A DNA stretch of 64,000 bases. Origin: Candidatus Saccharimonadota bacterium. Lineage in GTDB: Bacteria > Patescibacteriota > Saccharimonadia > Saccharimonadales > Saccharimonadaceae. The stretch covers positions 62,001 to 126,000 of the forward strand of contig JAATFU010000007.1 in the NCBI GenBank assembly GCA_015655045.1, read 5' to 3'. Position 1 is the first letter of the stretch. Every line of letters begins with the position of its first letter. Positions 1-64,000 of the stretch are shown here, piece after piece. A program made the position numbers and the translations under genes. A model generated the notes under the pieces. It was not told where the DNA came from. It ran no database searches and saw only the letters and a program-made list of their open reading frames with translations.

Positions 1-1
1 A

Positions 2-88
2 TGGATTCTCAGTTTGTTTGTGACCATTCCGGGTATTGGCGATACAGCCCATCAGGTTCAAGAGACAATTCAGGCTCAAAAGAAATAA
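2..88 (+). CDS. C-terminal end of an unidentified protein (5' truncated)
   Basis: The window opens inside a reading frame that runs to a TAA at 86-88 and encodes 28 residues ending in AHQVQETIQAQKK. The first residues (WILSLFVTIPGIG) are hydrophobic and the tail is polar and charged, as at the C-terminus of a membrane protein. An overlapping frame starting at position 1 is also open to 150, so the assignment is not secure. Nothing here identifies the family; the gene lies just upstream of dnaE on the same strand. Confidence 0.4.
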   Translation, partial: WILSLFVTIPGIGDTAHQVQETIQAQKK

Positions 89-135
89 TACCGCCCAAGC
101 TTATTTTACTACAGACAAACACGGGTATCATTGCG

Positions 136-141
136 TATACT
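136..141 (+). promoter_or_regulatory. -10 box for dnaE (near-leaderless)
   Basis: TATACT ends 11 nt before the dnaE ATG at 153, so a start site about 7 nt downstream would give a leader of only about 4 nt. No Shine-Dalgarno motif lies upstream. Confidence 0.55.
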
Positions 142-152
142 AGTAAGTAGTT

Positions 153-3100
153 ATGGGGGTTCAAACAAAGTCAGCACCTGATGTCGCCGTAGGATTGCAG
201 CCATCAGATTTTGTGCATTTACATAATCATACCCACCACAGTGTGTTGGATGGTCTAACAAAGATACCCGATCTTGTTCACAAGGTCAAAGAGATGGGAA
301 TGGGATCAATTGCGATGACCGACCATGGCACAATGTCGGGCACGGTAGAGTTTTATAAGGCCGCTCGAGATGCTGGCGTAAAGCCAATTATTGGCATGGA
401 AGCTTACGTTGCTTCGCGCTCGCGTCATGACAGGGACCCGCAGAAGGATAAAGCTCGCTATCACTTAACTATTCTCTCTATGGACTATACGGGCTATCAA
501 AACTTGATGCAGCTTTCGTCGAAGGCCAATCTTGAGGGTATGTACTATAAGCCTCGCATTGACCATGAACTTCTTGAAGAGTTTAATGAAGGACTCATTA
601 TATTATCGGGGTGTGCAAGTGGTGAGCTTGGCGAGAATCTTCGATCAGATAACTACCAAGAAGCAAAGAAAATAGCTACCTGGTATAAGAAAATATTTGG
701 TGATCGCTATTACCTTGAGATGCAGGATCATGGCCACCCAGATTACCCAACTCCGTGGGACGTCCAGGTAAAGATTAATGGCTACATTGAACAACTTTCA
801 AAGGAGCTTGATATTCCCCTGGTAGTGACGAGCGATGGTCACTACTTAACACACGATGATCAGGATTCTCATGAGATACTACTCTGTGTGGGAACGGGTG
901 CGTTCTTGAGCGATGAGAAACGAATGAGTCTAAAGGACTTTGAGCTACACGTGACAGACCCCAATGACATTATTAGTCGGTGGGGAACTACACATCCCGA
1001 CGCAGTTCGTAATACTAGTCTCATCGCTGCTCGTTGTCAGGTCGAGCTTAAACTTGGTGGTATTTTGATCCCAACCTTTCCAACCCCAGAGGGCGAGAAT
1101 GAGAAAACCTACCTTGATAAACTTGTCTACCGAGGTCTTGCATGGCGTTATGGCGACCTTACGAAAGATGAGACACCCGAACTAAGTGTGGAGGAGGCCA
1201 AGCAACACATTCCTGAGGGTGTGTTGGAACGTGCCGAATACGAGCTAGGCGTGATTGATGGTATGGGCTTTAACGGCTACTTCTTAATTGTGCAGGACTT
1301 TATTAACTGGGGTAAGAATCAGGGAATTATTTTTGGACCAGGGCGTGGTAGTGCAGCTGGATCAATCATTGCATACTCGCTTCGTATTACTGAACTGAAC
1401 CCCTTGAACTATGACCTACTATTTGAACGATTCTTGAACCCGGATCGTATTAGTATGCCCGATGTAGATATTGATATTCAGGACACAAGGCGAGATGAGG
1501 TGATCGCCTACTGTACTCAGAAATATGGAGTTGATCGAGTGGCGAATATTGCTACATTCGGTAAAATGGCAGCGCGCGCAGCAGTTCGGGATGTATCTCG
1601 AGTATTGCAGGTTCCATATGCCGAAGCCGACCGATTATCTAAGATGATTCCACCCCCTGTTCAGGGTCGGCAGATTCCACTCAAGGTCAGTGTCAAAGAA
1701 GATGCAGATCTACGCAAAGAATATGAAACAAATCCAACCGCAAAGATGGTCTTTGACTATGCAATGCGGCTCGAGGGAACAATTCGTTCACACGGCATCC
1801 ATGCGGCTGGAGTGGTAATTGCTCCAGATAAAATTGTGAAATTTGCGCCCCTTGAGATGGCGCAAAAAGGGGTTGTATCGACCCAGTATCCTATGGGGCC
1901 AATTGAAGAGCTGGGCCTCCTCAAAATGGACTTTCTAGGTCTCTCAAACTTAACAATTATTAATAACGCTCTTCGTATCATTAAGAAAGTACACAAGACC
2001 GATATCGATCTTGGAACCTTACCGCTAGATGATGTTATGGCATATGAGCTTTTGCAACGCGGTGACACGACTGGAGTATTTCAGCTTGAATCGGCAGGCA
2101 TGAAACGATACTTGCGAGAATTAAAGCCAACAGCTTTTGAGGATATTATTGCCATGGTTGCCTTATATCGACCAGGCCCAATGCAGTTTATTGATAGCTT
2201 TATTAAGAGAAAGCACGGGGAAGAGAAAATCTCATACCTTCACCCTAAGTTTGAAGCTGCCCTCAAAGAAACCTATGGCATTTTGGTGTATCAGGAACAG
2301 TTTATGCAGATTTCAAAGGACTTTGCTGGCTTTACGGGTGGACAGGCAGATACACTTCGAAAAGCGGTTGGTAAAAAGAATATCGATATGATGCGTAAGG
2401 TCAAGGCAGACTTCGTTCAGGGTGCAGTTACCCATAGCCAGGCAGATCCAAAATTGGCCGAAACCTTCTGGGCGCAACTCGAAGAGTTTGCTAACTACTG
2501 CTTTAATAAGTCTCACGCAGCTTGCTACGGACTTATCTCATACTGGACGGCCTACCTTAAGGCACATTTCCCCGAAGCCTTTATGGCTGCTCTCATGACA
2601 AGTGACCAAGATGATATTGATCGCTTGGCGATTGAGATCACCGAATGTAAGCATATGGGAATTACGGTACTCTCACCCGATGTCAACGAATCTTTTGTCG
2701 AATTTGCTGTTGTTCCAGACAAAAAAGAGATTCGCTTTGGTATGGCGGCAATCAAAGGAGTTGGTGTCGGTGCCGTTGAAGAAATCTTGCGCGCTCGTGA
2801 AGAAGGTAAGTTCAACAGTATCGAGGATTTTGCGAAGCGTGTCAGTACCTCAAAGTTTAACAAGAAAGCGTGGGACTCTCTGATTAAGTCGGGTGGCTTT
2901 GATGTTTTTGGTAACCGTTCTGATCTTCTATTCAACCTCGAGACAATTCAGGGATTCGCCAGCAAAGTTCAAAAAGATGCTCTTAGTGGCCAGATTGATC
3001 TATTCGGTGGATTAGTGGGGGCTGCCAGTGCTCAGTCGACTATTACTCTTCAAACATCACCGGTTCATCATACCGATAAGGAACGCCTCACTTGGGAACG

Positions 3101-3884
3101 TGAGCTCCTTGGCCTTTATATTAGTGCGCACCCGCTCGATAACTACGATGCCTATTTTGAAGAACAAACCATTCCATTATCACAATTATCGCCTGAAATC
3201 GACGGGAAGCAAGTGACGGTTGGTGGTCTCATAACAACAGTTCGCAGTATCGTGACTAAATCTGGGACAAAAATGGCCTTTGTAAAACTTGAAGATAAAA
3301 CAGGGGAAGCGGAGATTATTGTTTTTCCAAACCTCTTTGAGCAAATTGGTGCAAAACTCATTCAAGATGAGGTGTTAAAGGCAAGTGGTCGGGTCAATGC
3401 ACGTGACCGAGACGGAAACCTTGGAACAGACGTCAAGATCATTGCTGACGATATTCAATTTGTAACCGATGAAGAATTGCGTTCGTATGAATCGACTGGG
3501 CAGAAGATGCAGAAGCCTAAAATAAGTGCGAAGGTGAAAGCTATGCGCGTTGCTGCTAACCGGCCGACGAAGTCAAATAGCGTCAGTGCGCCCGCCTCAA
3601 CCCCTCCCTCTTCGATAAGTAGAGCGAAAGAAAATTATACCGTTATCCAAGATGTACCTGTTATTAAAAAACTCTATGTCCACATTAAGGATCCGGATGA
3701 TCACGATGGCCTCCTTGCCTTAAAACAAGTCTGCAGTCAATTCATCGGAACAACGGATATCGTGCTTGTTCTAGGACAAGATAAAAAATCTGCTATCAAA
3801 TTACCCTTTAAGGTTGATCCGACCGATGTACTTATCGGCGACCTTGTAAAAATTCTTGGCGAGGATGCAGTTGTCCTGAAATAA
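153..3884 (+). CDS. dnaE: DNA polymerase III subunit alpha
   Basis: Replicative DNA polymerase catalytic subunit, 1243 residues, near the usual DnaE length. The N-terminal PHP domain is visible (HLHNHTHHSVLDG, then MTDHGTM). The polymerase core follows with the PGRGSAAGS motif near residue 400 and PDVDIDIQD near 435, carrying the catalytic aspartates. Next come a helix-hairpin-helix region (GVGVGAVEEIL) and an OB-fold (VTVGGLITTVRSIVTKSGTKMA) near 1000, which in the family binds single-stranded DNA. The C-terminal ~120 residues are poorly conserved and may carry the clamp or tau contact. I chose the ATG at 153 because it lies just after a -10 box and leaves a short tail before the PHP domain. 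No cotranscribed neighbour is evident. Confidence 0.97.
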   Translation: MGVQTKSAPDVAVGLQPSDFVHLHNHTHHSVLDGLTKIPDLVHKVKEMGMGSIAMTDHGTMSGTVEFYKAARDAGVKPIIGMEAYVASRSRHDRDPQKDKARYHLTILSMDYTGYQNLMQLSSKANLEGMYYKPRIDHELLEEFNEGLIILSGCASGELGENLRSDNYQEAKKIATWYKKIFGDRYYLEMQDHGHPDYPTPWDVQVKINGYIEQLSKELDIPLVVTSDGHYLTHDDQDSHEILLCVGTGAFLSDEKRMSLKDFELHVTDPNDIISRWGTTHPDAVRNTSLIAARCQVELKLGGILIPTFPTPEGENEKTYLDKLVYRGLAWRYGDLTKDETPELSVEEAKQHIPEGVLERAEYELGVIDGMGFNGYFLIVQDFINWGKNQGIIFGPGRGSAAGSIIAYSLRITELNPLNYDLLFERFLNPDRISMPDVDIDIQDTRRDEVIAYCTQKYGVDRVANIATFGKMAARAAVRDVSRVLQVPYAEADRLSKMIPPPVQGRQIPLKVSVKEDADLRKEYETNPTAKMVFDYAMRLEGTIRSHGIHAAGVVIAPDKIVKFAPLEMAQKGVVSTQYPMGPIEELGLLKMDFLGLSNLTIINNALRIIKKVHKTDIDLGTLPLDDVMAYELLQRGDTTGVFQLESAGMKRYLRELKPTAFEDIIAMVALYRPGPMQFIDSFIKRKHGEEKISYLHPKFEAALKETYGILVYQEQFMQISKDFAGFTGGQADTLRKAVGKKNIDMMRKVKADFVQGAVTHSQADPKLAETFWAQLEEFANYCFNKSHAACYGLISYWTAYLKAHFPEAFMAALMTSDQDDIDRLAIEITECKHMGITVLSPDVNESFVEFAVVPDKKEIRFGMAAIKGVGVGAVEEILRAREEGKFNSIEDFAKRVSTSKFNKKAWDSLIKSGGFDVFGNRSDLLFNLETIQGFASKVQKDALSGQIDLFGGLVGAASAQSTITLQTSPVHHTDKERLTWERELLGLYISAHPLDNYDAYFEEQTIPLSQLSPEIDGKQVTVGGLITTVRSIVTKSGTKMAFVKLEDKTGEAEIIVFPNLFEQIGAKLIQDEVLKASGRVNARDRDGNLGTDVKIIADDIQFVTDEELRSYESTGQKMQKPKISAKVKAMRVAANRPTKSNSVSAPASTPPSSISRAKENYTVIQDVPVIKKLYVHIKDPDDHDGLLALKQVCSQFIGTTDIVLVLGQDKKSAIKLPFKVDPTDVLIGDLVKILGEDAVVLK

Positions 3885-3937
3885 AACGCCCTACCTCCAT
3901 GGAACGTCTTCTTGAGAAGCTCGACATGGGCGGTGGG

Positions 3938-4402
3938 TTAGCTGCTGATGCTCGTGATGATGCCAAGCTTGAGACTAGCAATGGCGTAAAAAGGAAAGCT
4001 CACGATGGCCCGATCGCCTTCTGCAATAAGGCCATACTCTCGCCCTTCAAGTCTTAGTTCCACCTCCTGTCGTGCAATTGCCTGGTCAATGATCTCGATG
4101 ATCTCCCTGACTCTTCCTTGTTCGGTGGGTGGTATCCCATTTTTGTCCACAGACTTTTGGTAGATCTCACGCATGTGCGTGAAGCTTTCGAGGGTTTTGG
4201 GATCTTCTGTGAAAGCTTCAAGCTTTTTGGCGCTAGGACCCTGGGCATTGATATTGGTGATGTAAAAGAATTGATAGGGAGCAACTCCCTGGGAACACGT
4301 CACTGTGATGAGTGTTCCGTCGTCAAGCCCAATAGTTGCCTGGTCGGGCTCCTCTCTCTGGGGGCTACCATCCAACAACAAGCAGCGTTTGACTGTTAAC
4401 AT
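3938..4402 (-). CDS. Hypothetical protein, 154 aa
   Basis: I do not recognise the family. The protein is soluble, acidic and free of membrane segments or a signal peptide. The first ~60 residues look like beta strands (QATIGLDDGTLITVTCSQG), the middle is helical and charged, and the end is hydrophobic. A good ribosome site (AGGAAGG at 4409-4415, 6 nt before the ATG) and a -10 box (TATAGT, plus-strand 4443-4448) support expression from its own promoter inside the end of the neighbouring methylase gene. It converges on dnaE with no obvious terminator between them. Confidence 0.6.
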   Translation of the reverse strand: MLTVKRCLLLDGSPQREEPDQATIGLDDGTLITVTCSQGVAPYQFFYITNINAQGPSAKKLEAFTEDPKTLESFTHMREIYQKSVDKNGIPPTEQGRVREIIEIIDQAIARQEVELRLEGREYGLIAEGDRAIVSFPFYAIASLKLGIITSISS

Positions 4403-4443
4403 TCAGTACCTTCCTAATAGTGAAAAAAGCAGCTCTAAAGAAA

Positions 4444-4977
4444 CTATAGAGTATTTAGGGAAGAAAATGAAGCATGATCAGGATCGTGCTTGTGTGTACT
4501 GAGGGAGTAGAGGGCAATACCGGTTGCGACACTCACATTAAAGGATTCCTTCTTGCCGACCATCGGAATCTCGATAAGGTCATCACATTGAGCACGTAAA
4601 TTAGTTGTAATACCTTCGACCTCTTCCCCTATTAATAGGGCAATCTTATCGGGAGCTACAAAGTCTGTCAGCAAAATGGATCGAGTGTCCTGCTCAAGTC
4701 CTATGATTCGAAAGTTTTGCTGGCGTAATTGAGCAAGTGGGGGCAGCTCACTATACTCGAAAGGTACCATTGTCTCCGCACCGAGTGCGGTCTTATGGAT
4801 TTGAGTAGTGAGTTTATCTGAGATATGGGGAAGGCGGGTATCGTGAGAGAGGGTGGGGTAGGGAGTATAGCCACTGAGAATGATTTTAGATACGCCGAAA
4901 CCTTCGGCAGTTCTAAAAATTGAGCCAATATTATGAGTTGAACGAATATTATGGGCAATAACTATTATTTCAGGCAT
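4444..4977 (-). CDS. TrmH/SpoU-family RNA 2'-O-methyltransferase
   Basis: SPOUT-class methylase, 177 residues, predicted to methylate a ribose 2'-OH in tRNA or rRNA using S-adenosylmethionine. The three SpoU motifs are visible: NIRSTHNIGSIFRTAEGFG near the N-terminus, LLIGEEVEGI in the middle, and IPMVGKKESFNVSVATGIAL near the end, which form the trefoil-knot cofactor site. The target cannot be read from the sequence. An ATG three codons earlier is possible, but a TACAAT box ends 7 nt before the ATG at 4977, so I take the leaderless start. It is divergent from the pilus ATPase gene, with only 55 bp between the two start codons. Confidence 0.88.
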   Translation of the reverse strand: MPEIIVIAHNIRSTHNIGSIFRTAEGFGVSKIILSGYTPYPTLSHDTRLPHISDKLTTQIHKTALGAETMVPFEYSELPPLAQLRQQNFRIIGLEQDTRSILLTDFVAPDKIALLIGEEVEGITTNLRAQCDDLIEIPMVGKKESFNVSVATGIALYSLSTHKHDPDHASFSSLNTL

Positions 4978-4984
4978 TGCTCTC

Positions 4985-4990
4985 ATTGTA
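4985..4990 (-). promoter_or_regulatory. Leaderless -10 box for the TrmH-family gene
   Basis: TACAAT on the minus strand ends 7 nt before the ATG at 4977, so the first transcribed base would coincide with the start codon. Confidence 0.65.
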
Positions 4991-5015
4991 TCATCTATAA
5001 AATGCTCATGCTTTC

Positions 5016-5024
5016 TGCTATGAT
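5016..5024 (+). promoter_or_regulatory. Extended -10 promoter for the pilus ATPase gene
   Basis: TGC followed by TATGAT (5019-5024) ends 8 nt before the ATG at 5033. There is no SD motif; the message would be leaderless or nearly so. It forms a tight divergent pair with the promoter of the methylase gene. Confidence 0.65.
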
Positions 5025-5032
5025 AAGCAGTA

Positions 5033-6655
5033 ATGGACGAAGAAAAGATTCAGCAGAATCGTCGAGAACAAGACGAACAATCTACTCAGCAGCGGGCGGC
5101 TATTTTGGGTATCCAATACCTCGATACTCGTTCGATTGAATTAACTATGCCACTTGCTCAAAATGTACTTGACGTCGTAACAATGCAGAAGAATCGCGTG
5201 GTTCCATTAGTTGAGGGTAATGATGCAGAGCCATGGCAATTTGGAGCTACAACCCAAACCCCCCAATCCTTTATTCGTGAACTTACCCAACAATACAGTG
5301 ACGTGGGTCATAACGTTCAGTTTCTTCTCATTAGTAATAGTGGCTATCGACAACTTATGAATCGGTATGACCCACCTAAGACAGTGGTCTATGATGATAT
5401 TAAGATTGCAAGTGTGGGCGATAGCGACACGATCGCCCAAGTAAGTCGGACACTTAATACGGTTGGCAGCGATGAGCTATTTGATTACCTCATCGATCAA
5501 GCGGATCTACTTGGGGCAAGTGATATCCATATTGAGAATCAGCGAACGAATATTCGTATTCGTATGCGTATAGACGGTGCGCTTCACCCTGTGGCCGATC
5601 TTGATACTGATCGGTACCGAGTGATCCTTGGAACCTTAGCATCTCGGGCAAATGTTTCCACCGCATCCACCGAACCTCAATCTGGTCATATGCAAAAGGA
5701 GATAACCCGAAATGGCGCTACGCACCTCTTGAATCTTCGTGTTGAAACAGTTCCAACGATGTATGGACAAGATGCAGTACTCCGCTTATTTAACTTTGAT
5801 GAGTCAATGCTTAACCTTGATCTTCTTGGTATTGGGGCAGACGAACGCAAACAAATAGATGAAATCGTCAGTCACCCTCGAGGCATGGTCTTGATGGTTG
5901 GCCCAACCGGAAGTGGTAAGTCAACCACGCTATATAGCATGATCAATGCCCTGAACACCACAGATCGTAAGATTATTACCCTTGAAGATCCAATCGAATA
6001 TGGTATTAGTGGCATTTCACAGATACCTATCGATACTACTGGTGGTCAAAGCTTTGCCGATGCACTCCGAGCAGTCTTACGACTTGACCCTGATGTTGTC
6101 ATGGTTGGTGAGATCAGAGACGCCGATACGGCTAAAACCGCTATTCAGGCGTCTATTACGGGTCACCTTGTGCTCTCGAGCTTTCATGCCAATACAACCA
6201 GCGCTGCCTTTAGTCGCATGATTGATCTCATTGGGGTAAACCCCATATTCAGCTCGGCTATTCGTCTAGTAATAGCCCAAAGACTTGTGCGCCGACTTGA
6301 CGAGGCAACGAAGGAAGAGTACGAACCTGATGAAGCAACAAAGCGATGGGTGCAAGAGGCGCTGAAGGATTTGCCAAGTCATGTCGAAAAGCCTAACCTG
6401 GACATGTTCAAGTTATGGAGGCCTGTGGTGAGTGAGGGTTCTCCCTTTGGCTACAAGGGTCGAATGGTCATTATGGAACAAATGGTGGTTGATGATGAGA
6501 TCCAGAAATTCCTACGTGGTGATATTGCCGATATTCATACGGAAGTAATTGAGAAGGCAGCTCGAGCGAATGGCATGGTGACCCTAGTTGAGCAGGGTGT
6601 ACTTGCGGCACTTCGAGGTGAGACAACGCTTGATGAAGTGAATCGTGTTATTTAG
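5033..6655 (+). CDS. pilB: Type IV pilus / type II secretion assembly ATPase (PilB/GspE family)
   Basis: Hexameric cytoplasmic ATPase that powers pilin polymerisation or pseudopilus assembly, 540 residues. The N2 domain is seen around residues 150-260 (SDIHIE, RIRIDG-like RMRIDG). The ATPase core has Walker A GPTGSGKSTT near 285, the Asp box TLEDPIEY, Walker B LRLDPDVVMVGEIRD, and the His box TGHLVLSSFHAN. The C-terminal region between RLVRRLD and the final helices normally holds a tetracysteine zinc motif; this copy has no cysteine there. The gene stands alone; pilin, PilC and PilT genes are not in the window. In Saccharibacteria type IV pili are linked to host contact and motility, which is the likely role here by inference. 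Confidence 0.93.
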   Translation: MDEEKIQQNRREQDEQSTQQRAAILGIQYLDTRSIELTMPLAQNVLDVVTMQKNRVVPLVEGNDAEPWQFGATTQTPQSFIRELTQQYSDVGHNVQFLLISNSGYRQLMNRYDPPKTVVYDDIKIASVGDSDTIAQVSRTLNTVGSDELFDYLIDQADLLGASDIHIENQRTNIRIRMRIDGALHPVADLDTDRYRVILGTLASRANVSTASTEPQSGHMQKEITRNGATHLLNLRVETVPTMYGQDAVLRLFNFDESMLNLDLLGIGADERKQIDEIVSHPRGMVLMVGPTGSGKSTTLYSMINALNTTDRKIITLEDPIEYGISGISQIPIDTTGGQSFADALRAVLRLDPDVVMVGEIRDADTAKTAIQASITGHLVLSSFHANTTSAAFSRMIDLIGVNPIFSSAIRLVIAQRLVRRLDEATKEEYEPDEATKRWVQEALKDLPSHVEKPNLDMFKLWRPVVSEGSPFGYKGRMVIMEQMVVDDEIQKFLRGDIADIHTEVIEKAARANGMVTLVEQGVLAALRGETTLDEVNRVI

Positions 6656-6699
6656 GAAGGGGGCCTCTTGCGAGGGGTATTTCAAATCTTTATCCCTTG

Positions 6700-6708
6700 T
6701 GGTATAGT
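6700..6708 (+). promoter_or_regulatory. Extended -10 promoter for rplS
   Basis: TGG plus TATAGT (6703-6708), 41 nt before the rplS ATG. A GC-rich hairpin just after pilB (CCTC/GAGG near 6664-6675) may end the upstream transcript. Confidence 0.6.
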
Positions 6709-6749
6709 AAATAGCTGATTGTATTATAAATTGTTAAAGCGAGACGAAA

Positions 6750-7211
6750 ATGAGTTTTGAACTAATCAAAAAAGTAAATGATGCCCAGAAGAAGACAAGT
6801 GTCGTCGATGTTCACAGTGGTGACACGGTTCGGGTACACCAAAAAATTAAAGAAGGCGCTAAAGAGCGTATCCAGATCTTTGAGGGTGTGGTTATCCGTA
6901 CCGATCGTAAAGAATCACACACAAGTCGGATTACTGTTCGTAAAATCGCTAGTGGTGTGGGGGTTGAGAAGAGCTTTCTGCTTCATAGCCCACTCGTTGA
7001 GAAAATTGAGATTGTACGTCGCTCAAAAGTTCGCCGTAATTACCTTTCATTTCTCCGCAACCGTAGTGGTAAGAGCGCTCGACTCAAAGGTCTTAACTTT
7101 GACCGTGAAGGTGTCAACACACTTGCTGAGGCACCCATCGAAGAACAGGTTGCGGCTGTTGAGCCAGTAGCTGAAGTTATTGAAGACACCGCCGAGGCAA
7201 AGGCCGAATAA
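6750..7211 (+). CDS. rplS: 50S ribosomal protein L19
   Basis: Large-subunit protein at the subunit interface, 153 residues. The conserved L19 core is clear: GDTVRVHQKIKEG, RIQIFEGVVI, and the C-terminal SKVRRNYLSFLRNRSGKSARL. The family is usually 110-120 residues; the extra ~35 residues form an acidic, alanine-rich tail (EEQVAAVEPVAEVIED) of a kind common in CPR ribosomal proteins. The ATG at 6750 gives the expected N-terminus; the SD is weak (GAGA, 9-12 nt upstream). A terminator follows, so it is monocistronic. Confidence 0.96.
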   Translation: MSFELIKKVNDAQKKTSVVDVHSGDTVRVHQKIKEGAKERIQIFEGVVIRTDRKESHTSRITVRKIASGVGVEKSFLLHSPLVEKIEIVRRSKVRRNYLSFLRNRSGKSARLKGLNFDREGVNTLAEAPIEEQVAAVEPVAEVIEDTAEAKAE

Positions 7212-7232
7212 TCAATTCTTCCTTTATTACTT

Positions 7233-7259
7233 AAAAACGCCCCCTCTGGACGTTTTTTT
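7233..7259 (+). terminator. Rho-independent terminator after rplS
   Basis: AAAAACG and CGTTTTTTT arms flank a short C-rich loop; the 3' arm supplies the U-tract. Confidence 0.75.
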
Positions 7260-7262
7260 GTT

Positions 7263-7268
7263 TACAAT
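7263..7268 (+). promoter_or_regulatory. Leaderless -10 box for rnhB
   Basis: TACAAT directly follows the rplS terminator and ends 8 nt before the rnhB ATG at 7277. No SD motif is present. Confidence 0.65.
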
Positions 7269-7276
7269 AGAGACAT

Positions 7277-7855
7277 ATGATACTCGGAATTGATGAGGTG
7301 GGACGGGGTCCATGGGCGGGACCTTTGGTTGTGGGGGCGGTTGTGTTGGGAGACGTAACAATTGAGGGACTGACTGATAGTAAGAAGCTCTCAAAAAAAC
7401 GACGTGAAGTTCTAGATGAGCGTATTCGTCAGGATGCTGCTGGCTATGGGCTCGGCTGGGTCACGGCTGCCGAGATTGATACGATCGGACTTTCTAAAAG
7501 CTTGGTGCTTGCTACAACTCGAGCGGTTGCCCAGATACGTACGCCATATCATGAGATTATTATTGATGGCACGGTTAACTTTTTAAAAGATACGAATAAG
7601 GGTGGGTATGTTACTACCATACCCAAGGCGGACCTCCTGGTACCTGCCGTAAGTGCGGCCTCGATTATTGCTAAGGTGGCTCGAGATACATATATGGCGG
7701 AGCAGGCGGTTATCTATCCCGAATATGGCTTTGCGGCTCATGTAGGCTACGGAACAGCGCAGCACAGCCAGGCAATAGCGAAGTATGGTATTACGTCACT
7801 GCATCGGCTCTCATTTAAGCCACTCCGTAAATATAATAAGACCGTGGAGCTATAA
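7277..7855 (+). CDS. rnhB: Ribonuclease HII
   Basis: Endonuclease that cuts the RNA strand of RNA-DNA hybrids and incises at single ribonucleotides in DNA, 192 residues, normal length. The signature GIDEVGRGPWAGPL holds the first two acidic residues, D5 and E6 by count. IIIDGTVNF near residue 95 and SIIAKVARDTYM near 130 supply the remaining metal ligands. The second position of the signature is Trp where Leu or Trp-like residues occur in the family. The start codon is fixed by the immediate N-terminal beta strand and the adjacent -10 box. Confidence 0.96.
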   Translation: MILGIDEVGRGPWAGPLVVGAVVLGDVTIEGLTDSKKLSKKRREVLDERIRQDAAGYGLGWVTAAEIDTIGLSKSLVLATTRAVAQIRTPYHEIIIDGTVNFLKDTNKGGYVTTIPKADLLVPAVSAASIIAKVARDTYMAEQAVIYPEYGFAAHVGYGTAQHSQAIAKYGITSLHRLSFKPLRKYNKTVEL

Positions 7856-7937
7856 GGCTGTCTAGCTATATGAAGTAAAATATGCTATAACTATCTTGTT
7901 CTTGATCAGAACGATTAAGAGAGTGAATAGAGGAGAG

Positions 7938-8138
7938 ATGATAGATCACATTGCGTCGCTCGAGGGACTTGTTTCGCTCGACGAAGTTAGCGTTACCATC
8001 AAAGCCGACAACGAAAAGGATGCACGAGCAATTGCACGTAGAACTGGTAGAAGCCTTGCCGATCAACTGGGTCAGAGGAAGACTGTGGTCGTGCACTTTC
8101 GGTTTCGGGGAGAAACGAAAACAGAGCCGCGGAGCTGA
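7938..8138 (+). CDS. Small hypothetical protein, 66 aa
   Basis: Short frame beginning MIDHIASLEGL. Its middle (SVTIKADNEKDARAIARRTG) alternates strand and helix, and the end is basic (VVVHFRFRGETKTEPRS). I do not recognise it. A purine-rich GAGGAGAG lies directly before the ATG at 7938 but with only about 2 nt of spacing; the frame is also open upstream to a TTG at 7896. A possible -10 (TATAAC, 7886-7891) precedes it. A competing frame overlaps at 7951-8160, so the call is tentative. Confidence 0.4.
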   Translation: MIDHIASLEGLVSLDEVSVTIKADNEKDARAIARRTGRSLADQLGQRKTVVVHFRFRGETKTEPRS

Positions 8139-8149
8139 CGTGGTCAATA

Positions 8150-8185
8150 GGTATGGGTGATGGGCTACGTCCTCTCACCCATACC
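8150..8185. terminator. Hairpin between convergent genes
   Basis: Perfect 11-bp inverted repeat (GGTATGGGTGA / TCACCCATACC) with a 14-nt loop. There is no U-tract on the plus strand, so it may be a barrier or RNA stabiliser between the small gene and the convergent aminopeptidase. Confidence 0.55.
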
Positions 8186-8262
8186 CCCTCTATTCATACA
8201 AAACTTACATAGATGCGTGTCTATGCTGATGAGCTGAAAACAGCGAAAAGTAATGCTAATAC

Positions 8263-10788
8263 CTATAACTTACGAAGTGCAGTACGGACTGCAGGTCCGT
8301 CACGGCCAATGAGTTCAACGCGTCCTTCGATCTCGCTAACGCCTATGGTGATAACGCGCGTGAGAGCAGCTAGCTCCTTCTTAGGCGTAAAGAAGTCAAT
8401 GTACTCTTGGAGCTGTTGTGCTGTTGAGAGGGCAGCTGCACTATATCGAGGGTAGTCATCATAACTTTTATCTCCCTCAAATGTGTCTATAACCCATTGC
8501 CAATTATCTCGGATCCATTGCCATGCCTTATCCCGACTCTCGCGTCCTCGAATGAGATACACAAACCAATGCGCAGCATCTTGGGGACGAATAATCTCAC
8601 TATTTTTAATAGCTGCAAGTAACTCATCAATTTTCTTAGGGATAGGAGTGCTGGTGATGCCAATACAAATATCTTGGCGCAATTCACTCGATTGAGTTGT
8701 GAGATATCTTTCGAGCAGCTGATCCACAACGGTTTCGTCACCGTACCGTGCGACTGTACTAATAATTAATGGACGTAATTCTGCATCAAGTGTTTCAAGC
8801 GTGTGGCTCTCGTATAATCCTTGAGCAGTCTGGATAGCCGCTGGATCTTCTCCATACAAGGTGAGGCTAAGGATGGTACCGCGGAGTTTTGCATCTTCTT
8901 CACTTTCGTGTGGTCGAGCTACCCAGCCGAGACGTTTATACTGAGGTCGAGCAATTGAGGCAGAAAACTTGCGAAGTTTTTTCTCCGCAAGTTCATCTGT
9001 CTCGACAAACTTACGAAGTTCACTCAGTGCGATGAAAAGGACGCTCCAGACAGGCTCGCTCGTTTCGTGCCGATACGCTGAGATGAGCTCAAGGAGTTGA
9101 ACGCTTGGGAGAACACCACCTCGTGCAAGGAGGGTGGCCTCGTGTAGCAGCTGGAGACGATCAAGTCGAGAGGCAGAACCTGTCTTCACTTCCTCGATAA
9201 GCCTTGCGAAGAGCTCAGGTGAATAGTGGGTAATGAAATGTGCACTATCCCCAACATTTAATCGAAGCGGAGTGGACGAGCCATGATATGTAGTGGTTAT
9301 CTCGCGCGTTTCCAATAGTGCCGGTATGTCTTTTGACGAGGCGTTCAAGGGAATAGGCCAAATCCGGGTCGATGGCTGATGGGGTCCAACGAAAAATTGC
9401 GTCTGTGAGAGAGCGAGGGCGGTGTTCGTTTGCTCGACGCGAACGACAGGATAGCCCGGTTGGGAAATCCACGTATTCATAAGCTGTACGATGTCTTTAC
9501 CACTTGAATGCGCCATTGCGTGCCACAAATCGTCTGCTTCGGTATTTTGGTAAGCATGGGCAATAAAGTATTGCTTAAGGCCTGCTTGAAAAGCTTCGTC
9601 ACCAATGTATCGCTGAAGCATACGAAGCAGACGTGCCCCCTTCGCGTAGACAATGGCACCGTCAAATAAGGTACTGATCTCATCGGGATGATGAACGTCA
9701 ACCTGGACTGCTTGAACCCCGTCAATACTGTCGCGACGAAGCGCCATAATGCTCTCATTGGTGCTGAATTCAAGCCACATATTCCATTCAGGGTATAGAT
9801 AGTCGGTTGCAAGGTATTCCATCATACTTGCAAAGCTTTCGTTAAGCCACAGATTATTCCACCAGCGCATAGTGACGAGATTCCCAAACCATTGATGGGC
9901 AAGCTCATGAGCTACAACAGTCGCAATATACTGCTTACTACTAATACTCGTCGTGGCCGGATCGGCTAGAAGGGCCACTTCACGATATGTGATTAAACCC
10001 CAGTTTTCCATGGCTCCAGAGGAGAAATCTGGAAGAGCCACGTGGTCGGACTTTGGCAGGGGATATTCGACGCCAAAGTAGTTTTCGTAGAAATCAATTG
10101 AACGAACTGCGGATTCGAGTGCGAAGTCGAGGCTCTCTGGGGTCTGGGCTGGTGTGGCCCAGACATTCACATCAATACCGCGTGTCGTCTGTGCAGTCTT
10201 TCGATGTAATGCACCCGTTACCCATGCCACGAGGTAGGTGCTCATTCGAGGGGTGCGCTCAAATGTTGTTACTAATCGATTGTCTTCAATACGCTGCCAC
10301 TTAATGGGCATATTTCCCAATACAGTAATCGACTGCTCGGTCGTAAGAGTTACGTCGAATTCAGCTTTTGCTTCAGGCTCATCAATACAAGGGAAAACTT
10401 CTCGTGCATGGTGGCTCTCAAATTGAGTGGCAAGCAATTCTTTCTTGACACCATCATCCTCGTAGTAGCATGGATATAGGCCATGCATAGCATCTGTAAT
10501 TGTTCCCGTATACCTAATGACTAGGATGTGGTTGGCCTGAATAAGATCAGGATGCGTAATAATGAGTTCATCACTTTCATTCGCCCAGGTTGTCTGCTTG
10601 CCATCAAGAGTAACGGAATGAATGAGAAGGTCTTTACTATGAAGACGGATAGTTTTATCTGTGGAGAGTGATTGGCCCGTAATAGTTAGGGTGCCGGTAA
10701 AAGCCCGTTCTTGGCGTTCAAGATTGAGAGAAAGCGTATAGAGAGTTGGTACAAATTGGGTAATGAGTCGTGTAACGGTTGATAGCAT
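8263..10788 (-). CDS. M1-family zinc aminopeptidase
   Basis: Gluzincin aminopeptidase that removes N-terminal residues from peptides, 841 residues from the chosen start. The substrate-anchoring motif GAMENWGLITYRE and the zinc site HELAHQWFGNLVTMRWW, with the third ligand in WLNESFASMMEY, are intact. The C-terminal ~350 residues are the helical ERAP1-like domain. No signal peptide is visible, so a cytosolic role in recycling imported peptides is likely; this would suit an organism that cannot make amino acids. A longer frame reaches 10818, but a TACAAT box lies within that extension and ends 7 nt before the ATG at 10788. Confidence 0.95.
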   Translation of the reverse strand: MLSTVTRLITQFVPTLYTLSLNLERQERAFTGTLTITGQSLSTDKTIRLHSKDLLIHSVTLDGKQTTWANESDELIITHPDLIQANHILVIRYTGTITDAMHGLYPCYYEDDGVKKELLATQFESHHAREVFPCIDEPEAKAEFDVTLTTEQSITVLGNMPIKWQRIEDNRLVTTFERTPRMSTYLVAWVTGALHRKTAQTTRGIDVNVWATPAQTPESLDFALESAVRSIDFYENYFGVEYPLPKSDHVALPDFSSGAMENWGLITYREVALLADPATTSISSKQYIATVVAHELAHQWFGNLVTMRWWNNLWLNESFASMMEYLATDYLYPEWNMWLEFSTNESIMALRRDSIDGVQAVQVDVHHPDEISTLFDGAIVYAKGARLLRMLQRYIGDEAFQAGLKQYFIAHAYQNTEADDLWHAMAHSSGKDIVQLMNTWISQPGYPVVRVEQTNTALALSQTQFFVGPHQPSTRIWPIPLNASSKDIPALLETREITTTYHGSSTPLRLNVGDSAHFITHYSPELFARLIEEVKTGSASRLDRLQLLHEATLLARGGVLPSVQLLELISAYRHETSEPVWSVLFIALSELRKFVETDELAEKKLRKFSASIARPQYKRLGWVARPHESEEDAKLRGTILSLTLYGEDPAAIQTAQGLYESHTLETLDAELRPLIISTVARYGDETVVDQLLERYLTTQSSELRQDICIGITSTPIPKKIDELLAAIKNSEIIRPQDAAHWFVYLIRGRESRDKAWQWIRDNWQWVIDTFEGDKSYDDYPRYSAAALSTAQQLQEYIDFFTPKKELAALTRVITIGVSEIEGRVELIGRDGPAVRTALRKL

Positions 10789-10795
10789 ACATTCT

Positions 10796-10801
10796 ATTGT
10801 A
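10796..10801 (-). promoter_or_regulatory. Leaderless -10 box for the M1 aminopeptidase gene
   Basis: TACAAT on the minus strand, 7 nt before the ATG at 10788. It shows that the upstream in-frame ATG at 10818 is unlikely to be used. Confidence 0.65.
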
Positions 10802-10832
10802 GCAGAGGCTATTGGCAAACCTTAAGATGATG

Positions 10833-10838
10833 CATAAT
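10833..10838 (+). promoter_or_regulatory. Leaderless -10 box for the HNH nuclease gene
   Basis: CATAAT ends 7 nt before the ATG at 10846. The promoter is divergent from, and about 35 bp away from, that of the aminopeptidase. Confidence 0.55.
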
Positions 10839-10845
10839 AGTGCTT

Positions 10846-11556
10846 ATGGCAGTAAGTTCATCTCGAAAAGGCCGACTCGTTCTCGCAATTATCACAGCTG
10901 GTGTCGCTGCTATTATTGCAGTTTCCCATTTGCCACAATTTTCATCCGACCCTTCTTCGATACCCACACCACTGGTCCAATCGAACTCATCCGCGACTAA
11001 TCTTGCCCTCAATGCCCTGAATACATTGCCTATTAAAGGTCGAGCACCGCAAACAGGGTATAGCCGAGATCAATTTGGTGCCGACTGGTCTACGACTGCA
11101 GGGTGTGACACTCGTGATAGTATTCTTCGTCGCGATCTCGCAAATATTACCCTCGATACTCAATGTCACGTGATGAGCGGTAGTTTATCTGATCCATATA
11201 CGGGCAAAACAATAGAGTTTCAGAGAGGGTCTGAAACGAGTAGCGCCATTCAGATTGATCACGTGGTTGCCTTATCTGATGCATGGCAAACGGGCGCGCA
11301 ACAGCTCACCAGGGCTGTACGCGTTAGCTTAGCAAACGACCCTCTTGAGTTATTGGCAGTGGACGGACCAAGTAATCAGCAAAAGAGCGATGGAGATGCC
11401 GCTACGTGGCTCCCAAGTAATAAAAGTTTTCGATGTACGTACATTGCTCGACAAATTGCTGTTAAACAAAAGTATTCTTTATGGGTGACGCAAGCAGAGC
11501 ACGACGCCATGGTTCGGGTATTATCGACCTGTGTTGACCAGGTCTTGCCTAGTTAA
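10846..11556 (+). CDS. Secreted or membrane-anchored HNH (DUF1524-type) nuclease
   Basis: Predicted extracellular endonuclease, 236 residues. An N-terminal hydrophobic segment (LVLAIITAGVAAIIAV) after basic residues is a signal peptide or anchor. The nuclease domain shows the family pattern: GCDTRDSILRRDL near residue 85, then QIDHVVALSDAW with the catalytic histidine, then NDPLELLAVDGPSNQQKS and DAATWLPSNKSFRCTY, which complete the HNH fold. This arrangement is well known in secreted actinobacterial proteins. An attractive inference is that it degrades host or environmental DNA for nucleotide salvage. A GTG at 10840 is in frame, but the -10 position favours 10846. Confidence 0.85.
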   Translation: MAVSSSRKGRLVLAIITAGVAAIIAVSHLPQFSSDPSSIPTPLVQSNSSATNLALNALNTLPIKGRAPQTGYSRDQFGADWSTTAGCDTRDSILRRDLANITLDTQCHVMSGSLSDPYTGKTIEFQRGSETSSAIQIDHVVALSDAWQTGAQQLTRAVRVSLANDPLELLAVDGPSNQQKSDGDAATWLPSNKSFRCTYIARQIAVKQKYSLWVTQAEHDAMVRVLSTCVDQVLPS

Positions 11557-11573
11557 GGATGGGGTAGTATACT
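11545..11573 (+). promoter_or_regulatory. Promoter of nusA
   Basis: -35 TTGCCT (11545-11550), 17-bp spacer, -10 TATACT (11568-11573). It lies at the end of the nuclease gene and drives a leader of about 65 nt. Confidence 0.65.
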
Positions 11574-11598
11574 ACGGGTAGTACATTGCATTTCGTCG

Positions 11599-11618
11599 GC
11601 CGGCAGGTCGGCTTTTTT
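11599..11618 (+). promoter_or_regulatory. Hairpin with U-tract in the nusA leader (possible attenuator)
   Basis: GCCG and CGGC pair across a 6-nt loop and are followed at once by six T. The stem is only 4-5 bp, so termination would be partial. It lies between the promoter and the SD (AAGGAG at 11631-11636). NusA modulates termination, so autoregulation is plausible. Confidence 0.4.
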
Positions 11619-11645
11619 AATAAGAAAACAAAGGAGAAGAAAAGT

Positions 11646-12770
11646 ATGGATGAGATTAATGTTAAGCAGTTAACGCTTGCAGTACGAACCATTGCGGAAG
11701 AGAAGAACCTACCCGAGGAAACAGTTCTTGCGGTGATTGAACAAGCAATTGCAGCCGCGTGGCGTCGTGATAATGGCGAACGAGATCAAGAGGTTCGAAG
11801 CGAGCTGAACGTTAACGATGGTACTGCCGTTGTATACGTTGCCCGAGAGGTAGTTGAGGAAGTTGGTAGTGATGCCGTCGAGATTAGTCTTGAGGATGCT
11901 AAAAAGCTAAAAAAGGATGCTGTCATTGGTGATATCGTCGAAGAGAAGCATGAGGTAACTAGTTTTGGTCGCGTGGCTGCCCAGACTGCAAAGCAAGTGG
12001 TACTCCAGCGTCTACGCGAAGCCGAACGCGAGGTAGTTCTCGAGGAATATGAAGATAAAATCGGTACGGTCGTTAATGGGACGGTTCAACGAGTTGAGCC
12101 TCGAGTTATTCGTGTCGAGCTTGGTAAAGCAACTGGTATTATTCCTCAGAGCGAACAGATCCAAGGTGAATTCTATAATGTCGGTAGTCGTATTAAAGTC
12201 TTTATTAAAGATATTGAACGCGATAACCGTGGCCCACAGCTTATCTTAAGTCGTGGAAATGAGCAGTTTGTTGAATACTTATTTCGCCAGGAAGTACCTG
12301 AACTCGAGACTGGTGCAGTTGAGATTAAAGCCATTGCCCGTGAAGCGGGTCGTCGTACCAAGCTTGCGGTTGCAAGTACTGTACCCGGGGTTGATCCGGT
12401 AGGAACATTTGTTGGTGGCCATGGAACTCGCGTCCAAGCTGTCATGAATGAGATTGGTGATCAAGAGAAGATTGACATCATTACCTTTGATGAGAATAAC
12501 GAACAGTTCATTAAGAACGCCCTTAGTCCAGCCGAGGTTGCGAGAGTTGTTATCAACGAGAAGGACAAACGCGCAACCGTATATGTCAATGAAGATCAGC
12601 AATCTATTGCAATTGGTCGAGCAGGCCAAAATGTACGTCTTGCAAGTCGTTTGACTGGATACGAACTTGATATTGAGCCAACAGCTCCTATCAAGGCTGC
12701 TGCACCTGTTGCGAAAAAGAATATTGAAGACGACTTGTTATCAGCTGTTGAAGAATCCGCTACAGAATAA
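11646..12770 (+). CDS. nusA: Transcription termination/antitermination factor NusA
   Basis: RNA polymerase-bound factor for pausing, termination and antitermination, 374 residues. Domains in order: N-terminal RNAP-binding domain (1-125), S1 domain (GTVVNGTVQRVEPRVIRVEL near 140), then two KH domains (VGTFVGGHGTRVQAVMNEIG near 255 and SIAIGRAGQNVRLASRLTG near 330). The acidic repeats of proteobacterial NusA are absent, as in Gram-positive forms. A longer frame begins at 11586, but AAGGAG at 11631-11636 sits 9 nt before ATG 11646 and fixes the start. The usual neighbours rimP and infB are not adjacent. Confidence 0.96.
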   Translation: MDEINVKQLTLAVRTIAEEKNLPEETVLAVIEQAIAAAWRRDNGERDQEVRSELNVNDGTAVVYVAREVVEEVGSDAVEISLEDAKKLKKDAVIGDIVEEKHEVTSFGRVAAQTAKQVVLQRLREAEREVVLEEYEDKIGTVVNGTVQRVEPRVIRVELGKATGIIPQSEQIQGEFYNVGSRIKVFIKDIERDNRGPQLILSRGNEQFVEYLFRQEVPELETGAVEIKAIAREAGRRTKLAVASTVPGVDPVGTFVGGHGTRVQAVMNEIGDQEKIDIITFDENNEQFIKNALSPAEVARVVINEKDKRATVYVNEDQQSIAIGRAGQNVRLASRLTGYELDIEPTAPIKAAAPVAKKNIEDDLLSAVEESATE

Positions 12771-12795
12771 ACTCCTTCAGAGCTTTCTATAGGCG

Positions 12796-12801
12796 TATAG
12801 T
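12796..12801 (+). promoter_or_regulatory. -10 box for the ABC exporter operon
   Basis: TATAGT, 14 nt before the ATG at 12816, giving a leader of about 7-8 nt without an SD. Confidence 0.5.
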
Positions 12802-12815
12802 AGGTGCAGTACTCT

Positions 12816-14555
12816 ATGCGTAAACTTCTACCCTATTTTGTGTCGTATATCCCATGGCTCATTGTCTTGGTTGGTTTTGTGTACGGGCAAACGGTAGTCA
12901 CGTTGAGCTTACCTGACTACATGGCCGACATTATTAACAAAGGCATTGTGAATGAGGATATAGGCTATATTTGGCAAACTGGCCTGTGGATGCTATTTAT
13001 TACTTTACTTGGTGGTCTTTGTACAATTGGGGTTGGTTTTACGGCTTCTCGCATTGCTACGGGTTTTGTTCGTCGACTACGACTGGGTCTATTCACGACA
13101 ATAGAGAGCTTCTCACTACAAGAGTTCAATACCTTTTCAACTGCCTCGCTCATTACTCGTGCTACCAATGACATGCAACAACTACAACAAACCCTTGTCT
13201 TGTTATTACGCATGGGTCTCGTTGCTCCTTTTATGGGTGTCGGGGCGATTATCAAGGCGCATCAACTATCTCCGGACATGTCATGGATTATGGTACTTGC
13301 AATCGGTATCTTAGTGACAATCATTGTTATTTTGTTTGTTATTGTAGTGCCAAAGTTCAAGCAAATTCAGAAGTTGGTTGACCGACTCAGCCTACTGACT
13401 CGTGAAATGCTTACTGGTATGCGGGTTATTCGAGCATTTCACAAAGAGTCAGTTGAAGAGACGCGATTTGATAAAGCCAACCGAGACTCAATGACACTCA
13501 ACTTATTTGTTAACCGATCAATGATTATTCTTCAGCCAACAATGATGCTAATCATGAGCTTCACTTCATTAGCCGTTATTTGGATCGGAGCTCATTATGT
13601 TGATATTGGTGCCTTGCAAATTGGAAGCCTACTCGCCTTTATGCAATATGTGGTCCAGGCGGTCATGTCATTCTTGATGCTCTCATTTATTTTTATCTTG
13701 GCGCCACGGGCTTCTGTGTCAGCAGGGCGTATTAACGAAGTACTAGCCAGCCGCCCTACAATCGTGGATCCAGTCCTGCCGAAGAAATTACCGGTTTCGG
13801 GGCCGGGAGAAGTTGAATTCCGAGATGTGAGCTTTGGCTACCACGACTCTCAAGAGCCAGTACTTGATCGAGTCTCGTTTGTGGCCCGGCCTGGGCAGGT
13901 AACGGCAATTGTTGGTGGCACCGGCAGTGGCAAGTCGACGCTCGTGACACTTATTCCGCGCCTCTATGATGTTACGAACGGAGCTATTTTACTTGATGGA
14001 GTTGATATTCGTGAAGTAAGCCAGGCCGATCTCAGGGCTCGAATTGGATATGTCTCACAAAAGGCAACCTTATTTTCTGGTACGATTGCCACAAACATTA
14101 GCTATGGAAGTCGTGTATCAAAACAAGAGCTATATCATGCGGCCGAGGTGGCTCAAGCAAGCGAATTCATTAAAGACCTACCAGGTAAATTTGATAGCGA
14201 GATCACACAAAGTGGAACAAATCTTTCGGGTGGCCAAAAGCAACGCATATCGATTGCCCGAGCTATTGCCAAGAAGCCATCTGTCTATGTATTTGATGAT
14301 AGCTTCTCGGCGCTTGATCTCAAGACTGATGCAGCCCTCCGACAGGCTTTATCAGTTGAAACAAGAGATAAGACGATGATCATTGTGGCGCAACGAGTTA
14401 GCACGATCCTGCAGGCGGATATGATTGTTATCTTGGATAATGGAAAAGTTGTCGGAACGGGAACCCATCAAACCCTGATGAAATCTTCTAAAGTCTATCG
14501 CGAAATAGCTGAGTCGCAACTATCAGAGGCAGAGCTTGCGGAGTTTGCCTCATGA
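12816..14555 (+). CDS. ABC exporter half-transporter with degenerate ATPase site (subunit 1)
   Basis: Type IV ABC exporter subunit, 579 residues: six membrane helices (about 1-320) fused to a nucleotide-binding domain. Walker A is GGTGSGKST and the signature is intact (NLSGGQKQR). Walker B reads VYVFDDSFSALD, with Asp in place of the catalytic Glu, and the switch loop reads VAQRVST, with Gln in place of His. These two changes match the non-hydrolysing site of heterodimeric exporters such as TM287/288. The partner gene follows with a 4-nt ATGA overlap, so the pair surely forms one transporter. Substrate cannot be read; lipids, peptides or drugs are possible. Confidence 0.92.
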   Translation: MRKLLPYFVSYIPWLIVLVGFVYGQTVVTLSLPDYMADIINKGIVNEDIGYIWQTGLWMLFITLLGGLCTIGVGFTASRIATGFVRRLRLGLFTTIESFSLQEFNTFSTASLITRATNDMQQLQQTLVLLLRMGLVAPFMGVGAIIKAHQLSPDMSWIMVLAIGILVTIIVILFVIVVPKFKQIQKLVDRLSLLTREMLTGMRVIRAFHKESVEETRFDKANRDSMTLNLFVNRSMIILQPTMMLIMSFTSLAVIWIGAHYVDIGALQIGSLLAFMQYVVQAVMSFLMLSFIFILAPRASVSAGRINEVLASRPTIVDPVLPKKLPVSGPGEVEFRDVSFGYHDSQEPVLDRVSFVARPGQVTAIVGGTGSGKSTLVTLIPRLYDVTNGAILLDGVDIREVSQADLRARIGYVSQKATLFSGTIATNISYGSRVSKQELYHAAEVAQASEFIKDLPGKFDSEITQSGTNLSGGQKQRISIARAIAKKPSVYVFDDSFSALDLKTDAALRQALSVETRDKTMIIVAQRVSTILQADMIVILDNGKVVGTGTHQTLMKSSKVYREIAESQLSEAELAEFAS

Positions 14556-16558
14556 AACCGCGTACGCAACCGACAATGGCCCGCGGATTTGGGCGGGGAG
14601 GACCGCAAGGCCTTGCTGGGGGACCGGTTGAAAAGCCTAAGCATCTCAAGCAGACACTACTGACAGTATTACATTACTTGAAGCCTTATCATGTCAAACT
14701 TGTCGTGGTGATTTTATTTGCAATCATTAGTACCGTCTTTACGATCCTTACACCGCGAATTTTAGGTAATATGACAAATGATATCGTCAACGGCTATGTC
14801 GCAGGACAGGCCTATGATGGAGTTATCAAATCTCTCCCAAAGGGGACGGTCCTTCCGGCTGGCACAACTGGAAAGGTCTTATTAGAAAAGCTACCCGCCA
14901 GCCAGAAGGATAAGATTCCAGCTGCTGAGCAAAAAAGCCTTGCATCAATTGACTTCTCAAAAGGTAGACCGGGCATCGACTTTAAGGCGGTGACAGTTAT
15001 CGGTCTTTGGCTCATAGGCTTATACCTACTCAGCTCCCTTTTCTCCTACTTGCAAAGTTGGATTATGACAAATATTACCCAGAAACTTGTCTATAGACTC
15101 CGTAAAGATATTTCTCAGAAGATTAATCGAATGCCTCTTGGGTACTTTGATCATCATCCACACGGTGAAGTGATTAGTCGGGTCACCAATGATATTGATA
15201 CAATCGGTCAGAGTCTTAACCAAAGTGTCACGCAAATCATCACCTCGATTGCGACGATCATAGGTATTCTCGTCATGATGTTGACAATTAGTTGGCAGCT
15301 CACACTCGTTGCGGTAGTAGTTCTTCCACTAAGCCTCGGGTTTGTAACGTTTATCGTTAAGAAGTCTCAAAAATACTTTTACGGGCAACAGAATAGTCTG
15401 GGAAAGCTCAATGGTCACGTTGAAGAAATGCTTTCCGGCCATGCTGTGATGCGTGCCTATAATGGTGAAAAGAAGTCGATTGCAGAATTTACTCGAACGA
15501 ATCAGCAACTCTTTAAAAATGGTTGGAAGTCGCAATTCATTTCCGGATTGCTTATGCCAATTATGCAATTCATTGGGAACCTAGGCTATGTCGGCGTTGC
15601 AATTATTGGTGGTCTCTTAGCAATTAATGGCCGTCTTAATATTGGTGATATACAGGCCTTCATTCAGTATATGACGCAGTTTACACAGCCGATCATGCAA
15701 ACAGCCAATGTAGCTAATGTTATGCAGGTCATTGCCGCAGCGGCTGAACGAGTCTTCAATTTCCTCGACGAGCCAGAAGAGTCTGCCGATAAAAAATCAG
15801 TCACTTTACCAGAGAATATCCATGGTTCGGTTGTCTTCGACCATGTTAAGTTTAGCTATACACCTGGGGTACCTATCATTAAAGATTTTACTGCCACTAT
15901 CCACCCGGGCCAATCAGTGGCAATCGTTGGTCCAACTGGGGCAGGTAAAACAACTATTGTGAACCTCTTGATGCGTTTCTACGATGTCGAAGAAGGTCAC
16001 ATTATGGTTGAGGGCATCGATAGTCAAACCCTGGCACGTCCTGACGTTCGTAGCCTGTTTGGTATGGTACTTCAAGACACGTGGCTTTTTAATGGGACGA
16101 TAGCTGAAAACATTGCGTACGGAAGGCCAAAAGCTACTCACGAGCAAATTGTGCAGGCTGCAGAGGCTGCTCATGTCGATCACTTTATCCGAACATTACC
16201 ACAAGGTTATGACACAATCTTAGGAGAAGAAGCGGATAACATCTCTGCTGGTGAGAAGCAGCTGTTAACCATCGCACGGGCTATGCTAGCTGATGCTCCT
16301 ATGCTAATCCTGGACGAGGCTACCAGCTCCGTCGACACCCGGACGGAAGCTCTGATCCAATCAGCTATGGAGAAGTTGACGGTCGGTCGCACGAGCTTTA
16401 TCATTGCTCATCGTCTCTCGACGATTCGGAATGCAGATCTAATCCTTGTTATGAAGGCAGGCAACATTGTCGAACAAGGAACGCACGATGAACTCATTCA
16501 AGCGGGCGGCTTCTATAGTCAACTCTACAATAGTCAATTTGATGAGATTACACCCTAG
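14552..16558 (+). CDS. ABC exporter half-transporter, catalytic partner (subunit 2)
   Basis: Second half of the heterodimeric exporter, 668 residues. An extracytoplasmic insertion of about 70 residues (roughly 90-160) separates the first two membrane helices. The nucleotide-binding domain keeps Walker A GPTGAGKTT, Walker B MLILDEATSSVD with the catalytic Glu, and the switch His in IIAHRLST. Its signature is the atypical NISAGEKQL. Thus one composite site pairs its own active Walker B with the good signature of subunit 1, while the other site is doubly degenerate. The ATG at 14552 overlaps the upstream stop, indicating translational coupling. Confidence 0.92.
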   Translation: MKPRTQPTMARGFGRGGPQGLAGGPVEKPKHLKQTLLTVLHYLKPYHVKLVVVILFAIISTVFTILTPRILGNMTNDIVNGYVAGQAYDGVIKSLPKGTVLPAGTTGKVLLEKLPASQKDKIPAAEQKSLASIDFSKGRPGIDFKAVTVIGLWLIGLYLLSSLFSYLQSWIMTNITQKLVYRLRKDISQKINRMPLGYFDHHPHGEVISRVTNDIDTIGQSLNQSVTQIITSIATIIGILVMMLTISWQLTLVAVVVLPLSLGFVTFIVKKSQKYFYGQQNSLGKLNGHVEEMLSGHAVMRAYNGEKKSIAEFTRTNQQLFKNGWKSQFISGLLMPIMQFIGNLGYVGVAIIGGLLAINGRLNIGDIQAFIQYMTQFTQPIMQTANVANVMQVIAAAAERVFNFLDEPEESADKKSVTLPENIHGSVVFDHVKFSYTPGVPIIKDFTATIHPGQSVAIVGPTGAGKTTIVNLLMRFYDVEEGHIMVEGIDSQTLARPDVRSLFGMVLQDTWLFNGTIAENIAYGRPKATHEQIVQAAEAAHVDHFIRTLPQGYDTILGEEADNISAGEKQLLTIARAMLADAPMLILDEATSSVDTRTEALIQSAMEKLTVGRTSFIIAHRLSTIRNADLILVMKAGNIVEQGTHDELIQAGGFYSQLYNSQFDEITP

Positions 16559-16585
16559 TTAGCACTCTCTTGACCCGAGTGCTAA
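16559..16585 (+). promoter_or_regulatory. CIRCE operator upstream of clpC
   Basis: TTAGCACTC, 9-nt spacer, GAGTGCTAA: a perfect match to the HrcA-binding CIRCE consensus. It begins right after the stop codon of the ABC gene and ends 6 nt before the clpC -10 box. No hrcA gene is in the window. Confidence 0.92.
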
Positions 16586-16597
16586 TTTTGCTATACT
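16570..16597 (+). promoter_or_regulatory. Promoter of clpC
   Basis: -35 TTGACC (16570-16575) lies inside the CIRCE spacer; a 16-bp gap leads to TGC-TATACT (-10 at 16592-16597). Repressor bound to CIRCE would cover the -35. Confidence 0.75.
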
Positions 16598-16667
16598 AGA
16601 TATAGAAAAGTGGCTAAAAAGCAGAATATGCTTGCGCTTTCGCTATAGGAGGATTGATAATAATAGT

Positions 16668-19151
16668 ATGGCTGATGATTTCGCAGAATTTGTTTCACAT
16701 TTAACCGACAATGCTCGTACGAGTTTGCATCATGCAACAATGATTGCACAGGGCTATGGAAGTCCTTATATTGGTACAGAACACCTACTACTCGGCGTTC
16801 TTGCTCAGGGCTCTTCGGTAGGAGCAAAGTTGCTCGCCGATGTGGGCATTACCCTCGATCGTGCCCAAGCAGCCTTGAACCTCGCACCACTGAATGTCGT
16901 TGTGGCAACGACAGGAGCAAAGGGACTGAGCGAGACAGCAAAGTTGACTCTCAAAATGAGTTGGGAGCTAGCACAAGAATTCCACCAAGATTACTTGGGA
17001 ACTGAGCACATTCTCTATAGCATTGTGAGCCAAAAGAATGCTCGAGCAACTGTTCTCCTGCGCGATATGAACGTTGATCTAACAGAGCTTGCTGCTGAAC
17101 TTGAGGAGTTCTTTGATCGTCAAAATGATATGTATCAAGATGCCGATGGTATTCGAGCTACAACTGCTAAAAAAACCGCTAAGCGGACTGGTGCGCTAGA
17201 AACATTTGGGACCGACCTTACGGCTCGTGCCAAGGAGGGTAAACTCGACCCCGTGGTCGGCCGTGATGCTCAAGAAGAGCGTATGATTACTATTCTGAGC
17301 CGACGCACAAAAAATAACCCCGTCCTTATTGGGGAACCAGGTGTAGGCAAGACGGCAATCGTTGAAGGCTTAGCTCAACGGATCGCTCACGAAGACGTAC
17401 CTGATCATCTGCTTGATAAACGAGTTATCCAACTAGACCTTGCAGCTATGATTGCCGGTACAAAATACCGAGGTGAGTTTGAGGAGCGTTTAAAGAAAGT
17501 GGTTGATGAGCTTAAGGCTCAAAAAAATGTTATTGTTTTTATAGATGAGCTTCACTTGTTGGTGGGGGCGGGTGCTGCTGAGGGCGCACTTGATGCTGCT
17601 AATATGCTTAAGCCGGCTCTTGCTCGTGGCGAGTTGCACTTGATTGGCGCAACCACGCTTGATGAATATCGTAAACATATTGAGAAAGATACCGCCCTTG
17701 AGCGTCGCTTTCAAACAATTGTAGTGCCAGAACCAAATCTTAAGGATACGATTGCTATTCTTAAGGGTCTACGCGGCTACTACGAGAAGCATCACGGGGT
17801 AAGTATGAGTGATGAGCTTCTTGAGGACGCTGTCTACATGGCGGATCGATATGTGAGTGAGCGCTTCATGCCCGACAAAGCAATCGACGTCATCGATGAG
17901 GCCTCGGCCCTTGTCAAGGTACGTTCGGGTCGTAAACCGAGCAAATTACGTGATTATGTCAAACAGCTCAATAACCTCAACGAGAAGATGGAAGAGGCGG
18001 TTGTCGCAGAGGATTATGAGCGTGCGGCACTTTACAAGACGCGGATTAGTCAAATTAGCCTCAAACTTGACGAAACACGGGAAGCTTTTGACAAGAAGAC
18101 ACCAATTGTCCTCACCGACGATGATGTGGCGCATGCGATTGCGACGATGACAGGTATACCGGTAAAACGGGTCCAAAAATCTGAAGCAAAACTTCTTCGT
18201 AACCTTGAAAAACATCTTGAGAAATATATCATTGGACAACGCGAAGCGGTTGAGAAAGTATCGCGGGCAATTCGTCGAAGTCGTAGCGGAGTTGCAAGTA
18301 GCAAACGCCCCATTGGCTCCTTCGTCTTTATGGGTCCAACCGGTGTAGGGAAAACCGAGCTTGCTCGAGTCCTTGCTCGCGAGGTGTTTGGAAGCGAAGA
18401 AGCACTTATCAAGATTGATATGAGTGAGTTTGGTGAACGTCACAATACAAGTCGTCTTCTCGGTGCTCCTGCGGGCTATGTTGGTTACGAAGATGGTGGA
18501 CAGCTTACCGATAAAATTCGACGTCAGCCGTATAGTGTAGTTCTATTTGATGAGATTGAAAAAGCTCATCCTGAAGTCTTTCAAATCCTGTTACAGCTCC
18601 TTGAGGACGGAAAGCTCACCGACGCAAAGGGGCATCAGGTCGATTTCACCAATACAATCATTATCTTAACGAGTAACCTTGGTGCAGAACGCATGATGAA
18701 AGAGTCAAGTCTCGGTTTTCATATCAGCACCTCTAAGACCGACCAGAAAAAACTTGACGAAGCACATACAGAGAATGCAGAAGCAGCCCAAGAGGCTCTC
18801 TCGAAAATGATGCGCCCCGAACTCATTAATCGCTTTGATAGTATTGTCACCTTTCGAGCATTGACTCGACGCGAAGTCGGCAAGATATTTGATAATCTGA
18901 TCGAAGAACTCCAGGAACGGTTAGTACGAAAGGGTATTCATCTCACTATTCTACCGTCGGCTAAAAAGTTACTCATTGAAAAAGGATATGATGAGAAGTT
19001 TGGCGCTCGACCACTCCGTCGAGCAATTCAAGATGAGCTTGAACATCGCATCGCAGACGGTATCTTATCGAATGAGTATGAGAAGGGTAGTGTACTAACG
19101 GTGGGTGCGCAAAAGGGCGAGATCACATTGCATGTTGCCCAAGAAGCATAG
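16668..19151 (+). CDS. clpC: ATP-dependent Clp protease ATPase subunit ClpC
   Basis: AAA+ unfoldase that feeds proteins to ClpP, 827 residues. Order of parts: two ClpN repeats (1-150), first AAA+ domain with Walker A GEPGVGKT near 225, a UVR-type coiled region ([20 protein letters not shown] near 440), and a second AAA+ domain with [12 protein letters not shown] near 555 and the ClpP-docking tripeptide in SSLGFH near 685. The UVR segment and the LGF tripeptide mark it as ClpC rather than ClpB. AGGAGG at 16647-16652 lies 15 nt before the ATG at 16668, a longer spacing than usual; no better in-frame start exists. It is under a CIRCE operator, as is clpP at 43889. Confidence 0.95.
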
Positions 19152-20139
19152 TCACCGACTCCTACGAGCTCTTGTAAGTCTTGGTATTGTTATTGCCTGC
19201 GGAGTGGGTGCGTCAGCGATCCTGCTTAATAGGCAGCATATTCTCGATCAGATAGCCGTGTGGCAGTACCAGCCTTCCTCGGATATTGCGAGTTTAGCTG
19301 ACCGAGCTGGTATGAATGATGGCGGTAAGTTTCTTTATTATGCAAGCCAACCAAAACTCGACGGAACGCAAACGTTTAATAATGAATGTCAGCGTATCGA
19401 AACTTCATCGGCTATTCTTGGCTGTTATGTTAATTCACGCATCTATATTTACAATGTAACAGATAGCCAACTTGATGGTATTCGCGAAGTCACGGCGGCA
19501 CATGAAATGCTTCATGCGGCCTATCAACGAATGGGTGATGATGAGAAGAAGACCGTTGATGCCCTCCTAGAGGCTGAGTATACAAAATTAGCAAACGACC
19601 CCGACTTCCAAGAGAGAATGGCGTTTTATGCTCGAACAGAACCGGCCGAACGCGATAACGAACTTCATTCAATTATCGGAACTGAAGTAGCGTCGATAAG
19701 CCCCGAGCTTGAAGCTCACTATAGCCACTATTTTACGAATCGGCAGCAGGTCGTAGCTTTGAGTCAGAAGTATAAAAGTGCTTTTACAAATCTAACAAAC
19801 CAAGCCAGTCAACTTGCGACAGAACTTGATACACTCGCCAGTCGCATTAGCGCTCAGTCCGCTCAATATAACGCTGACGTTAAGACATTAAATGCCGATA
19901 TCGCCGCATTTAATCAACAGGCCGCAAGTGGTGGCTTCTTATCCCAGGGCCAGTTTAATAGTCAACGTGCTACCTTACTTGCACGGGTCAGCGCGTTAGA
20001 TGCTGAGCGAGATGCTATTAATAGCGATATAGCTACATATAACTCAAAGCTTGCCACATATAATGGAATAGCTACGCAATCCGAGCAACTCTATAATAGT
20101 ATAAATAGCACCTTGGCGCCGGCACCATCGGTAGAGTAG
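19132..20139 (+). CDS. Membrane-anchored protein with HEXXH zinc-peptidase motif and C-terminal coiled coil
   Basis: 335 residues. A basic start and a hydrophobic stretch (LLRALVSLGIVIACGVGA) give one N-terminal anchor or signal. AAHEMLHAAYQRM near residue 122 is a typical HEXXH helix, with acidic residues about 25 positions later that could be the third ligand. Cysteines in NNECQR and ILGCYV could pair outside the cell. Residues about 200-320 are helical and rich in Gln, Ala and Ser, suggesting a coiled coil. I do not recognise a named family; zinc proteolysis is inferred. The ATG at 19132 overlaps the clpC end by 20 nt, so it is probably cotranscribed in the CIRCE-controlled unit. Confidence 0.72.
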   Translation: MLPKKHSHRLLRALVSLGIVIACGVGASAILLNRQHILDQIAVWQYQPSSDIASLADRAGMNDGGKFLYYASQPKLDGTQTFNNECQRIETSSAILGCYVNSRIYIYNVTDSQLDGIREVTAAHEMLHAAYQRMGDDEKKTVDALLEAEYTKLANDPDFQERMAFYARTEPAERDNELHSIIGTEVASISPELEAHYSHYFTNRQQVVALSQKYKSAFTNLTNQASQLATELDTLASRISAQSAQYNADVKTLNADIAAFNQQAASGGFLSQGQFNSQRATLLARVSALDAERDAINSDIATYNSKLATYNGIATQSEQLYNSINSTLAPAPSVE

Positions 20140-20141
20140 GG

Positions 20142-20147
20142 TATACT
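20142..20147 (+). promoter_or_regulatory. Leaderless -10 box for radA
   Basis: TATACT ends 7 nt before the radA ATG at 20155; no SD is present. Confidence 0.7.
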
Positions 20148-20154
20148 AGAAGAA

Positions 20155-21510
20155 ATGGTCAAGTCAAGAACTCAATTTATTTGTCAAAATTGTGGAGCGA
20201 GCTATCCAAAATGGATTGGCCGATGTGACAATTGTGGAGAGTGGAATACATTAGTCGAGCAGGCTCCTATTTCATCGGGTAAGTCCGTAGTAGCCCGGGG
20301 CGCTTCGTCTGGAAAAGTGCTGCAACCACAGACGATGAGCTCGATTGCTGCCGATGAGCCAAATCAACGATTAAAGACTGGCTTTAAAGACCTAGATGAG
20401 GTCCTCGGTGCAGGGATCGTGCCCGGAGGGGTAATACTTATGGCTGGCCAACCTGGTATTGGGAAAAGTACCCTGCTACTCCAAGTAACTGCCCATATTG
20501 CAAAGACTGTACCCGTACTATACGCAAGCGGTGAGGAGTCGGCTTCCCAAGTCAAGCTACGAGCCGAACGACTCGGCGCCGAGAAGAGCGAACAGCTCAA
20601 CTTTATCGCCAGCACAAGTGCGGACGATATTGCCGCAACAATTCGAAGCGGTGGCTATAAATTGGTAGTGATTGATTCGATTCAGACACTTGCACTTGAT
20701 GAAATTACCTCTGCTCCTGGAACAGTAAGCCAAATTACCAATAGTAGTAATGTCATTATTCGAGCTGCAAAGGATTCGGGAGCCTCGGTCGTGTTGGTGG
20801 GGCATGTTACAAAAGAAGGTAGCATTGCTGGTCCTAAAGTACTCGAGCATCTAGTTGACGTGGTGTTACAGTTTGAAGGCGATAGATATGGTGGTTTTAA
20901 AGTGGTACGAGCTGTAAAGAACCGTTTTGGCTCTACGAACGAAGCTGCCTTATTTGAAATGTACGAGGAAGGGCTTCGTCTGGTTGAGAATCCTTCGGCA
21001 TCCTTACTCGCCGAACGGCATAGTGCCGATGGCTCAGTTGTTTTGGCTACGCTTGAAGGTACGCGTCCGCTTCTTGTTGAGATTCAGGCCCTTGTAAATC
21101 CAACCAGTTTCGGCTATCCTAAACGTACAGCCAGCGGATTCGATTTGAATCGCCTTAATCTACTGATTGCCGTCCTTGAACGTCGCACAAAACTGAACTT
21201 ATCAGATAAAGATATTTATATTAATGTGGTCGGTGGATTAAGGTTGAACGATCAAGCCGCCGACCTGGCAATCTGTATGGCCATAGCGAGCGCCGCGGCA
21301 GGTAGACGAATTGATGAAGGCGTAGTCGTCTTCGGCGAAGTAGGTCTTGGTGGGGAGATTAGGTCAGTTCAAGCAGCCGATAGGCGTATTGCTGAAGCGA
21401 AAAAACTCGGCTTTACCCGTGCGATTGGTCCAAAAGGCTCAACGAAAACAACATTTATAACGGCAGTTGATGATTTGCGCAGTGCGCTCATTGACTACCT
21501 TCAGAAGTAA
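20155..21510 (+). CDS. radA: DNA repair protein RadA
   Basis: RecA-like helicase that extends recombination intermediates, 451 residues. The N-terminal zinc finger is intact (FICQNCGASYPKWIGRCDNC). The RecA-type core has Walker A GQPGIGKST near 100 and the RadA-specific KNRFG motif near 258. The C-terminal third is the Lon-protease-like domain without proteolytic use (GFDLNRLNLLIAVLERR, then VFGEVGLGGEIRSV). The start is fixed by the finger and by the adjacent -10. The PIN-TRAM gene follows after 8 nt, a pairing also common in Firmicutes (radA-disA-yacL neighbourhood). Confidence 0.96.
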   Translation: MVKSRTQFICQNCGASYPKWIGRCDNCGEWNTLVEQAPISSGKSVVARGASSGKVLQPQTMSSIAADEPNQRLKTGFKDLDEVLGAGIVPGGVILMAGQPGIGKSTLLLQVTAHIAKTVPVLYASGEESASQVKLRAERLGAEKSEQLNFIASTSADDIAATIRSGGYKLVVIDSIQTLALDEITSAPGTVSQITNSSNVIIRAAKDSGASVVLVGHVTKEGSIAGPKVLEHLVDVVLQFEGDRYGGFKVVRAVKNRFGSTNEAALFEMYEEGLRLVENPSASLLAERHSADGSVVLATLEGTRPLLVEIQALVNPTSFGYPKRTASGFDLNRLNLLIAVLERRTKLNLSDKDIYINVVGGLRLNDQAADLAICMAIASAAAGRRIDEGVVVFGEVGLGGEIRSVQAADRRIAEAKKLGFTRAIGPKGSTKTTFITAVDDLRSALIDYLQK

Positions 21511-21518
21511 AGGATTAC

Positions 21519-22541
21519 ATGGAAACAATTATTATCATTCTGCTTCTCATTATCGCAGCAGAAGCAACTTACCTTGTTGCGCAACAAACAAAAAAGAACT
21601 TACCAAAAAAGAACGGGCGAGCTATCTTTGTTGATACCTCGGTCTTAATCGATGGACGCATTCTCTCGATTGCAAAGTCAGGATTCATTACAGATACACT
21701 ATTAATTCCCCGTAGTGTTATTGGGGAATTACAATATCTGGCGGATAACGCTGATGCCGAGAAACGCGCACGAGCTCGTCATGGGCTCGATGTAGTGAGT
21801 GAGCTTCAGGCCATGACGACTGTCAAAGTCGATATCTTTCAGGATGGAAGCAAGGCAGAAGAAGGTGTCGATGAGCGACTCTTAAAACTCGCCAAACAGT
21901 ATAATGGTGTGATATGTACCATTGACTTCAATCTTAACAAGGTGGCTCAGGTAGAACATATTCCTGTCCTTAACGTTAATGATCTTGCGATGAGTTTACG
22001 TATGGCCTACCTGCCAGGTGAGAAGATTCTGCTTGAATTAACACAAAAAGGCAACGATAGCCATCAGGCTGTCGGCCATCTAGTTGATGGTACGATGGTT
22101 GTGGTTGAGCACGCTGGTAAAATGATTGGACAAACCGTAGAGATTGAGTTTATCCGTAGCTTACAAACCTCTGCTGGTAAAATGATGTTTGCAAAACCAG
22201 TGGCTGCAGTTCTTCCAGCGCAGCAAGCAAAGAAACAATCTCCTAAAGGCCAGGCCCCTATGAAGACACAGCCACGCAAACAGATTCAGCGAGCTGAATC
22301 GACGATACCTGCCGTTGCGGTAGCGTATACTGCCCCTATAAGTGTCGTAGAGCCGCCAGTTGCGCCAACGGTGTATCATAGCGATTCAGCTGAACAACTT
22401 AAAGTAAAGCCAGTCCAACGCCCCTACAAGCAAAATCAAACTCGCTCTCAACAGCAACCATCAAAGCCTCGAACCTCCAAGAAGCCGCGTACTTCAGCAC
22501 AAAATGAGGATGACCTCATGAAGCTACTTAATAATCAATAA
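21519..22541 (+). CDS. PIN-TRAM domain protein (YacL-like)
   Basis: 340 residues. One short N-terminal membrane helix (IIIILLLIIAAEATYLVA) replaces the longer membrane region of YacL. The PIN nuclease domain starts at FVDTSVLIDGRI and keeps acidic residues through GVICTIDFNLNKVA. A TRAM RNA-binding domain follows (GHLVDGTMVVVEHAGKMIG). The last ~120 residues are basic, Pro/Gln-rich and low in complexity. A ribosome site (AAAGGA) lies just before the ATG and overlaps the radA stop region, so it is an operon partner of radA. RNA cleavage is inferred from the family, and the target is unknown. Confidence 0.88.
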   Translation: METIIIILLLIIAAEATYLVAQQTKKNLPKKNGRAIFVDTSVLIDGRILSIAKSGFITDTLLIPRSVIGELQYLADNADAEKRARARHGLDVVSELQAMTTVKVDIFQDGSKAEEGVDERLLKLAKQYNGVICTIDFNLNKVAQVEHIPVLNVNDLAMSLRMAYLPGEKILLELTQKGNDSHQAVGHLVDGTMVVVEHAGKMIGQTVEIEFIRSLQTSAGKMMFAKPVAAVLPAQQAKKQSPKGQAPMKTQPRKQIQRAESTIPAVAVAYTAPISVVEPPVAPTVYHSDSAEQLKVKPVQRPYKQNQTRSQQQPSKPRTSKKPRTSAQNEDDLMKLLNNQ

Positions 22542-22561
22542 ATAAGAATATTCAGTTTGCA

Positions 22562-22596
22562 ATAAATAGAGCGGGTAATTCACTCGCTCTATTTAT
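22562..22596. terminator. Bidirectional terminator between the PIN-TRAM and PBP genes
   Basis: ATAAATAGAGCG / CGCTCTATTTAT, a 12-bp perfect stem with an 11-nt loop and A/T-rich arms on both sides, serving two convergent genes. Confidence 0.85.
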
Positions 22597-22620
22597 ATAT
22601 AGTGTCAAATTTCCTAGGGC

Positions 22621-25293
22621 TTACGGATGTGCCGGTAGATTACTTGTACCCGAGGCTGTATATAGCCCTGCATCTGTTACGGTTGCCGTGATGGTCTGGT
22701 CGGTCGTACCAGCCGTAGCAGTGTAAGTGTAGGGACCGGGGGCGTTAATTGTGGCCACAATAGAATCACCAATCTTGATTTGTACATTTGTTAAAGCAAA
22801 AGTTCCTTGGTTCACATTTGTGACATTAATCGAGTAGGTAGACCCATTGACGAGCGTAGCAGTTACGGTTGGTGTAGACGGTGGCTGATCAGTACATTTA
22901 TGTACGTCATCATCTTTTGTGCTGTCATAGCCACTGCCAGACGGTACCATATAGATATCTCGCTTTGTAACGGGATCGGTCGATTTAGTGACAGGTATGT
23001 CAATCTTGGCTCCAGCTGGCGTACAGGAGGTTGCCTTCTTCTTCGATACGGTATCGAACGTTAGGGTTGTATTCGTTTGACCCTGATCCTTCTTCCACCA
23101 GGAAGGATAGAGCTCGCTACCAACCTTTTGTATACCACTAGGTTGCGTAAACCAGTCATTAGCCTTCCACTTGCCCTCGCCAGCATAGACTGTCTGATGG
23201 GCATAGGTCATGACCGTTGCAATTACGGCCCCTGGAAGTGACGAGGTTCCTTTTGACAGAATAGAGGCATCTGAGTTTCCATACCAGACTGCCATGGCAA
23301 GGACTGGGCTATAACTGACCATCCAAATATCTTTTGCATAGCCGCCTTTATCAGATGTACCTGTCTTTGTGGCTGTTGGAACACCAGGAATATACATACC
23401 AAGTGCTTTCGGTCCATCAAGCGGCGTACGTGCCGCATCGTCATGGAGAATATCATCTACAATGTATGCTGATTGTGGGTCAATCACTTGCTTACCGGCT
23501 GGATCAGTCCATTTCTTAAGGACATCACCCGTACTATTAGTTACCTCAAGGACATCAGATTGGGGCTTATAGACACCGCCACGACTGAGGGACGAGAAGG
23601 CATTAACCAAGTCTGTTTGTTTAATACCACATCCTCCAATAGCAGCAGATAAACCAGCCTGGGTATCTTGTCCCTCGGTACAATAGCTCGCGCCACCCAT
23701 GGCATGTATCTCATCAAGTGTCGGTGCAACTCCCGAGGTAGCCATGGCCTTAACGGCCGGAATATTTCGTGAAGTTGCCAAGGCTGATCGAACAGTGATA
23801 TCACCCTTGAAGGTCTGATCGGCGTTTTGTAATTTACAGGTATTATTACAATAGATAGCATCAATATTTTCATCACGGATAAAGGATCCGCTTCCCCAGT
23901 TTGGCGAGCCTGTCGGCTTTTGCTGGAAGAGTTCTGCGTAGACAAGGGGTTTGATCGTAGATCCTGGTTGTAGGTAGGCTAACGCGGCATTGTCTTGACC
24001 AAATCCTGGATAGTCGAACTTTCGACTTCCAAGCATAGCAACTATTTGACCAGTTTGAGTATCTTCAACTGTTGCGGCGCCATTGCTGAAACCGCCATAT
24101 GCGGCAGTTGTCTTGTTGCCGTATTTTGCTAACGGTGTCTCAAAAGTTGTATTCATTGCTTCTTGAAGCTTGTTTTGAATGTCGAGATCGAGGGTCGTCT
24201 TGACGGTGAGCCCACCCTGTCCGACAGTTGCTTCGCCTAGTTCCGATTCAAGTTCACTTCTTACCATCTCGACAAAGTGTCCTGCCTGAATGTCAGTGTA
24301 TTGATCAGGGGCAGGATTAATATGATCAAGTATTGGATAGGCCTTTGCGTCGTCAGCCTGTGCCTTGGTTATATAGCCCTGTTCTGCCATATCATCGAGA
24401 ACAGTATGTTGCCTTGCAATCAGCTTTTCGTGCCCAGAAACTTTATAGGGGTCATATGTCGTAGGGTTTTGTGGAATAGCAGCGAGAAGTGCGGCTTCGG
24501 GTAAAGTTAGGTCTTTAGCCGATACACCAAAGTAAGCTTGTGCACCCGACTCTGCGCCATTGCGTGGTCCACCATATGGTGATTCATTCAGGTAAAGCGT
24601 AAGAATCTGATCTTTATCATACATACGCTCAACTTCGATAGAGAGGATGAGCTCCTTTATCTTACGAGGGATACCGGCGATACCTCTATCTGACGCTTGA
24701 TCGGCGAAGAAGACTTGCTTTACAAGTTGTTGCGTCAGGGTTGATCCACCTTGAGTGCTACCTCCAGTGGCATTATTGAAAACCGCACGTGCCAAGCCGC
24801 TAGGACTCACGCCACCATGCTTGTAGAAGTCTTTATCTTCAACTGCGACTGTAGCATTCTTTAAGTATGGGCTTAATTCATCACTTGAGACAACGAGCTT
24901 ATAATTACCTCCTCCAGTATCTTTCCAGAGGGTCTTTCCATTACGATCTAAGTAGGTGGTAACGGTTGACTGGACGCGCTTAGCTAGTTCATCGGGTCTA
25001 ATTGAGTCAAGGTCTTTACGGAAGTATGCGAAGAGACCACCGACCAATAGACAGAGAAGAAGAAGGGTGATACCGAGGATCTTAAGAGCCATGATACCTC
25101 CCCGCTTGCTAAACCAATAGGCAGCAAGTCGTTTGGGGTGAAGACGATACAATAAACGTTTAACAGGGTGCTTTGGTAAAGAAGCGAGGTATTGAGCGCG
25201 TTTTCGAGCCTCGGCATCTTTTTTGGCCTTGCGTGAATTCGATAAATTAGAGTACACGCTGAGTTTACGCGAGTGTGAAGATTTCTTGGCCAC
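22621..25293 (-). CDS. Class A penicillin-binding protein (transglycosylase-transpeptidase)
   Basis: Bifunctional peptidoglycan synthase, 890 residues. A strongly basic ~70-residue cytoplasmic tail precedes one membrane helix (LKILGITLLLLCLLVGG). The glycosyltransferase domain has the catalytic Glu in VEDKDFYKHGG and the GGSTLTQQLVKQ motif. The transpeptidase motifs are SxxK in PGSTIKPL, SxN in ATSRNIPA and KTG in TKTGTSDKG. About 100 residues after the catalytic domain are Ser/Thr-rich and probably form an Ig-like fold. The start codon is GTG at 25293, with a promoter about 34 nt upstream. It is the only cell-wall enzyme in the window. Confidence 0.94.
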   Translation of the reverse strand: MAKKSSHSRKLSVYSNLSNSRKAKKDAEARKRAQYLASLPKHPVKRLLYRLHPKRLAAYWFSKRGGIMALKILGITLLLLCLLVGGLFAYFRKDLDSIRPDELAKRVQSTVTTYLDRNGKTLWKDTGGGNYKLVVSSDELSPYLKNATVAVEDKDFYKHGGVSPSGLARAVFNNATGGSTQGGSTLTQQLVKQVFFADQASDRGIAGIPRKIKELILSIEVERMYDKDQILTLYLNESPYGGPRNGAESGAQAYFGVSAKDLTLPEAALLAAIPQNPTTYDPYKVSGHEKLIARQHTVLDDMAEQGYITKAQADDAKAYPILDHINPAPDQYTDIQAGHFVEMVRSELESELGEATVGQGGLTVKTTLDLDIQNKLQEAMNTTFETPLAKYGNKTTAAYGGFSNGAATVEDTQTGQIVAMLGSRKFDYPGFGQDNAALAYLQPGSTIKPLVYAELFQQKPTGSPNWGSGSFIRDENIDAIYCNNTCKLQNADQTFKGDITVRSALATSRNIPAVKAMATSGVAPTLDEIHAMGGASYCTEGQDTQAGLSAAIGGCGIKQTDLVNAFSSLSRGGVYKPQSDVLEVTNSTGDVLKKWTDPAGKQVIDPQSAYIVDDILHDDAARTPLDGPKALGMYIPGVPTATKTGTSDKGGYAKDIWMVSYSPVLAMAVWYGNSDASILSKGTSSLPGAVIATVMTYAHQTVYAGEGKWKANDWFTQPSGIQKVGSELYPSWWKKDQGQTNTTLTFDTVSKKKATSCTPAGAKIDIPVTKSTDPVTKRDIYMVPSGSGYDSTKDDDVHKCTDQPPSTPTVTATLVNGSTYSINVTNVNQGTFALTNVQIKIGDSIVATINAPGPYTYTATAGTTDQTITATVTDAGLYTASGTSNLPAHP

Positions 25294-25326
25294 GTTATAT
25301 TTTTCCCATAAGCAGTATTACCACCT

Positions 25327-25332
25327 ATTATA
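25327..25332 (-). promoter_or_regulatory. Extended -10 promoter for the PBP gene
   Basis: TGC-TATAAT on the minus strand, about 34 nt before the GTG start, divergent from tyrS. Confidence 0.6.
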
Positions 25333-25364
25333 GCATTATTTTTCAACCGTAAAGCCTTGACATT

Positions 25365-25373
25365 TGGTATACT
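25365..25373 (+). promoter_or_regulatory. Extended -10 promoter for tyrS
   Basis: TGG-TATACT (-10 at 25368-25373), followed by a leader of about 40 nt that ends in a GGAG SD 5 nt before the ATG. No T-box features are visible in so short a leader. Confidence 0.6.
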
Positions 25374-25419
25374 GACAACAGATATATAATCTAATACTAC
25401 GAATAAATATGGAGATAGC

Positions 25420-26634
25420 ATGACACTTTCCGAAGAACTCATCTGGCGTGGCTTTGTGAATCAAACGACTTACAGCGATCTAACTGCCCTCGATGGCGAA
25501 CCAATTTCTTTCTATTGGGGCGTCGATCCAAGTGCTGACAGTATGACAATAGGAAACCTTGCTGCAGCAATGATGGTCCGTCATTTTATTTCACATGGAC
25601 ATAAGGCTTACCTCCTTGTGGGTGGTGCGACGGGTATGATTGGAGATCCGGATGGCAAGAAGGATGAACGTCACCTTTTAACTCTAGAAGACATTGATCG
25701 CAACAAAAAGGCTATCGAAACTCAATATAAAAGGATCTTTGCAGATCAAGCCTTTACGGTGGTTGATAACTACGACTGGTTTAAAGATATAAATTATCTT
25801 GATTTCTTACGTACTATTGGCAAGAATGTACCTCTTAGCCAGATGCTCGGTCGGGACTTCGTGCAAAGCAGATTAGGTAATGAGGGTAGTGGAATTAGTT
25901 ACGCAGAATTTAGTTATTCATTAATCCAAGGATACGATTTCTTGCATTTGAACCGAGAGCTTGGTGTAACCCTACAAGTATGTGGTGCGGATCAATGGGG
26001 AAATTCACTTGCAGGTGTTGACTTGATTCGTCGACTTGATGGCCAAGAGGCACATGTCTATTCAACTCCACTCATTATTAATAAAACCACGGGTGTGAAG
26101 TTCGGCAAATCAGAAGGCGGAGCAATTTGGCTGGATCCTGCTAAAACGAGTGTCTACTCATTTTATCAATTTCTCCTGAATGTAGACGACGCTACCGTAA
26201 TCGATCTACTAAAGACTTACACACTCCTTTCTCAAGCGGCGATTGAGCAGTTAGCTTCTCACCAACAACAAAATCCCAGTGCACGCGAAGCCCAGAAAAC
26301 ATTAGCTCATGAAGTAACTCTCCTTGTGCATGGGGCCGAACGAACGACAAGCGTCGAGCGCGTGATCGACGTATTGTTTGGTGATGCCGAGCTGGCAACA
26401 CTTCAAGCAGATGATATTGAACTGCTTGCAAAAGAAATTCCTACCATATCACTCGGTCGCAGTCTGGTTAGTGCCCTAACAGAGGCGGGAGCCGCAACGA
26501 GTAATGGCGAAGGGCGACGTTTTATCGAAGCTGGTGCCGTTTCACTCAACGGCAAAAAAGTCAGTGAAGATCAGATGATTGAGTCGATTGCACTTATTAA
26601 AAAAGGCAAAAATACATTTATATTAGTGAGGTAA
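25420..26634 (+). CDS. tyrS: Tyrosyl-tRNA synthetase
   Basis: Class I aminoacyl-tRNA synthetase charging tRNA-Tyr, 404 residues. The HIGH-type motif appears as SMTIGNLAAA, preceded by the tyrosine-pocket segment YWGVDPSAD. The KMSKS-type loop is KFGKSEGG. CGADQWGN lies in the active site. The C-terminal S4-like RNA-binding domain is seen as GRRFIEAGAVSLNGKKV. Size and motifs match the bacterial TyrRS form with an S4 domain. The ATG at 25420 has GGAG 5 nt upstream. Confidence 0.96.
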   Translation: MTLSEELIWRGFVNQTTYSDLTALDGEPISFYWGVDPSADSMTIGNLAAAMMVRHFISHGHKAYLLVGGATGMIGDPDGKKDERHLLTLEDIDRNKKAIETQYKRIFADQAFTVVDNYDWFKDINYLDFLRTIGKNVPLSQMLGRDFVQSRLGNEGSGISYAEFSYSLIQGYDFLHLNRELGVTLQVCGADQWGNSLAGVDLIRRLDGQEAHVYSTPLIINKTTGVKFGKSEGGAIWLDPAKTSVYSFYQFLLNVDDATVIDLLKTYTLLSQAAIEQLASHQQQNPSAREAQKTLAHEVTLLVHGAERTTSVERVIDVLFGDAELATLQADDIELLAKEIPTISLGRSLVSALTEAGAATSNGEGRRFIEAGAVSLNGKKVSEDQMIESIALIKKGKNTFILVR

Positions 26635-26656
26635 CTATTTAAAACGAGGAAAGAGC

Positions 26657-26714
26657 CGGATGCCCCTGGGAGTGAATCGTATGGAATACGACTACTCTTA
26701 TCCAGGGACATCCG
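26657..26714. other. Long imperfect hairpin between tyrS and recG
   Basis: Nested inverted repeats: CGGATGCCCCTGG pairs with CCAGGGACATCCG (one mismatch). Inside lie GAGT/ACTC and TCGTAT/ATACGA around a 3-nt loop. There is no U-tract after the stem, so it is more than a simple terminator; structured RNA, a protein site or a small repeat element are all possible. Confidence 0.55.
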
Positions 26715-26830
26715 CAGGGGAAGTGCAACAGTCTCATCAATGGAGATAGCATCTAACCGCCTCGATAACGACGCTTTTATCCTCACTGAGAATTCCAACT
26801 TCTTCTCCCGTGAAGAATTATATACCAAGC

Positions 26831-26839
26831 TGGTATGAT
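26831..26839 (+). promoter_or_regulatory. Extended -10, leaderless promoter for recG
   Basis: TGG-TATGAT (26834-26839) ends 7 nt before the ATG at 26847. The in-frame ATG at 26835 lies inside the -10 box and cannot be the start. Confidence 0.7.
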
Positions 26840-26846
26840 AGGATAT

Positions 26847-28877
26847 ATGAATCTATTGTCTCCGCTGGAACGAGTAAAGGGTATTGGTGAGAAAACAGGG
26901 GCGCAGTTTACTCTCGCGGGGCTACGGACTGTTGATGATCTTATTCATTTCTTACCGCGAGCATACGAAGACTTCTCTCATGTGACAAAGATTATTGATA
27001 TTCATCCTGGCAAAGCAACTATCCAGGCGCGATGTGAAAAGATTACAACGCGACCAGTTCGACGGGGACTACGTATTACAACTGCAACCCTTACGGATGC
27101 GACGGGCAAATTGCAGGCCGTTTGGTTTAATCAACCCTATCGGGAAGCCCAGTTAAAAGCTGGTGATGAATTCTATTTCTCGGGTGAATTTGAATTTAAC
27201 TACAATCGGTACCAACTTACCAATCCAAGCGCCGAGAAGGTGAGTGACATGCCAGTTCAAACCGATCGGATATTGCCTACGTATCGTTCTATCAAAGGTT
27301 TGAAAACAACACTAGTACGAAAGATCTTAGCCGAACTTCGCCCCCTTATGGGTATGCTATCCGAAACATTACCGGCTGCGGTTGTAAAGAGCGAGGGATT
27401 AATAAGTCATAGCCAAGCACTTCTTAACATGCATTTTCCCGAATCGCTTGAATCCCTAGAGCAGGCGCGCGAACGTTTGGCTTTTGAGGAATTATTTGAG
27501 TTATTGCTTGCCAGTCAGTTGAATCGTCAAGAGAATGCTAAACTTGTTGGTTGGCACATCCCATTCAACCAATCGGTTGTCAAACAATTCGTAGAGAAGC
27601 TACCCTTTGAGTTAACCGGTGCTCAACGTTTGGCTGCGTGGGAGATTCTGCAAGATTTTGAGCATCAAGTTCCAATGAATCGCCTGCTCCAGGGGGATGT
27701 TGGGTCTGGAAAAACTGTGGTAGCTGGTCTTGCGGCGCGTCAGGCGGCACACGAGGGATTTCAAACGGCTCTTATGGCCCCTACAGAGATACTTGCCTCT
27801 CAACATGCCGAAACACTTCAAAACTTATTAGCCCCTTTTGGCGTGACAGTGGGACTTTTGACAGGAAGCGTTAAGGGGGCAGCACGTAAGCATCTTTATA
27901 GTGCTATTGCCGAAGGAGGGGTGCAAGTTATCGTGGGCACACATGCCTTAATTCAAGAGTCGGTGAACTTTCATCGACTTGGCTTTGTCGTGATAGACGA
28001 ACAACATCGTTTCGGCGTAAAGCAGCGACAGGAACTTCTCAATAAATCCGAGCATATGCCACATTTGCTTGCAATGACAGCTACACCAATTCCACGTAGC
28101 CTCGCGTTGACCGTGTATGGGGAGCTTGATATATCAGTTCTCAATGAATTACCAAAAGGACGTAAGCCGATCGAGACTAAGATCTGGTCACCGAATAGCC
28201 GGGCCCAGCTGTATCCTCTTATCGATGTTGAGCTTGCAGCCGGTCGTCAAGCGTATGTAATTTGTAGCCTCATTGATGAAAACCCAGAGAATGAGTTAAA
28301 AAGTGTTCAAGCAGAGTTCAAAAAATTACAAAATTCAATTTTTAAACATCGGCGAATTGGCCTTCTCCATGGCAAGCTGAAAACAGATGAAAAAGAGGCG
28401 GTAATGCAGCAGTTTGTACGTGGTGAGCTTGATATCCTTGTGAGTACTAGTGTTGTTGAGGTGGGTGTCGATGTCCCTAACGCGACTGTTATGCTTATTG
28501 AAGATGCGGACCGTTTTGGCCTGAGTCAGCTGCATCAGTTACGAGGTCGAGTAGGTCGAAGCGTTCACCAGAGCTACTGTTATCTAATAACAAGTACGAG
28601 TGCTAAGCCTTCGACACGCCTTAAAGAAATTGAACGCAGTAATGATGGATTTTATCTCGCGGAAGTTGATCTAAAATTGCGTGGTCCAGGAGAGATCTAT
28701 GGACGGGCTCAACACGGCGCGCTGAATCTGCAGATTGCCACCCTGGCTGATACAAAGATGATCGCGAGAGCTCAACGAGCCGCCAAGGCCTTTGTGGGTT
28801 CGGGTTCAGATCTGCTACAATATAAGGAGTTAGCTATACGCGTTCATCAATATCAACGCCTCACCACGCTTAACTAA
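26847..28877 (+). CDS. recG: ATP-dependent DNA helicase RecG
   Basis: Branch-migrating helicase that reverses stalled forks and processes Holliday junctions, 676 residues, normal length. The N-terminal wedge/OB domain (LSPLERVKGIGEKTG onward, and TATLTDATGKLQAVWFN) is followed by the SF2 helicase core: Walker A LLQGDVGSGKTVVA near 280, VIDEQHRFGV (DExH-like), motif III TATPIPRSLAL, motif VI QLRGRVGRS. The TRG element and C-terminal helices follow. It shares the strand and 14-nt spacing with the next gene. Confidence 0.96.
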   Translation: MNLLSPLERVKGIGEKTGAQFTLAGLRTVDDLIHFLPRAYEDFSHVTKIIDIHPGKATIQARCEKITTRPVRRGLRITTATLTDATGKLQAVWFNQPYREAQLKAGDEFYFSGEFEFNYNRYQLTNPSAEKVSDMPVQTDRILPTYRSIKGLKTTLVRKILAELRPLMGMLSETLPAAVVKSEGLISHSQALLNMHFPESLESLEQARERLAFEELFELLLASQLNRQENAKLVGWHIPFNQSVVKQFVEKLPFELTGAQRLAAWEILQDFEHQVPMNRLLQGDVGSGKTVVAGLAARQAAHEGFQTALMAPTEILASQHAETLQNLLAPFGVTVGLLTGSVKGAARKHLYSAIAEGGVQVIVGTHALIQESVNFHRLGFVVIDEQHRFGVKQRQELLNKSEHMPHLLAMTATPIPRSLALTVYGELDISVLNELPKGRKPIETKIWSPNSRAQLYPLIDVELAAGRQAYVICSLIDENPENELKSVQAEFKKLQNSIFKHRRIGLLHGKLKTDEKEAVMQQFVRGELDILVSTSVVEVGVDVPNATVMLIEDADRFGLSQLHQLRGRVGRSVHQSYCYLITSTSAKPSTRLKEIERSNDGFYLAEVDLKLRGPGEIYGRAQHGALNLQIATLADTKMIARAQRAAKAFVGSGSDLLQYKELAIRVHQYQRLTTLN

Positions 28878-28891
28878 GCAAATTAGTATAT

Positions 28892-29704
28892 ATGTATGCA
28901 GGAACTACTTTCCGCCGCGGTTCTGGAAGAATTGTTGGTGTTCATCAAAAGATTGATCGCATTGCTCGGCGACATTTGAAGCGGTATATTAATACGTCGG
29001 TCTTTCCGACCATTGACCAAATTCTCCACTTTGAAGGCAATAATGGCCCCGATGGCATTAAACGAAAGAGCCCCTCGAAGGATGAGCCATGGCACTATAT
29101 CGATCCCACAAATCCGGCCGATCGTGGCTTGGTTGACATTATTAATGACCACATGTTTAACCTGGTTAAAGCGCTTCGTACCTCTAACCGTGAGCGAGCC
29201 TCATTTGAAGCGGCATGGCTTGCCCATGCAGTCGTCGATGGCCTAACGCCCGCCCATCACTATCCGCTCAATGATAAGATTGAAGAACTATGGGGTAAGC
29301 CTCATCATGAAAGACTAACAGTCAAAGACAAGAATTTTATTAAAGGCATCAACCGTAGAGATACCGTTTCGAAAAATTGGCAATATTGGGGAGCGGGTGG
29401 TGTATTCACAGCTCATTTATCTTTCGAGCTTGGGATCGCTTCAATGGTTGCTCCCCTTGGCTTTGCGGACGCTTGGCCATCGAAGCAGGATATTGAAGAT
29501 TTAGAAGCCTATGGTTTCGAGGCTGTTTTCTTACGAGCCCTACATCGTATTGATGAGTTAAAGTTATATGATGCTTTTGGTCAGTCTGGTTGGACACGAC
29601 CTTTAGCAACTCAAGCAAAAAAGCAGTTACTGCCAGAGATCATTAATACCGTCTGCCTTGCATGGTATTATGCGGTCTTTATGTCACAGGCTTCAGCCTC
29701 ATGA
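28892..29704 (+). CDS. Putative zinc-dependent phospholipase C-like protein
   Basis: 270 residues, no signal peptide. Histidine-rich segments resemble the zinc ligands of the phospholipase C / P1 nuclease fold: HFEGNNGPDG near 48, WHYID near 68, and AWLAHAVVDGLTPAHHYP near 110, close in form to the HxxxD...H ligand helix of that fold. I infer the fold from this pattern only; the reaction is unknown and a non-enzymatic role is possible. The gene follows recG by 14 nt and overlaps rsmD by 4 nt (ATGA), so it is part of a recG-rsmD operon. Confidence 0.5.
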   Translation: MYAGTTFRRGSGRIVGVHQKIDRIARRHLKRYINTSVFPTIDQILHFEGNNGPDGIKRKSPSKDEPWHYIDPTNPADRGLVDIINDHMFNLVKALRTSNRERASFEAAWLAHAVVDGLTPAHHYPLNDKIEELWGKPHHERLTVKDKNFIKGINRRDTVSKNWQYWGAGGVFTAHLSFELGIASMVAPLGFADAWPSKQDIEDLEAYGFEAVFLRALHRIDELKLYDAFGQSGWTRPLATQAKKQLLPEIINTVCLAWYYAVFMSQASAS

Positions 29705-30246
29705 AAATTCGTATTATCGCCGGAAGCTTCGGGAGCCGTACGATTCAAGCTCCAGACGGCCACACGACGCACCCCATGAGTGAGCGAATTCGGAATGCTA
29801 TCTTCAATAGTATTAAAGACGAGCTGGCAGACGCGGTGATTCTTGATGCTTTCGCAGGTTCAGGTGCCTTAGGAATTGAAGCAATCAGTCGTGGTGCGGC
29901 CCATGCAACCTTTGTTGAAAAAGACCGTATTGCGGGTCGCATCATTGATGAGAATATAAAAACACTCAAGATTAACGATCAAACAAAGGTTATTCACGGA
30001 AGTGTGAAGGGATGGGTTAATCGGACGAATGTACGCTACGATATCATTTTTGCTGATCCACCCTATGCGACACCACAGTTTTCCACAGTTATAAAATTGT
30101 TTAGACTATTAAAACCAAATGGGCTTATGGTACTATCATACCCAGGTAGGGGTGAGGCGCCGACCGAAACGGGAGTTGTTGTGGTGGACAATCGTAGTTA
30201 CGGAACCGCGGCACTCGCGTACTACCGTAAAAAGGATGCTGAATAG
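29701..30246 (+). CDS. rsmD: 16S rRNA (guanine-966-N2)-methyltransferase RsmD
   Basis: Rossmann-fold methylase acting on G966 of 16S rRNA, 181 residues. MKIRIIAGSFGSRTIQAP is the characteristic N-terminus, with PMSERIRNAIFN for RNA contact. LDAFAGSGALGIEAISRGA is the SAM motif I, and IIFADPPYAT holds the catalytic DPPY. A longer frame begins at 29662, but the ATG at 29701 overlaps the upstream stop and matches the family N-terminus. The transcription terminator overlaps its last codons. Confidence 0.95.
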   Translation: MKIRIIAGSFGSRTIQAPDGHTTHPMSERIRNAIFNSIKDELADAVILDAFAGSGALGIEAISRGAAHATFVEKDRIAGRIIDENIKTLKINDQTKVIHGSVKGWVNRTNVRYDIIFADPPYATPQFSTVIKLFRLLKPNGLMVLSYPGRGEAPTETGVVVVDNRSYGTAALAYYRKKDAE

Positions 30247-30257
30247 GCATCCTTTTT
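30229..30257 (+). terminator. Terminator overlapping the rsmD stop codon
   Basis: GGATGC / GCATCC stem with a 7-nt loop, flanked by five A and five T, so it can act on both strands. Confidence 0.85.
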
Positions 30258-30271
30258 GATTTCATTGATTA

Positions 30272-30691
30272 TTACTCAAGATCTCTTAGCCCGTACCGGT
30301 GCCCAAAATCTCGAATGTATGTCTCGGCTTTTTCTGCGGTTGTAAAATTAACTTCATCGGTGCCCACACTAGCGATTACTCGCATGTCATCACCACCGCT
30401 AATACTAATTGATTCGACAAACCGAGTAGCATCCCCGTAGACAGAGTAGCTCAAGTAGTGATTAACGAATGCGCCTTCAGTTCCCCGGGTAACTTCTAAT
30501 GGAAAAACATCAACCTCTCCCTCGAGCATCATGCCATCATCTAATGGAATAACGTCGGATTGCGTAGATTGATTAATAACACGAGGAAGACCTTCTGGAT
30601 AAACAGCGTGTAAGATGGAATATCGTAAAGCTTCTCTTCGTGAGAATGGTTGAAAATCACTTTTATCTTGTGGCCTGGCTTCGTTGTACAT
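30272..30691 (-). CDS. Hypothetical protein, 139 aa
   Basis: Unrecognised soluble acidic protein starting MYNEARPQDKSDFQ. The middle is rich in beta-type segments (HYLSYSVYGDATRFVESISI) and the end is helical (TTAEKAETYIRDFGHRYGL). No membrane segment or cysteine cluster is present. A TATGAT box ends 6 nt before the ATG at 30691, so I reject the longer frame to 30709 and call a leaderless gene. It is convergent with rsmD and shares the bidirectional terminator. Confidence 0.65.
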   Translation of the reverse strand: MYNEARPQDKSDFQPFSRREALRYSILHAVYPEGLPRVINQSTQSDVIPLDDGMMLEGEVDVFPLEVTRGTEGAFVNHYLSYSVYGDATRFVESISISGGDDMRVIASVGTDEVNFTTAEKAETYIRDFGHRYGLRDLE

Positions 30692-30697
30692 GCACTT

Positions 30698-30703
30698 ATC
30701 ATA
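30698..30703 (-). promoter_or_regulatory. Leaderless -10 box for the 139-aa gene
   Basis: TATGAT on the minus strand, 6 nt before the ATG at 30691. Confidence 0.65.
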
Positions 30704-30763
30704 GCGCACCCAATCAGCAATGCGATGATGTTTTGTGAGAGTTGGCTAAGTTAGTATGAGCAA

Positions 30764-32101
30764 TTAGACAACCGTTATGGTGCCTCTATTAATACCCATG
30801 GCGCAGGTGATCTTATAGGTGCCGGGTGACTCTGTCCTGAAACTAAGGACCTGTTTCTTGCCTTTTTCGAGTAATAAAGGCTTTTCAAATAGCCCCGGAA
30901 TCATAATGGTGCTCATACAACCCTGGCCATCATCTTGAGAATCTACAATGAGCTTGTAGTCGGTGTGCGATTTAAGCGTAAAGGTAGCAGGAATGATATC
31001 TTTGGCTAAGGTATAGGTTGTTACGAGGGTCTGTCCGTTGCTAGCCTGGGTGCTGGCTACACTCTTTCGTGCGAATGAGGGCACGGGAAGTCCAGTGAGT
31101 GTATAACCACTATTAATATTAAGAAGCGCCATAACCATGACGGCAATCCCTGTGATTTTGAAAAAACGACCCGACGATTTCCCCTTAATAAGAGAGGTAA
31201 GGCTCCCAATTCCAAGCAACCCCGGGGCGGTTCCGATTGCAAACACACTCATAACGATCGCACCGGTTATAAAGCTACCCGTACTCATAGCATATAGTTG
31301 CATCACCTGGGTGAACCCACACGGAAGAAAGAAACTGATTGTGCCAAGAGCAATAGCGCTCGAGTGGCTATATTCCTTATCGGTATGCTTCTGGAGCCCA
31401 AGGAATCTAGCGATTGCAGGTGGAAGCGTAAAACCACCGGCGCTTACTCGCGGCATGATGCTTGTAAGCTGTAATCCAAGGCTAAACATAACCACGCCAA
31501 CAATAATCATGAGAATACCAAGTGGGGCGCCTTGAAGTTGAACCGTAGCTCCTAATAACCCAATGAGACCGCCAAGAATGAAGAAAGAAACAATACGACT
31601 AACGTTAAAGAAGATATGAGGACGAAACTTTTGCATAACTGTAGCAGTAGGATGCTTCTTTGCGTGACGGGCAGAAAGACTAAGCACCAGGCCGCCGACG
31701 AGTGCCATACAGGTTGAGAGGCCTGCGGCGAGACCTGTTAATAGCGCAACACCAATACCGCCGCTTGCAATGTTACCAGTGGTGATAATTTTATTAACAC
31801 CGAAGAGGTTGTAGAGGATAGCGAGTACCCCAATAATAAGTATGCCGATACAAAGATCTTTGTAGTCTGATGGATTATGGCTTAGCCATGGCTGTTTCTT
31901 TTTACCGATTGTATACCCGGCGGTTTGAACAGCTCGGAGGAGCTCCTTTTGACTCGGGGGAGAGGTAACATCAAGTGTGGCTGTCTTTGTCTTTAGACTT
32001 ACAGAAACGCGAGTAACGCGAGGCACTTTCTCGAGGTGTTGACCAATGGTAATTTCGCAAGCACGACAGTGCATGCCTTCAATCGGAATGGTTAATTTCA
32101 T
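30764..32101 (-). CDS. HMA domain - TauE/SafE-DsbD-like transporter - cupredoxin-like fusion
   Basis: 445 residues in three parts. An N-terminal heavy-metal-associated domain has the metal site GMHCRAC. About six membrane helices then resemble the DsbD_2/SafE (TauE-type) family, with cysteines in LSTCMALVGG and FFLPCGFTQVM placed as in DsbD-like proteins. The ~100-residue C-terminal domain looks like a cupredoxin (MSTIMIPGL, YKITCAMGINRGTITVV). Copper handling at the membrane is likely, either export or loading. It is divergent from the arsR-type copper operon. I start at the ATG at 32101 (GGGGGAG upstream), not at the longer frame to 32131. Confidence 0.8.
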   Translation of the reverse strand: MKLTIPIEGMHCRACEITIGQHLEKVPRVTRVSVSLKTKTATLDVTSPPSQKELLRAVQTAGYTIGKKKQPWLSHNPSDYKDLCIGILIIGVLAILYNLFGVNKIITTGNIASGGIGVALLTGLAAGLSTCMALVGGLVLSLSARHAKKHPTATVMQKFRPHIFFNVSRIVSFFILGGLIGLLGATVQLQGAPLGILMIIVGVVMFSLGLQLTSIMPRVSAGGFTLPPAIARFLGLQKHTDKEYSHSSAIALGTISFFLPCGFTQVMQLYAMSTGSFITGAIVMSVFAIGTAPGLLGIGSLTSLIKGKSSGRFFKITGIAVMVMALLNINSGYTLTGLPVPSFARKSVASTQASNGQTLVTTYTLAKDIIPATFTLKSHTDYKLIVDSQDDGQGCMSTIMIPGLFEKPLLLEKGKKQVLSFRTESPGTYKITCAMGINRGTITVV

Positions 32102-32203
32102 AATGGTCACGTCTCCCCCTTGTCTGATCATTGTATAGGGCCATAACAGTAAATTTGATACTGATACAGGCTAAGCATAGCAAGCAGATCATGTATATGC
32201 AAG

Positions 32204-32221
32204 TATTTGAATATACGAATA
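32204..32221. promoter_or_regulatory. Imperfect palindrome, likely ArsR-type operator
   Basis: TATTTGAATATACGAATA, matching its own reverse complement at 14 of 18 positions by eye. It covers the expected -35 position of the regulator gene and lies between divergent copper genes, as for many ArsR/SmtB sites. Confidence 0.6.
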
Positions 32222-32225
32222 TCCA

Positions 32226-32234
32226 TGCTACTAT
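32226..32234 (+). promoter_or_regulatory. Extended -10, leaderless promoter of the copper operon
   Basis: TGC-TACTAT (32229-32234) ends 6 nt before the ATG at 32241. Confidence 0.65.
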
Positions 32235-32240
32235 TTATGT

Positions 32241-32741
32241 ATGTATCAGCAATTATTTTCTACTCAAGAGGAAATGTTTAAGGTCTTAGCTAACCAAAAA
32301 AGACTAGAGATTATTCAGCTGCTTGGCGGACGGGAGTTATCGGTTTCACAGATGGTCGAGATGCTCGGCTTACCCCAGGCTAACCTATCTCAACATCTAG
32401 CCTTACTTCGACAGGCGAAAGTAGTTACCTATCGCCGTAGTGGACAGACACTCTACTACCAACTGACAGATCAACGTATATCGGCAGCACTTGATATGAT
32501 ACGTAGCATCCTGATTGATAGTGATGCCATAGCTCCTGAGGACTATGAGCTCCTGTCTAGTTCACAGGGGCTATATCCGATCGTAAAGGATGTTGTGTGC
32601 GGAATGCGCCTTAGCCAATCTCGAGCGGGCGATCATCTTCACTTTCAAGGTCATGAATATTATTTCTGTGCTTCTGGTTGTCGTCAGAAATTTGAAGCAG
32701 AGCCTGCCCTATATATAAAGAAGGAGCTACTCTATGTATAA
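32241..32741 (+). CDS. ArsR-family regulator fused to a YHS metal-binding domain
   Basis: 166 residues. The N-terminal ~95 residues are a winged helix of the ArsR/SmtB type (LANQKRLEIIQLLGG, then LSVSQMVEMLGLPQANLSQH as the recognition region). The C-terminal ~50 residues form a YHS domain: DVVCGMRL, then GHEYYFCASGCRQKFEAEP, with three cysteines able to bind a metal. The fusion suggests that the YHS domain is the copper sensor that releases the promoter. It is the first gene of the operon and probably represses itself and the divergent gene via the palindrome at 32204. Confidence 0.88.
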   Translation: MYQQLFSTQEEMFKVLANQKRLEIIQLLGGRELSVSQMVEMLGLPQANLSQHLALLRQAKVVTYRRSGQTLYYQLTDQRISAALDMIRSILIDSDAIAPEDYELLSSSQGLYPIVKDVVCGMRLSQSRAGDHLHFQGHEYYFCASGCRQKFEAEPALYIKKELLYV

Positions 32742-33105
32742 GCTAATGGTTTTGATAGCTTTAGTACTCATTATCATTTTCATTATCTGGTGGTTCTTTG
32801 GGAAACGCACTACAAAGTCAGTAGCCGCAACAAGGCAGGGTAATAAGCAAGTCGTCGAGATTGTTGTGGATGGCGGCTTCAGCCCAAAAGTGGTCGTACT
32901 TGAGCGAGATGTGCCTGCCGATATTATTTTTACCCGGAGAGATGCTTCGGCCTGTTTTGAAGAAGTGGTACTCCCGGATTTTGGTACTCGGGCGCATTTA
33001 CCTATTGGTAAGGCGTATACGATCACAGTGACACCACACGTAGCGGGCGAGTATCAGTATACTTGTGGTATGAACATGTTCTTTGGAAAAGTGGTCGTCA
33101 AGTGA
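32734..33105 (+). CDS. Membrane-anchored cupredoxin
   Basis: 123 residues. An N-terminal hydrophobic helix ([19 protein letters not shown]) anchors a small beta domain outside the cell. The domain ends in [18 protein letters not shown], the Cys-x-Met ligand loop of cupredoxin-like proteins; [15 protein letters not shown] and [12 protein letters not shown] are family-typical strands. It probably binds copper and passes it to or from the ATPase encoded next. GGAG lies 7 nt before the ATG, and the gene overlaps the regulator by 8 nt. Confidence 0.85.
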
Positions 33106-34997
33106 GTATACGTACTCGCCTACTCGTTAGTCTCATTTTAACTCTTCCTCTAATAGCGACAATGTTTGGGCTGAAACTTCCGGGTGATATGCCGACAATG
33201 ATTGTGCTATCGTCGGGTGTCATGCTTATCGGTGGTGGTCCATTCTTTGTGAGTGCTGCGAAATCATTTAAAAACCATGCTTCTAACATGGACACACTCA
33301 TAGCGCTTGGTACGGGTACCGCATATGTGTATAGCTTATATGCTACCATCTTTAATATGCACTTTTATTTTGAGATTGCTGCTTTTCTTATTGTCCTCAT
33401 TTTGCTTGGTCAATGGCTCGAAGAGGTTACGAAGAGCCGAGCTTCCAACGCAGTTGAGAAGCTTATCGAGCTTCAGGCAAAAGAAGCAACGGTTATGAGA
33501 GACGGCTTGGCGACGAGGGTAGCGCTTGAAGACGTAGTAGTTGGTGACATTCTCCTTGTAAAACCTGGCGAAAAGATTGCCGTTGATGGTGAAATTACAG
33601 AAGGAAATTCAAGTGTTGATGAGTCAATGATTACGGGTGAGAGTATACCGGTTGAGAAGCAAGTTGGCGATCGGGTGGTTGGTGCGACGCTCAATGGACA
33701 GGGTAGCTTTTTATTCCGAGCAACACACGTGGGGAGTCATACTCTATTGGCGCAGATTGTTGAGTTAGTACAAAAAGCTCAAGCGAGCCGAGCTCCTATT
33801 CAGAGATTGGTCGATCAAGTATCTAACATATTTGTACCGGCTGTTCTTATAATCGCTATTATTACTTTTGCAATTTGGTATGTATTCCTAGGGGCTAGCT
33901 TTGCTGCAGCGCTACTATTCGCTGTATCGGTTATTATTATTGCCTGTCCGTGTGCCCTCGGCATTGCGACGCCAACCGCTCTTATAGCCGGAACTGGTCG
34001 TGGTGCCCGTATAGGTATTTTAATTAAAAGTGGTGAAGTTTTAGAATCAGCCCGAGACATTAAAACAATAGTGTTTGATAAAACGGGGACAATTACCGAA
34101 GGTAAGCCCGTCGTGACCGATATTATTGGAGACGTCCAACAGGTACTAAGTATAGCGGCTTCACTCGAGGCGGCTTCAGAACATCCTCTTGCTCAGGCGA
34201 TTTTAGGAGCTGCGAAACAGAAGAACATTCGGCTCCACCCGGTAGCTGGCTTTATGGCGAGTACCGGTCAGGGTATCAAGGGTACAATAGCACACCAACA
34301 GGAATTTGTTGGCAATCAGGCATGGTTTGGGGTGAATGAGTTTGACATTAAAAAGTTTGCGTCAGATGCAAAGAGACTTGAGGATGAAGGTAAGACCATC
34401 GTATTCGTGGGAAATGCAGCCAACGTGTATGGCTTGATTGCAATTCAGGATCGACCAAAGAGTACCTCGGCTGAGGCGATTGTTAGTTTTTATCGGCAAG
34501 GCTTTCATACGGTTATGATTACTGGCGATAATGTAGGTACAGCGCAGGTAATTGCGCATCAGGTGGGTATTGAGACGGTTATTGCTGGTGTGCTTCCAGC
34601 GGACAAGGCGGAACGCGTCAGGTTACTACAAGAGCAAGGTAAAGTTGCCTTTATTGGTGATGGCATTAATGATGCGCCCGCTTTAGCCCAAGCCGATCTG
34701 GGTATCGCAATGGGGGGCGGGACAGATGTCGCAATCGAAGCTGGAGGCATCGTGCTTGTAAAGAATGACCTAAAAGACGCTTTCTTAGCACTTCGACTAA
34801 GCCAGAAAACATTTGGTCGTATTAAACTTAATTTATTTTGGGCCTTTATATACAATACAGCCGGTATTCCAATTGCAGCTGGTATCTTCTCGGGTGTAGG
34901 CCTAACTCTTAACCCTGCTCTAGCTGGCGCAGCCATGGCGTTTAGCTCCTTATCTGTCGTTATTAGCTCGTTGCTGCTTAATCGTGTCAAACTATAG
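33102..34997 (+). CDS. copA: Copper-translocating P1B-type ATPase
   Basis: Heavy-metal pump, 631 residues from a GTG that overlaps the upstream stop by 4 nt. Motifs in order: actuator TGES ([11 protein letters not shown]), intramembrane CPC ([14 protein letters not shown]), phosphorylation DKTGT, the P1B histidine-proline (ASEHPLAQA), and hinge [12 protein letters not shown]. The N-terminal HMA domain usual for CopA is absent; the divergent fusion carries one instead, and the upstream cupredoxin may also deliver metal. CPC with no Zn/Cd-type residues supports copper. A strong terminator follows 40 nt downstream. Confidence 0.93.
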
Positions 34998-35036
34998 CAT
35001 CCTTGCGGAGTAGATCTCATAACGAAGAGTGCTCAT

Positions 35037-35076
35037 AACAACAAAAGTCCCGAGTTTCCGCGGAACTTTTGTTGTT
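35037..35076 (+). terminator. Terminator of the copper operon
   Basis: AACAACAAAAGT / ACTTTTGTTGTT, a 12-bp perfect outer stem closed by a GC-rich inner part. Confidence 0.85.
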
Positions 35077-35190
35077 CAAATCGAGTTACTTGCTGGGTGT
35101 GACCGAAAGGGACATGTATTTACTCCTAGTAAAAGTCTGGGGTGACTATCTAGAGCGTCGTATAAGATAGGAGTTCTGGCAAGCATAAAC
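35077..35190. other. Unassigned spacer between two terminators
   Basis: About 115 bp with no supported frame. It contains a 7-bp inverted repeat (ACTCCTA ... TAGGAGT) around 35124 and 35167. A small RNA ending at the 35191-35218 terminator is possible, but I see no convincing promoter. Confidence 0.3.
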
Positions 35191-35218
35191 AAAAAAGACA
35201 GAGTTAAACTGTCTTTTT
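35191..35218. terminator. Terminator after tRNA-Leu(CAG)
   Basis: AAAAAGACAG / CTGTCTTTTT stem with a 7-nt loop and T-runs on both strands. For the minus-strand tRNA it lies 14 nt past the CCA end. Confidence 0.8.
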
Positions 35219-35231
35219 CTAATTAGCTACT

Positions 35232-35317
35232 TGGTACGCGAGAGAAGACTCGAACTTCCACGTCCCGAAGGACACTAGCACCTGAAGCTAGCGCGTCTAC
35301 CATTCCGCCACTCGCGC
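35232..35317 (-). tRNA. tRNA-Leu(CAG)
   Basis: 86-nt class II tRNA. The acceptor GCGCGAG pairs with CTCGCGT (first pair G-U), the discriminator is A and CCA is encoded. The anticodon stem CTAGC/GCTAG holds loop TTCAGGT, giving anticodon CAG (plus-strand 35282-35284). A long variable arm (GTCC TTCG GGAC) and GTTCGAGTC in the T loop complete it. It reads CUG codons. Confidence 0.95.
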
Positions 35318-35326
35318 GTACCTCTT

Positions 35327-35355
35327 AGCATAGCCTTCAATCAAACGATTTTCAA
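35327..35355 (-). promoter_or_regulatory. Promoter of tRNA-Leu(CAG)
   Basis: On the minus strand, -35 TTGAAA (plus 35350-35355), 17-bp spacer, -10 TATGCT (plus 35327-35332), 9 nt before the mature 5' end. Confidence 0.7.
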
Positions 35356-35358
35356 GTA

Positions 35359-37002
35359 CTAGTTAGCGGACGAATAGCTGGCAAAGCTAGAGGTATCGTA
35401 ACTATCTCGTAGCGCTTGGATGAGGGTATGGATTTCTACTTTTTGTTTGACACCTGGATTAAGGGTACCGTATGGGTCAAATACTGCACGAATCGCCGTA
35501 AAGAGATTAAAGAGATCTTCATCAAGCTGTGCATATACTGCGGGAGATTTAAGTCTTCCTTCACCACCGTCAGCAAGAATACTACCGCCAGTTTTGAATA
35601 CAAGATCAGTATATTCACTAATAATCTTGAATAGTTTTTGTTTATCACTTACTTTCTTTAAATCAAGTGAAGGCCGAGCATACACAACTCCGTCGAGGGC
35701 TCGAATATGAAGCGGGAGATTAACGTGATATTTCTTGGCAAGTTCAGCAACACCAAGAGAAAAGTCTTCAAGTCGATTTGGGGCAATGGATGCGCCATCG
35801 ATAAGCGGGACGTACGCTTCGCCTCCAGATGTAATAGCATACACTGAGGCAGTTACGTCTCGGATTGCATGAAGCTCTTCGATTGAATGGGTTTCGGAAG
35901 TAAGTAGGTTGGCATTAAGCCGCTCGAATAACTTAGTTGCTTTCTTTATTTTCTTGCTACGCGTATGGTCACTGAAGTCAGTGAAGCTCATATAGATGAC
36001 TGCGCCAATTGGTGCAACGTTTGCCTCGGTGTCATAGAACGGATACTTCTTTCCTTCGGTCTGAGCAATATCGAATAGAGCACCGTCGTAGATCTCAAGT
36101 GAGGCAGGTTGCAGATTACGTAATGTATCGACAGCATCTCTTGCGGCCTCGCCAGTTGCAAGGGTTGCAACGATAATCGATTCATCTTTACTAAAGAATT
36201 CTGTTCTCAGGACAATTTCTGAAATTACGCCCAGCGTACCCTGACTCCCAATAAATAGAGGTGTTAGGTCAAATGATCCATCACGTTGCTTAACGTGGGC
36301 AATACCATGATAGCCCGTATTATCGCGTACATTCTCGGCAATTCTTTCGGTAATAATTTGCTGATTATCTTCAATAAGACCATCAAGTTTGCGGTAGATT
36401 TCCCCCTCAAATGTTTGAAGTCCCTTCTTCTTATTGAGTTCGTGCTTATTAATACGACCTGTTTCAATAAGATCTCCATTTGCGAGCACAACTTCAAGTC
36501 GATTAACCCATTCACCAGTTGCACCATAGCGACCTGAAAATTGGCCAGCTGCATTATTCGCGACCGCGCCACCGATAGTACTAAAACCAGCCGATGAAGG
36601 ATAAGAAGGGATGAATGAGCCGTGCGATTCAAGTACATCATTTAAAGCCTTGAAGGTAACGCCTGGTTGGACTTGAACAATTCGTTCCTTATCCTTTAAC
36701 CCAACGTAAAGAATTTTATTAAGGTAGGCGGTCGTATTAATAATGACACCTTTGCCGATAGCTGCACCAGTTTGGTCAGAACCGGCTCCACGAGCGGTAA
36801 TGGGCAGTACGTGGCCTTTTTCAGCTAACTGCCACGCAAAACGAGCTGTTTTTCGAATATCGTTGGTAACGCGCGGGAGAACAACTAGTTCGGGGCGAAC
36901 TGTAAGGATGCTGGCATCACGAGAAAAGACATCACGGATAGCTCCAGAACTTGTTACCTCGCCTAAGATATGCTCGTTCAGATACTGCGATATTTTACTC
37001 AT
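35359..37002 (-). CDS. FAD-linked oxidase / D-lactate dehydrogenase-like (GlcD family)
   Basis: Flavoenzyme of the PCMH family, 547 residues. The FAD-binding half shows RPELVVLPRVTNDIRK, TARGAGSDQTGAAIG and PSSAGFSTIGGAVANNAAG followed by RYGATGEWV. The C-terminal half is the substrate cap, ending FDPYGTLNPGVKQKV. Oxidation of a 2-hydroxy acid such as lactate is the usual role of close relatives; the electron acceptor is unknown. No iron-sulfur domain is present. GGGAG lies just before the ATG at 37002, and an A/T-rich -10 region lies further upstream. The gene sits between two divergently placed tRNA-Leu genes. Confidence 0.88.
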   Translation of the reverse strand: MSKISQYLNEHILGEVTSSGAIRDVFSRDASILTVRPELVVLPRVTNDIRKTARFAWQLAEKGHVLPITARGAGSDQTGAAIGKGVIINTTAYLNKILYVGLKDKERIVQVQPGVTFKALNDVLESHGSFIPSYPSSAGFSTIGGAVANNAAGQFSGRYGATGEWVNRLEVVLANGDLIETGRINKHELNKKKGLQTFEGEIYRKLDGLIEDNQQIITERIAENVRDNTGYHGIAHVKQRDGSFDLTPLFIGSQGTLGVISEIVLRTEFFSKDESIIVATLATGEAARDAVDTLRNLQPASLEIYDGALFDIAQTEGKKYPFYDTEANVAPIGAVIYMSFTDFSDHTRSKKIKKATKLFERLNANLLTSETHSIEELHAIRDVTASVYAITSGGEAYVPLIDGASIAPNRLEDFSLGVAELAKKYHVNLPLHIRALDGVVYARPSLDLKKVSDKQKLFKIISEYTDLVFKTGGSILADGGEGRLKSPAVYAQLDEDLFNLFTAIRAVFDPYGTLNPGVKQKVEIHTLIQALRDSYDTSSFASYSSAN

Positions 37003-37103
37003 GACTCTCCCGTCCCTCGTATGCCACTGTTATATATATTATGATACCACAAGCATTGTGGCTATCTATGGCAATTATCACCCTTTATCTGTCGAGACTT
37101 TTT

Positions 37104-37112
37104 TGGTATACT
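37104..37112 (+). promoter_or_regulatory. Promoter of the tRNA-Leu(TAG)-ASCH unit
   Basis: TGG-TATACT (-10 at 37107-37112), 21 nt before the tRNA 5' end, with a weak TTTATC at the -35 position. Confidence 0.6.
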
Positions 37113-37133
37113 CCTTAAGTTACTATTTCATAT

Positions 37134-37218
37134 GCGCGAGTGGTGGAATTGGTAGACACGCTAGCCTTAGGAGCTAGTGCCTTCGGGTGTGCTGGTTCAA
37201 GTCCAGTCTCGCGTACCA
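37134..37218 (+). tRNA. tRNA-Leu(TAG)
   Basis: 85-nt class II tRNA with the same acceptor stem (GCGCGAG / CTCGCGT), discriminator A and encoded CCA as the CAG gene. The anticodon stem CTAGC/GCTAG holds loop CTTAGGA, giving anticodon TAG (37168-37170). The variable arm is GTGCC TTCG GGTGTG-like, and the T loop is GTTCAAGTC. It reads CUA and probably other CUN codons. Confidence 0.95.
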
Positions 37219-37227
37219 AGGAAAATT

Positions 37228-37566
37228 ATGACAACACATTCACTACAGCTTGCTTCTGAACCTTTTCGCGCTATTGTGGATGGCGTGAAAACTGTTGAGT
37301 CGCGTCTTTACGATGAGAAACGACAGCTCATTCACTTAGGTGATGAAATTATTTTTACGAATCGTGAAGACGAAAATCAGACTATTGTTGTCCGGGTTGT
37401 TGGCTTATTGCGATATAAAACTTTTCATGATCTGTTCAGCCATAACCCCCCATCGAAGTTCGGTGGCGAAAGTATCGAGTGGCTTGAAAACCAAATTAAC
37501 GAATTTTATGATATCCATGAGCAACGCCAGTATGGTGTTATAGGCATTGAGCTTGAATCCATCTGA
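37228..37566 (+). CDS. ASCH-domain protein
   Basis: 112 residues comprising a single ASCH (PUA-like) domain. FRAIVDGVKTVESRLYDEKR is the ASCH signature GxKTxExR near the N-terminus, and HLGDEIIF follows as the next strand. ASCH proteins bind RNA; E. coli YqfB uses the lysine of this motif to hydrolyse N4-acetylcytidine, but other members differ, so activity is open. The SD AAGGA begins at the last A of the tRNA CCA end, and the ATG is 9 nt after it, so tRNA and mRNA share one transcript. The longer frame from 37177 runs inside the tRNA and is rejected. Confidence 0.85.
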   Translation: MTTHSLQLASEPFRAIVDGVKTVESRLYDEKRQLIHLGDEIIFTNREDENQTIVVRVVGLLRYKTFHDLFSHNPPSKFGGESIEWLENQINEFYDIHEQRQYGVIGIELESI

Positions 37567-37595
37567 TTGCTTTTTCGGACAATTTATTCTATAAT
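37567..37595 (+). promoter_or_regulatory. Promoter of the GNAT-ASCH gene
   Basis: -35 TTGCTT (37567-37572), 17-bp spacer, -10 TATAAT (37590-37595). The leader holds a GCTACG/CGTAGC hairpin (37613-37636) just before the GGGAGG ribosome site. Confidence 0.7.
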
Positions 37596-37656
37596 TAGAA
37601 AGTCCTATCCACGCTACGTCGTAAAAAAATCGTAGCAATCAATTGGGAGGTGCACA

Positions 37657-38994
37657 TTGTCCACACAATTTGGCAATAATATCATCATTCGCGAAGCGAA
37701 AGGTGATGATTTTGAATGGGTCGCCGACATCATGGTTCGGGCGTTAAGTCCGTACTATGGTGGCGATCATCGTGCGCACGCGCGGCGCATATTCGACACG
37801 CATATGGCAGGAGGTGTCGACCAGGTTGGTCATTTCTCGACGGGACAGCATATGTTTATCGCTGAGATCGATGACAAACCGGTCGGACTGATCCATGTCG
37901 TGGAAAAGAAACAGGAGACGGTCAAGATCAGTCCGCTGATCGTGAGCGCTGACTACCGTGGCAAGTTAGGTGTCGGAAGCGTGCTATTGAAGTACGCTGA
38001 GGACTACGCCCGAAAGCTCGGAGCTAGGCAACTCTACTGCACTGTTGCCTCGCCAAACGAAGGGGCGTTGGATTTCTTCCTACGGAAGGGGTTTTACATC
38101 ACAGGTACAGCCAAAGAGCACTACAAGCCCGGCATCAATGAGCACATGCTGTACAAACAGATGGTTGATGAGGCTGGGCTCGAGGCTCCGAACGTCTCGG
38201 TTATCCCGTTCGATGAGGGTAAGCACGCCACTGGTGTGCGAAACCTCATATTGCAGGAGATGGGCAATAACTTCATAGGGGTGAACGATGACTGGGTGAA
38301 TGCTCTGTTTGCTGGGTACCGCCGGAGGGAGTCTGGCGACATCAACGTAAAGTTCAAGATCATCTTCGTTGCCGAAACTGATGGCGAAGTGGTTGGCGTG
38401 GCTGGTGCTACTCCCAAGAAGGGTGACCCAATCAAGCTTATGCCCCTGGTCGCGTCCAACGAGTTTGCCTTCGAGGCGCTCGTGATCGACCTCCAGAACC
38501 TGCTGATGGACTACGGCCGTAAGCTTTATGTCCATTTAGTCCCGGAGGCATGGCAGGTTGCCTGTCTTCAGAGGCACGGCTGGGACCTGGAGGCTGTATT
38601 TCCTGGAGGGTATGCGCCCAACAGTGTTGTTCAGCAGTGGGGACTCAATTTCAAAGAAGGAGTTGCAATGCGCAAGATGCGTATCAAGCGTCCGTACTTC
38701 GACGCGATCATGTCGGGCAAGAAGACTCTCGAGGTGCGCGTCGGCTACGACAGCATTAAGAAGCTGAAGGTTGGCGAGCTCTTGCAGCTCGAGACCAGTC
38801 AGACTTCTGGTGTAGTGCGCATCAAGGAAGTGCGGGTTTACCCGAACTTCCTTGACATGCTCTCTGGTGAGAACTGGCAGCAGATCGTTCCGCAGGTCGA
38901 GACCAAGGGCGAGGCTCTGAAGCTCCTCCGTGGGATCTACGGACCCCACAAAGAGGCGCTTGGCGTCTACGTGTTCCAGGTCGAGAAGCCATAG
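37657..38994 (+). CDS. Tandem GNAT acetyltransferase - ASCH fusion protein
   Basis: 445 residues from a TTG start with GGGAGG 6 nt upstream. Residues 1-165 are a GNAT domain with the acetyl-CoA loop in YRGKLGVGSVLLKYAEDYA and the tail ALDFFLRKGF. Residues 175-330 look like a second, diverged GNAT fold (VAETDGEVVGVAGATP, then CLQRHGW). Residues from 338 on are an ASCH domain (FDAIMSGKKTLEVRV). An internal ATG at 38668 with AAGGAG 5 nt upstream could yield the ASCH domain alone. Base composition differs from the neighbours: 36 of 60 bases at 37741-37800 are G or C. RNA or aminoacyl-tRNA acetylation is a guess. Confidence 0.82.
   Translation: MSTQFGNNIIIREAKGDDFEWVADIMVRALSPYYGGDHRAHARRIFDTHMAGGVDQVGHFSTGQHMFIAEIDDKPVGLIHVVEKKQETVKISPLIVSADYRGKLGVGSVLLKYAEDYARKLGARQLYCTVASPNEGALDFFLRKGFYITGTAKEHYKPGINEHMLYKQMVDEAGLEAPNVSVIPFDEGKHATGVRNLILQEMGNNFIGVNDDWVNALFAGYRRRESGDINVKFKIIFVAETDGEVVGVAGATPKKGDPIKLMPLVASNEFAFEALVIDLQNLLMDYGRKLYVHLVPEAWQVACLQRHGWDLEAVFPGGYAPNSVVQQWGLNFKEGVAMRKMRIKRPYFDAIMSGKKTLEVRVGYDSIKKLKVGELLQLETSQTSGVVRIKEVRVYPNFLDMLSGENWQQIVPQVETKGEALKLLRGIYGPHKEALGVYVFQVEKP
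38668..38994 (+). CDS. Possible internally initiated ASCH-domain protein
   Basis: In-frame ATG inside the GNAT-ASCH gene at the exact domain boundary. AAGGAG at 38657-38662 lies 5 nt before it, a better ribosome site than most in the window. The product would be 108 residues, starting MRKMRIKRPYFDAIMSG, the same size as the free ASCH protein encoded at 37228. Whether it is made cannot be told from sequence. Confidence 0.4.
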   Translation: MRKMRIKRPYFDAIMSGKKTLEVRVGYDSIKKLKVGELLQLETSQTSGVVRIKEVRVYPNFLDMLSGENWQQIVPQVETKGEALKLLRGIYGPHKEALGVYVFQVEKP

Positions 38995-39004
38995 GGCATT
39001 AGCA

Positions 39005-39097
39005 AGGATTCGCAATCCTGTCGCGAAAGCGAAAAAAATGCGAGTGACTTGAGCCAGTGTCACTGATGTCTGTTTTAAGACATCGAACAACTGGCTC
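39005..39097 (+). terminator. Structured 3' region after the GNAT-ASCH gene
   Basis: First hairpin AGGATT/AATCCT (39005-39019). Then a nested structure at 39051-39097: outer stem GAGCCAGT/ACTGGCTC and inner stem GATGTCT/AGACATC. Only a weak T-rich stretch follows, so it may be a terminator or an mRNA-stabilising element. Confidence 0.55.
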
Positions 39098-39178
39098 GCT
39101 TTAATTTACTAGTATGATCCGAACTTTGAGTATGACGCTGTACCACAGTAAATGCTTGTTTAATATATTCAAATACCA

Positions 39179-39184
39179 TATAAC
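39179..39184 (+). promoter_or_regulatory. Leaderless -10 box for the 169-aa gene
   Basis: TATAAC, 7 nt before the ATG at 39192. Confidence 0.6.
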
Positions 39185-39191
39185 TCATATT

Positions 39192-39701
39192 ATGAATGGC
39201 GAAAAGGATATCCGATCAAACCTGACAAGCGAAGAAGCAATCCTTTTAGCTCGTCTTCACGACACGTTTAATGAGAACAAGTCTGCTGCCCGTCTCAACG
39301 TAAGCCAAGTAGATTACGAGCAAGATGGTGTAGAGGGGCGGCTTATGGGAACACGGGATACTGCCGAGATTGAAGATCCAGAAATTCTTGCTGAATGGGT
39401 TATTGTTCAATATAGTACTAAAAAATTGGGACATAAAGCATATGAGGTGACACTCATACACGAAGGGTTTGATTTCTCCAGTCAGCATTTCTTTACCGAT
39501 ACTAGTACACTTCGAGTAGACAAGTACGGCGGTGCTCGAAATTCAAACGGACGATTAACCGACGTACAAATAGATGCCGTCCTTGGTACCACACAACACA
39601 TACAATGGCATCCATTATACAGAAGGCTTTTAGCTGACCGATATCCTTTTAAAAAAGGTGATGGCCTATCCGGGGGATCTGATAGTGGCCGAAATACATA
39701 A
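39192..39701 (+). CDS. Hypothetical protein, 169 aa
   Basis: Unrecognised. It begins MNGEKDIRSNLTSEEAILL; an acidic helical N-terminus is followed by alternating strands (EWVIVQYSTKKLGHKAYEVT, TSTLRVDKYGG). No signal peptide or membrane segment is seen. The frame extends upstream to 39114, but the -10 box ending 7 nt before 39192 argues for the shorter form. It overlaps the next methylase gene by about 40 nt, so the two are coupled. Confidence 0.62.
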   Translation: MNGEKDIRSNLTSEEAILLARLHDTFNENKSAARLNVSQVDYEQDGVEGRLMGTRDTAEIEDPEILAEWVIVQYSTKKLGHKAYEVTLIHEGFDFSSQHFFTDTSTLRVDKYGGARNSNGRLTDVQIDAVLGTTQHIQWHPLYRRLLADRYPFKKGDGLSGGSDSGRNT

Positions 39702-40305
39702 AAATCCTATAGGTGTCGGTCCTTATCTGAAACCATGGCCAACAGACCCGAGGCTTGACCCCGATCTACTTGAAGCTGGCGACAGGCGTAATGTCTTAGA
39801 TAAATATCGTTATTGGACTATTGAGGCTATAAAGAACGACCTTGATAAGACTCGGACTACTTTGCATGTAGCAATTGAAAATTGGCAACACGATCTTAAC
39901 ATTGGCACGATTGTCAGAACGGCAAATGCTTTTAATGTTGCGGTTGTTCATATTATTGGAAAAAGGCATTGGAATCGACGCGGGGCAATGGTAACTGATC
40001 GGTACATGGAGATTAGGCATCACGACACGGTTGAAGAGTTTGTTAAATATATGAAACTCGATGACCGTAAGATTATTGCCATCGATATTGTTCCGGGAGC
40101 TATGGAGTTATCAAAAACCAAGTTACCAAAAAGGGTAGTGCTCGTTTTTGGTGGTGAGGGTCCAGGCTTAAGCCAACCCATGCAGGAGGCTGCAATAAAG
40201 ACGATCAAGATCGAACAGTTTGGTTCGACACGCTCGGTAAACGTCGGAGTGGCTGCTGGAATCGCTATGTACGCGTGGTTATCGCAACATGTGTTGACCC
40301 GCTAG
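39661..40305 (+). CDS. TrmH/SpoU-family RNA methyltransferase with actinobacterial-type N-terminus
   Basis: 214 residues. SpoU motifs: NWQHDLNIGTIVRTANAFN, then VVLVFGGEGPGLSQ, then IEQFGSTRSVNVGVAAGIAM. The N-terminal block (GPYLKPWPTDPRLDPDLLE, then GDRRNVLDKYRYWT) and the segment WNRRGAMVTDRYM are, from memory, hallmarks of an actinobacterial SpoU subfamily. Target unknown. The start is uncertain: ATG 39661 overlaps the previous gene by 41 nt; GTG 39685 has GGGGGA upstream and is a good alternative. It is unlike the first methylase at 4444. Confidence 0.87.
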   Translation: MAYPGDLIVAEIHKNPIGVGPYLKPWPTDPRLDPDLLEAGDRRNVLDKYRYWTIEAIKNDLDKTRTTLHVAIENWQHDLNIGTIVRTANAFNVAVVHIIGKRHWNRRGAMVTDRYMEIRHHDTVEEFVKYMKLDDRKIIAIDIVPGAMELSKTKLPKRVVLVFGGEGPGLSQPMQEAAIKTIKIEQFGSTRSVNVGVAAGIAMYAWLSQHVLTR

Positions 40306-40313
40306 ATATAGCG

Positions 40314-40322
40314 TGCCATACT
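40314..40322 (+). promoter_or_regulatory. Extended -10, leaderless promoter of the 240-aa gene
   Basis: TGC-CATACT (40317-40322) ends 6 nt before the ATG at 40329. Confidence 0.6.
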
Positions 40323-40328
40323 TATAGT

Positions 40329-41051
40329 ATGAAAGAGAAAAGCTCACCTGTGCCAATGATCGAGTTGAGAACTACCTCTGATCCAAGCGAGCGAGTTCGC
40401 AACGCATTGATGGGATTCATCAATCCTGAACTTGATTTGCGAGCAAAAGATTTACTTTTTAAGAATTTTGTATTGAAATCATGGCATCGACAGATCATAT
40501 CTCATCAAGAGTACGTAAGCCAAGAAAGAAATCCCAGCAGTAGTTTACGCACCGCGACCACTGAGATCGAATCACTTGCGAGTGGACATCCCCCTCTACG
40601 GCTCAACTATCGATTGCTCCTGCAAACCGCGGACCCCAATGTGAATAGGATATTCGTTGAGCCCCTTCCAAATAATACCTCGATTAGTATGAAGCTGGCT
40701 TTGGAGTCTATACCGTCGTTGGAAAAGAGCCCTTTCGAGTCCGAGGCGATTCCACCCGAAAAGATAGAAAAATATGAAGGGCAACAGAGGATGTTTTTCG
40801 TTGAGATTGCCAAAAGTGCCCTCGCTCCAAAAGGTTACATGGCTTTTAGGGCTCACCAAGAGGAAGAGCGTATTAATACTCAACCGGAGATCGCGGGGTT
40901 ATATACAGCCACACCACGTTCACTAGTGATGCGTGAACTGAATGTGGAAAGCATCCAGTTAAAGTCCACCCCTGAAATTGCTTCTTATTTTGCGAAAGAG
41001 GAAGGTACACTCGATATTCCCCCCGATATACAAGAAGAACGTGCATCATAA
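40329..41051 (+). CDS. Hypothetical protein, 240 aa
   Basis: Unrecognised soluble protein, starting MKEKSSPVPMIELRTT. It is rich in Glu, Ser, Pro and Ile, with predicted helices in the first half (LRAKDLLFKNFVLKSWHRQI) and mixed structure after. There are no cysteines, membrane segments or repeats. The upstream frame from 40275 crosses the end of the methylase gene and the -10 box, so the ATG at 40329 is preferred. Independent leaderless expression is likely. Confidence 0.62.
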   Translation: MKEKSSPVPMIELRTTSDPSERVRNALMGFINPELDLRAKDLLFKNFVLKSWHRQIISHQEYVSQERNPSSSLRTATTEIESLASGHPPLRLNYRLLLQTADPNVNRIFVEPLPNNTSISMKLALESIPSLEKSPFESEAIPPEKIEKYEGQQRMFFVEIAKSALAPKGYMAFRAHQEEERINTQPEIAGLYTATPRSLVMRELNVESIQLKSTPEIASYFAKEEGTLDIPPDIQEERAS

Positions 41052-41162
41052 CCGATCGTCCGTGTTCAATATATTGTGAAGTTACATTAATTATCACGTT
41101 GCGCTATCATGTGAAACGTATGAATGAAACGTCGCCTTCTTGCAACCACCGTATAAAAATGA

Positions 41163-41168
41163 GACAAT
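41163..41168 (+). promoter_or_regulatory. Possible leaderless -10 box for hisS
   Basis: GACAAT, a weak variant of TACAAT, ends 7 nt before the ATG at 41176. Confidence 0.4.
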
Positions 41169-41175
41169 GACCCCA

Positions 41176-42489
41176 ATGAGTAATCTGTCACCTCAACCAT
41201 ATAAAGGAACACGCGACTACTATCCAGAAGATAAGCGCGTGCAAAACTATATTTTTGCGAAATGGCGTCGAGCCGTTGAACGGTTTGGCTATGAAGAGTA
41301 TGGTGCTCCTCTTCTTGAACCATTAGATGTCTACATGGCAAAGAGCGGACAAGAACTTGCCAATGAGCAAACCTACACTTTTACTGACCGGGGCGGACGG
41401 ATCGTTGCAATTCGACCCGAAATGACTCCTTCAATTTCTCGTATGGTTGCTGCTAAGCGCCAAGAACTGGCATATCCAGCACGTTTATACTCAATTGCGA
41501 ATTTCATGCGTTACGAACGTCCCCAGCGAGGCCGTGAACGTGAATTCTGGCAGCTCAACGCTGACATCTTCGGAGTAGATGGGGTAGCCGCTGAGGCTGA
41601 GATGTTAATGCTAGCCGATGCAATTATGCGTGAGTTTGGTGCTCAGCCAAGTGATTATGTGATTAAAGTGAATAATCGTAAATTAATTAACTTTATGATG
41701 GCACAATACTTAGGACTTGATGGTGTGCAGGCACAGCTCATGATTAAGCTCTTTGACCGCAAGAATAAGATTAGTAATGAAGACTTCCGTGATCAGGCAA
41801 CTGAGATTTTTGGGGACATGGCCGAAGAGGGAGTGGTAAAAGTTGATGCCTTGTTGGCTGCTGAGAGTATGGCGGATCTACCCGAAGAGATTCGGGAGAG
41901 TAATGTCGTTACCGAAGTTCGTGAGCTCTTTACCTTACTGGAGCGAGCGGGTGTGAAAAGCGCCATCTTTGATATTACCCTCATGCGTGGCCTCGATTAT
42001 TATACCGGAACCGTGTTTGAGGTATTTGATACCCACCCCGAGAATAATCGCTCATTATTTGGTGGGGGACGTTACGATGGCCTGGTTGGGTTATTTGGCG
42101 CAGAGCCGATCTCAGCCGTTGGTATGGCACCCGGTGGGACAATGTTCGAGAATTTCTTGCAAGTTCACAAGCTTTTGCCCAGTTTTGGCTCGTCGACTCG
42201 ACTTTATATAGCTAGTATGGGTGATGCGCAACGCGTCGCGTCAAAGGTTGCTCGTGATCTTCGAGTAGCTGGTATCAATGTTGAGCTCGATATTACTAAT
42301 CGAAAGTTAGATAAACAAATCAAAACTGCCGATAAGAAACACATTCCATACGTGCTCTTTATAGGCGACGAAGAGATACAGACCTCCCTATATACATTCA
42401 AGGACATTACTTCGGGTCAAGAGCAAAAATTGACTCTTAATCAGCTCATTACTCGTTTACAGCGGCCCTCGCCTGTTGTTCTTCGCTAA
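41176..42489 (+). CDS. hisS: Histidyl-tRNA synthetase
   Basis: Class II synthetase, 437 residues. It begins MSNLSPQPYKGTRDYYPED, the usual HisRS N-terminus after a short lead. Motif 2 is FMRYERPQRGREREFWQLNA, the histidine-binding segment is RGLDYYTGTVFE, and motif 3 surrounds GGGRYDGL. The C-terminal anticodon-binding domain starts near 335 (STRLYIASMGDA). The longer frame from 41140 is rejected because the family N-terminus fits the ATG at 41176. Confidence 0.95.
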   Translation: MSNLSPQPYKGTRDYYPEDKRVQNYIFAKWRRAVERFGYEEYGAPLLEPLDVYMAKSGQELANEQTYTFTDRGGRIVAIRPEMTPSISRMVAAKRQELAYPARLYSIANFMRYERPQRGREREFWQLNADIFGVDGVAAEAEMLMLADAIMREFGAQPSDYVIKVNNRKLINFMMAQYLGLDGVQAQLMIKLFDRKNKISNEDFRDQATEIFGDMAEEGVVKVDALLAAESMADLPEEIRESNVVTEVRELFTLLERAGVKSAIFDITLMRGLDYYTGTVFEVFDTHPENNRSLFGGGRYDGLVGLFGAEPISAVGMAPGGTMFENFLQVHKLLPSFGSSTRLYIASMGDAQRVASKVARDLRVAGINVELDITNRKLDKQIKTADKKHIPYVLFIGDEEIQTSLYTFKDITSGQEQKLTLNQLITRLQRPSPVVLR

Positions 42490-42497
42490 GCCTTACC

Positions 42498-42526
42498 TTG
42501 GAAGGCGTCTCTCTATCTGATATACT
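42498..42526 (+). promoter_or_regulatory. Promoter of tig
   Basis: -35 TTGGAA (42498-42503), 17-bp spacer, TGA-TATACT (-10 at 42521-42526), 9 nt before the ATG, so the leader is only 2-3 nt. Confidence 0.7.
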
Positions 42527-42535
42527 AGCTCGAGT

Positions 42536-43822
42536 ATGAAGACTTCTGTAAAAAACCTCACCGACACCAAAGTTCAATTAACTGTTACCCTTGAGCCTCA
42601 AGAATTGGCCGACGCCGAGCAAGTAGCTCTCACAAAACTCGCGCGCGACATTAAAGTACCTGGCTTCCGAACCGGCAAGGTCCCGGTTGCGGTTGCGGCA
42701 AAAAACGTGAGCCAATCGGCTCTGCAAGAGCAAACTCTCGACGATGCCATTAGTAAGGCTGTTGCCACTGCTTTTTTAGCTGAAGATATTCAAGTATTGG
42801 AGCGTCCAACAGTTGAAGTAAAGAAATATGTTCCGGGCGAAACTGTTGAATTCACCGCTGAGGCTGAGATATTGCCAGCCGTTACACTTGGCGATTACAC
42901 AAAATTAAAGGTACCTACTGCAAAGTTAACGATTACTACGAAAGAAATTGACGAAGTTATTGAACGCATGCGTGAAGGCTTCTCAGAGAAAAAGGCAGTC
43001 GAGCGCGAAGCGCAAACTGGCGACGATACTATTATTGACTTCGTAGGGAAGCGTGATGATGTAGCTTTTGATGGTGGTACGGGTACTGATTACGCCCTAA
43101 AACTTGGTAGTAACTCTTTTATTCCTGGATTTGAAGAGGGGATTGTGGGTCACAAACCAGGTGAAACTTTTGATCTTAAGCTTACTTTTCCTAAAGATTA
43201 TCATGCAGCCGACCTAAAGGGTGCCAAAGTGACCTTTACAACAACTTTGAAGTCGGTCACGGAGACTATCTTGCCAGAAGTTGATGATGTCTTTGCCGCA
43301 AAGGCGGGGCCATTTACAAGTGTAGCGGAGCTAAAAGCTGACATTAAGCGAGAACTCACTGCCCAAAAAGAGCGCGAGGCAGCCGAGAAGTTGAAAGATG
43401 AATTGGTTAACCAATTGGTTGAGATGAGTACCGTTCCGGTGCCAGAGATTCTTGTTAAAGATCAAATGGGCTCCATCGAGCAGGATTTCACCCAGAACCT
43501 TATGTACCAGGGCCTTACCTTGGAGCAGTACCTTGAACAAAAGAACTTTGCCAGTAAAGATAAATGGCTCGACACCGAGGTCAAGGATGCTGCCATTAAG
43601 CGTGTAAAAGCAGGACTCGTTCTAGCCGAACTCAGTAAGACTGAAAAAATCCAAGCAACCAACGAAGAACTCGAGGCGCATGTTGAGCTTTATAAGAAAC
43701 AGTATGCCAACAATCCCGAGGCTCTGAAGCAATTTGAGACACCTGAAGTACGTAACGATATTGCAAATCGTCTTCTAACCGAAAAGACGGTTGAAAAATT
43801 GGTTGAACTCAATACCAAATAA
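42536..43822 (+). CDS. tig: Trigger factor
   Basis: Ribosome-bound chaperone and peptidyl-prolyl isomerase, 428 residues. The ribosome-docking motif is VPGFRTGKVP near residue 40. The FKBP-type domain spans about 155-240 (GDDTIIDFVGKRDDVAFDGG, FIPGFEEGIVG). The helical C-terminal chaperone arms follow. It is followed by clpP, the usual tig-clpP order, but clpX is not present downstream. Its own promoter lies between hisS and tig. Confidence 0.95.
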   Translation: MKTSVKNLTDTKVQLTVTLEPQELADAEQVALTKLARDIKVPGFRTGKVPVAVAAKNVSQSALQEQTLDDAISKAVATAFLAEDIQVLERPTVEVKKYVPGETVEFTAEAEILPAVTLGDYTKLKVPTAKLTITTKEIDEVIERMREGFSEKKAVEREAQTGDDTIIDFVGKRDDVAFDGGTGTDYALKLGSNSFIPGFEEGIVGHKPGETFDLKLTFPKDYHAADLKGAKVTFTTTLKSVTETILPEVDDVFAAKAGPFTSVAELKADIKRELTAQKEREAAEKLKDELVNQLVEMSTVPVPEILVKDQMGSIEQDFTQNLMYQGLTLEQYLEQKNFASKDKWLDTEVKDAAIKRVKAGLVLAELSKTEKIQATNEELEAHVELYKKQYANNPEALKQFETPEVRNDIANRLLTEKTVEKLVELNTK

Positions 43823-43842
43823 ATTACGAGGTAATTTTATAA

Positions 43843-43869
43843 CTAGCACTCACTTGCATCGAGTGCTAG
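43843..43869 (+). promoter_or_regulatory. CIRCE operator upstream of clpP
   Basis: CTAGCACTC, 9-nt spacer, GAGTGCTAG: CIRCE with the outermost pair changed from T-A to C-G. Same arrangement relative to the promoter as at clpC. Confidence 0.88.
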
Positions 43870-43882
43870 TTTTATATATACT
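43854..43882 (+). promoter_or_regulatory. Promoter of clpP, leaderless
   Basis: -35 TTGCAT (43854-43859) in the CIRCE spacer, 17-bp gap, -10 TATACT (43877-43882) ending 6 nt before the ATG at 43889. Confidence 0.75.
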
Positions 43883-43888
43883 TAGTAT

Positions 43889-44485
43889 ATGAGTAAGCCA
43901 ACTAATTATCTTGTTCCAACGGTTATCGAAAAATCATATGATGGCGAGCGTGCTTTTGATATCTACTCTCGTCTTTTAAATGAACGTATCATCTTTCTTG
44001 GCGAAGATGTCAATGAGCATACTGCAAATGTGGTCGTTGCCCAGCTTCTCCACCTTGCCTACGCTGACCCAAAGAAAGACATCAAACTATACATTAACAG
44101 CCCCGGCGGTAGCGTCTATGACGGTCTCGCTATTTATGACACGATTCAGTTTATTAAGCCTGACGTACAAACGATTGGTATTGGTCTACAGGCGAGTATG
44201 GGTGCCTTTCTCTTAAGTAGTGGTACAAAGGGGAAACGATTTGCGTTGCCAAATAGTCGTATTATGATTCATCAGCCCTCGAGTGGTACTCAGGGAAAGA
44301 TTACAGATCAAGAGATTACTCTCAAAGAAGGTATTTATTTAAAGCAACACCTTAACGAGATTTTGGCAAAGAACACTGGCCAAAAGCTTGCTAAAATCGA
44401 GAAGGATACTGATCGAGATTTTTGGATGAGCGCAAAAGAGTCCGTTGAATATGGCTTAATTGATGCGGTGATTGATAAGGCGTAG
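43889..44485 (+). CDS. clpP: ATP-dependent Clp protease proteolytic subunit
   Basis: Serine peptidase that forms the tetradecameric degradation chamber, 198 residues. The catalytic Ser is in [14 protein letters not shown], the His in [10 protein letters not shown], and the Asp in the final third ([10 protein letters not shown]). It lacks a long propeptide. Two ATP-dependent partners are usual; in this window only ClpC is found, under the same type of operator. The ATG is fixed by the leaderless promoter. Confidence 0.96.
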
Positions 44486-44516
44486 AACCCGCGTCATTCA
44501 ACTTGCTATAAAGGTG

Positions 44517-44522
44517 TATAAT
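44517..44522 (+). promoter_or_regulatory. -10 box for the small membrane protein gene
   Basis: TATAAT about 43 nt before the ATG at 44566; a weak -35 only. Confidence 0.5.
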
Positions 44523-44565
44523 AATCCCATCCATTTGATTTCCATTTTTTAGAAGGGGTGAGTCT

Positions 44566-44847
44566 ATGGAAGAACCTGTTACTTCGAAAACGAGTAAAAG
44601 CAATGCCGCTCCAAGCGTGTTCTGGGACGCGTTTCTCGTGTGTGTCGTCTTGTTCATAGTACTTGCGGGGGCTTTCGTTGGCTTCGGCCTCGTAACTCTT
44701 GCCTGGTGGCTGTGGCAGACAGATCGATCGGGCGCGCAGTTGATGCCGTGGGGTATAGTGTGGGCGTGTGCGGCCGCCCTAGTCACTGCAACAATCACCA
44801 TAGCATTGATCATGAGGAGGTTATTGCAACAAGTTCTCGCGGTGTAG
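44566..44847 (+). CDS. Small membrane protein with two helices, 93 aa
   Basis: Unrecognised. A polar N-terminus (MEEPVTSKTSKSNAAP) is followed by two hydrophobic helices (LVCVVLFIVLAGAFVGFGLV, and IVWACAAALVTATITIALIM) and a short basic tail. AAGGGGTG lies 5-6 nt before the ATG. The base composition is unlike the neighbours: 38 of 60 bases at 44701-44760 are G or C. It is monocistronic, with its own promoter and the strongest terminator in the window, which suggests recent acquisition or a distinct expression need. Confidence 0.68.
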   Translation: MEEPVTSKTSKSNAAPSVFWDAFLVCVVLFIVLAGAFVGFGLVTLAWWLWQTDRSGAQLMPWGIVWACAAALVTATITIALIMRRLLQQVLAV

Positions 44848-44850
44848 CAG

Positions 44851-44908
44851 ACTCGGGCCGCGCAACCTTTTTAGGTAGTGTGCGGCCCGAGTATCATTTT
44901 TTGTTTTG
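44851..44908 (+). terminator. Strong terminator after the small membrane protein gene
   Basis: ACTCGGGCCGC / GCGGCCCGAGT, an 11-bp GC-rich perfect stem with a 20-nt loop, then a T-rich tract. Confidence 0.9.
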
Positions 44909-45090
44909 TCTATTGACTATTTAAATCCAAAGCTTCACAATAGCTATTAAGAAGTAGAGTAGCTCTGGTTATCTATGTCTTCGTGCGGGAGTGGCATCAA
45001 CGTACGAAACAACCAGTGCTCAGGGAATCTTCGGCGCCAAAGACCCCTATTAAACCAAATACAATTTATATGCGAGGAGTAGCATCACCT

Positions 45091-48000
45091 ATGGCAAACA
45101 TTAAGCCTAGTAACGCTAAGCGTGTTTTCTTTACAAAAGACGCAGTTGCGTTACCGTTACCAAACCTAATCGCTCACCAAAAGGACAGTTGGCGTGAATT
45201 CGTCGAAACCGGTCTAAGTGAGATATTTGCAGAATTAAACCCAATCGATGACTATACGGGTCAGAAGTTATCGCTTCGTTTTAAGGAGTATGCATTCCAA
45301 GATCCTAAGACAACAGAGCGTGATGCGAAAGAGAATAACTTGACCTTTGATGCGCCTTTGCATGCAAACGTTGAGCTTACAAATAAGGTAACAGGCGAAG
45401 TAAAAGAACAAGAGATCTACCTTGGTGACTACCCATGGATGACCGATCGAGGCACCTTTATTATTAATGGTACGGAGCGCGTTGTTGTTTCTCAGCTTAT
45501 CCGAAGTGCCGGTGTCTTCTTTACTGCCGATAAAGCTGCCACTCGTAACTTCTATGGAGCTAAGCTTATTCCAGGTCGTGGTGCATGGCTTGAATTTGAG
45601 ACAGCTAGCAATGGTGCCATCTATGTCAAGATTGACCGTCGTCGTAAATTGCCAATTACGACTCTTTTCCGCGCCCTTGGTCACAACAAGACATCAGAGA
45701 TCAAAGCGCTCTTTGCTGATGTTGATACAGGTGAAGTGAAGTATATCGATGCGACGCTAGAGAAAGACCCAGCTCGCGGAAGTAATGAAGCTCTCATCGA
45801 AGTATATCGTCGCCTTCGTCCAGGGGATCTTGCGACTGTTGATAACGCTCGTTCAATGATTGAGCGCATGTTCTTCGATTTCAAACGTTTTGATTACAGC
45901 CGCGTGGGACGCTACAAGTTGAATCAACGACTAGGGCTTGATCTACCAAATGTAACCGAAAATCGTGTCTTCCAACTCAGCGACCTGATCGCGATTGTAA
46001 AAGAGATTATTCGTCTCAATAATACCCAAGACCCTGCTGATGACATTGACGCTTTGTCAAACCGTCGGGTTAAGTTAGTGGGCGAACTTGTGGCTCGTCA
46101 GTTCCGTGTCGGTATGTTGCGTATGCAACGTAACGCTATGGATCGCATGAGTATGAGCGACCTTGAAACAGTCACTCCAGGTCAGCTAATTAATGCTCGA
46201 CCAGTCGTTGCTGCTGTACGTGAATTCTTTGCAAGCTCACAGCTATCACAGCTGATGGACGAGACAAACCCATTAGCTGAGCTTTCTCACAAGCGTCGCC
46301 TAAGCTCAATGGGGCCCGGTGGACTATCTCGAGAGCGTGCTGGCTTTGATGTTCGTGATGCGCACCCAACTCACTATGGGCGTCTGTGTGTCGTTGAAAC
46401 GCCAGAAGGCGCCAACATTGGACTCGTACTTAACCTCGCTTCATATGCACGGGTAAATGAGTATGGCTTTATCGAGACACCTTACTTGAAGGTTGTTGAT
46501 GGTAAGGTAACCAAAGAAGTCGTGTACCTTGATGCTTCTCAAGAAATCACCGAAGTGATCGCTGATGCCAGTGTCAAGCTTAATGACGACGGTTCATTTA
46601 TTGATAGTCGTGTCAGTGCCCGAAATGGTCTTTTGCCAGAACAGGTTGACGCTATTGAGGTAACCTATGTTGATGCCGCCCACAAACAGATTCTTGGTTC
46701 ATCGGCTGCCTTAATTCCTTTCATTGAGAAGAACCGTGTTGACCGTTCCCTCACTGGTTCTGCCATGCAGAAGCAAGCCGTTCCCCTCCTGCGTCCACAA
46801 GCACCTATCGTCGGTACGGGTATTGAAGGTGAGATCGCACGCAACACCAGTCAACTGATTACTGCTAGCGGTGATGGTGAAGTTGTCCGAGCTGATGGTG
46901 ATCAAGTTGATGTGAAGTATAAAGACGGTATCAAAGCATACGAACTGGTTCACTTCGCAAAGAGTAATGACGATCGTTCTATTAACCAAAAGGTTCGTGT
47001 TGAGCGTGGCCAAAAAGTAAAAGCTGGTGACATTTTGATTGAGGGTGCCTCAATTGCCGATGGTGAACTTGCCCTTGGAAGCGACCTGACTGTCGCCTTT
47101 ATGCCTTGGGGCGGTTACAACATGGATGATGCTATCGTCCTATCGAATCGCGTTGTCCAAGATGATACTCTTACAAGTATTAACATTAAAGACTATACGG
47201 TTGAAGTCCGTGAAACGAAGCTCGGGCCTGAGATTGTCACTCGAGATATTCCAAACGTGAGCGAAGAATCCCTTCGTCACCTTGATGAAAATGGTATCGT
47301 GCAACTTGGATCCGAAGTGAAATCCGGCGATGTATTGGTTGGAAAGATTACACCAAAAGGCGAGCAGGAACTTTCAAGTGAAGAGCGACTACTTCGAGCT
47401 ATCTTTGGCGAGAAAGCCAAAGACGTTCGCGATACGTCACAGCGCATGAATAATGCAGGTGGCGGTAAAGTAGTCGGTGTAAAAATCTTTAGCCGTGAAA
47501 ATGGTCATGAACTAAAAGCCGGTGTCTTGATGCAAATTCAGATCTTTGTCGCACAGCTTCGTAAGATCTCTGTGGGTGACAAGTTAGCTGGCCGACACGG
47601 TAACAAGGGTGTAGTTGCTCGTATTCTCCCTGTTGAGGATATGCCATTCATGGAAGATGGAACACCAGTTGATGTGGTCTTAAACCCACTTGGTGTGCCA
47701 AGTCGTATGAATATTGGACAGCTGTTTGAAACCCATCTTGGTATGGCTGCTCGCGCACTTGGATATAAGGTTGCAACCCCTCCATTTGATGGAGTGCCAA
47801 ACGATACTATTAGTGACGAGCTTGAAAAAGCTGGTTTTGCTCGAGATGGTAAATTCCAACTATATGACGGTCGTGACGGTAGCCCATTCGAAGAGCGAAC
47901 CACTGTTGGTGTGATGCACATGATTAAGCTACACCACATGGTGAGCGATAAGATTCACGCTCGTTCAACCGGTCCATACACGATGGTGACTCAACAGCCA

Positions 48001-48453
48001 CTTGGTGGTAAGGCTCAAAACGGTGGACAGCGCTTTGGAGAGATGGAAGTCTGGGCACTTGAGGCTTATGGCGCCGCTTCAACCCTCCAGGAAATGATTA
48101 CCATTAAGTCTGACGACGTTTACGGACGTGCCAAGGCGTATGAGTCGATCATTAAGGACGAGGCGATTGTTGGTCCGAAACTACCTGAATCATTTAATGT
48201 GCTAGTAAAAGAGCTGCAAGGGTTAGGTCTCCGTGTTGATCTCCTTGACGAGTCTGAAGATGCCATTGTTGATGCAGAGCAAATCATTGGGAGTGTGATC
48301 AATGGCGAGCCTGTTGCTGCGCTTCCCGTAAGTGATGATGACGATACCGCCGATGAAGAGATTCTCGATGAAGCCGATGAGTTTGGCGATCTCGGAGACG
48401 GTGTGTCGATTCAAGATATTGATGAAATAGAAGAAATCAAGGAGGAGGCGTAA
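45091..48453 (+). CDS. rpoB: DNA-directed RNA polymerase subunit beta
   Basis: 1120 residues. Core motifs are intact: the rifampicin-region block SQLMDETNPLAELSHKRR with SMGPGGLSRERAGFDVRD, then KITPKGEQELSSEERLLRA, DKLAGRHGNKGVVARILP and LGGKAQNGGQRFGEMEVWAL. The region lacks the large lineage insertions of proteobacteria. The C-terminal ~45 residues are very acidic. GAGGAG at 45074-45079 lies 11 nt before the ATG at 45091 and a TACAAT box is just upstream, so the longer frames from 44983 or 45070 are less likely. The usual upstream neighbours rplKAJL are absent. Confidence 0.97.
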   Translation: MANIKPSNAKRVFFTKDAVALPLPNLIAHQKDSWREFVETGLSEIFAELNPIDDYTGQKLSLRFKEYAFQDPKTTERDAKENNLTFDAPLHANVELTNKVTGEVKEQEIYLGDYPWMTDRGTFIINGTERVVVSQLIRSAGVFFTADKAATRNFYGAKLIPGRGAWLEFETASNGAIYVKIDRRRKLPITTLFRALGHNKTSEIKALFADVDTGEVKYIDATLEKDPARGSNEALIEVYRRLRPGDLATVDNARSMIERMFFDFKRFDYSRVGRYKLNQRLGLDLPNVTENRVFQLSDLIAIVKEIIRLNNTQDPADDIDALSNRRVKLVGELVARQFRVGMLRMQRNAMDRMSMSDLETVTPGQLINARPVVAAVREFFASSQLSQLMDETNPLAELSHKRRLSSMGPGGLSRERAGFDVRDAHPTHYGRLCVVETPEGANIGLVLNLASYARVNEYGFIETPYLKVVDGKVTKEVVYLDASQEITEVIADASVKLNDDGSFIDSRVSARNGLLPEQVDAIEVTYVDAAHKQILGSSAALIPFIEKNRVDRSLTGSAMQKQAVPLLRPQAPIVGTGIEGEIARNTSQLITASGDGEVVRADGDQVDVKYKDGIKAYELVHFAKSNDDRSINQKVRVERGQKVKAGDILIEGASIADGELALGSDLTVAFMPWGGYNMDDAIVLSNRVVQDDTLTSINIKDYTVEVRETKLGPEIVTRDIPNVSEESLRHLDENGIVQLGSEVKSGDVLVGKITPKGEQELSSEERLLRAIFGEKAKDVRDTSQRMNNAGGGKVVGVKIFSRENGHELKAGVLMQIQIFVAQLRKISVGDKLAGRHGNKGVVARILPVEDMPFMEDGTPVDVVLNPLGVPSRMNIGQLFETHLGMAARALGYKVATPPFDGVPNDTISDELEKAGFARDGKFQLYDGRDGSPFEERTTVGVMHMIKLHHMVSDKIHARSTGPYTMVTQQPLGGKAQNGGQRFGEMEVWALEAYGAASTLQEMITIKSDDVYGRAKAYESIIKDEAIVGPKLPESFNVLVKELQGLGLRVDLLDESEDAIVDAEQIIGSVINGEPVAALPVSDDDDTADEEILDEADEFGDLGDGVSIQDIDEIEEIKEEA

Positions 48454-48454
48454 T

Positions 48455-51400
48455 ATGTCACGAGTACTTGCAAACAACGGGATCGCTGACTTTGACGCAG
48501 TCCGTCTAGCCGTTGCTAGTCCAGAAGACATCCTTAAATGGAGTCATGGTGAAGTAACAAAACCCGAAACGATTAATTATCGTACCCAGAAACCAGAACG
48601 TGATGGTCTGTTTTGTGAGCGTATCTTTGGCCCTGTTAAGGATATTAACCCACATGATAACAAACTAAAGGGTGTTCGCTCACGCGAAGCTGCAATTGAT
48701 AAGAATGGTGACCTTGTCACAAAGTCAATTGTTCGTCGTGAACGTATGGCACATATTAGCCTTGCAGCACCTGTCGCACACATTTGGTTCATGCGCGGCA
48801 CACCAAGTGCTATGTCACTTTTGCTTGGTATTACGGTTCGTAATCTTGAGCGTATCGCTTACTTTGCTACATATGTCATCTTAAAAGCTGACGACACAAA
48901 GCGCGATCAGTACTTAGCTGATCTCGAGGCTGAGACTGAAGCGGGTCGAGCTGCCATTAAGATTCGTTATGAGCGTGAAGCTGGAGTTGGTGAAACTGAG
49001 ACTGATCCAGGTGTTGACGTCAAAGCCCTCGCCGAACAAATGTCTCGTGAAGTTGAAGAACTGAATGAGAGCTACACAACGAAGAAAACTCAGCTGGAAA
49101 GCCTCGTAAAAGGTGCGCTTCTCAATGAAAGTGATTACCGTAATCTTCCTGAAGAATACGAAGACCTTGTTGAAGTTGGGATGGGCGGGACTGCTCTCAA
49201 AGCGTTGCTTGATGAAATCAAGTTACCTGAGCTTATCGCACAGCTTACGACTGAGGTTGAAAGTGCAAAGGGACAGCGCGAGAAGAAGCTTCAGAAGCGC
49301 CTTAAGGTACTTGAAGGTATGCACGCAGCGGGTATTAAGCCAAGTAGCTTAACACTCACTGTCCTACCGGTGATTCCTCCAGACCTTCGTCCAATGGTTC
49401 AACTAACTGGTGGTCGTTTTGCGACATCAGACCTTAACGACTTATATCGACGTGTTATCAACCGTAATAACCGTTTGAAGAAGTTGATTGATCTAAATGC
49501 ACCTGAAGTCATCCGCCGTAATGAAATGCGTATGCTCCAAGAAGCCGTTGACGCCCTCATTGATAACTCCGCAGCCCGTGGTGGTCGTGCGGTGAATGCA
49601 ACTGGTGGTCGACGTCGTCTTAAGTCAATTAGCGACATGCTCAAAGGAAAGCAAGGTCGTTTCCGTCAGAACCTGCTTGGTAAGCGTGTTGACTACTCGG
49701 GACGTTCTGTCATTGTGGTTGGTCCGAAGCTCAAGATTAGCGAATGTGGCCTGCCAAAGCAGATGGCACTGGAACTATTCAAGCCATTTGTTATTAGTTG
49801 GTTAATCCGGGGTGAGCATGCTCACAATATCCGTTCCGCTACTCGTCTGATTGAAGCAGGGGACGCTCTCGTGTGGGATGCTCTCGATGCAGTCATTGAA
49901 GGCAAGTATGTTCTATTGAACCGTGCGCCTTCGCTTCACCGTTTGTCGATCCAAGCTTTTCAACCAAAGCTAGTTGAGGGTAAGGCTATCCAGCTTCACC
50001 CACTCGTTGCAAATGGTTTTAACGCCGATTACGATGGTGACCAGATGGCTGTTCACTTGCCTCTTTCTGTTGATGCGCAGCGCGAAGCTCGCGAATTGAT
50101 GAGCGCAACAAACAACCTGTTAAAGCCTGCTGATGGTGCGCCTGTGCTTAATATTGGCCAGGACGTCGTGTTGGGTAACTATTACCTGACATATGTCAAA
50201 CCAAGTGCCCAGACCGAGCACATCAAGTCGTATAGCTCTGTCTATGAAGCTGAAATGGCCTATGATAATGGCGTATTGCAATTGCAAACTCCAATTCGTG
50301 TCTTCACTCGTGGTGAAATTCGCACCACTACCCTTGGGCGTGTCTTCTTTAACGACATTCTGCCAGCTGAGTATCCATTCGATAACAGCGTACAGAACAA
50401 GAAGCAATTGAAGAAAGTGTTAGCGAACATCTTTAATGACTATGATGCCGAAACTACTGCTCAGACTGCTGACCGTATGAAGGGTCTCGCCTTCCGTTTT
50501 GCAACAGTGGCTGCCGTGTCAACTGGTAAAGATGACTACCTTCACTTTGAAGAGATCGCTGGCTTTGTTGCCGAGGGTGACGCCAAGACCGCTTTGATCT
50601 CAGATCAATTTGACCAAGGTCTGATCACCGAAGAAGAACGCTATAGCTTAACGGTTGCCTCATGGCGTGCTGTTGACCGCACTGTCACTGAGTTCTTACA
50701 GAGTAAGCTCAAAGATATGGATACCAGTATTAGTGTGATGGTGAACTCTGGTGCTCGTGGTGATATCTCAAACGTGAAGCTTGCAAGTGCCATGGTAGGA
50801 ATTATGGTGGATGCAGCCAACCGTGAGATTGAGCTGCCAATCCGAAGTAACTATAAAGATGGATTAAGCTCACTTGAACAATTCGTAGCAACACGAGGTG
50901 CTCGTAAAGGTCTGATCGATACCGCTCTCAAGACCGCTGACTCAGGATACCTAACTCGACGTTTGGTCGATGTGTCTCAGGATGTCTTTACGGTTGAAGA
51001 TCAACCCGACAGTGACTCTGGTTTTGCAATCTACCGTAATGAGTCAACACTGACTATGATTGCCTTTGGTAATCGTCTATTCGGTCGCTACACCGCTGAG
51101 GCGATTGATGGTTACATTGGGGCTGACGAGCTCATTACTCGTGAAGTTGCTGCTGCTATTGAAGCTGACAGCAGTATCGAGAGCGTGAAGATTCAAAGTG
51201 TCCTATCGACCAAGAACCTCCGTGGTATTCCACGCCGCAGTTATGGTATTGATATGGCCTCTGGTAAACTTGTCGCTGCAGCGCAACCAGTCGGGGTAAT
51301 CGCTGCCCAGTCAGTGGGCGAGCCTGGTACCCAGCTAACACTTAAGACCTTCCACGCTGGTGGTGTAGCCGGTGGGGACATTACCCAGGGTCTACCTCGA

Positions 51401-52312
51401 GTCGAAGAGCTATTTGAAGCTCGTTCACCAAAGGGACAGGCCTTTGTGACCGAAGTGACCGGACTGGTTGATGTATGGGAAGATGGCAAGAAGTATGTCG
51501 TGCAAGTCACGCCTGAAGCTGGTCATGTTGAACGCATTGCTCTCGAAGGCCGCACAGTAACCGTGAAGTCTGGCAGCAATGTTAAGGTTGGGGATGTACT
51601 TGCAACAGGCGAGAGTGAATCAAAGCCAATTGTCGCACCATTTGATGGCGTCGTCGAAGTGGCGGAAGATACCCTTGTCCTAGCCGCAAATGCTAGTTCA
51701 CCAGTGAAATACGAGATTCCAGGTAGCACACAATTAGTTGTTGCTGCGGGTGATACGGTGGAAGCCGGTGATCGTCTGACAATTGGTTCATTGAATCTAC
51801 ACGATCTCATGCGTCTTAAGGGTACTGAAGCAACGCAACGTTATATCATTAACGAAGTCCTTCGTATCTATGCCGCACAGGGTCAAGATGTGGCCGATAA
51901 GCACCTTGAGATCATTGTGCGTCAGATGTTTAGCCGTGTGCAGATTGAGGATCCAGGTGATAGTACCTTTGTAACTGGCGATATCGTCAGTAAAGCTGCT
52001 GTGGTAGAAGCGAATGCTGTACTAGCCGCCGAAGGTAAGAGCCTTGTCGGTTATACTCAGTTACTTCTTGGTATCACTAAGGTGTCTATCTGGTCAGATA
52101 GCTTCCTCTCGGCTGCTTCATTCCAAGATACAACTCGTGTCTTGATTAATGCCGCAGTGAGTGGTCGAATTGATCGACTCCACGGACTCAAAGAGAACGT
52201 GATCATCGGTCGCAAGATCCCAGTCGGTACCGGTGCAAGGAATCTTGTACCAGAGGTAATTGATGAAGAACTTGCAAGTGAGATTGCCGAAGACCTCGAG
52301 TTAACCGCGTAA
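48455..52312 (+). CDS. rpoC: DNA-directed RNA polymerase subunit beta' without zinc-site cysteines
   Basis: Catalytic subunit, 1285 residues. The magnesium site is NADYDGDQMAVHLPLS (Tyr where most have Phe); AHIWFMRG, the bridge/trigger region QPVGVIAAQSVGEPGTQLT and TFHAGGVAGGDI are clear. Zinc site 1, normally four Cys between the ERIFGPVKD and RRERM blocks, reads INPHDNKLKGVRSREAA, then IDKNGDLVT, without any Cys. Zinc site 2, normally four Cys before the QSVGEPGTQ block, reads VLSTKNLRGIPRRSYG, also without Cys. Only two cysteines (FCERIF, SECGLP) remain in the protein. A GGAGG site precedes the ATG, which follows rpoB by 1 nt. Confidence 0.97.
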   Translation: MSRVLANNGIADFDAVRLAVASPEDILKWSHGEVTKPETINYRTQKPERDGLFCERIFGPVKDINPHDNKLKGVRSREAAIDKNGDLVTKSIVRRERMAHISLAAPVAHIWFMRGTPSAMSLLLGITVRNLERIAYFATYVILKADDTKRDQYLADLEAETEAGRAAIKIRYEREAGVGETETDPGVDVKALAEQMSREVEELNESYTTKKTQLESLVKGALLNESDYRNLPEEYEDLVEVGMGGTALKALLDEIKLPELIAQLTTEVESAKGQREKKLQKRLKVLEGMHAAGIKPSSLTLTVLPVIPPDLRPMVQLTGGRFATSDLNDLYRRVINRNNRLKKLIDLNAPEVIRRNEMRMLQEAVDALIDNSAARGGRAVNATGGRRRLKSISDMLKGKQGRFRQNLLGKRVDYSGRSVIVVGPKLKISECGLPKQMALELFKPFVISWLIRGEHAHNIRSATRLIEAGDALVWDALDAVIEGKYVLLNRAPSLHRLSIQAFQPKLVEGKAIQLHPLVANGFNADYDGDQMAVHLPLSVDAQREARELMSATNNLLKPADGAPVLNIGQDVVLGNYYLTYVKPSAQTEHIKSYSSVYEAEMAYDNGVLQLQTPIRVFTRGEIRTTTLGRVFFNDILPAEYPFDNSVQNKKQLKKVLANIFNDYDAETTAQTADRMKGLAFRFATVAAVSTGKDDYLHFEEIAGFVAEGDAKTALISDQFDQGLITEEERYSLTVASWRAVDRTVTEFLQSKLKDMDTSISVMVNSGARGDISNVKLASAMVGIMVDAANREIELPIRSNYKDGLSSLEQFVATRGARKGLIDTALKTADSGYLTRRLVDVSQDVFTVEDQPDSDSGFAIYRNESTLTMIAFGNRLFGRYTAEAIDGYIGADELITREVAAAIEADSSIESVKIQSVLSTKNLRGIPRRSYGIDMASGKLVAAAQPVGVIAAQSVGEPGTQLTLKTFHAGGVAGGDITQGLPRVEELFEARSPKGQAFVTEVTGLVDVWEDGKKYVVQVTPEAGHVERIALEGRTVTVKSGSNVKVGDVLATGESESKPIVAPFDGVVEVAEDTLVLAANASSPVKYEIPGSTQLVVAAGDTVEAGDRLTIGSLNLHDLMRLKGTEATQRYIINEVLRIYAAQGQDVADKHLEIIVRQMFSRVQIEDPGDSTFVTGDIVSKAAVVEANAVLAAEGKSLVGYTQLLLGITKVSIWSDSFLSAASFQDTTRVLINAAVSGRIDRLHGLKENVIIGRKIPVGTGARNLVPEVIDEELASEIAEDLELTA

Positions 52313-52335
52313 GGTATTGGTCAATCAAACTCAGT

Positions 52336-52366
52336 AAATACCCTACTCGTCAGAGTAGGGTATTTC
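52336..52366 (+). terminator. Terminator of rpoBC
   Basis: AAATACCCTACTC / GAGTAGGGTATTT, a 13-bp perfect stem with a 4-nt loop. Confidence 0.92.
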
Positions 52367-52504
52367 TGTGGTGATCAATATAGCGAAACTCATCAGACAA
52401 AAAGTGGATTGGATAGAGTAATCCGTCGAGAAGGCAAAGAGCAAAGGCGAGAGGGATGGTACGTATGGGGCGGCGTGAGTCCTCTCAATGAGCCTCCTCG
52501 TTTC
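52367..52504. other. Spacer between rpoC terminator and rpsL promoter
   Basis: About 140 bp with no supported gene. It is purine-rich in the middle and shows no clear repeat or RNA structure. Confidence 0.4.
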
Positions 52505-52533
52505 TTGCAATTGAGACACATTTTTGGTATACT
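52505..52533 (+). promoter_or_regulatory. Promoter of the rpsL-rpsG operon
   Basis: -35 TTGCAA (52505-52510), 17-bp spacer, TGG-TATACT (-10 at 52528-52533). It drives a leader of about 165 nt. Confidence 0.8.
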
Positions 52534-52599
52534 ACCAGATGAGTTTCCTCTCCTTGGACTGTAGCGTTACTATGAATGTGTACAGACGATACGGATGTT

Positions 52600-52628
52600 A
52601 AGGAGAAAAGGCGATGAAGACATGCTGA
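52600..52628 (+). promoter_or_regulatory. Leader mini-ORF (4 codons) in the rpsL leader
   Basis: AAGGAG (52600-52605) lies 8 nt before ATG AAG ACA TGC TGA (52614-52628), encoding M-K-T-C. GAAGAC (52616-52621) pairs with GTCTTC (52629-52634) across the mini-ORF, so ribosome occupancy would disrupt a hairpin. The real rpsL start is 75 nt further on, with its own GGAG. Confidence 0.45.
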
Positions 52629-52703
52629 GTCTTCAGACGCGTTAGACAGAGGTAAATCTACTTCTACAACTAATCATTTTATAGATAAAACGGAGTTTTA
52701 TTA

Positions 52704-53117
52704 ATGCCAACAATTAATCAACTAGTGCGCAAGCCTCGTAAGACTGCTCTTAAAAAGAGTAAGTCGCCTGCGCTTGGTCGTATTCATAACGCACTAAAGA
52801 CTCGTTACTACGAACAAAACGGCCCTCTCAAGCGTGGCGTGTGTATCAAAGTAACGACCAAGACCCCAAAGAAACCTAACTCGGCCCTTCGTAAAGTCGC
52901 TCGTGTGCGTCTCACGAATGGTCAAGAAGTATGGGCCTACATTGGTGGTGAAGGTCACAACCTCCAAGAACACGCCGTTGTGCTTGTCCGTGGTGGTCGT
53001 GTACCAGATCTTCCAGGTGTTCGTTATCATATTGTTCGCGGTGCCCTTGATCTTCAAGGTGTCGCTAATCGTAAACAGGGCCGTTCAAAATACGGTGCGA
53101 AGAAGGAGGACAAGTAA
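52704..53117 (+). CDS. rpsL: 30S ribosomal protein S12
   Basis: Decoding-centre protein, 137 residues. The streptomycin-related loops are intact: [19 protein letters not shown] and [33 protein letters not shown] is the standard N-terminus. GGAG lies 8 nt before the ATG. It overlaps rpsG by 1 nt (TAATG), so the two are coupled. The fusA and tuf genes, usually in the same operon, are separated here by terminators and by lineage-specific genes. Confidence 0.97.
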
Positions 53118-53596
53118 TGCCTCGTAAAGTTACTGCTAGTCTCCAAAGGACTCTTAGCCCAGATCGTAAATATCAAAGTGTTCTTGTGCAGCGTCTGATC
53201 AACAAATCGATGCTTGATGGCAAGAAGTTGATTGCCGAGCGAGCTGTCTATACTGCCCTTGAAACAGCTGCGAAGAAGCTTGATAGTGAGAATCCACTTG
53301 AGGTCTTCGAACGGGCTCTTAAAAATGTATCGCCAAACTTCGAAGTCAAATCTCGTCGAGTCGGTGGTGCAAACTACCAAATCCCATTTCCAGTTTCTGG
53401 TCATCGTCAACTACACTATGCCTTCACATGGCTTGTGCAGTCGGCACGCTCTCGTAAAGGTATTCCTTACTCTCAACGTCTTGCACTTGAGATTATTGAT
53501 GCCCATAACGAAGCTGGTGCTGCCTTCAAAAAGAAGGAAGACACACACAAGATGGCCGAAGCCAACCGAGCATTTGCTCACTTTGCTCGTGGCTAA
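53117..53596 (+). CDS. rpsG: 30S ribosomal protein S7
   Basis: 16S 3'-domain assembly protein, 159 residues, normal length. [20 protein letters not shown] is followed by VQRLINKSMLDGKKLIAERA and the E-site hairpin region VGGANYQIPFPV. The C-terminal helix carries EDTHKMAEANRAFAHFARG. A ribosome site (AGGAGG) lies in the end of rpsL. A terminator follows. Confidence 0.97.
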   Translation: MPRKVTASLQRTLSPDRKYQSVLVQRLINKSMLDGKKLIAERAVYTALETAAKKLDSENPLEVFERALKNVSPNFEVKSRRVGGANYQIPFPVSGHRQLHYAFTWLVQSARSRKGIPYSQRLALEIIDAHNEAGAAFKKKEDTHKMAEANRAFAHFARG

Positions 53597-53620
53597 CCAA
53601 TGCTAAGCAGAGTCTAGCTG

Positions 53621-53653
53621 AAATACCCGCTCTCAATGAGTGGGTATTTTATT
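53621..53653 (+). terminator. Terminator of rpsL-rpsG
   Basis: AAATACCC / GGGTATTTT with an inner CTC/GAG extension and a T-rich end. Confidence 0.88.
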
Positions 53654-53712
53654 TGTAAATAATCAAATGGGTTTGATTTTACCTATGCTTGCATTTTCGT
53701 AACTTAATTTTT

Positions 53713-53718
53713 TATACT
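53713..53718 (+). promoter_or_regulatory. -10 box for the 199-aa gene (near-leaderless)
   Basis: TATACT, 9 nt before the ATG at 53728; leader of 2-3 nt, no SD. Confidence 0.6.
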
Positions 53719-53727
53719 GAAGTAATC

Positions 53728-54327
53728 ATGACCGAACTACTGGAACTACCTACCGTACTCGACTACACCGCTGCAGTAATATTGTGCGAGAATGACCTTA
53801 AAAGCGAAGGAGGTCCTTGGCAGGCTATAATCCGACGCCAGCAAGACACCACAAGGTTAAGAAGTGTTTATAATCAGAACTTCGAAGCCGGTAAGATTGC
53901 ACTTACGTTCGAACCAGTAGATAAAGGTGGGTATGTCATTGATCCTTATATGGAGGCTACTCATGCTTTTAAACACGGTATCCTCGCGGGTCATAGAATA
54001 ACAAATAAAGTACACCGAGGGCATTATAGCCCAGAAGAAAGTACCTATCAGTTAGGGTTACTTTCTCATGGCGGTGACGAGTCTGAAAATCTGTTAATGC
54101 TCGGTAATGAGGGAATTAGTCTAGTGGGAGAAGTAGTTTCTCATAGGATTGAACAATGGTCGGAGGCAGTTGTTTCAAATTCTACGTTAAGGCATTTACA
54201 TACGCTCGGCTGCGGCGCGGTTATATATGCAACTTACCAGCTCCATGCATATAGGAATCAAGACTACATTAATCATCTGCTATCGGAAGATCAGGCCCCC
54301 GATGATCTTAGCCGGTATGTCCTATAA
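53728..54327 (+). CDS. Hypothetical protein, 199 aa, between rpsG and fusA
   Basis: Unrecognised soluble protein, starting MTELLELPTVLDYTAAVILC. The middle has several His residues (HAFKHGILAGHRITNKVHRG) without a clear metal motif. The end is Tyr- and Asp-rich. The longer frame from 53689 would run through the -10 box and is rejected. It interrupts the classic str operon order, with its own promoter, so it is not simply a member of that operon. Confidence 0.65.
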   Translation: MTELLELPTVLDYTAAVILCENDLKSEGGPWQAIIRRQQDTTRLRSVYNQNFEAGKIALTFEPVDKGGYVIDPYMEATHAFKHGILAGHRITNKVHRGHYSPEESTYQLGLLSHGGDESENLLMLGNEGISLVGEVVSHRIEQWSEAVVSNSTLRHLHTLGCGAVIYATYQLHAYRNQDYINHLLSEDQAPDDLSRYVL

Positions 54328-54363
54328 AGCGTAGGTACAACACTGGCGATTCCCTGTAGAATT

Positions 54364-54372
54364 TGCTATAAT
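54364..54372 (+). promoter_or_regulatory. Extended -10 promoter for fusA
   Basis: TGC-TATAAT (54367-54372), about 61 nt before the ATG; the leader contains an AAAAAATAATTAA segment also seen before tuf. Confidence 0.6.
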
Positions 54373-54433
54373 GGTGTTTAAGAGCTATTTTTTATGGCAA
54401 AAAATAATTAAGTAAAGGAACAAGTAACACCTC

Positions 54434-56521
54434 ATGGCAGAAAAAACCGTCCCCATTAAGGACTTTCGTAACATTGGTATTATCGCGCATATTGACGCTG
54501 GTAAGACAACAACAACTGAAGGTATTTTGTACCGTACCGGTTTAAGCCACAAGATTGGTGCTGTTCATGATGGCGCTACGACAACCGACTGGATGGAGCA
54601 AGAGCGAGAACGTGGTATTACGATTACCTCTGCGGCGGTCACCGCCTTTTGGAAGGGTCACAAGATTAATATTATCGACACCCCAGGACACATCGACTTT
54701 ACAGCTGAGGTCGAACGATCGCTGCGCGTCCTTGACGGTGCAGTTGTTGTCTTTGACGGTAAAATGGGTGTAGAGGCACAGACCGAAACAGTCTGGCGTC
54801 AAGCAAATAAGTATGGTACCCCTCGTATCTGTTTTATCAACAAGATCAACCAAACTGGTGGAGATTTCTATAAGTCACTCGATAGCTTGCATGCTCGTCT
54901 TTCAAAGCGCGCGCTACCTATCCATCTTCCTATTGGATTTGAAAAAGATATCAATGGCGTGGTCGACTTAGTCGATATGAAAGCATACACCTATAAAGAC
55001 TTCACCGATCACCAATTAGTTGTTGGTGAGATCCCTGCTGATATGCTTGAAAAAGCCCAGAATGCTCGTAAGCTCCTCGTTGAAACTGCAGTTGAGTCAG
55101 ACGATGTATTATTTGAGAAGTATCTCGAGAGTGGTGAAGAATCAATTACAGTTGATGAACTAAAGGCCGCACTTCGTAAGAGCGTTCTGACCGGCGAATT
55201 CTACCTTGTAACGGGCGGTGACGGTCGGGGTGTGATTGTCGAGAAAGTTCTTGACCTTGTCGTTGATTACCTACCAAGCCCGCTTGATATTGATGGTATT
55301 TGGGGTATTAACCCAAAGACCGGTGAAGAGATTGAACGAAAACCAGCCGACAACGAACCAATGGCTGGACTCGCCTTTAAAATTGCCACTGACCCATTTG
55401 TAGGAAAGCTTATCTTCGTTCGTGTCTATAGCGGTACACTAACGGCTGGTTCATACGTCTTAAATACGACGACCGGTAACAAAGAACGTGTCGGCCGTAT
55501 TGTCCGTATGCATGCTGACAAGCGTGAGGATATCGATAAGATCACTGCTGGTGATATTGCCGCTGTGGTTGGCTTGAAAGATACTACTACCGGAGCAACT
55601 ATTTCGGATCCTGCCCATCCAATTGCCCTTGAAAGCATTACTTTCCCAGAACCACCTGTCTCGATCGCGGTTGAGCCAAAAACGAAAGCCGATCAAGAAA
55701 AGATGGGGGTTGCTTTGCAGCGCCTTGCCGAAGAAGATCCAACCTTCCGCGTTCATACCGATGAAGAAACGGGTCAAACTATTATGTCTGGTATGGGTGA
55801 GCTTCACCTCGACATCCTTGTTGATCGTATGAAGCGTGAATTTAGCGTTGAAGCTAACATTGGTGAGCCACAAGTTGCCTTCCGGGAGTCAATTAAGGGT
55901 ACGAGTGCCGTTCAAGGTAAACACGCCAAGCAATCTGGTGGTCGTGGTCAGTATGGTGATGTATGGGTACGCTTTGAGCCGAATGAGCCAGGTAAAGGGA
56001 TCGAATTTTATGACGAGATTAAAGGTGGTGTTGTGCCCCAGGAATACCGCAAACCAGTTGAAGCAGGTATTCGTGAGACACTTGCCGGTGGAGTGATTGC
56101 CGGATACCCAGTTGTGGATGTTAAGGCTACGCTATATGACGGTAGCTATCACGACGTCGACTCAAGCGAACTCGCCTTTAAGTTAGCAGGTGCACTTGCT
56201 ACACGTGAAGGTATTAAGCAAGCAAAGCCAATCCTCCTCGAGCCAGTTATGCACGTCGAGGTTACGACACCTGAGGAATTCATGGGTGATGTTATTGGTG
56301 ATCTCAATGCCCGTCGTGGTCGTATTGAAGCGATGGAAGATCTTACGGCCGGAGCAAAGCTTATTCGAGCCTTCGTGCCACTTGCTAACATGTTTGGCTA
56401 TACAACCGAACTTCGTTCAATGAGCCAAGGACGAGCTGCGAGTTCAATGGAACTTGCCCAATACGAAGAAGTACCACCAAACGTGGCACAAGAAATCGTC
56501 GAAAAACGTTCGAGCAAGTAA
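54434..56521 (+). CDS. fusA: Elongation factor G with atypical G4/G5 motifs
   Basis: Translocase GTPase, 695 residues, normal length. G1 [13 protein letters not shown]2 RGITITSAA and G3 DTPGHIDF are standard. G4, normally NKxD, reads [14 protein letters not shown], with Asn for the base-recognising Asp (54839-54850). The G5 region, normally GSA, aligns to GGD in TGGDGRGV. Domains II-V follow, with the domain IV segment [16 protein letters not shown] and the tip [10 protein letters not shown] normal. AAAGGA lies about 15 nt before the ATG. It is the only EF-G in the window. Confidence 0.96.
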
Positions 56522-56550
56522 TAGTCTCGTCGTATTGTAAAATTTCTTTG

Positions 56551-56569
56551 TACGTATAGACTATACGTA
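56551..56569. promoter_or_regulatory. Perfect palindrome at the start of the 212-aa gene
   Basis: TACGTATAG-A-CTATACGTA: a 9-bp perfect inverted repeat with a single central base. It ends directly before the ATG at 56570 and includes the only -10-like sequence (TATAGA, 56555-56560). A repressor bound here would block transcription start. Confidence 0.6.
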
Positions 56570-57208
56570 ATGGCTACGCACGAATTCGAACCTACCCCTA
56601 ATGAGCTGACACCGCTTACTCGTTTTTATGGTGATCTGCGCTACAAAGGTGACTCGTACATTGATCTACTGATTGCAGCAGAAAGATTGTTAGAGGTAGA
56701 AGTAGGGTATGAGGGTGAGAGAGATAGGGATAGTAGGTATATACCGACAGCCGAGCAATACGAAGCAGATCCACGCATTGCCTCTGAGCAATTTATGTTG
56801 CTCCCGATAAAATATATTGCACCTCGATTCGATAACGGATCAATCGAGATAGCTGATCTTAAAAAGTGGTACGAAGAAATGACGGGGTTCATTATGGATC
56901 GTACGTCAAAATTTCATACGCAAGCATGCCTCGACCATGGTACCATATCGTCAGTTGCATCTTGTCCCATGAGCGAGGAATGCCCCTTGACATATCTATC
57001 TGACTATCTCCAAAAAGGTGTTCGTAGCCGAGATTTTAAGCAGGTTGAATACGTTGTGGAACCAGAACGAACCTACAGGGTAGATATCCTTAAGATGGAA
57101 GTGGCAAAGAATTGCACCCCCGATTTAGTGAATCAGATCAATATCCTCATTCTGCAATATAAGGTAGAATTTATTGACTGGTTCGGAGCGTTGCCTAAGG
57201 ATCTGTAA
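56570..57208 (+). CDS. Hypothetical protein, 212 aa, between fusA and tuf
   Basis: Unrecognised soluble protein. It starts MATHEFEPTPNELTPLTRFY, is rich in Glu, Asp and Tyr, and has cysteines clustered in ACLDHG, SVASCPMSEECPL and KNCTPD that could bind a metal. No membrane segment is present. It lies 48 nt after fusA and 120 nt before tuf, with a palindrome over its presumed start site. It may be autoregulated, but the protein has no obvious helix-turn-helix. Confidence 0.65.
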   Translation: MATHEFEPTPNELTPLTRFYGDLRYKGDSYIDLLIAAERLLEVEVGYEGERDRDSRYIPTAEQYEADPRIASEQFMLLPIKYIAPRFDNGSIEIADLKKWYEEMTGFIMDRTSKFHTQACLDHGTISSVASCPMSEECPLTYLSDYLQKGVRSRDFKQVEYVVEPERTYRVDILKMEVAKNCTPDLVNQINILILQYKVEFIDWFGALPKDL

Positions 57209-57235
57209 GTCTTCACTATAAACACGACTTACCTC

Positions 57236-57264
57236 TTTACTACAATTGAAGTTACCTGTATAAT
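57236..57264 (+). promoter_or_regulatory. Promoter of tuf
   Basis: -35 TTTACT (57236-57241), 17-bp spacer, -10 TATAAT (57259-57264). Leader about 58 nt, with AAAAATAATTAA at 57301-57313 as in the fusA leader. Confidence 0.65.
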
Positions 57265-57328
57265 TGGGACATACGTCGTGAGATCTATTGCTCTCGTGCG
57301 AAAAATAATTAATGGAGAAACAATCTAA

Positions 57329-58510
57329 ATGACAGATTTCGATCGAACCAAGCCTCACGTCAACGTTGGTACTATGGGTCACGTTGACCACGGTAAAACA
57401 ACGCTAACCGCAGCAATTACTGCCGTACTTGCAAAGCGTCTGCCAAGCGCCGTCAACAAAGCCGTTGCCTACGCTCAAATCGATAACGCCCCAGAAGAGC
57501 GTGCACGTGGTATTACTATTGCCTCATCTCACCAAGAGTATGAATCAGAAAAGCGCCACTATGCTCACGTCGACATGCCAGGACACGCTGACTATGTAAA
57601 GAACATGATCACTGGTGCTGCACAAATCGATGGTGCAATCCTTGTGGTTGCTGCCAACGATGGACCATTACCTCAGACACGTGAACACGTCCTACTTGCT
57701 AAGCAAGTTGGCGTGCCAAAGATTCTCGTTTTTCTTAACAAGATGGATCTTGCTGACCCCGAGCTAGTTGAGCTTGTTGAAATGGATATTCGTGAACTGC
57801 TTGCTAAGAACGGTTTTGACGAAGATGCTCCAATCATCAAGGGTTCAGCGACAAAAGCACTTGAGGGCGATCCTGCATCTGAGGACGCAATTATGGAGCT
57901 TGTTCACGCACTTGACGAATATGTTCCAGAACCTGTTCGTGAGCTTGATAAGCCTTTCCTTATGCCAATTGAGGACGTCTTCTCAATTAAGGGACGTGGA
58001 ACGGTTGCTACTGGACGAATTGAACAGGGTGTCGTAAAGATTAACGATCCTGTTGAAATCGTTGGTATTCACCCAACTCAGAACTCAGTTGTTACCGGTA
58101 TTGAGGCCTTCAAGAAGAACCTTAACCAGGGACAAGCTGGTGATAACGCTGGACTTCTCCTTCGTGGTATTGAGCGTGAGCAAATCGAACGCGGTCAGGT
58201 TGTTGTTAAGCCTGGTTCACTCACACCTCACACTGAATTTGAAGCTGAAGTGTACATCCTGAAGAAGGAAGAGGGTGGTCGTCACACACCATTTAGCAAG
58301 GGGTACAAGCCACAATTTTACTTCCGAACGACAGACGTCACGGGTGAAGTTGAGCTTCCAGCCGATAAAGAACTGGTGATCCCTGGCGATACACTTACAT
58401 TCAAGGTTAAGCTTTTGGCACCTATTGCCATGGAGCAAGGTCTAAACTTCGCTATTCGTGAAGGTGGTAAGACTGTTGGTGCCGGTGTGGTTACCAAGAT
58501 TGTTAAATAA
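57329..58510 (+). CDS. tuf: Elongation factor Tu
   Basis: Aminoacyl-tRNA carrier GTPase, 393 residues. G1 [12 protein letters not shown]2 [13 protein letters not shown]3 [14 protein letters not shown]4 LNKMDLADP and G5 [10 protein letters not shown] are clear. G3 has Met where nearly all EF-Tu have Cys (DCPGH), and the effector region has ASSHQEY where NTSHVEY is usual. Domains II and III are normal ([31 protein letters not shown]). GGAG lies 12 nt before the ATG. A strong terminator follows. Confidence 0.97.
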
Positions 58511-58529
58511 GTAGAACTTCTACTTTCCA

Positions 58530-58559
58530 AAAAACCTCCGAAGAGATTCGGAGGTTTTT
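58530..58559 (+). terminator. Terminator of tuf
   Basis: AAAAACCTCCGA / TCGGAGGTTTTT, a 12-bp stem with a 6-nt loop. Confidence 0.92.
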
Positions 58560-58572
58560 GTTGTAACTTAGG

Positions 58573-58601
58573 TTTGCATATCTCTGTTAACCTGATATAC
58601 T
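58573..58601 (+). promoter_or_regulatory. Promoter of rpsJ
   Basis: -35 TTTGCA (58573-58578), 17-bp spacer, TGA-TATACT (-10 at 58596-58601). Leader about 105 nt. Confidence 0.7.
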
Positions 58602-58681
58602 TACGAACGTATTATTAATCATATTGAGAACTCGGCAATGGCAGAAACACAACTGATCCACAGCAGAGGTTACAATATCGG

Positions 58682-58697
58682 GTCACTGCGGAGTGAC
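58682..58697 (+). promoter_or_regulatory. Hairpin directly before the rpsJ ribosome site
   Basis: GTCACT-GCGG-AGTGAC, a 6-bp stem with a 4-nt loop. It ends 3 nt before AAGGAG, which lies about 10 nt before the rpsJ ATG. A translational control element is possible. Confidence 0.5.
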
Positions 58698-58714
58698 AAA
58701 GGAGTCCATATACT

Positions 58715-59038
58715 ATGGCAGAAGCAAAAGACACGGGTCTTCGAATCCGTATCCGACTAAAAGCGTACGATCACAAGGTAATTGATCAGTCGGCTAAACA
58801 AATTATTGATACGGCTATCCGTACAGGTGCAAGTATTGCCGGCCCCGTGCCTTTGCCAACTCGACGTAGCATGTTTACGGTCGTCAAGAGTCCACACGTC
58901 TACAAGAAGGGTGGTGAAGCATTTGAAATGCGTGTTCATAAGCGTCTTATAGATATTACAAATGCGACGCCAAAAACAATTGATAGTTTGCAAAACCTCA
59001 GCCTTCCAGCTGGTGTTGATGCCGAAATTCGTATGTAG
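58715..59038 (+). CDS. rpsJ: 30S ribosomal protein S10
   Basis: Small-subunit head protein and NusB partner, 107 residues. [20 protein letters not shown] and [20 protein letters not shown] are family-typical, with the usual C-terminus. AAAGGAG lies about 10 nt before the ATG. Unlike most bacteria, it is not at the head of the rplC operon: a strong terminator and a convergent gene lie between rpsJ and rplC. Confidence 0.97.
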
Positions 59039-59052
59039 CACCCTAGATACGT

Positions 59053-59088
59053 AAATAAAATAGCCTCATGGAGAGGCTATTTTATTTT
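59053..59088. terminator. Bidirectional terminator between rpsJ and the 85-aa gene
   Basis: AAATAAAATAGCCTC / GAGGCTATTTTATTT, a 15-bp perfect stem with a 5-nt loop, usable on both strands. Confidence 0.92.
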
Positions 59089-59115
59089 ACATTCACTTGT
59101 TATTAAACTATGAGA

Positions 59116-59373
59116 TTAATAAACACTCAAACTAGTAGTGTCGGTAAGGTTAATGATTTCAATCTGGATCTTTAAGATCCACAACCCGAACCCTAAGATG
59201 ACAACACCCAGAATTAACCAATAGATAGTTTGGCGAGTGATACTAAATGAGGTAAATCGAGTGGGTGATTTACTGAGTCGGAATGACCTCATGGCTACGG
59301 GTGCTTGTGCGCGCGCGGTACGGGAAGTAGTTTTTGCGACTCCCTTTTTGACAGACTTTTTTTGTGTGGCCAT
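59116..59373 (-). CDS. Small basic single-pass membrane protein, 85 aa
   Basis: A very basic Lys/Thr/Arg-rich N-terminal half (MATQKKSVKKGVAKTTSRTA) is followed by one hydrophobic helix (IYWLILGVVILGFGLWIL) and a short tail. AAGGAG lies 4 nt before the ATG, so the start is firm. The size and layout recall SecE, but the family signature before the membrane helix (V-x-W-P) is missing, so I leave it unnamed. It is convergent with rpsJ and divergent from rplC. Confidence 0.65.
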   Translation of the reverse strand: MATQKKSVKKGVAKTTSRTARAQAPVAMRSFRLSKSPTRFTSFSITRQTIYWLILGVVILGFGLWILKIQIEIINLTDTTSLSVY

Positions 59374-59492
59374 ACGACTCCTTGAATATATAAGTTATGC
59401 TCATAGTATGCCAAGTTGTCGACGCAAATACAAGCTTAATAAATGCTTATGGTTTTAGCCTTAGTTACCGAGATAAATAGACTACTGTAGGA

Positions 59493-59521
59493 TTGACTCG
59501 TAACAGAGAGTGTGCTACTGT
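59493..59521 (+). promoter_or_regulatory. Promoter of the rplC (S10-type) operon
   Basis: -35 TTGACT (59493-59498), 17-bp spacer, TGC-TACTGT (-10 at 59516-59521), about 100 nt before the rplC ATG. Confidence 0.65.
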
Positions 59522-59551
59522 TAGATGGTAACTTATTACGAAATAATAATT

Positions 59552-59619
59552 AATTCTTGGTGAATTGGTAAGTCCAACAGATTGGATACTGCCTCCCACC
59601 AAGAATTTTAAGTGGGAGC
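59552..59619 (+). promoter_or_regulatory. rplC leader with two mutually exclusive hairpins
   Basis: Hairpin A pairs AATTCTTGGTG (59552-59562) with CACCAAGAATT (59598-59608), 11 perfect bp. Hairpin B pairs CTCCCAC (59594-59600) with GTGGGAG (59613-59619), 7 perfect bp. They share bases 59598-59600 and cannot form together. Hairpin B ends 4 nt before the GAAGG ribosome site. This looks like a switch controlling translation of the operon. Confidence 0.65.
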
Positions 59620-59629
59620 ACGAAGGCAC

Positions 59630-60244
59630 ATGAAAGCACTTCTCGGTACCAAAATTGGTATGACCCAAATCATCAGTGAGAGTGGTGTCGCAATTCCTGT
59701 GACATTGATTCAAGCTAGCCCCAATACTGTGACTCAGGTTAAGTCCATCGAATCAGATGGCTATAACGCAGTACAGGTGGCATATGGTGAGGGTAAGAAC
59801 CTGAGCAAGGCCGTTGCTGGACACACCAGTCCAGCCCAAGTGACACCGAAGTATATTCGGGAGATTCGCGTTACAGAACTACCAGAAGGCCTCTCGGTAG
59901 GTAACACGATTGACGTAACAGCTTTTGCGCTCGGTGACGTTGTCAACGCCACAGGCACAAGCAAAGGTAAGGGGTTCGCTGGAACAATCAAGCGACACAA
60001 CTTTAATACTAGCAAAGCAACCCACGGTGGTAACGGTAACGTCCGTAAACCAGGTTCAATTGGATCAATGTATCCACAAAAAGTCTTTAAGGGCAAGAAA
60101 ATGGCTGGACGTATGGGACATGACCGTGTAACGGTTAAGAACCTTGTCGTTGCCTATGTTGACCTTGAAAATAATTTGATTGGCCTTCGTGGTGCCGTAC
60201 CAGGCCCTAAAAAAGGCTTGGTCATTATCGGAGGAAAAGCATAA
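59630..60244 (+). CDS. rplC: 50S ribosomal protein L3
   Basis: Peptidyl-transferase-proximal protein, 204 residues. [19 protein letters not shown] is the canonical start, so the ATG at 59630 is used rather than the frame start at 59612. [32 protein letters not shown] and [18 protein letters not shown] are the conserved loop and hook region. First gene of the operon; it overlaps rplD by 1 nt. Confidence 0.97.
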
Positions 60245-60864
60245 TGGCTGACACTACTAAACCAGCAGTTGCTCAATCTGCGCTTCCAAAGGAAGTCTTT
60301 GCAGTTGAAGTGCATAATCACGAGCTTCTTAAGCTTGCCTATGATGCCTACCTCGCAAACTCACGCACAGCCTCGGCTACCACAAAGCAACGTGGCGAAG
60401 TCCGCGGTGGTGGTATTAAACCATGGAAACAAAAAGGTACTGGCCGAGCTCGTTTTGGTTCATCTCGTAACCCAATTTGGCGTGGTGGTGGTGTCGTCTT
60501 CGGCCCACGCGGTAATGAAAACTACAAGAAAAAGATTAGTACACTGAGTAAGCGAGTTGCTATTAAGCAAGCTCTCACCCTTGCTGAACAAGCAAAGAAA
60601 ATTCACGTGCTAGACTTTAAGACAACCGGTAAGACAAGTGAGGCTATCAAGTTCTTAGCTACGAATAAGCTCGAACGTCGAGTTCTACTCGTCGTTGACG
60701 AAAAGACACCTGAACTCATTCGTGCTACGAATAACGTTCAGAACATCTTACTTGTTCGAGCCCAGTACTTAAGTGTGTATCACATTCTAAATGCTGATGC
60801 GATTGTTCTTTCCGCTGCATCAATTCCGGTCATTACCAAGTGGCTCGTTCGGGAGGAGGCGTAA
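60244..60864 (+). CDS. rplD: 50S ribosomal protein L4
   Basis: Exit-tunnel protein, 206 residues. The extended loop is clear: [37 protein letters not shown] and [11 protein letters not shown]. In many bacteria L4 represses its own operon through the leader; the paired hairpins before rplC are a candidate target here, by inference. The ATG overlaps the rplC stop (TAATG). Confidence 0.96.
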
Positions 60865-60866
60865 TT

Positions 60867-61184
60867 ATGACACACCTAATCGTTATCCCTCGAGCAACCG
60901 AGAAAGCCTATGCCCAAGTCCAAAATAATGTATATGTTTTCACGGTACCGACCACTGCTAATAAGCAAGAGATTGCCGCAGCGATCGAGGCACAATTTGA
61001 AGTTAAAGTAGAGCGTATTAAAACATTGGTACAATCTGGTAAAGCGCTTCGCTTCTCACGGGGCAAAAACCGCTATCCAGGTTCAACTACCCGCAAAGAC
61101 AGCAAGAAGGCGTACGTCACGCTTGCTCAAGGTGATAGTATCCAAGTCTTTGATACACCAGACGCCAAAGAGGAGAAGAAATAA
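60867..61184 (+). CDS. rplW: 50S ribosomal protein L23
   Basis: Tunnel-exit protein and docking site for trigger factor, 105 residues. It opens MTHLIVIPRATEKAYAQVQ, with VYVFTVPTTANKQEIAAAIE as the family core. GGGAGGAGG lies upstream within the end of rplD and sets ATG 60867 as the start instead of the longer frame from 60840. Overlaps rplB by 1 nt. Confidence 0.95.
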   Translation: MTHLIVIPRATEKAYAQVQNNVYVFTVPTTANKQEIAAAIEAQFEVKVERIKTLVQSGKALRFSRGKNRYPGSTTRKDSKKAYVTLAQGDSIQVFDTPDAKEEKK

Positions 61185-62023
61185 TGCCTATTAAAGCATA
61201 CAACCCAACTACCCCTGGCCGTCGCGGTATGACAAGCGAAGACTATAGTGACATTACAACCCGTAAGCCACTAAAAAGCTTAGTTAAAAGCAAGAAACAA
61301 AACGCTGGTCGCAACAACACCGGTCGCATCACGGTTCGACATCGTGGTGGTGGTGTCAAGCGTCACTATCGTTTGCTTGATCACAAGCTTGCAGCTGGAC
61401 TGACGGTGACTGTTGAGGAAATTGAATATGATCCGAACCGAAGTGCTCGTATTGCTCGTGTTAAAGATCAACACGGTCTGTACCACTACATCCTAGCTGA
61501 TACCAGCATGACAAAGGGTAAAGTCATTGTTAGTGGCCCAGAGGCTCCTATTGAATCAAGCAACCGCATGCCACTTTCTCGTATCCCTGTGGGTAGTCAG
61601 ATCTATGCGATCGAGATTACTGCTGGAAAAGGTGCCCAAATGGTTCGTTCTGCCGGTACAAAAGCTCAGCTAATGGCCAAAGAAGGTGATTACGCCCAAG
61701 TACGGCTCCCATCGGGTGAAGTTCGACGTTTCCGCCTCGAAGCAACTGCAGCGATTGGTGTGGTCGGCAACGTTCAACACCAAAACATTAAGATTGGCTC
61801 CGCTGGACGTAACCGTCGCAAGGGTATTCGTCCTGGTGTTCGTGGTGTAGTTATGAATGCGGCAGATCACCCACATGGTGGTGGTGACGGTGGACGCCAC
61901 GGTGCCGGTAAAGCACCTCGCACACCATGGGGTCAATTAACCCTTGGATATCGTACTCGTCGTCGTAAAGACGTCAGTAAGTTGATCATAAAGTCTCGCC
62001 ATGATGCGAAGAGGAAGAAGTAA
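61184..62023 (+). CDS. rplB: 50S ribosomal protein L2
   Basis: Core 23S-binding protein, 279 residues, normal length. [40 protein letters not shown] and the conserved functional segment [20 protein letters not shown] with [18 protein letters not shown]. The histidine of DHPHGGG is present. Overlaps rplW by 1 nt. Confidence 0.97.
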
Positions 62024-62025
62024 CT

Positions 62026-62292
62026 ATGAGTCGTTCACTGAAAAAAGGACCATTTGTTGATTTCAAGCTCGCTAAGAAAGTGGCGGCTTTAACACCAGAT
62101 GATCGTACTATCATTAAAACTTGGGCCCGTGCCAGCACCATTAGCCCTGACATGGTTGGTCGTACTATTGCCGTTCATAACGGTCGTATGCACATTCCAG
62201 TCCTCGTCTCGGAAAATATGGTTGGTCATAAGCTCGGTGAGTTTAGCCCAACTCGTAAGTTCCGTAAACACGGTGGAAAGGATAAGAAGTAA
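62026..62292 (+). CDS. rpsS: 30S ribosomal protein S19
   Basis: Head protein that contacts 5S rRNA/L5 bridge, 88 residues. [19 protein letters not shown] and [20 protein letters not shown] with [18 protein letters not shown] are the family blocks. It follows rplB after 2 nt and overlaps rplV by 1 nt. Confidence 0.97.
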
Positions 62293-62708
62293 TGGCTGAC
62301 GTTATAACAACTCCAACTATTGCTCGTTCCTATGCTAAGGAAATCAGCCAACCACCTCGTAAGGTTGCTCTTGTAGCAAGTCTTATCCGTGGCCGTACAG
62401 TCGCTGATGCGCTTGTTATCCTTACCCACACACCAAAGCGAGCTGCGCTTCCCGTTGTGAAGGCTATCGAGAGCGCTCGTGCCAATGCCATTAATAGTCT
62501 TGGACTCGAGAGCAAGAGCCTAATCATTGCTACTATATCTGTCACTGCCGGTACTCGCTTAAAGCGTTTTAAGCCTGCAAGCCGTGGACGCGCACTGCCT
62601 TTTAAAAAGAAGACTGCTAACATCCTGGTTGAGGTAACCGGTGACTTGAAACCTAAGAAGAAACCAGTCGCTGCACCAAAGGCGACCGTGAAAGAAGAGG
62701 AGAAATAA
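62292..62708 (+). CDS. rplV: 50S ribosomal protein L22
   Basis: Tunnel protein, 138 residues, about 25 more than usual. ISQPPRKVALVASLIRGRTV is the conserved start, and the long beta hairpin is RLKRFKPASRGRALPFKKKT. The extra residues form a Lys/Pro/Ala-rich C-terminal tail (KPKKKPVAAPKATVKEEEK). Follows rpsS with a 1-nt overlap. Confidence 0.96.
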   Translation: MADVITTPTIARSYAKEISQPPRKVALVASLIRGRTVADALVILTHTPKRAALPVVKAIESARANAINSLGLESKSLIIATISVTAGTRLKRFKPASRGRALPFKKKTANILVEVTGDLKPKKKPVAAPKATVKEEEK

Positions 62709-62709
62709 T

Positions 62710-63339
62710 ATGGGCCAAAAAGTAAACCCAATTAGCTTCCGCCTTCAAGTTCACAAGAACTGGGAATCACGTTGGTTCGCACCAAAGCGAGACTTCTCAA
62801 AAATGCTCATCGAAGACATTCGTATTCGCGAACTGATTGAGAAACGTTTTGAGAGCCGCCCAACGATTAGCCGAATTGAGATTGAACGGTCAGCTAACCT
62901 TGTCACAATCACTATTCATACCGCGAAAGCTGGTGTGGTTATTGGTCGCGGTGGAGTTGGAGTGACCGAACTTAAGATGCTGATCGAAAAGTTGACAAGC
63001 CTCCCTGTTCGTTTGAATATTGAAGAGGTAAAGCGACCAGAACTCGCCGCAAAGCTTGTTGCCGAGAATATCGCTCGTCAGCTTGAGCGTCGGGCAAATT
63101 TCCGTCGTGCTATTAAAATGAGTGCGCAAAACACTATGGCAGCTGGTGCAAAGGGTGTTCGTATCCAGGTTGCTGGTCGTTTGAATAACGCCGAGATGGC
63201 GCGTCGCGAGAAGGTTATCGAGGGCTCAGTGCCACTTCATACACTTCGCGCCGACGTTGACTACTATGGCGCCCGGGCCAAGACACCCGCTGGTATTATC
63301 GGCGTGAAAGTCTGGATTTATAAGGGAGAGAGGATTTAA
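62710..63339 (+). CDS. rpsC: 30S ribosomal protein S3
   Basis: mRNA-entry protein with KH domain, 209 residues. [20 protein letters not shown], the KH loop [20 protein letters not shown], and [20 protein letters not shown] with the C-terminal [20 protein letters not shown] are all present. A GGAG site lies in the end of rplV. Next gene after 5 nt. Confidence 0.97.
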
Positions 63340-63344
63340 TCGAT

Positions 63345-63758
63345 ATGTTGTTACCAAAGAAAACCAAGTATCGTAAAGTCCGTAAAGGCAAGAATGGCGG
63401 CGTTGCTACTCGTGGTCAATTCATTGCTTTTGGTGATTACGCATTGCAATCACAGGGGAATGAGCGTATCACCAGCCGTCAGATTGAAGCCTCTCGTCAA
63501 GCTATGACTCGTCATATCAAGCGTGGTGGTAAGATCTGGATCCGTATTTTCCCTCACACCCCAGTGACTCGTAAGCCACTCGATGTAAAAATGGGTAGCG
63601 GTAAAGGTAACCCAGAGTTCTTCGTTGCCAAGGTTAAAGCTGGCACTATCCTCTTTGAGATGAAGGGTGTTGATGAGTCAGTTGCACGTGAGGCTATGCG
63701 TCTTGCAGGCCACAAGCTTCCTATCAAGACTAAATTCATCGTAAGGGAGCAAGCATAA
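63345..63758 (+). CDS. rplP: 50S ribosomal protein L16
   Basis: A-site-proximal protein, 137 residues. [40 protein letters not shown] and [20 protein letters not shown] are typical. It overlaps rpmC by 1 nt. Confidence 0.97.
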
Positions 63759-63991
63759 TGGCTGACAAGAAAGTAGTAAAGACGACAAAGAAAGCTGCTG
63801 AAGTAAAGACAGTTGATCAAATGAAGACTGATCTTATTGCTAAACAAGCTGATTTGTTACAAGCGAAACGTGGTAATGCGCAGGGTGAGTTAACGAACCC
63901 CCACATTATTACCGTAACGCGCAAAGAAATCGCTCGCCTTCACACTGCCATCCGAGCAGAGGTGATCAAGAGCACAAAGGAGATTAAGTAA
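63758..63991 (+). CDS. rpmC: 50S ribosomal protein L29
   Basis: Two-helix protein at the tunnel exit, 77 residues. A Lys-rich N-terminal extension ([18 protein letters not shown]) precedes the core helices (QMKTDLIAKQADLLQAKRGN, then TNPHIITVTRKEIARLHTAI). The position after rplP confirms the identity. Confidence 0.93.
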   Translation: MADKKVVKTTKKAAEVKTVDQMKTDLIAKQADLLQAKRGNAQGELTNPHIITVTRKEIARLHTAIRAEVIKSTKEIK

Positions 63992-63992
63992 T

Positions 63993-64000
63993 ATGGCCAA
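63993..64000 (+). CDS. rpsQ: Start of the next S10-operon gene, expected rpsQ (3' truncated)
   Basis: ATGGCCAA at the window end, with AAGGAG (63978-63983) upstream. Only M-A-K can be read; the rpsQ assignment rests on conserved operon order. Confidence 0.5.

What the first reader, a model, noticed from the sequence alone, without database searches (positions are those of the whole stretch)
48641..51255. RNA polymerase beta' has lost all cysteine ligands at both zinc sites
Bacterial RpoC normally carries two structural zinc sites of four Cys each. Here the N-terminal site between GLFCERIFGPVKD and RRERM has no Cys (for example IDKNGD where E. coli has ICEKCG). The second site reads VLSTKNLRGIPRRSYG where the family has a VLTC...GVC..CYG pattern, and the fourth ligand region reads VEDQPDSDSG. 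All core catalytic motifs are intact, so this is not decay. The polymerase appears to have been made zinc-independent at both sites, perhaps to save zinc or to resist copper or oxidation. PilB in this window also lacks its zinc cysteines, while RadA keeps its finger.
Basis: partly seen in the sequence, partly recalled or inferred. Interest (0 to 1): 0.75.

Follow-up and report, generated by a model that had tools for sequence, protein, structure and literature searches.

The report
Zinc-free RNA polymerase in Saccharibacteria
A whole order of tiny host-dependent bacteria appears to run its RNA polymerase without the two structural zinc atoms of ordinary bacterial polymerases, and several of its ribosomal proteins lost zinc on the same branch of the tree, as if its gene-expression machinery had been rebuilt to live on little zinc.

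Summary
Confirmed and extended. RpoC (48455-52312) lacks all eight zinc-ligand cysteines; only Cys54 and Cys431 remain. It is neither decay nor sequencing error. All 64 RpoC rows read from the window's order (Saccharimonadales, inferred from named hits) have no ZN1 cysteine (63 cover the site) and at most two of four at ZN2. ZN1 is intact in 165 of 165 rows outside the order. An intact-ZN1 DNA pattern occurs in 0 of 192 genomes of the order and 19 of 23 of neighbouring orders. A tree without the zinc loops makes the order monophyletic (support 1.0), beside family f29, which keeps both sites. L31, L36 and S14 became zinc-free on that stem too. UvrA, MutM and RadA keep zinc fingers, and non-ligand cysteines fall only modestly, so this is not a blanket loss of cysteine. 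The new ZN1 loop is strongly conserved. Best reading: a fixed zinc-sparing rebuild of abundant structural-zinc proteins. The zinc-free state is very likely; zinc scarcity as cause is inferred. AlphaFold left the ZN1 loop unresolved.

The parts
48455..52312 (+). rpoC, RNA polymerase beta' subunit, 1285 aa, no zinc-ligand cysteines
   Evidence: ORF; five Pfam Rpb1 domains over cut-off; one PF04997 match in the genome
48644..48709 (+). former ZN1 zinc ribbon, now INPHDNKLKGVRSREAAIDKNG; ligand positions C-C-C-C read P-D-I-N
   Evidence: alignment with CCCC relatives; coordinates
50993..51022 (+). region of the first ZN2 ligand, VEDQPDSDSG (relatives with the site: xxEDDCG and similar)
   Evidence: alignment; coordinates
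51200..51247 (+). region of ZN2 ligands 2-4, VLSTKNLRGIPRRSYG (relatives with the site: VLTC...GVC.KCYG and similar)
   Evidence: alignment; coordinates
44983..48453 (+). ORF directly upstream of rpoC, read as rpoB (RNA polymerase beta); one Cys in 1156 aa
   Evidence: ORF; identity recalled from the sequence, not searched
20155..21510 (+). contrast case: RadA with intact Cys4 zinc finger CQNC...CDNC
   Evidence: Pfam Zn_ribbon_LapB over cut-off
5033..6655 (+). PilB/GspE-like secretion ATPase without any cysteine
   Evidence: Pfam T2SSE; 0 Cys in 540 aa

Best explanation
On the stem leading to the window's order, both structural zinc sites of RNA polymerase beta' were replaced by sequences without metal ligands: ZN1 in the clamp near the RNA exit, and ZN2 near the trigger-loop base (locations recalled). 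On the same stem ribosomal proteins L31, L36 and S14 changed to zinc-free forms. RNA polymerase and ribosomes hold much of the structural zinc of a typical bacterium, so this permanently lowers the cell's minimum zinc need. It is a fixed version of what other bacteria do temporarily by Zur-controlled swapping of ribosomal proteins, carried further into the polymerase. Zinc fingers of UvrA, RadA and MutM, presumably low-copy proteins, were left alone. Shown: the residue changes, their extent over the order, their place on one branch, and conservation of the new loops. Inferred: that no metal is bound, that the fold is held by new packing, and that scarcity of zinc was the cause.
For: ZN1: no Cys in 64 of 64 rows of the order (63 cover the site) against four Cys in 165 of 165 other rows, 98 of them taken as Patescibacteria and 16 of those from its own class; intact-ZN1 DNA pattern 0 of 192 against 19 of 23. 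ZN2: at most 2 of 4 Cys in the order; intact in 97 of those 98. L31: Cys4 form in 7 of 7 neighbours with a match (of 8 searched), zinc-free form in 10 of 10 of the order; zinc-form DNA pattern 0 of 99 against 21 of 23. L36: zinc-free in 13 of 13 found (17 looked at), Cys form in 4 of 4 neighbours found (6 looked at). S14: zinc-free long form in 14 of 14 found (17 looked at); zinc form in 4 of 6 neighbours; pattern 0 of 99 against 10 of 23. Nearest sister f29 keeps RpoC zinc ligands in 3 of 3 members read and L31, L36 and S14 ligands in G149 and G248. New ZN1 loop nearly invariant at new positions with synonymous excess. UvrA C-terminal Cys4 kept in 8 of 8; MutM finger kept in this genome; RadA kept. 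[quoted passage not shown] metallidurans (PMC11580412, passages); an E. coli ribosome binds about 8 Zn (PMC13343924, passages).
Against: No metal measurement exists. The AlphaFold fragment models show no zinc-free fold: pLDDT is under 50 over most of ZN1, and the ZN2 loop, though with block means of about 76-87, sits in a fragment with pTM 0.42; no zinc-binding control was predicted. The primase DnaG, presumably low-copy, also lost its zinc ligands (4 of 4), which copy number does not explain. S14 is zinc-free as well in one member each of families f124 and f128, and DnaG in one of f124, where RpoC keeps zinc; LigA loss is scattered. Among 4 neighbours whose L33 I could read, 2 already lack the Cys motif, so L33 loss is not specific to this stem. 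A ZnuB-type importer (ABC-3) does not track the change: 9 of 37 genomes of the order (8 over the cut-off) against 2 of 23 neighbours. In Neisseria, zinc-free L31 slows growth rather than helping (PMC13343924, passages). L28, L32 and S18 were not read.
Confidence: 0.6

Rival explanations
1. The zinc sites were lost because a partner or regulatory role of ZN1 and ZN2 (antitermination, upstream DNA grip, assembly) disappeared or changed in this lineage; zinc saving is a by-product.
For: The ZN1 region lies at the RNA exit channel, and a change in it (R88H) leaves B. subtilis polymerase with 2.5% activity on rrnB P1 in vitro (PMC8266666, passages), so replacing the ribbon needs co-adaptation. The new loop is strongly conserved, as if it had a new contact. 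ZN2 alone was lost in other lineages.
Against: Does not explain why L31, L36 and S14 lost zinc on the same branch.
Confidence: 0.18
2. Protection from copper or oxidation: exposed zinc thiolates were removed from essential machines because they are easily attacked.
For: The window carries a copper-handling cluster at 30764-34997 (HMA, cupredoxin, ArsR-type regulator with YHS, P-type ATPase).
Against: UvrA, MutM and RadA keep thiolate zinc fingers. Non-ligand Cys in RpoC is 3.75 on average against 4.44 in neighbours. The copper cluster was not surveyed across the order.
Confidence: 0.12
3. Cysteine economy: a cysteine-poor cell sheds cysteines wherever it can.
For: RpoC keeps only 2 Cys in this genome; Cys per residue in 25 neighbouring genes is 0.187% against 0.249%; non-ligand Cys per RpoC is 3.75 against 4.44 and 5.18.
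Against: Those differences are modest, and the one partly reflects uneven gene sampling; most per-gene counts are similar. Ligand Cys is almost wholly gone while non-ligand Cys persists.
Confidence: 0.05
4. A different metal, or zinc with Asp, Asn and His ligands, occupies a rebuilt site at ZN1.
For: The loop has nearly invariant Asp, Asn, Asp and Asp at alignment columns 71, 73, 76 and 90 and a mostly conserved His at 75; Asn73 and Asp76 are new.
Against: The His is Asn in 3 of 63; the fourth old ligand position varies among N, K, E, D, S and R; Asp71 and Asp90 are common in zinc-binding relatives too; no clustered Cys or His remains.
Confidence: 0.05

Closest known systems
Canonical bacterial RNA polymerase beta' (RpoC) with ZN1 and ZN2
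   Same: Same domain set and active-site motif; vertical descent within the class
   Different: All eight zinc ligands gone; new conserved ZN1 loop without metal ligands
Zinc-free alternative ribosomal proteins (L31, L36, S14 and others) swapped in under Zur control
   Same: Works alike: zinc-free versions replace zinc-binding ones in abundant machinery (background PMC13343924, passages)
   Different: Here L31 has one match per genome and the zinc form is in 0 of 99 genomes of the order, so it is fixed, not switched; and it includes RNA polymerase
ZN2 losses in a Dehalococcoidia/SAR202 pair (L065, L066) and in one member of Patescibacteria family f37 (L189)
   Same: Independent loss of ZN2 cysteines; endings KSYG or IAYG as here RSYG
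   Different: ZN1 intact there. In f37 only L189 lost ZN2 fully; L346 keeps ligands 2 and 4, and L347-L349 keep ligands 2-4 with no residue aligned at ligand 1
Primase, ligase and topoisomerase variants without zinc motifs
   Same: DnaG, LigA and TopA of this genome also lack the zinc ligands looked at
   Different: TopA lacks them in the neighbours read too; LigA loss is patchy; DnaG loss is uniform in the four genomes of the order read

Membership tests
Bacterial RNA polymerase beta' (RpoC) | Five Rpb1 domains | tested here: met
   PF04997, PF00623, PF04983, PF05000, PF04998 all over cut-off
Bacterial RNA polymerase beta' (RpoC) | Active-site Asp motif NADxDGDQ | tested here: met
   NADYDGDQMAVH at 50021-50056
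Bacterial RNA polymerase beta' (RpoC) | ZN1 four-Cys zinc ribbon | tested here: not met
   0 of 4 Cys; shared by the order
Bacterial RNA polymerase beta' (RpoC) | ZN2 four-Cys site | tested here: not met
   0 of 4 Cys here; at most 2 of 4 in 64 rows of the order
Zur-controlled C+/C- ribosomal protein swap | Zinc-free protein form present | tested here: met
   L31, L36 and S14 of this genome are zinc-free
Zur-controlled C+/C- ribosomal protein swap | Zinc-binding paralogue also present | tested here: not met
   L31: one match per genome, zinc-free; zinc-form pattern 0 of 99. S14 zinc-form pattern 0 of 99. A second L36 elsewhere was not sought
Zur-controlled C+/C- ribosomal protein swap | Zur regulator and Zur boxes | not tested
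   No search for Zur was made
Metal-free polymerase | No bound zinc in the purified enzyme | not testable with these tools
   Needs ICP-MS or a structure

The most novel reading that the evidence does not exclude
An entire bacterial order has an RNA polymerase wholly free of structural zinc and a largely zinc-free ribosome, fixed on one ancestral branch: a lineage whose core gene expression has escaped dependence on zinc.
Probability: 0.6. Interest if true: 0.85.

Novelty: new variant of a known kind. Interest (0 to 1): 0.78.

Why it matters
The zinc sites of the largest RNA polymerase subunit are treated as structural necessities (recalled), and RpoC holds most of the zinc of a strongly zinc-starved Cupriavidus cell (PMC11580412, passages). 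A natural polymerase without them, conserved over many genera, gives a ready comparison for what ZN1 and ZN2 do in clamp function, RNA exit and assembly, and suggests how far a cell can lower its zinc quota. It also gives a clean sequence marker of this order.

Tried and rejected
General cysteine loss: disfavoured by non-ligand Cys counts and 25 neighbouring genes (gene sets sampled unevenly). Sequencing error or decay: rejected by sharing over the order and synonymous excess. Horizontal origin of rpoC: not supported; the tree without the zinc loops keeps the order within its class (FastTree only; 18 of 67 rows outside the order and the Patescibacteria set were used as outgroup, no other row was dropped). 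Loss of a zinc importer as the trigger: ABC-3 is uncommon in both groups. Structure prediction of fragments 3-345 and 690-1010: ZN1 unresolved, second fragment of low pTM; I ran no fold search. TopA and IleRS C-terminal sites are absent in the neighbours read as well; for AlaRS no zinc site was defined, and the MutM row of neighbour G106 was not readable as MutM. Literature: ten searches, seen as listings with passages from four papers, showed no report of zinc-site loss in RpoC of this group; only openly licensed PMC papers are held. Rows dropped from counts: L001 and L052 (duplicates), L211 (a stretch asked for without a known match). L047 does not cover ZN1; L227 covers ZN1 only; L048 and L210 are partial but cover both sites, except ligand 1 of ZN2 in L048. 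The script picked the order's rows partly by residue at the sites; one search checked that the list equals the 64 rows defined by kinship label or, for L053-L057, by title or identity. L064, titled only 'bacterium', was counted with Patescibacteria.

Full report
WHAT WAS CHECKED. The ORF at 48455-52312 (+) is a complete 1285-residue RpoC with five Rpb1 domains above their Pfam cut-offs. It is the only PF04997 match in a genome held at 99% completeness. Named hits to the alignment include Candidatus Saccharibacteria at 81-82% identity (L053, L054), so I call the window's order Saccharimonadales; the handles themselves are unnamed, so this is inference. The eight zinc-ligand positions, defined on the Mycolicibacterium row L105 (CCCC, CCCC), read P-D-I-N and P-T-P-S in the window. 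The only cysteines are 54 and 431.

NOT A LOCAL ACCIDENT. In some searches I fetched RpoC from relatives in steps of genus, family, order, class and phylum, and from named genomes. Of 64 rows of the order, 64 have no Cys at ZN1 (63 of them cover it), and ZN2 has 0, 1 or 2 Cys in 48, 11 and 5 rows (membership checked). Of 98 other Patescibacteria rows, 98 keep four Cys at ZN1 and 97 at ZN2; sixteen of the 98 are from other orders of the same class. In the remaining 67 rows ZN1 is intact in 67; ZN2 is lost in L065 and L066 and not covered in L227. A DNA pattern for the intact ZN1 site matches 0 of 192 genomes of the order and 19 of 23 genomes of neighbouring orders, all at least 90% complete. 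The four misses have no or only partial rpoC. An earlier run of that scan had a spacing error and is not used.

ONE BRANCH. A FastTree tree of 180 RpoC sequences with both zinc loops removed makes the order monophyletic (support 1.0) and places family f29 (G149, G248, G251) as its nearest sister. All three f29 members keep all eight cysteines. The simplest history is one loss of ZN1 and of ZN2 ligands 3 and 4 on the stem of the order, followed by graded loss of ZN2 ligands 1 and 2 (one row, L039, has a Cys at ligand 4). ZN2 alone was lost independently in two related Chloroflexota (L065, L066) and in L189 of Patescibacteria family f37; of four more f37 members fetched later, L346 keeps ligands 2 and 4 and L347-L349 keep ligands 2-4, none with a residue aligned at ligand 1, and all four keep ZN1. 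I saw no other ZN1 loss in the rows read.

A NEW, CONSERVED LOOP. The replacement at ZN1 is not noise. In 63 covered rows, residues that differ from the majority in zinc-binding Patescibacteria are nearly invariant: N at column 73 (62), P at 74 (62), D at 76 (63), G at 81 (63; G also in 15 of the 98 others), S at 84 (60), R at 85 (62; R also in 6 of the 98), E at 86 (61), A at 88 (62); others, such as D71, R83, D90, G93 and T97, are also common in zinc-binding relatives. Against five relatives the two loops carry 12-21 synonymous and 1-6 non-synonymous codon differences over 45 codons. A single change in the zinc-finger region, R88H, leaves B. subtilis polymerase with 2.5% activity on one promoter (PMC8266666, passages), so replacing four ligands implies co-adaptation. 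AlphaFold with 27 sequences gave pLDDT below 50 over most of the ZN1 loop; the ZN2 stretches had block means of about 76-87 but in a fragment with pTM 0.42. How the loops fold is unknown.

BEYOND RPOC. L31 has four cysteines in 7 of 7 neighbours with a match (8 searched) and a zinc-free form in 10 of 10 genomes of the order; the zinc-form pattern is in 0 of 99 against 21 of 23 genomes. L36 has its Cys ligands in 4 of 4 neighbours found (6 looked at) and is zinc-free in 13 of 13 found (17 looked at) (this genome). S14 is the long zinc-free form in 14 of 14 found (17 looked at) and the zinc form in G106, G149, G248 and G252, but zinc-free in G250 and G253; pattern 0 of 99 against 10 of 23. L33 lacks the Cys motif in 9 of 10 genomes of the order and 2 of 4 neighbours that I could read, so it is not specific. 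DnaG ligands are lost in 4 of 4 of the order and in neighbour G245, kept in G106 and G252, with no match in G149. LigA ligands are lost in 3 of 4 of the order and in 3 of 4 neighbours. UvrA's C-terminal four Cys are kept in 8 of 8, and MutM keeps its finger in this genome. RadA in the window keeps its finger.

WHY. Zinc economy explains best why polymerase and ribosome changed together while several repair proteins kept zinc. [quoted passage not shown] metallidurans cell (PMC11580412, passages), and an E. coli ribosome binds about 8 Zn (PMC13343924, passages). Against it stand DnaG, the zinc losses of S14, DnaG and LigA in neighbours whose RpoC keeps zinc, the absence of any link to a ZnuB-type importer (9 of 37 in the order, one of them below the family cut-off; 2 of 23 neighbours; none here), and the report that zinc-free L31 slows growth in Neisseria. 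A general loss of cysteine is unlikely: RpoC non-ligand Cys is 3.75 per protein against 4.44 in neighbours and 5.18 in 82 other Patescibacteria, and 25 other genes differ modestly (0.187% against 0.249%). Copper protection cannot be excluded, and the window has a copper cluster, but surviving thiolate fingers argue against it.

CONCLUSION. That the sites are gone across the order is established from sequence. That the polymerase binds no zinc there follows closely but needs measurement. That zinc scarcity drove it is the leading inference. Nothing on this was seen in ten searches of openly licensed papers (listed in Tried and rejected); most subscription papers were not searchable.

Noticed in passing
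30764-34997: Copper-handling cluster: HMA plus DsbD-like plus cupredoxin protein (-), ArsR-type regulator with a YHS domain, cupredoxin-like protein and a P-type ATPase.
   Followed up: partly
50021-50056: Active-site motif reads NADYDGDQ here, whereas the ten-sequence consensus of the order reads NADFDGDQ.
   Followed up: no
L065, L066, L189: Independent losses of ZN2 with ZN1 intact in a Dehalococcoidia/SAR202 pair and in one Patescibacteria family.
   Followed up: partly
L323, L319, L324, L325, L318: DNA primase DnaG zinc ligands read SSDS or STDS in four genomes of the order and SKDS in neighbour G245.
   Followed up: partly
53689-54327 and 56570-57208: Two 212-aa ORFs, one on each side of the fusA-like ORF, with no Pfam match at E 0.001.
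   Followed up: no
L276 (G052): L33 retains three cysteines of a zinc-type motif, unlike the nine other genomes of the order read.
   Followed up: no
L338 (G000), IleRS: Isoleucyl-tRNA synthetase of this genome has no cysteine, against 5-11 in the seven relatives and neighbours read.
   Followed up: no
5033-6655: PilB-like ATPase has no cysteine in 540 aa; whether relatives have a zinc motif was not tested.
   Followed up: no
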